From Thermogutta sp. (lineage in GTDB: Bacteria; Planctomycetota; Planctomycetia; Pirellulales; Thermoguttaceae), in assembly GCA_012798155.1 (NCBI GenBank), contig JAAZNR010000442.1:1-11629 (forward strand): DNA of 11,629 nt, written 5' to 3'. The notes under the pieces were generated by a model. The model ran no database searches. It saw only the letters and a list, made by a program, of their open reading frames with translations, and had not been told where the DNA came from. Shown here in pieces: positions 1-11,629 of this stretch. The position numbers and the translations under genes are program-made. Every line of letters starts with the position of its first letter. The stretch's first letter is position 1.

Positions 1-437
1 ACTCGCGTTTGGGGGAAGTCCGGAGCCTGCCGGAGGGCGGCACGAACGGTCTCGCCCAAATACGCGACCAGATGTTCGGCCGTGGTGTTGGGCACGGGCA
101 GGAAGCAGCAATCCTCACGGGGCAGGCATCTCCGCTTTCCGGCGGAGAGCAAGTGAACTTCCCCGTCCTTTTCCGAGACGCGAATCCAGGACGAATCGCC
201 GGGAATCAGGACGCGATGATCGAGGGGGAGCAGGATTTCGCGAACGATCTGCTCCAGGTGGAGGAAATCCAAAAGAAGACCGGCCGGCGACGGTCGGCCG
301 GTCAGTTCGACGACGACCCTGTAGTCATGCCCGTGAAGGGGCTCGCACGTGCCGTCGTCGAAATAAACAAAGTGCGCGGCACTGAATCGGAAGTGCGGCG
401 AGGCTACCTTAATGGTTGCCGATGGAGCGGAACGCAT
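1..437 (-). CDS. 6-pyruvoyl/6-carboxy-tetrahydropterin synthase family protein (QueD/PTPS-like), 3' end cut by window edge
   Basis: Reading the minus strand from ATG at 437 gives at least 145 codons that run off the left edge without a stop. The visible protein has the family's signature: zinc ligands H22 (in FSAAHF), H35 and H37 (in LHGHDY), the catalytic-type C31 just before, a GLLLDF segment at 53-58, the L72-D73-H74 pair, and a late PNTTAEHL segment like the PT(S/T)E motif. Family members act on dihydroneopterin triphosphate in queuosine or pterin synthesis. About 35 residues separate LDH from PNTTAEHL, and I recall this longer form from planctomycetes. Which pterin product it makes cannot be told; a role in methanopterin-type cofactor synthesis is possible. 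An in-frame TGA lies five codons upstream of the ATG, and GTG at 440 is an alternative start. It lies 121 bp after the HPF-like gene on the same strand, so co-transcription is likely. Confidence 0.9.
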   Translation of the reverse strand, partial: MRSAPSATIKVASPHFRFSAAHFVYFDDGTCEPLHGHDYRVVVELTGRPSPAGLLLDFLHLEQIVREILLPLDHRVLIPGDSSWIRVSEKDGEVHLLSAGKRRCLPREDCCFLPVPNTTAEHLVAYLGETVRAALRQAPDFPQTR

Positions 438-558
438 CACGGATTCGCCCGATCACCTCCGTCGCCGAACCGGCGCCTGGACCGCCGCCCCCATCCGGCA
501 GCCGACCCCGCCGCACTAACCTGCCGCCCGATCAAGGCCGTTCGTCGCTCTGTGGAAT

Positions 559-918
559 TCACGCCAGCTCCGGCGGCAACTCCGGAACGGTCCCCGTCGG
601 CGTCACGCCCTTTTTCTCCCGACGTTTCTCCAATTCCCGCCCCAAAACTTGGCTTAACCGGTCCGCCGAACGATTGATCACCGTGACCAGATCGGCGTCC
701 CGATCCTCGATCTTGATCAGCTTTCCTCCTTTCAGGGAAACCAGAACGCGACACTCCTTGTCCACGCCACCTCGCGGACCATTCACGTCTTCGAGGACGA
801 CTTCCACGCTGTTGATCCACCCGTTGAACTGGTCGACGGCGAAATTGATACGCCGTTGGAGCAACTCGTGCGCGGCCTCATCCAGATTGACGCGACGGGT
901 TAAGACGCGGAGATCCAT
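559..918 (-). CDS. HPF/RaiA family ribosome-associated protein (short form)
   Basis: This 119-residue protein belongs to the ribosome-hibernation/interface family. Such proteins bind the 30S decoding region and the A/P sites when growth stops, blocking translation or promoting ribosome dimers. Visible family features are the N-terminal beta strand (residues 2-10), a first helix (12-30), the loop DVNGPRGGVDK (44-54) typical of single-domain family members, a strand (55-62), and a second helix DADLVTVINRSADRLSQVL (74-92). A basic segment (93-103) and a proline-rich tail follow. There is no C-terminal dimerisation domain, so it is the short type. The start is well supported: a GAGGAGG ribosome site lies five bases before ATG. 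A possible leader ORF and hairpin lie immediately upstream. Whether it corresponds to Hpf or RaiA in function cannot be decided from sequence. Confidence 0.9.
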   Translation of the reverse strand: MDLRVLTRRVNLDEAAHELLQRRINFAVDQFNGWINSVEVVLEDVNGPRGGVDKECRVLVSLKGGKLIKIEDRDADLVTVINRSADRLSQVLGRELEKRREKKGVTPTGTVPELPPELA

Positions 919-930
919 GGTACCCTCCTC

Positions 931-984
931 TCAAACCGCGAGAAAACAAGGACGTCCCCGTCGGACATCCTGACGATTGCGCAA
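931..984 (-). CDS. Possible 17-residue leader peptide upstream of the HPF-like gene
   Basis: On the minus strand a perfect AAGGAGG (996-990) sits five bases before a TTG codon at 984. The frame encodes 17 residues, starting MRNRQDV and ending FLAV, and stops with TGA at 933-931, twelve bases before the HPF-like ATG and directly before that gene's own ribosome site. Four of the 17 residues after the start are arginine. The arrangement would allow translational coupling or attenuation. The support is only the ribosome site, the spacing and the hairpin inside the frame. It could be chance in GC-rich DNA. Confidence 0.25.
   Translation of the reverse strand: MRNRQDVRRGRPCFLAV
950..970 (-). promoter_or_regulatory. 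Hairpin in the leader of the HPF-like gene
   Basis: Eight bases at 963-970 can pair with 950-957 (one G-U pair in the minus-strand RNA), leaving a five-base loop. The structure lies about 30-50 bases upstream of the HPF-like ATG and inside the possible leader ORF. No run of T follows it on the minus strand, so it is more likely an RNA fold affecting translation or stability than an intrinsic terminator. Confidence 0.4.
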
Positions 985-1354
985 GAACACCTCCTTCCGC
1001 CCCGGGGAGACGGAAAAAGGCGATACACGCGACGTGGGACTCAGCATCGAATCTTCCGAACTCAGCCGTCCCATAAACATGGGCACCCCCCAAAAAGATA
1101 AGCCTCGCTTCCGTGCCGAAAAATTGCGTATCGCAAAATGAGGTCCTGATTTGATCGACCGAGGGGGCCTCTTGGTCGCCCGACACCACCTCCTATCCTA
1201 ACCGTGTTTCGAGCACAAACAAGCCTTTTCCCCAATTGTAGTGCGCCCACGGCGGGAAAACCGCCCAGCATTACCACCGCAGAGGGGGTTCCGGCTTTCG
1301 CCGCCCTCGGCACCTCCGTCTGGAAGGACGTAGGAGGATCGCTTCCGGTTCGCC

Positions 1355-1384
1355 TTGTCCGATAGAGCCTTTTCCGATAGAGCC
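1355..1384. repeat. 15-bp tandem duplication, two copies
   Basis: TTGTCCGATAGAGCC (1355-1369) is followed directly by TTTTCCGATAGAGCC (1370-1384), with one mismatch. It lies in non-coding DNA and has no associated gene. It looks like a slippage-type duplication and is one of several in this window. Confidence 0.85.
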
Positions 1385-1552
1385 GCCGAGCGCGAGTTCT
1401 TTCACGAGATCGTTCCGAGCGCTACGTCTCGCCGCCTCCCGGCAGGGTGCCGCCGGATTGGCATTCTCCGGCCCACCTTCGGCTGAAGGTCGCCGCCCGG
1501 CCTCTCGCAGGAATCCCCCACGGTTTGCGAAACCGCCCAAGCGAACGCGGTG

Positions 1553-1614
1553 TATACTGTTACGCCGGGACGCAAGCAAGAGCCGCAAGCAAAAATGGAT
1601 TGAATAATGCATTA
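1553..1614 (+). promoter_or_regulatory. Candidate promoter/operator region for the 1718 gene
   Basis: TATACT at 1553-1558 closely fits a sigma-70 -10 box, but no good -35 is correctly spaced; TTGCGA at 1525-1530 is 22 bases away, which is too far. A perfect ten-base palindrome TAATGCATTA lies at 1605-1614. It could be a binding site for a regulator. The evidence is motif resemblance only. Confidence 0.25.
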
Positions 1615-1717
1615 CCGACCGGTACGAACTGGCGACGACGCGAAAAACGCCCGGTCCGGCGGCGGCCGAAAAGTTCGAATCCCACATTCCCGACACCGAT
1701 CAAGGCCGGCCCGATTT

Positions 1718-2644
1718 ATGATGGTTACCAGCCGCGGATTCTCACGCACCGTGTTATCGCTTGGACTACTCGGCGTCGCGTTGACGGCGCCGCCGGCCCA
1801 CGGCGATCCGCTCGACTGGGGTCTTGTGCCCCAAAAGTGGAATTGGTGTGCCCATCTCGATGTGGACAATTTGAAGAAGTCGTCGCTGGCCGTGCAGATC
1901 ATCGACCAAATTATTGCCCAAAACGCCGATCTTCGCAAACTCCGCGAGATTCCGTTGATCGACTTGAACCCGGGTGAAGACATCAAAAGCGCCACCATCC
2001 TGGGGACGCGATTCAGTCCCGAAAAGGGTATCGTCTTGCTCCGCGGACGATTCGATCAAAAACAATTGGTGGCTCTGGTGTCACTCTCGCCGCGCTACGA
2101 AACGCAGACATTCGAGGGCAAGGTGCTGCATCGTTGGTGGGACGAGGACCAAAACTCCTACATGACGGGCACGTTCCTGAGCGAAGATCGGCTGGCCTTC
2201 GGGAAGGACGAAGCCGCGCTCCGCGCGATCATCACCGCAAGCACGGCGAATCCGACGACGGCCGATCCGTTTTTCGTGAACGATCCGCAAACGTTTTTCG
2301 TCTTCCATGCCAGGGGCCTGGATGAATTACCCCTCCCTTTTGTTTCGCCTATCGTGAAGCGGAGCCGACGCCTGAGCCTGGCAATCGGGCAGCGAGGCGA
2401 CCAAGCGTTTGCCGTCCTCGCCGCCGAGTTTCAGTCGCCGAGCACCGCCGGCGATGTACGAGACGTGCTAGCCGGCCTGGCGGCCCTGGGACGTCTGCAA
2501 AACGCCGATCACCCCCGGATTTACGAGTTGTTGCAGCCTATCCGATTTACCACGGAGGGGAACGTGGTGCGGGGTGAATGGGAGGGATCGTCCGCGGCCC
2601 TGCAGGCCGTTTGGGAGAAGGACGTCGTTCCGAAGTTTCCTTAG
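1718..2644 (+). CDS. Secreted planctomycete-type protein of unknown function
   Basis: The chosen start is the ATG at 1718 (a second ATG follows at once), because it places a classical signal peptide at the N-terminus: basic MMVTSRGFSR, a hydrophobic run to residue 23, and APPAHG before DPLDWG. The frame stays open upstream to 1607, but that part is arginine-rich and unlike an export signal. The mature protein (about 280 residues) starts DWGLVPQKWNWCAHLDVDN, a pattern I recall from planctomycete secreted proteins that begin with a 'lives in the envelope as a beta-rich domain' style, without known activity. No catalytic motif or C-terminal anchor is visible. It ends 48 bases before the ECF sigma gene and probably shares its transcript, so it may be a product or partner of that regulon. 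No function is assigned. The ribosome site is weak. Confidence 0.75.
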   Translation: MMVTSRGFSRTVLSLGLLGVALTAPPAHGDPLDWGLVPQKWNWCAHLDVDNLKKSSLAVQIIDQIIAQNADLRKLREIPLIDLNPGEDIKSATILGTRFSPEKGIVLLRGRFDQKQLVALVSLSPRYETQTFEGKVLHRWWDEDQNSYMTGTFLSEDRLAFGKDEAALRAIITASTANPTTADPFFVNDPQTFFVFHARGLDELPLPFVSPIVKRSRRLSLAIGQRGDQAFAVLAAEFQSPSTAGDVRDVLAGLAALGRLQNADHPRIYELLQPIRFTTEGNVVRGEWEGSSAALQAVWEKDVVPKFP

Positions 2645-2692
2645 GGGTGGAGTTTTTTCTTCGCGGCGTGCAGAAAGAGATTGCATCACAGG

Positions 2693-3328
2693 ATGTCCGC
2701 GGTGCAGGAATCGCGACTGCGAGGCGACCTCCAATCGCTGTCCGATGAGCAGTTGGCTCATCAGGCGCAGGAGGGCTGCGCCGCGAGTTTCGAGGAGCTG
2801 GTGCGACGCTATCAAGTACCCGTCCTCCATTTTTTGCGGCGGAAGGCCTTCGCCGTCAACGACGTGGAGGATCTGACGCAGGAGACGTTTTTGCGAGCCT
2901 ATCGCAAACTGGGGCACTACCGCAGCGACCGTGCGTTTCGGCCCTGGTTGTTTACGGTGGCCTTTCGCGTCGCCCTGAACGCGGCACGCGACCGGAAACG
3001 GGCGGAGCAAGCCAGGCCGATGGAGGACCTCACTATCGAGGCTCGGCCGTCGAGCCGCGGCAAGGACGATCCCGAAACCCACTTGCGTTTGTGGAGCATT
3101 GCCGAGGACGCCTTGAGCGAACCGCAGTTCACCGCGTTGTGGCTGTTTTATGTGGAACAACTGAGCGTTCGGGAAATCGGCTGCGTCCTCGGACGCTCCG
3201 CGGCGTCGGTCAAGACTACGCTGTTTCGGGCGAGAAAAAGGCTGGAACCCTTCCTCCGGCGGTTCACTTCGGAAGGGGAGCGGCCGGGATCGCCCGCCGG
3301 GACAATCACCACGGGAAAAGAGGCGTGA
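2693..3328 (+). CDS. ECF-type RNA polymerase sigma factor (sigma-70 family)
   Basis: This 211-residue protein has the two-domain ECF layout. Region 2 spans about residues 32-103: ASFEELVRRYQ, the core-binding DVEDLTQETFLRAYRKLGHYR (57-77), and the -10-recognition helix FRPWLFTVAFRVALNAARDRKR (82-103). A linker of about 35 residues is followed by region 4 (138-190) with the helix-turn-helix QLSVREIGCVLGRSAASVKTTLFRARKRL that reads the -35 element. The C-terminal tail (191-211) looks disordered. It would direct RNA polymerase to a small set of promoters and is normally held inactive by an anti-sigma factor; the next gene is a good candidate. A TTG at 2681, in frame four codons upstream, is an alternative start, since neither start has a strong ribosome site. 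The ECF subgroup was not determined. Confidence 0.93.
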   Translation: MSAVQESRLRGDLQSLSDEQLAHQAQEGCAASFEELVRRYQVPVLHFLRRKAFAVNDVEDLTQETFLRAYRKLGHYRSDRAFRPWLFTVAFRVALNAARDRKRAEQARPMEDLTIEARPSSRGKDDPETHLRLWSIAEDALSEPQFTALWLFYVEQLSVREIGCVLGRSAASVKTTLFRARKRLEPFLRRFTSEGERPGSPAGTITTGKEA

Positions 3329-3419
3329 ATCGTTAGCAACCTGTGAAGGGCGGCCGGGGAACGAGCCGCCGCCGGAAATCGGCTTCCAGTGATATTTACC
3401 CCGCCGTTACCATTTGTGC

Positions 3420-3443
3420 TTCATTTTGTCGTTCATTTTACGG
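3420..3443 (+). repeat. 12-bp tandem duplication just before the anti-sigma start
   Basis: TTCATTTTGTCG (3420-3431) is followed by TTCATTTTACGG (3432-3443). It is an unusually AT-rich patch for this window and ends at the GGGGGAAG ribosome site (3442-3449) of the 3455 gene. It may keep the translation start unstructured, or carry promoter function. Confidence 0.7.
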
Positions 3444-3454
3444 GGGAAGTTCCG

Positions 3455-4027
3455 ATGCGGGACTCGACGTTTTCCGATCCCGATCCCCGGTTCGTCGCCG
3501 ACTCGCGATTGGGTACGCGACTTCGGCAAGAGGCCTTCGAGGATCGCCCGACATTTTCGCCGTCGCTTCACGCGCGGATCGTGCAGGCCGTCCGGAACGA
3601 GCCGATCCCGCGAGGGAACACGCAAGGGAACAACGGCCTCCGTTTATTGCGGTTTCAGGAGCCGGACGGGAGGCGGAACCTGCTTTCGGTTTCGTCGGGC
3701 ATGGTTGCCGCGACTCTGTTGATCGGTTCGCTCGTCTGGTGGTTTGCCGCCGATCACCGGCAGGCCGGCGTCGCACCTCCCGCGGAGACCGCCGAGCGTC
3801 AGTCGGCCCAAGATTCGGCGGCGCCGCAACCGGCTCTCGCGGCATTGCCGCCGGAGGTCTTGAAAACCGCGTCGTCGCTTCCCGATTTCGCGATCCGTCA
3901 ATTGCAGACGACGTTGGGACAGGCTCACGACCGGCGGTGGGCCTATCTGGATCACGATGCCGCGGTGGCCAAACGCCTGGTCGCCGGCCAATTTCCGACC
4001 GGTTTGGCGGCGGCCGACATGCCGTGA
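3455..4027 (+). CDS. Single-pass membrane protein, probable anti-sigma factor of the preceding ECF sigma
   Basis: The start at 3455 is set by GGGGGAAG six bases upstream; a GTG-started extension to 3389 lacks a ribosome site. The 190-residue product has a cytoplasmic N-terminal part (1-75) with FSPSLHARIVQAVR (34-47), a pattern I associate with planctomycete proteins encoded after ECF sigma genes. One transmembrane segment follows (about 76-98, LLSVSSGMVAATLLIGSLVWWF), then an extracytoplasmic tail rich in alanine, proline and glutamine. The protein contains no cysteine, so it is not a zinc-binding (ZAS, HxxxCxxC) anti-sigma. The gene follows the sigma gene by 126 bp on the same strand, which supports a sigma/anti-sigma pair; direct interaction is inference. 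The last codons and stop lie within the first, partial unit of a tandem array, so the C-terminus (AADMP) may be remodelled by repeat slippage. Confidence 0.7.
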   Translation: MRDSTFSDPDPRFVADSRLGTRLRQEAFEDRPTFSPSLHARIVQAVRNEPIPRGNTQGNNGLRLLRFQEPDGRRNLLSVSSGMVAATLLIGSLVWWFAADHRQAGVAPPAETAERQSAQDSAAPQPALAALPPEVLKTASSLPDFAIRQLQTTLGQAHDRRWAYLDHDAAVAKRLVAGQFPTGLAAADMP

Positions 4028-4135
4028 ACGTAACTCGCTGATATGGTGTGAACGCAACTCGCCGAGATATGGCGTGAACGTAGCTCGCTTATGTGCCGTG
4101 CACGTAAGTCGCCGATATGGCGTGAACGTAACTCG
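4011..4135. repeat. Tandem array of about 24-bp units crossing the stop codon of the 3455 gene
   Basis: Units start at 4026 (24 bp), 4050 (26 bp), 4076 (24 bp), 4100 (24 bp) and 4124 (12 bp, partial). A partial unit at 4011-4025 lies inside the coding sequence. Each full unit contains a variant of GAACGTAACTCGC followed by a variant of GATATGGCGT. The gene's TGA (4025-4027) sits at a unit junction, and the same CGTGAACG context recurs at most later junctions. Copies differ by a few bases, so the array is not freshly made. Spacers are absent, so it is not a CRISPR array. Confidence 0.9.
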
Positions 4136-4381
4136 ATCGGGCGGCCGCCGCGCCGGCGCCGACACCGGCCGAGCCTGTGAACGGCGAAAAACCTCCGCAG
4201 CGGGCGGAAGCGGGAGCAGGTCGGGCGAGGCCGCAGCGGCCCGGAGAAAGAAGGACGTAGTACCACATCCAACGTCACTGTATCCGATGAAACCGTTCCG
4301 GGAAAACATGGGGCAAAGCGTGGCTCGCGACGACCGTCACCTGGGATGGGAAAGCGTGAATCGCGACGGTTGTCGCTGCGG
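4136..4381. other. Non-coding spacer between the 24-bp array and the MITE-like element
   Basis: No convincing gene is present. The stretch holds a GGCCGC-A-GCGGCC palindrome (4229-4241) and most of a degenerate 36-bp tandem duplication with an overlapping inverted repeat (listed separately). Long frames cross it on both strands but have no ribosome site or recognisable domain. Confidence 0.6.
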
Positions 4382-4386
4382 ATAGG
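4315..4386. repeat. Degenerate 36-bp tandem duplication with internal inverted repeat
   Basis: Positions 4315-4350 and 4351-4386 match at 26 of 36 bases by hand alignment; both begin AAAGCGTG and share TCGCGACG. Within the pair, GCGACGACCGTC (4327-4338) is complementary to GACGGTTGTCGC (4365-4376) with one mismatch or wobble, so the transcript can fold into a 12-bp hairpin with a 26-base loop. The second copy ends in the target-site duplication of the adjacent MITE-like element. Confidence 0.65.
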
Positions 4387-4387
4387 A

Positions 4388-4553
4388 CTGGACTTTTGCA
4401 AATTGTGGTGACGAGTTCTTGTCCGCCTTGGAAGAGGGTTATGGTGAGGGCAATTAGCCGCGAAAACGGCCTGCCGTGATTGTCCAACTTCACCAAGCCC
4501 TCACCCGCTGCCCCTCTCCCAGAGGGAGAGGGGAGCGGTTTGCAAAAGTCCAG
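4388..4553. mobile_element. MITE-like non-autonomous element, 166 bp, 15-bp perfect TIRs, 6-bp TSD
   Basis: The left end CTGGACTTTTGCAAA (4388-4402) is exactly the reverse complement of the right end TTTGCAAAAGTCCAG (4539-4553). Immediately outside both ends lies the same hexamer ATAGGA (4382-4387 and 4554-4559), as expected for a target-site duplication. The interior is too short to encode a transposase. It has a second perfect inverted pair, GGTGAGGGC (4443-4451) with GCCCTCACC (4497-4505), and a strong hairpin at 4505-4538. An element of this form would be moved in trans by a transposase that recognises the same ends; none is in the window and I cannot name the family. Its right end is 45 bases before the ATG of the 4599 gene, so it probably changed that gene's upstream region. 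Confidence 0.85.
4505..4538. repeat. Strong REP-like hairpin inside the MITE-like element
   Basis: CCCCTCTCCC (4511-4520) pairs perfectly with GGGAGAGGGG (4524-4533) around an AGA loop. CCGCT (4505-4509) and AGCGG (4534-4538) extend the stem to 15 bp with one bulged G (4510). Preceded by CCCTCACCC, it resembles the CCCTCACC...CCTCTCCC hairpin repeats that I recall from many bacterial genomes. No T tract follows, so it is not an evident terminator. Confidence 0.8.
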
Positions 4554-4598
4554 ATAGGAGTTCGGTGTTGGGCTTTCTTTCACTGGAGGAGGAGTGCC

Positions 4599-6254
4599 AT
4601 GAGAAGCAGAGCATCGTTTCGATGGATGGCGGTCGCCGTGCTGCTGGGCGCCTGGACCGCCGCGGTCCCATCGGTAGCCGAGGAGCCGATGGGCATCGTT
4701 CGATTCGCTTCCCTCGATGAGTGGGACCGGATCATGGATGGAATCGAAGAGCTGAGCGGGGATTCGGCCGTCGCCAAGGCCCTGGGTCCCGCTCGCATCG
4801 CTCTCGCGATGGCTCGCGGGAGCGGCATCGACGACTCGCGTCCTTGGGGATTGGCTTGCCTGCCCGTCGGCGACGGCGCCGGTCTGGTCCTGGTCGTCCC
4901 TGTCAAGGATGTGGACCGGCTGCATGAGACGGCAAAGCCCGCCATCGAAGAGCTGGAGGAGTTGGAGGGCGGAGGCTATCGCGTCAAGATGGGCGGCCGC
5001 AATCTGTTTTGCGCGGTGGGCGGGGGCTGGATCTCCGTTTCGGAAAAAGCCGAGGCCCTGAAACAGGTACCCGACGATCCGACACCGTGGCTGGACGCCC
5101 CGGAGGGCGCCGGTTGCGTGGCGGCTCGGGCCAATCTTGCCGCCGTGCCCCGCGAACAGGCCGACAAGGTACGTAACCGGCTCCGCAAGCAGGCTCGCAA
5201 AGCGTTGCATCAACAGCCGGGTGAGAGCGACGCCGTCTTCGAACTTCGCAAGGCCGCGGCTAAGCGGATGGAAACCGCGCTCTGGGAGGTTCTCCGGCAA
5301 ACGGAAACCCTGGATTTCGCCGTGAACTGGGACCGCCAGGCCGGCAAGGTACTCCTCACGAGCGTCTGGAAGGCCCAGGAAGGGACGGAGTTGGCGGATT
5401 GGTTCCGGAAACAGGAGGAACTCGTCAGCCCCCTGCCGCTGCTCCGCTCGTATCCCGGGACGCTCTGCTATCTCGGCTGGAACTACCTTTTCCCGGGCCC
5501 CTCTCACGCCGAGCTTGACGCAGCAGGCCGGGTAATTCGCGATCAACTGCACGCCCAACTCGAGCGGAGGTTGCCCGATCCCACCGAGGCCGAATTCGCG
5601 AAGGGCATGGTGGACGATTTCCTGCGGCTGCTGGGAGAGGCGGCTGAAAGCGGCCGCTCCGAAGGCGCCGCCGCCGCATTGAGCCGAAAAGACGAACTTT
5701 ACCTGATTGCGGCCGGCCGCGTCCCCGACCCGCTGCAAGTCGAGCAACTGGCCGGCAAGATCGTGGAGGCGATTCAAGCCAAGGTTCCGCAGGCGGTCGT
5801 CTCCGTTCAACCCGATGCGTTTGCCGACGAGGATTTCAAGATTCACCTGCTGACGGTGAATTTGCCGGAGGAAGCGGCGAAGAATCCGGGCGTGCAACGC
5901 ATGTTCGGCTCCACATTGAACTTGGCGATGCTCGCCTCGGAAGAGTACGTCGCGGTGATCCTCGGCAAGGACGCCGGACCGGTGTTGCGGGACTTCGTGG
6001 AGGAAGCCGAATCCCTCGATCCGCAGGTCTCGCCCGCCGTGGAAATGCGCCTCAATATCGAGAAGGCCGTCGCCTTCGCATCGCAGTTCGCGCCCGAGCA
6101 TCAAAAGGAGAAACTCTCCGCGGTCCTGGATCTCTTCAGCAAGACCGCCGATGAGGAGCAGATTCGGGTCACGGTCACGTGCCGAGGTTCCGAGGTCCGC
6201 AAGACCGTCGAGATCGACCAGGCCGTATTCCAGATTCCGCGCGCCACCCGGTAA
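4599..6254 (+). CDS. Large secreted planctomycete-type protein of unknown function
   Basis: The start at 4599 is chosen for its strong GGAGGAGGAG (4585-4594) four bases upstream and for the signal peptide it opens: basic MRSRASFRW, hydrophobic core 10-22, and SVA before EE (probable cleavage after residue 27). The open frame reaches back to 4476, but that part crosses the MITE-like element and is not coding-like. The 551-residue product has a first domain with GIDDSRPWG (76-84), a VVPVKDVDRL stretch (99-108) and GGWISVSEKAEAL (142-154). This order I recognise from a family of exported planctomycete proteins with no assigned activity. A charged helical region (about 185-250) and a second alpha/beta half follow. 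No catalytic motif, lipobox or C-terminal anchor is visible. It seems to be a single-gene unit: a repeat-rich spacer precedes it and a 397-bp spacer follows. Confidence 0.8.
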   Translation: MRSRASFRWMAVAVLLGAWTAAVPSVAEEPMGIVRFASLDEWDRIMDGIEELSGDSAVAKALGPARIALAMARGSGIDDSRPWGLACLPVGDGAGLVLVVPVKDVDRLHETAKPAIEELEELEGGGYRVKMGGRNLFCAVGGGWISVSEKAEALKQVPDDPTPWLDAPEGAGCVAARANLAAVPREQADKVRNRLRKQARKALHQQPGESDAVFELRKAAAKRMETALWEVLRQTETLDFAVNWDRQAGKVLLTSVWKAQEGTELADWFRKQEELVSPLPLLRSYPGTLCYLGWNYLFPGPSHAELDAAGRVIRDQLHAQLERRLPDPTEAEFAKGMVDDFLRLLGEAAESGRSEGAAAALSRKDELYLIAAGRVPDPLQVEQLAGKIVEAIQAKVPQAVVSVQPDAFADEDFKIHLLTVNLPEEAAKNPGVQRMFGSTLNLAMLASEEYVAVILGKDAGPVLRDFVEEAESLDPQVSPAVEMRLNIEKAVAFASQFAPEHQKEKLSAVLDLFSKTADEEQIRVTVTCRGSEVRKTVEIDQAVFQIPRATR

Positions 6255-6300
6255 ATCGGCGGGTCGCCCCGTAAATCCGCGGGTCGCCCGGTAGAGCGGT
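6249..6300. repeat. 20-bp tandem repeat crossing the stop codon of the 4599 gene
   Basis: CCGGTAAATCGGCGGGTCGC (6249-6268) is followed by CCCGTAAATCCGCGGGTCGC (6269-6288) and a partial third unit CCGGTAGAGCGG (6289-6300). The gene's TAA is inside the first unit, and the equivalent position in later units is again TAA, then TAG. The coding bases just before (6238-6248) resemble the end of another unit. Confidence 0.85.
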
Positions 6301-6309
6301 TTGCCCCGG

Positions 6310-6387
6310 CACCGTTCCTCGGGAAACGGTGACCGCGCCTTGAGATGTTCGTTCGGCCCGACTTCGGTTCTTGCCGTCGTCGGGCCG
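6310..6387 (+). terminator. Two successive hairpins after the 4599 gene, possible terminator or RNA element
   Basis: CACCGTT (6310-6316) pairs with AACGGTG (6325-6331) around an eight-base loop. Further on, CGGCCCGAC (6354-6362) pairs perfectly with GTCGGGCCG (6379-6387), with an inner CGG/CCG pair inside its loop, and TTT follows directly. The second is the stronger. The T run is too short for a textbook intrinsic terminator, so the role in ending transcription of the upstream gene is inference. Confidence 0.4.
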
Positions 6388-6651
6388 TTTGCTGTTGCGC
6401 AATCGTCCGGCGGGGGTCAAGACGGAGCCGCTTGCGGTGGGACCTTTGCACCCCTGATCCTCTTGGCAAGATCGACGGCTGGATGCCGGTCGCTGCAATT
6501 GTGGTCCCGATGCAGCGGCACCAGCGGCGCCGGCGGTTGGCCGAAACGCGCATCATCTTGACCACACTCGGGATGCGGCATACACTGTCACGAGGCTTTT
6601 CGCCCTGGCTGCCGTTTTTCCCAAATCCACCCCCCATAGTGATCCGAGATC
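6388..6651. other. Spacer upstream of the metallophosphoesterase gene
   Basis: No gene is supported here. Apart from the promoter candidate at 6558-6586 I see no repeat or strong fold. Confidence 0.5.
6558..6586 (+). promoter_or_regulatory. Sigma-70-like promoter for the metallophosphoesterase gene
   Basis: TTGACC (6558-6563) and TACACT (6581-6586) are separated by exactly 17 bases, close to the TTGACA-17-TATAAT consensus. The distance from the -10 box to the GTG start is 65 bases, giving a leader of about 58 bases. It is the best promoter match I found in the window. Confidence 0.55.
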
Positions 6652-7410
6652 GTGAAACGGGCTATCATCAGCGACATTCACAGCAACCTAGAGGCGTTGC
6701 AAGCCGTCTTCGCCGACATTCGATCCCAGGGCATCGAAGAGGTTTATTGCTTGGGCGACATTGTGGGGTACGGCCCCAACCCGCGCGAGTGCGTGGACTT
6801 GGTGATGACGCAATGCCAGGTCTGCCTCCTGGGCAACCACGATCAGGGCGCCCTTTTCGATCCCGAGGGCTTCAACGTGGGAGCGGAACGGGCGATCTTC
6901 TGGACCCGCGAGCAATTGGAGGACGTGAATTCGGCCTCCCCGGCGGCCTTCAAGCGTTGGGATTTCCTGGGAGAACGCCCGCGCGTCCACAAGGAAGGCC
7001 CGATCCTCTACGTGCATGGCTCCGTTCGCAATCCCCTCAACGAGTACGTGTTCCCGGAAGATATCTATCAGCAAAGCAAAATGGAGAAGATTTTCTCCAT
7101 GATCGAGTGGATTTCTTTCCAAGGTCACACCCATGTCCCCGGCGTCTTTACCGAGGACCTGGAGTTCTTCTCGCCCGAGGAACTGGAAAATCAGGAGTTC
7201 CGCCTGGACGAGAATCAGAAACTGATGATCAACGTGGGGTCGGTGGGACAGCCTCGCGATGGCGACCGCCGGGCTTGCTACGTGATTCAAGAGGATGGCC
7301 TGGTCCGTTTTCGCCGCGTCGATTATCCCGCCGAGATCACGCGGGAAAAGATTCTCGCCATCCCCGAACTCGATAACCGCCTTGGGGACCGCCTTCTCGA
7401 GGGACGCTGA
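6652..7410 (+). CDS. Calcineurin-like metallophosphoesterase (YfcE/MJ0936-like)
   Basis: The 252-residue product carries the full two-metal phosphoesterase motif set in order: D8-x-H10 in SDIHSN, G35-D36 in [12 protein letters not shown]61-N62-H63-D64, the H122 of YVHGS, and G158-H159-T160-H161. These bind a di-metal centre that hydrolyses phosphomonoesters or diesters. It has no signal peptide, so it is cytoplasmic. The VGYGPNP stretch after the second motif marks the compact prokaryotic branch rather than protein phosphatases, but the physiological substrate is unknown. The start is GTG at 6652: it is the only start giving the N-terminal strand KRAIISDIH directly before the first motif. No clear ribosome site is visible. 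Long spacers on both sides and a sigma-70-like promoter upstream suggest it is transcribed alone. Confidence 0.93.
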
Positions 7411-7438
7411 GCGGCGAAGAGCAAAAGAGGCGTGAGAA

Positions 7439-7462
7439 AGCCGGCGGAAACCTTCTCCGGCT
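7439..7462 (+). terminator. Hairpin after the metallophosphoesterase gene, possible terminator
   Basis: AGCCGGCGGA (7439-7448) and TTCTCCGGCT (7453-7462) form a ten-base stem with one mismatch and one G-U pair around a four-base loop, about 30 bases after the stop codon. Only GGTGCTTTG follows, so it is a poor intrinsic terminator but may stabilise the 3' end. Confidence 0.35.
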
Positions 7463-7775
7463 GGTGCTTTGTCGCAGCTACCAATGGGGGTCGGCAACAC
7501 GGCCGTCTTTATTGAATTTGCCGTGACGTGCTCACAAGGGACGGATTGGGGCTTTTTTCCACACCGAATAGCGGCTATGTTGATTGCGGTAACCGCATCC
7601 GGAGCTGCACAAGGCGGGCCGCCTTGCATTGAACTCGCTGCGGTTGGCGAAACGAGCTGCGGGTCGCCGAAGAAGGTTGCGGGAAGTACGCGAAGGGCCG
7701 GCGGCCCATGCGTGATTCTCGGCGCGCGTTTTTTCGGTTTACTCGGTTCTTACTTGGAAATACGAGAGGTATGTC
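7463..7775. other. Spacer with three short palindromes upstream of the glycosidase-like gene
   Basis: No gene is supported. TGCGGT-A-ACCGCA lies at 7585-7597, CAAGGCGG-G-CCGCCTTG at 7610-7626, and GGGCC-GGC-GGCCC at 7695-7707. The first two are close to each other and could be operator sites or cruciform/hairpin sequences. A T-rich patch at 7729-7735 precedes the gene; no convincing promoter boxes were found. Confidence 0.45.
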
Positions 7776-9443
7776 GTGCCAAGATTCCAATACAGCCGCC
7801 TCGGGCTTCTATTCCGAACCGCGCTGCTCGGCTATGTCCTTTCGACGGCCGTACCGTCCTCTGCCCAATCCCGGGAGCCTATTCGCGACGTGACTATCGG
7901 CGCGAACCGAGAACTGCGGGTCAACGGCAAGCCGTTTCTTCCCATCATGGCCTGGTTGCAGGACCCCGGTAATTTCCCGGCGGTCCGGGATTGCGGTATG
8001 AATACCACGGCCGGTTATTGGCGAGGCTCGGGAGGGACTCGCAGCGTTGCCGAGTATCTGGGGCAGGTACAAGAGGCAGGGCTGTACGGCGTGATGCCTT
8101 ACGACGACGCCCTGCGCGGTCACCCTGCGCTCCTCGCCTATATTCACGAAGATGAACCGGACCTCCCCCGGCAGGTGAGCGATGGCGAAGTCATTGCCTC
8201 GCCTGGATTGCGGCTCAACTCCCGGACCCCTTTGTGGCGGATGCGCGACGGCGATACAAGTTCGTGGTCGGTACTCGATCCGCTGGCGGAGGCCGAGATT
8301 ACCATACCTCTGCCCGCCCCTGTCACGGTCCGCCGTTTTTCCTTCTGGTTGACTACGTCGCCCGGTCTGAGCGTCGCGCGGGAGATCGAAATCCAGGCCG
8401 ACGGGCAAAAGGCGGCCGTTGCCGCTTTGGAGAACCGCCGCGGCGAGCAAGCGGTCGATTTGCCGGAACCGGTTACCGCTTCGAGATTCACCTTCCGAGT
8501 CGTAAGGATCGATCCCGGCGACAACGAATGGGGATCGATCGCGGAGATCGCGGCCTACGATGCGGACGGCAAAAATGTGATCCTGGCCCCTCCCCGCTGG
8601 ATCCCTCGCCAAACGCCGGAGCAGACGGCGGAGTCCTACCGGCGTATTCGGCAGGGAGACGCGAGCCGACCGGTCTTCATGACCTTCACCGGCTACTTCC
8701 ATCCTCACTTCGGGAAATGGCCGGAGGAAGTTCGCGACCGCCTCTATCCCGCATACATCGCTTCGGCCGATGTCGTCGGCTTCGATATCTATCCGATCTA
8801 CGGCTGGAATAAGCCGGAATGGATTCACTTGGTGTACGAAGCGACGGCGCAGCTAACGGATTTGGCGGGAAATCGGCCGGTCTATGCTTGGATCGAAACC
8901 GGCAAGGGCGGACAGTATACCGGCGCTTTGGAAAATCAAAAGGATGTCACGCCCCGGCATATCGAGGCTGAGGTGTGGATGGCCTTGTGCGGCGGGGCCA
9001 CCGGCATCGGCTATTTCACGCATGTGTGGAAGCCGTCCTACCATCAATTCGGAGTCCCGGTTGAAAACCGCGAGGCACTACGGCGTATCAATGATCGCCT
9101 GACGCGATTGGCTCCTGCGATTCTCGCTCCACGGTGCAAGGGTGCCCTGTCCTGGACGACGACGGGGGGAAAGGTGGCGGCGTTTTTGACCGCCGCAGAG
9201 GACGCGATCTACGTTTTCGCCGTCAATTACGATCCCAAGGAGCAGCCCGCCGACGTCGAATTCACGCTCGATGCCGGGGGCTTGCCGCCGACGGCCGCAT
9301 TCACCGCCGAGGGTGCGGCCCTCGTCATCGACGAGAAGCGCAGCGTGCCGATTCGGGGAGGCAAGTTCTCGGATCGCTTCGAGCCGTTGGGCGTCCGTCT
9401 CTACCGCCTTCCCTACACAGAGAGGCCGGAGGCCGGTCAATGA
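7776..9443 (+). CDS. Secreted glycoside-hydrolase-like TIM-barrel protein with an inserted F5/8-type (discoidin-like) domain
   Basis: GTG at 7776 is preferred: GAGAGG (7764-7769) lies six bases before it, and it opens a signal peptide (hydrophobic 11-24, VPSSAQS near 26-32). The 555-residue product begins its barrel with ELRVNGKPFLPIMAW (46-60), as many glycosidase-like proteins do. HPALLAYIHEDEPDLP (116-131) supplies likely acid residues D126/E127. Residues about 138-272 then form a beta-rich block with WRMRDGDTSSWSVLDP and RRFSFWLTTSPG, the usual look of F5/8-type C carbohydrate-binding domains. The barrel resumes with TPEQTAESYRRIRQGDASRPVFMTF, DVVGFDIYPI (332-341), YAWIETGKGG (370-379, candidate second acid E374) and GGATGIGYFTHVW. 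A C-terminal beta domain follows from about 455. The glycosidase family and substrate are not determined, and activity is inferred. It probably acts on polysaccharide outside the cytoplasm. Confidence 0.8.
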   Translation: MPRFQYSRLGLLFRTALLGYVLSTAVPSSAQSREPIRDVTIGANRELRVNGKPFLPIMAWLQDPGNFPAVRDCGMNTTAGYWRGSGGTRSVAEYLGQVQEAGLYGVMPYDDALRGHPALLAYIHEDEPDLPRQVSDGEVIASPGLRLNSRTPLWRMRDGDTSSWSVLDPLAEAEITIPLPAPVTVRRFSFWLTTSPGLSVAREIEIQADGQKAAVAALENRRGEQAVDLPEPVTASRFTFRVVRIDPGDNEWGSIAEIAAYDADGKNVILAPPRWIPRQTPEQTAESYRRIRQGDASRPVFMTFTGYFHPHFGKWPEEVRDRLYPAYIASADVVGFDIYPIYGWNKPEWIHLVYEATAQLTDLAGNRPVYAWIETGKGGQYTGALENQKDVTPRHIEAEVWMALCGGATGIGYFTHVWKPSYHQFGVPVENREALRRINDRLTRLAPAILAPRCKGALSWTTTGGKVAAFLTAAEDAIYVFAVNYDPKEQPADVEFTLDAGGLPPTAAFTAEGAALVIDEKRSVPIRGGKFSDRFEPLGVRLYRLPYTERPEAGQ

Positions 9444-9734
9444 TCGTGGGAGCCGTTCGCCACAGTGGATTATCCGGGAAACCCTTCCCCACGCAAGACG
9501 CATATCGCGAGCGCCTTGGGCGACTCGCCGGGCGCCATATTGCCGAGGGTGCCGGCGGGCTTTATGATAACGACCAAACAGCACGAGGGGACGCCGAGGG
9601 GACGCATTGTGCCGGGCACGAAGTCGGAGATCGGCATTCGCCGATGCAACCCGGCGGCGGTTCGTGTCATGTTTTCGGCGTTCTACATCGAGTTTTCGCT
9701 AGTCGAGCCTGCTCTCAAACGAAGGTCGGAAGCC
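9444..9734. other. Spacer upstream of the SMP-30-like gene with small repeats
   Basis: The frame of the downstream gene is open through this spacer, but the sequence reads as non-coding and the export signal lies later. It contains an 11-bp tandem duplication (GAGGGGACGCC at 9585-9595, then GAGGGGACGC at 9596-9605), a GTGCC-G-GGCAC palindrome (9609-9619), and a hairpin ATCGGC/GCCGAT (9630-9645). Confidence 0.5.
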
Positions 9735-10886
9735 ATGATCGACTCCAGTCTTGGTCGGCGCTCAAGACGATTGTTCGTTGAGCTACAACCGCGCGGCGGG
9801 TGGAATCGCGAAGCCGTCAACCGGCGGGCGAGTGATGAGAGCCGCCTGCCAACGTCCCGAAACCGTATCGTCTTGGCCGGCATGATCGCCGTCTCGTCGG
9901 CATGGGTTTGGCTTGCGGCCGACAAATCGGCCGGCGAGGAACCCGCCGGCGCAAGGCGGATAGCCGTCTTGGAAGCCGCCGATCCCGAGTTTCACGAGCT
10001 GATCCCTCGCGACGCGGAGGTGGAAGTCTTGGCCGAGGGGTTTGAATGGTCCGAAGGACCCGTGTGGTGGCCGCACGGCGAGCGTCTCCTGTTTTCCGAC
10101 GTGCCGCGGAACACCGTGTTCCAGTGGCAGGAGGGAAAGGGAATCGACGTCTTTCTCAAGCCGTCCGGGTACACGAGCCTCCGGACGCGCGGGGGCGAGT
10201 CGGGATCCAACGGCCTGGCGGTGGACGCGGAGGGGAGATTGGTATTATGCCAACACGGCGATCGACGGGTCGCCGTGTGGTCGGAAGGGTGCTTCCGCAC
10301 GCTGGCCGATCGCTATCAAGGAAAGCCCCTGAACAGCCCGAACGACCTGGTCATCCGGTCCAACGGGGACATCTATTTCACCGACCCGCCCTACGGCATG
10401 ACGCCGGAAGCCGCGCAGGCCGAAGACGCCCTGGGCTTCTGCGGCGTTTATCGCATTTCGCGGGACGGCGAGCTGACATTGCTCACGGATCGTATGACGC
10501 GGCCCAACGGCATCGGCTTCTCTCCGGACGAGAAGACCCTCTACGTGGGCCAATCGGATCCCGCCCATCCGATTTGGATGGCCTTTCCCGTCCGCGACGA
10601 CGGCACACTCGGAGAGGGAAAGATATTTTTCGATGCTTCGGTCTGGAAGGAGAGCAAACTGCCGGGATCGCCGGATGGATTGAAGGTGGACTCCGCGGGC
10701 AACGTTTTCGCGACGGGACCCGGCGGCGTCAATGTTTTTCGATCGGACGGCCGCTTTCTGGGGCGGATCCGCCTTTCCGTTCCGGCGTCCAACTGCGCCT
10801 TCGGCAATGACGGTTCCGTGTTGTACATCACGGCCGATATGTATCTCCTCAGAGTTCGAACCAAGACCAAGGGTTTGGGATTCTGA
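9735..10886 (+). CDS. Secreted SMP-30/gluconolactonase/LRE-like protein
   Basis: The product is a six-bladed beta-propeller of the SMP-30 family, whose members hydrolyse sugar lactones such as glucono-1,5-lactone with a divalent metal. The expected metal and active-site residues are in place in order: E107 in FEWSEGPVW, N203 in SPNDLVI, N258 in RPNGIGFSPD and D314 in GSPDGLKVD. TDPPYGM (216-222) is also typical of the enzymatic branch. The start at 9735 (GAAGG nine bases upstream) gives 383 residues with an unusually long basic N-terminal region before the hydrophobic stretch 45-62, so export is likely but the exact start is uncertain; ATG at 9882 would remove the positive region. It follows the glycosidase-like gene by 291 bp on the same strand, and both are predicted to be exported, which suggests sugar use. 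The precise lactone is unknown. Confidence 0.9.
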   Translation: MIDSSLGRRSRRLFVELQPRGGWNREAVNRRASDESRLPTSRNRIVLAGMIAVSSAWVWLAADKSAGEEPAGARRIAVLEAADPEFHELIPRDAEVEVLAEGFEWSEGPVWWPHGERLLFSDVPRNTVFQWQEGKGIDVFLKPSGYTSLRTRGGESGSNGLAVDAEGRLVLCQHGDRRVAVWSEGCFRTLADRYQGKPLNSPNDLVIRSNGDIYFTDPPYGMTPEAAQAEDALGFCGVYRISRDGELTLLTDRMTRPNGIGFSPDEKTLYVGQSDPAHPIWMAFPVRDDGTLGEGKIFFDASVWKESKLPGSPDGLKVDSAGNVFATGPGGVNVFRSDGRFLGRIRLSVPASNCAFGNDGSVLYITADMYLLRVRTKTKGLGF

Positions 10887-10995
10887 CCGATTTCGTAGGA
10901 GACCGGCGGCTGCGGACGTTGTCTCCGTTGCGGCGCGATCACGGTTGTATCGGTTTTCCCTTTACTTTCGGCCCTTGACGCAAGGAGTCGTTGGA
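10887..10995. other. Short spacer with an inverted repeat
   Basis: GGAGAC (10898-10903) and GTCTCC (10921-10926) could pair around a 17-base loop just after the SMP-30-like gene. There is no T run, so any terminator role is weak. The ribosome site AAGGAG (10982-10987) of the next gene closes the spacer. Confidence 0.3.
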
Positions 10996-11367
10996 ATGGA
11001 TCGAAAAGAGATTCTCGCCAAGGTGGCCGCGGGAGAATTGACCACCGAGGAGGCGGATAGCCTTCTTAAGACTTTACCGGAATCGCAAGGCGTCTTGAGC
11101 TGCAAGGTCAGCCCCAAAGGGGCGGTCAGCGTCTACGGACTGCAACGCATGCCGGTAACGCTCTACGCGGACCAGTGGCATCGGCTCTTAGAGTTCGCGC
11201 CGAATATCCGCGACTTCATTCAGCAGCATCGCGCGTCGCTGCGTTGGAAGGGGGCTTCCGGCGGCACGTCCGACGAATCCACGGGCGGTGCCTCCGAACC
11301 CGATCAACCGGAACCCGGCGCCCCCTCCATACCGGATCAACCGGAACCCGGCGACCCCTCCATGTGA
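10996..11367 (+). CDS. Small protein with N-terminal SHOCT-like helix pair and repeated acidic/proline tail
   Basis: AAGGAG (10982-10987) eight bases before ATG fixes the start; the open frame further upstream is not coding-like. The 123-residue product begins MDRKEILAKVAAGELTTEEA and continues DSLLKTLP, the short two-helix pattern (SHOCT-like/YvlB N-terminal type) often seen as a tether or oligomerisation element. A small beta-rich part follows (about 36-60), with a helical segment near 57-76. From about 80 on the sequence is low-complexity, and it ends in two 11-residue repeats PDQPEPG(A/D)PS(I/M). No signal peptide, membrane segment or catalytic motif is visible, so it is probably cytoplasmic. 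No function can be assigned. It follows the SMP-30-like gene by 109 bp and may be transcribed separately. Confidence 0.8.
   Translation: MDRKEILAKVAAGELTTEEADSLLKTLPESQGVLSCKVSPKGAVSVYGLQRMPVTLYADQWHRLLEFAPNIRDFIQQHRASLRWKGASGGTSDESTGGASEPDQPEPGAPSIPDQPEPGDPSM
11299..11364 (+). repeat. 33-bp in-frame tandem duplication at the 3' end of the last gene
   Basis: Two copies (11299-11331 and 11332-11364) match at 30 of 33 bases and end directly before the TGA (11365-11367). The length is a multiple of three, so each copy adds 11 residues without shifting frame. High identity suggests recent duplication. Confidence 0.9.
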
Positions 11368-11629
11368 TTGCCCGTGGGTTGCTCGGCCGAGGGGCGAGTC
11401 CTGCAAACTCGTTGCGTTTCTTTGTTGCGCGGATGGAGGGCGGGCGGACCGGCTCCCATTTTCGCTCCGATTTTCGCCACGGGCGCCGGATTTGGTAGCG
11501 ACTATCGGGCTGAATTCGGCAGTACCTATGGGGCTGAATTCGGCAGCGTCCACGGGAAAGGCACATCCCGTTTTCCGGCATCATTCCTGGAGCGAATAGA
11601 GCAAAACGTTCAGTCCGATCCGGGCCGCG
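11368..11629. other. Non-coding right end of the window
   Basis: No gene is supported between the last stop codon and the window end apart from the 24-bp repeat pair at 11499-11546. An adjacent gene may start beyond the edge. Confidence 0.5.
11499..11546. repeat. 24-bp tandem repeat, two copies plus degenerate flanking units
   Basis: Units 11499-11522 and 11523-11546 share the identical 16-base core GGGCTGAATTCGGCAG and match at 20 of 24 bases. The bases before (11475-11498) match the unit at only about 14 of 24 positions and may be an older copy. Each core holds an imperfect 12-base palindrome around GAATTC. Confidence 0.8.

Follow-up and report, generated by a model that had tools for sequence, protein, structure and literature searches.

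Structure of the element upstream of the gene at 4599

The window (the whole 11,629-nucleotide stretch of Thermogutta sp. DNA that was analysed) contains a 166-bp segment with perfect 15-bp ends that lies between two copies of the hexamer ATAGGA and stops 45 bases before a start codon (4553 to the ATG at 4599), in agreement with an earlier note made from the sequence alone. Upstream of the insert, positions 2681–3328 encode a sigma-70-family factor (regions 2 and 4). The features of the locus, in window coordinates, are the following.

4382–4387, no strand: left copy of the 6-bp target-site duplication, ATAGGA
4388–4553, + strand: 166-bp MITE (miniature transposable element), non-autonomous and without a transposase gene
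4388–4402, + strand: left terminal inverted repeat, CTGGACTTTTGCAAA
4419–4450, + strand: counterpart, by alignment, of the type A triplex motif that G014 and G032 copies contain; the window copy is degenerate here
4443–4451, + strand: left arm of the nested inverted pair
4498–4532, − strand: type B-like intrastrand triplex motif, CCCTCTCCC-TCT-GGGAGAGGG-GCAGC-GGGTGAGGG, the motif being as given in the available text of PMC4666352
4511–4533, no strand: 10-bp perfect hairpin belonging to the triplex motif
4539–4553, − strand: right terminal inverted repeat (TTTGCAAAAGTCCAG)
4554–4559, no strand: right copy of the target-site duplication, ATAGGA
4599–6254, + strand: downstream 551-aa gene with a signal-peptide-like start (by eye) and without a Pfam match, given as context only

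The terminal repeats CTGGACTTTTGCAAA and TTTGCAAAAGTCCAG are complementary at 15 of 15 positions, and the nested inverted pair announced in the earlier note (GGTGAGGGC/GCCCTCACC) is indeed present, at 4443–4451/4497–4505. The 15-bp hairpin described in that note stands in part: positions 4511–4533 form a perfect 10-bp stem with a 3-nt loop, and only the predicted fold lengthens this stem to 15 pairs, the other five with one bulge. The DNA fold of the whole element is strongly palindromic (z −7.4; as RNA, z −9.1). Its size, 166 bp in most copies read, is too short for a transposase gene. Neither a promoter- or terminator-like site nor an Rfam match at the gathering threshold was found within the insert. 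Two 36-bp copies, 72% alike, lie directly left of the element, and degenerate tandem repeats with periods of 24 and 50 bp occupy 4013–4135 and 4312–4383 of the window.

Copies and target sites in the host and its relatives

The earlier note took the segment for a MITE and named the absence of any other copy as an argument against this reading. In the host assembly (G000; 988 contigs, 4.29 Mb, 87.85% complete), a search for the 15-mer with up to one mismatch returned 88 forward and 90 reverse occurrences, versus 1 + 1 for the reversed control, a number far above chance. These 178 ends correspond to about 90 copies, and the argument against the MITE reading therefore falls. A BLAST search with the element gave 106 candidates in the host, and the 40 that were scored all display 92–100% identity. 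We read 40 host loci, that is, the 20 best matches to the window and 20 loci from among 100 of the 178 ends, the latter picked mostly for unpaired or oddly spaced ends, so that the sample is not random. In the 166-bp consensus derived from 38 host copies, the terminal repeats are conserved at 98.6% and the interior at 96.5%; one copy (L002) is identical to the consensus and the window copy is five differences away, a near-identity that fits a recent spread.

Most of these copies, which occupy different sites, are flanked by their own 6–7-bp duplications, as expected for a MITE. Among 37 distinct host copies, 20 have an exact 6-bp duplication and 3 an exact 7-bp one (re-paired flanks give 0.65 and 0.08), whereas 14 have no exact duplication; if one mismatch is allowed, duplications are found in 31 copies versus 2.3 with re-paired flanks, leaving 6 without. 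Copies from other genomes (n = 41) behave in the same way, with 14 and 2 exact duplications of 6 and 7 bp, respectively, and 24 at one mismatch versus 3.0. The preferred target is TTNNNA or its complement, present in 16/37 left and 18/37 right host flanks versus 1.5% of positions. ORFs are avoided: 13 of 28 host sites fall within ORFs of 150 aa or more, a class that includes spurious ORFs, versus 87% of random positions. At three host loci (L014, L015 and L040), the MITE sits in a short tandem repeat, and visual inspection of the flanks indicates that the neighbouring units represent the unoccupied sequence. In the case of L012, the loci L022 and L024 contain unoccupied sequences that match its left flank and its duplication but hardly its right flank. 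An automatic search of the host flanks found no full-length empty-site match, and in G002 (400 kb compared) a long alignment was obtained for 1 of 40 loci, not across the insertion site, so that no empty orthologous spacer was found there.

Several side observations concern the insertion sites. In a test made after the fact, 13/33 host insertion sites (among them those of L002, L003, L004, L014, L015 and L040) lie in, or at most 15 bp from, a short tandem repeat, versus 7% of random positions; split by ORF, the figures are 7/17 versus 16% outside ORFs and 6/16 versus 5% inside ORFs. L040 contains, around 1500–1640, a 22-bp tandem array with an inserted MITE; its units are of the type CCGGCACTTTTGCAGGCAACCA, in which CACTTTTGCA is similar to the MITE end. 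Complete elements accompanied by an additional or partial end were seen at L004, L028 and L034 in the host and at L084 in G003, suggesting recombination or one-ended events; at L004, two right ends lie 36 bp apart, with TTATAA after each.

Outside the host, the 166-bp query matched in 25/60 relatives. Among the matches listed, full- or near-full-length ones occur in the host, G003 (80–82%) and G014/G032/G035 (72–76%); G014, G032, G008 and G035 are Pirellulales MAGs. The bare end CTGGANTTTTGCAAA is present in 43/395 genomes of the order and is abundant in G003, G008, G073, G068, G121 and G134. The interiors vary, measuring 203 bp in G008, 261 bp in G121 and 125 bp in G073 and G236, and forms of 71–73 bp exist in G014, G068 and G067. 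Since different interiors are found between the same ends, the ends and not the interior constitute the shared unit. In G134, elements of 627–909 bp (L175, L179, L246 and L248) have the same ends and no open frame of more than 81 codons; L179 contains a nested CACCCCTAACCCCTCC palindrome.

Bacterial MITEs are short and gene-less, with terminal inverted repeats, target-site duplications and a high copy number. The window element agrees with them in all these features, and in the available text of the literature searched we found no report of a MITE with these ends, of planctomycete MITEs, or of IS701 tied to MITEs or planctomycetes. Similarly, no occurrence of the 15-mer end was found in the literature searched, and no relatives of the element were found in viral contigs.

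The triplex motif inside the element

Judging by their sequence, the nested pair and the hairpin are parts of an intrastrand triplex motif published by Holder et al. 2015 (PMC4666352). The available text of that paper describes a G/C-rich motif of two types, A and B, reports a triple helix for the E. coli motif and ties the motif to genome instability; in E. coli MG1655, all five close pairs consist of an inverted type A motif with a type B motif, and no association with transposons was found in this organism. Here the motif differs from that description in that it lies inside an element endowed with ends and duplications and in that its second loop is longer than CCG. The interior of the element contains a type B-like motif and, opposite to it, a stretch that aligns with the intact type A motif of two related genera: the G014 and G032 copies contain a type A motif plus an inverted type B-like motif with the longer second loop, and in the host copies the half opposite the type B-like motif is degenerate.

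The motif pattern CCCTC.CCC-loop-GGG.GAGGG-loop-GGGTGAGGG (two mismatches allowed) is present in 34/38 host copies. Over 121,285 bp of host loci, which were chosen as MITE-bearing, 34 motifs lie inside MITEs and none outside. Changes on both sides affect 1/33 stem pairs; the stems are kept by sequence, which gives no support to the idea of an RNA fold under selection. The motif is also found on its own in other genomes: it is present at 18 of the 20 loci L049–L068, in no case within 200 bp of an end. Conversely, none of the 15 same-end copies checked in G008, G073, G121, G134 and G236 (2, 4, 4, 4 and 1, respectively) contains the motif. The same ends thus occur without the motif in other genera, indicating that the motif is cargo and is not needed for movement.

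The element provides a concrete case of a transposable element with an intrastrand triplex motif as its cargo, and no earlier case was found in the available text of the literature searched. Such carriage makes the question of how the motif spreads testable. A tentative proposal, to which we give somewhat less than even chances, is that, at least in planctomycetes, the motif spreads as MITE cargo, an inverted A/B pair having been captured between IS701-type ends and multiplied to about 90 copies, and that similar packaging may explain how a motif without a known mover reached hundreds of bacterial genomes. At the E. coli hrpB–mrcB locus (L327; 3521 of 5426 genomes have a place where at least 80% of the query is covered), the triplex pair is polymorphic, and in two other alleles read a stretch of about 117 bp is replaced by 15 bp, no clean duplication being present. 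The idea that the E. coli triplex pairs are insertions was discarded because these alleles lack a clean duplication, mobility there not being supported.

The candidate transposase and competing explanations

The earlier note considered the family of the mobilising transposase unknown and proposed a search for a full-length IS with the same ends and 6-bp duplications. The family can now be narrowed to a branch of IS701, since the same ends are carried by IS701-type insertion sequences of related planctomycetes; none was found in the host, where PF13546 gave no match in G000 (nor in G003) and the L237 protein gave none in G000. A full-length IS was found in relatives: L237, in G218, is a 1432-bp element with CTGGACTTTTGCA at both ends (15/15 and 13/15) and an intact 449-aa ORF. 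The encoded protein matches the NCBIfam model NF033540 (IS701) with 180.8 bits versus a cut-off of 150, as well as PF13546, and D101/D102, D191 and E315, invariant in seven aligned transposase proteins, are putative catalytic residues. The second half of the proposal did not hold: the three complete planctomycete IS copies (L237, L287 and L288; 1432, 1470 and 1452 bp) have no matching 6–7-bp duplication.

Further associations between the ends and this type of gene were observed in several genomes: (i) solo ends immediately precede a transposase gene of the same type in G050, G018, G004 and G007, the weakest match to the L237 protein among these being that of L239 of G004 (E 1.5e-5); (ii) the end lies downstream of the 3′ end of such a gene in G218, G160 and G236; (iii) two contigs of G236 carry IS 3′ ends and the genome also has a 125-bp MITE with the duplication TACTTA, of which one end agrees with the IS 3′ end at 16/20 bases next to the 15-mer. 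No clear sequence beyond the 15-mer is shared by the host MITE and the IS ends. The hexamers flanking IS ends fit TTNNNA/TNNNAA in 11/19 cases versus 2.0% of positions (10/18 without L158). For this count, the MITE duplications served to define the motif, not every end is independent, some ends read CTGAAG or CTAAAC, and part of the flanks had been viewed before counting. L158 (G071), first counted as an IS end by its sequence, was dropped, having no transposase match.

The distribution of the transposase is sparse. A 412-aa stretch of the L237 protein, from MPAIVEF on, was found in 12/395 genomes of the order (E ≤ 1e-20) and, at 1e-40, in 1/392 genomes of the phylum sample. Among the 12 genomes with an L237-type transposase, G068 is the only one of the end-rich genomes (G003, G008, G068, G073, G121 and G134), and the single IS end found there reads CTGAAG. 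Of 3995 protein relatives, 120 were listed; for 88 of these the longest contig does not exceed 2000 bp, and many such contigs are roughly as long as an IS. This suggests that copies of the IS are collapsed during metagenome assembly, so that a MAG such as that of the host would miss them. Since the host assembly yielded no IS701-type gene and the three complete IS copies lack duplications, mobilisation in trans is something that we infer. According to the available text of PMC2266710, IS701 elements are 1400–1550 bp long, with 4-bp target repeats and the end consensus ---YACT-Y--YR, which is said not to represent the whole family. L237 resembles the family in its transposase (NF033540), its 1432-bp length and its 15-bp end, which has 6/7 of the conserved positions in that consensus; it differs in its fourth base, G instead of Y, and the MITE differs by its duplications of 6–7 bp instead of 4. 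Altogether, the shared ends suggest that the mover is probably an IS701-type transposase.

The element might instead be a MITE moved by a transposase of another family with 5–6-bp duplications, above all IS1634, the match to the IS701 ends being then convergent. IS1634 elements have 5–6-bp AT-rich duplications and ends starting with C (available text of PMC2266710), and IS1634 matches occur in 47/119 genomes of the family; however, no IS1634 match was found in the host and, of 30 IS1634 loci retrieved, none has two ends that each differ by no more than two mismatches, whereas IS701-type loci do carry the ends. Likewise, three of 30 PF01609 loci from 11 MITE-bearing genomes have ends within two mismatches, but none encloses a transposase between both ends. 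We consider this origin unlikely. A REP/BIME-type palindromic unit moved by a RAYT (Y1) transposase would account for the strong palindromic fold and the bias to intergenic sites, but REP elements, to our knowledge, lack long terminal repeats and target-site duplications, both of which are present here; in addition, most copies have the same length of 166 bp and paired changes in the stems are almost absent, so that we give this explanation practically no credence.

The insert may possibly regulate the gene at 4599, a role for which the analysis gave no support. That it is a regulatory element of this secreted-protein gene (promoter, terminator or RNA stem) would be in keeping with its distance of 45 bp from the start codon and its stable RNA fold, but is quite improbable in view of the lack of promoter- or terminator-like sites and Rfam matches reported above and of stems hardly varied by compensatory change. 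Finally, homologous recombination, gene conversion or triplex-linked instability could have spread the segment in place of transposition. The motif is linked to genome instability in the available text of PMC4666352 and a few copies look recombined (L004 and L034, which have extra ends), but most copies read have their own 6–7-bp duplication and the same-end copies checked in five other genomes are devoid of the motif; this reading is, in our opinion, very improbable.

We thus favour, with high confidence, the interpretation of the segment as a MITE, a 166-bp non-autonomous transposon of its Pirellulales host, with an IS701-family transposase as its mover and a triplex motif that is carried passively and multiplied. 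An IS701-family transposase, encoded by an IS that is missing in the assembly or has since been lost, would bind the 15-bp ends and move the element; staggered cuts 6–7 bp apart in T..A-bounded targets would give rise, upon repair, to the duplications; the host interior would descend from an inverted type A/type B-like pair; and the motif would be a passenger that the MITE multiplies in the genome. What is new here is the likely mover and the probable identity of the inner pair and hairpin as a triplex motif. A likely transposase can thereby be named for a family of high-copy elements that spans different genera of an order still largely uncultured; the data also point to an IS701 branch that would cut its targets 6–7 bp apart instead of 4.

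Other candidates were examined and set aside. The IS5-like element at L206 (G073; family assigned by eye; 337-aa transposase gene, about 716–2250) has apparently inserted in a MITE of the 125-bp type, L229 is an IS4-like gene beside a decayed MITE-like end, and L221 is a PF01609 locus with a 166-bp end pair. The three PF01609 matches in the host (L041–L043) have no end. The extended-end pattern, searched in 119 genomes and the contig collection (7 stretches), retrieved MITEs and solo ends but no IS, and the solo end at L094 (G008) precedes a non-transposase gene. PF13546 matches taken as a class have no pair of close ends (0/30 fetched loci), whereas the narrower L237 group has them. Members of the IS6/IS26 family generate 8-bp duplications. 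This family was also rejected: its ends are GG in the available text of PMC8944449 versus CT here, and the duplications of the element are of 6–7 bp.

Relatives of the IS701 type read in haloarchaea also speak for the link between IS and MITE: eight copies out of 56 matched plasmid records were examined, namely ISHti12, ISHala4 and six without an element name. Duplications of 6 or 7 bp were found in 7/8 copies and none in the eighth, with a script that let the boundary shift by a few bases and was used without a shuffled control, the 7-bp duplications becoming 5 bp if the ends are placed one base further out. ISHti12 and ISHala4 differ from the planctomycete elements in their transposases (31–32% identical) and their archaeal hosts. 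The ends of the haloarchaeal elements, such as CTCAGCTTTGCACGTT, CTTGACTTCGCACGTT or CTCAGCTTTG(A/C)ACGTT, resemble the MITE end CTGGACTTTTGCAAA, and the elements measure 1.23–1.28 kb.
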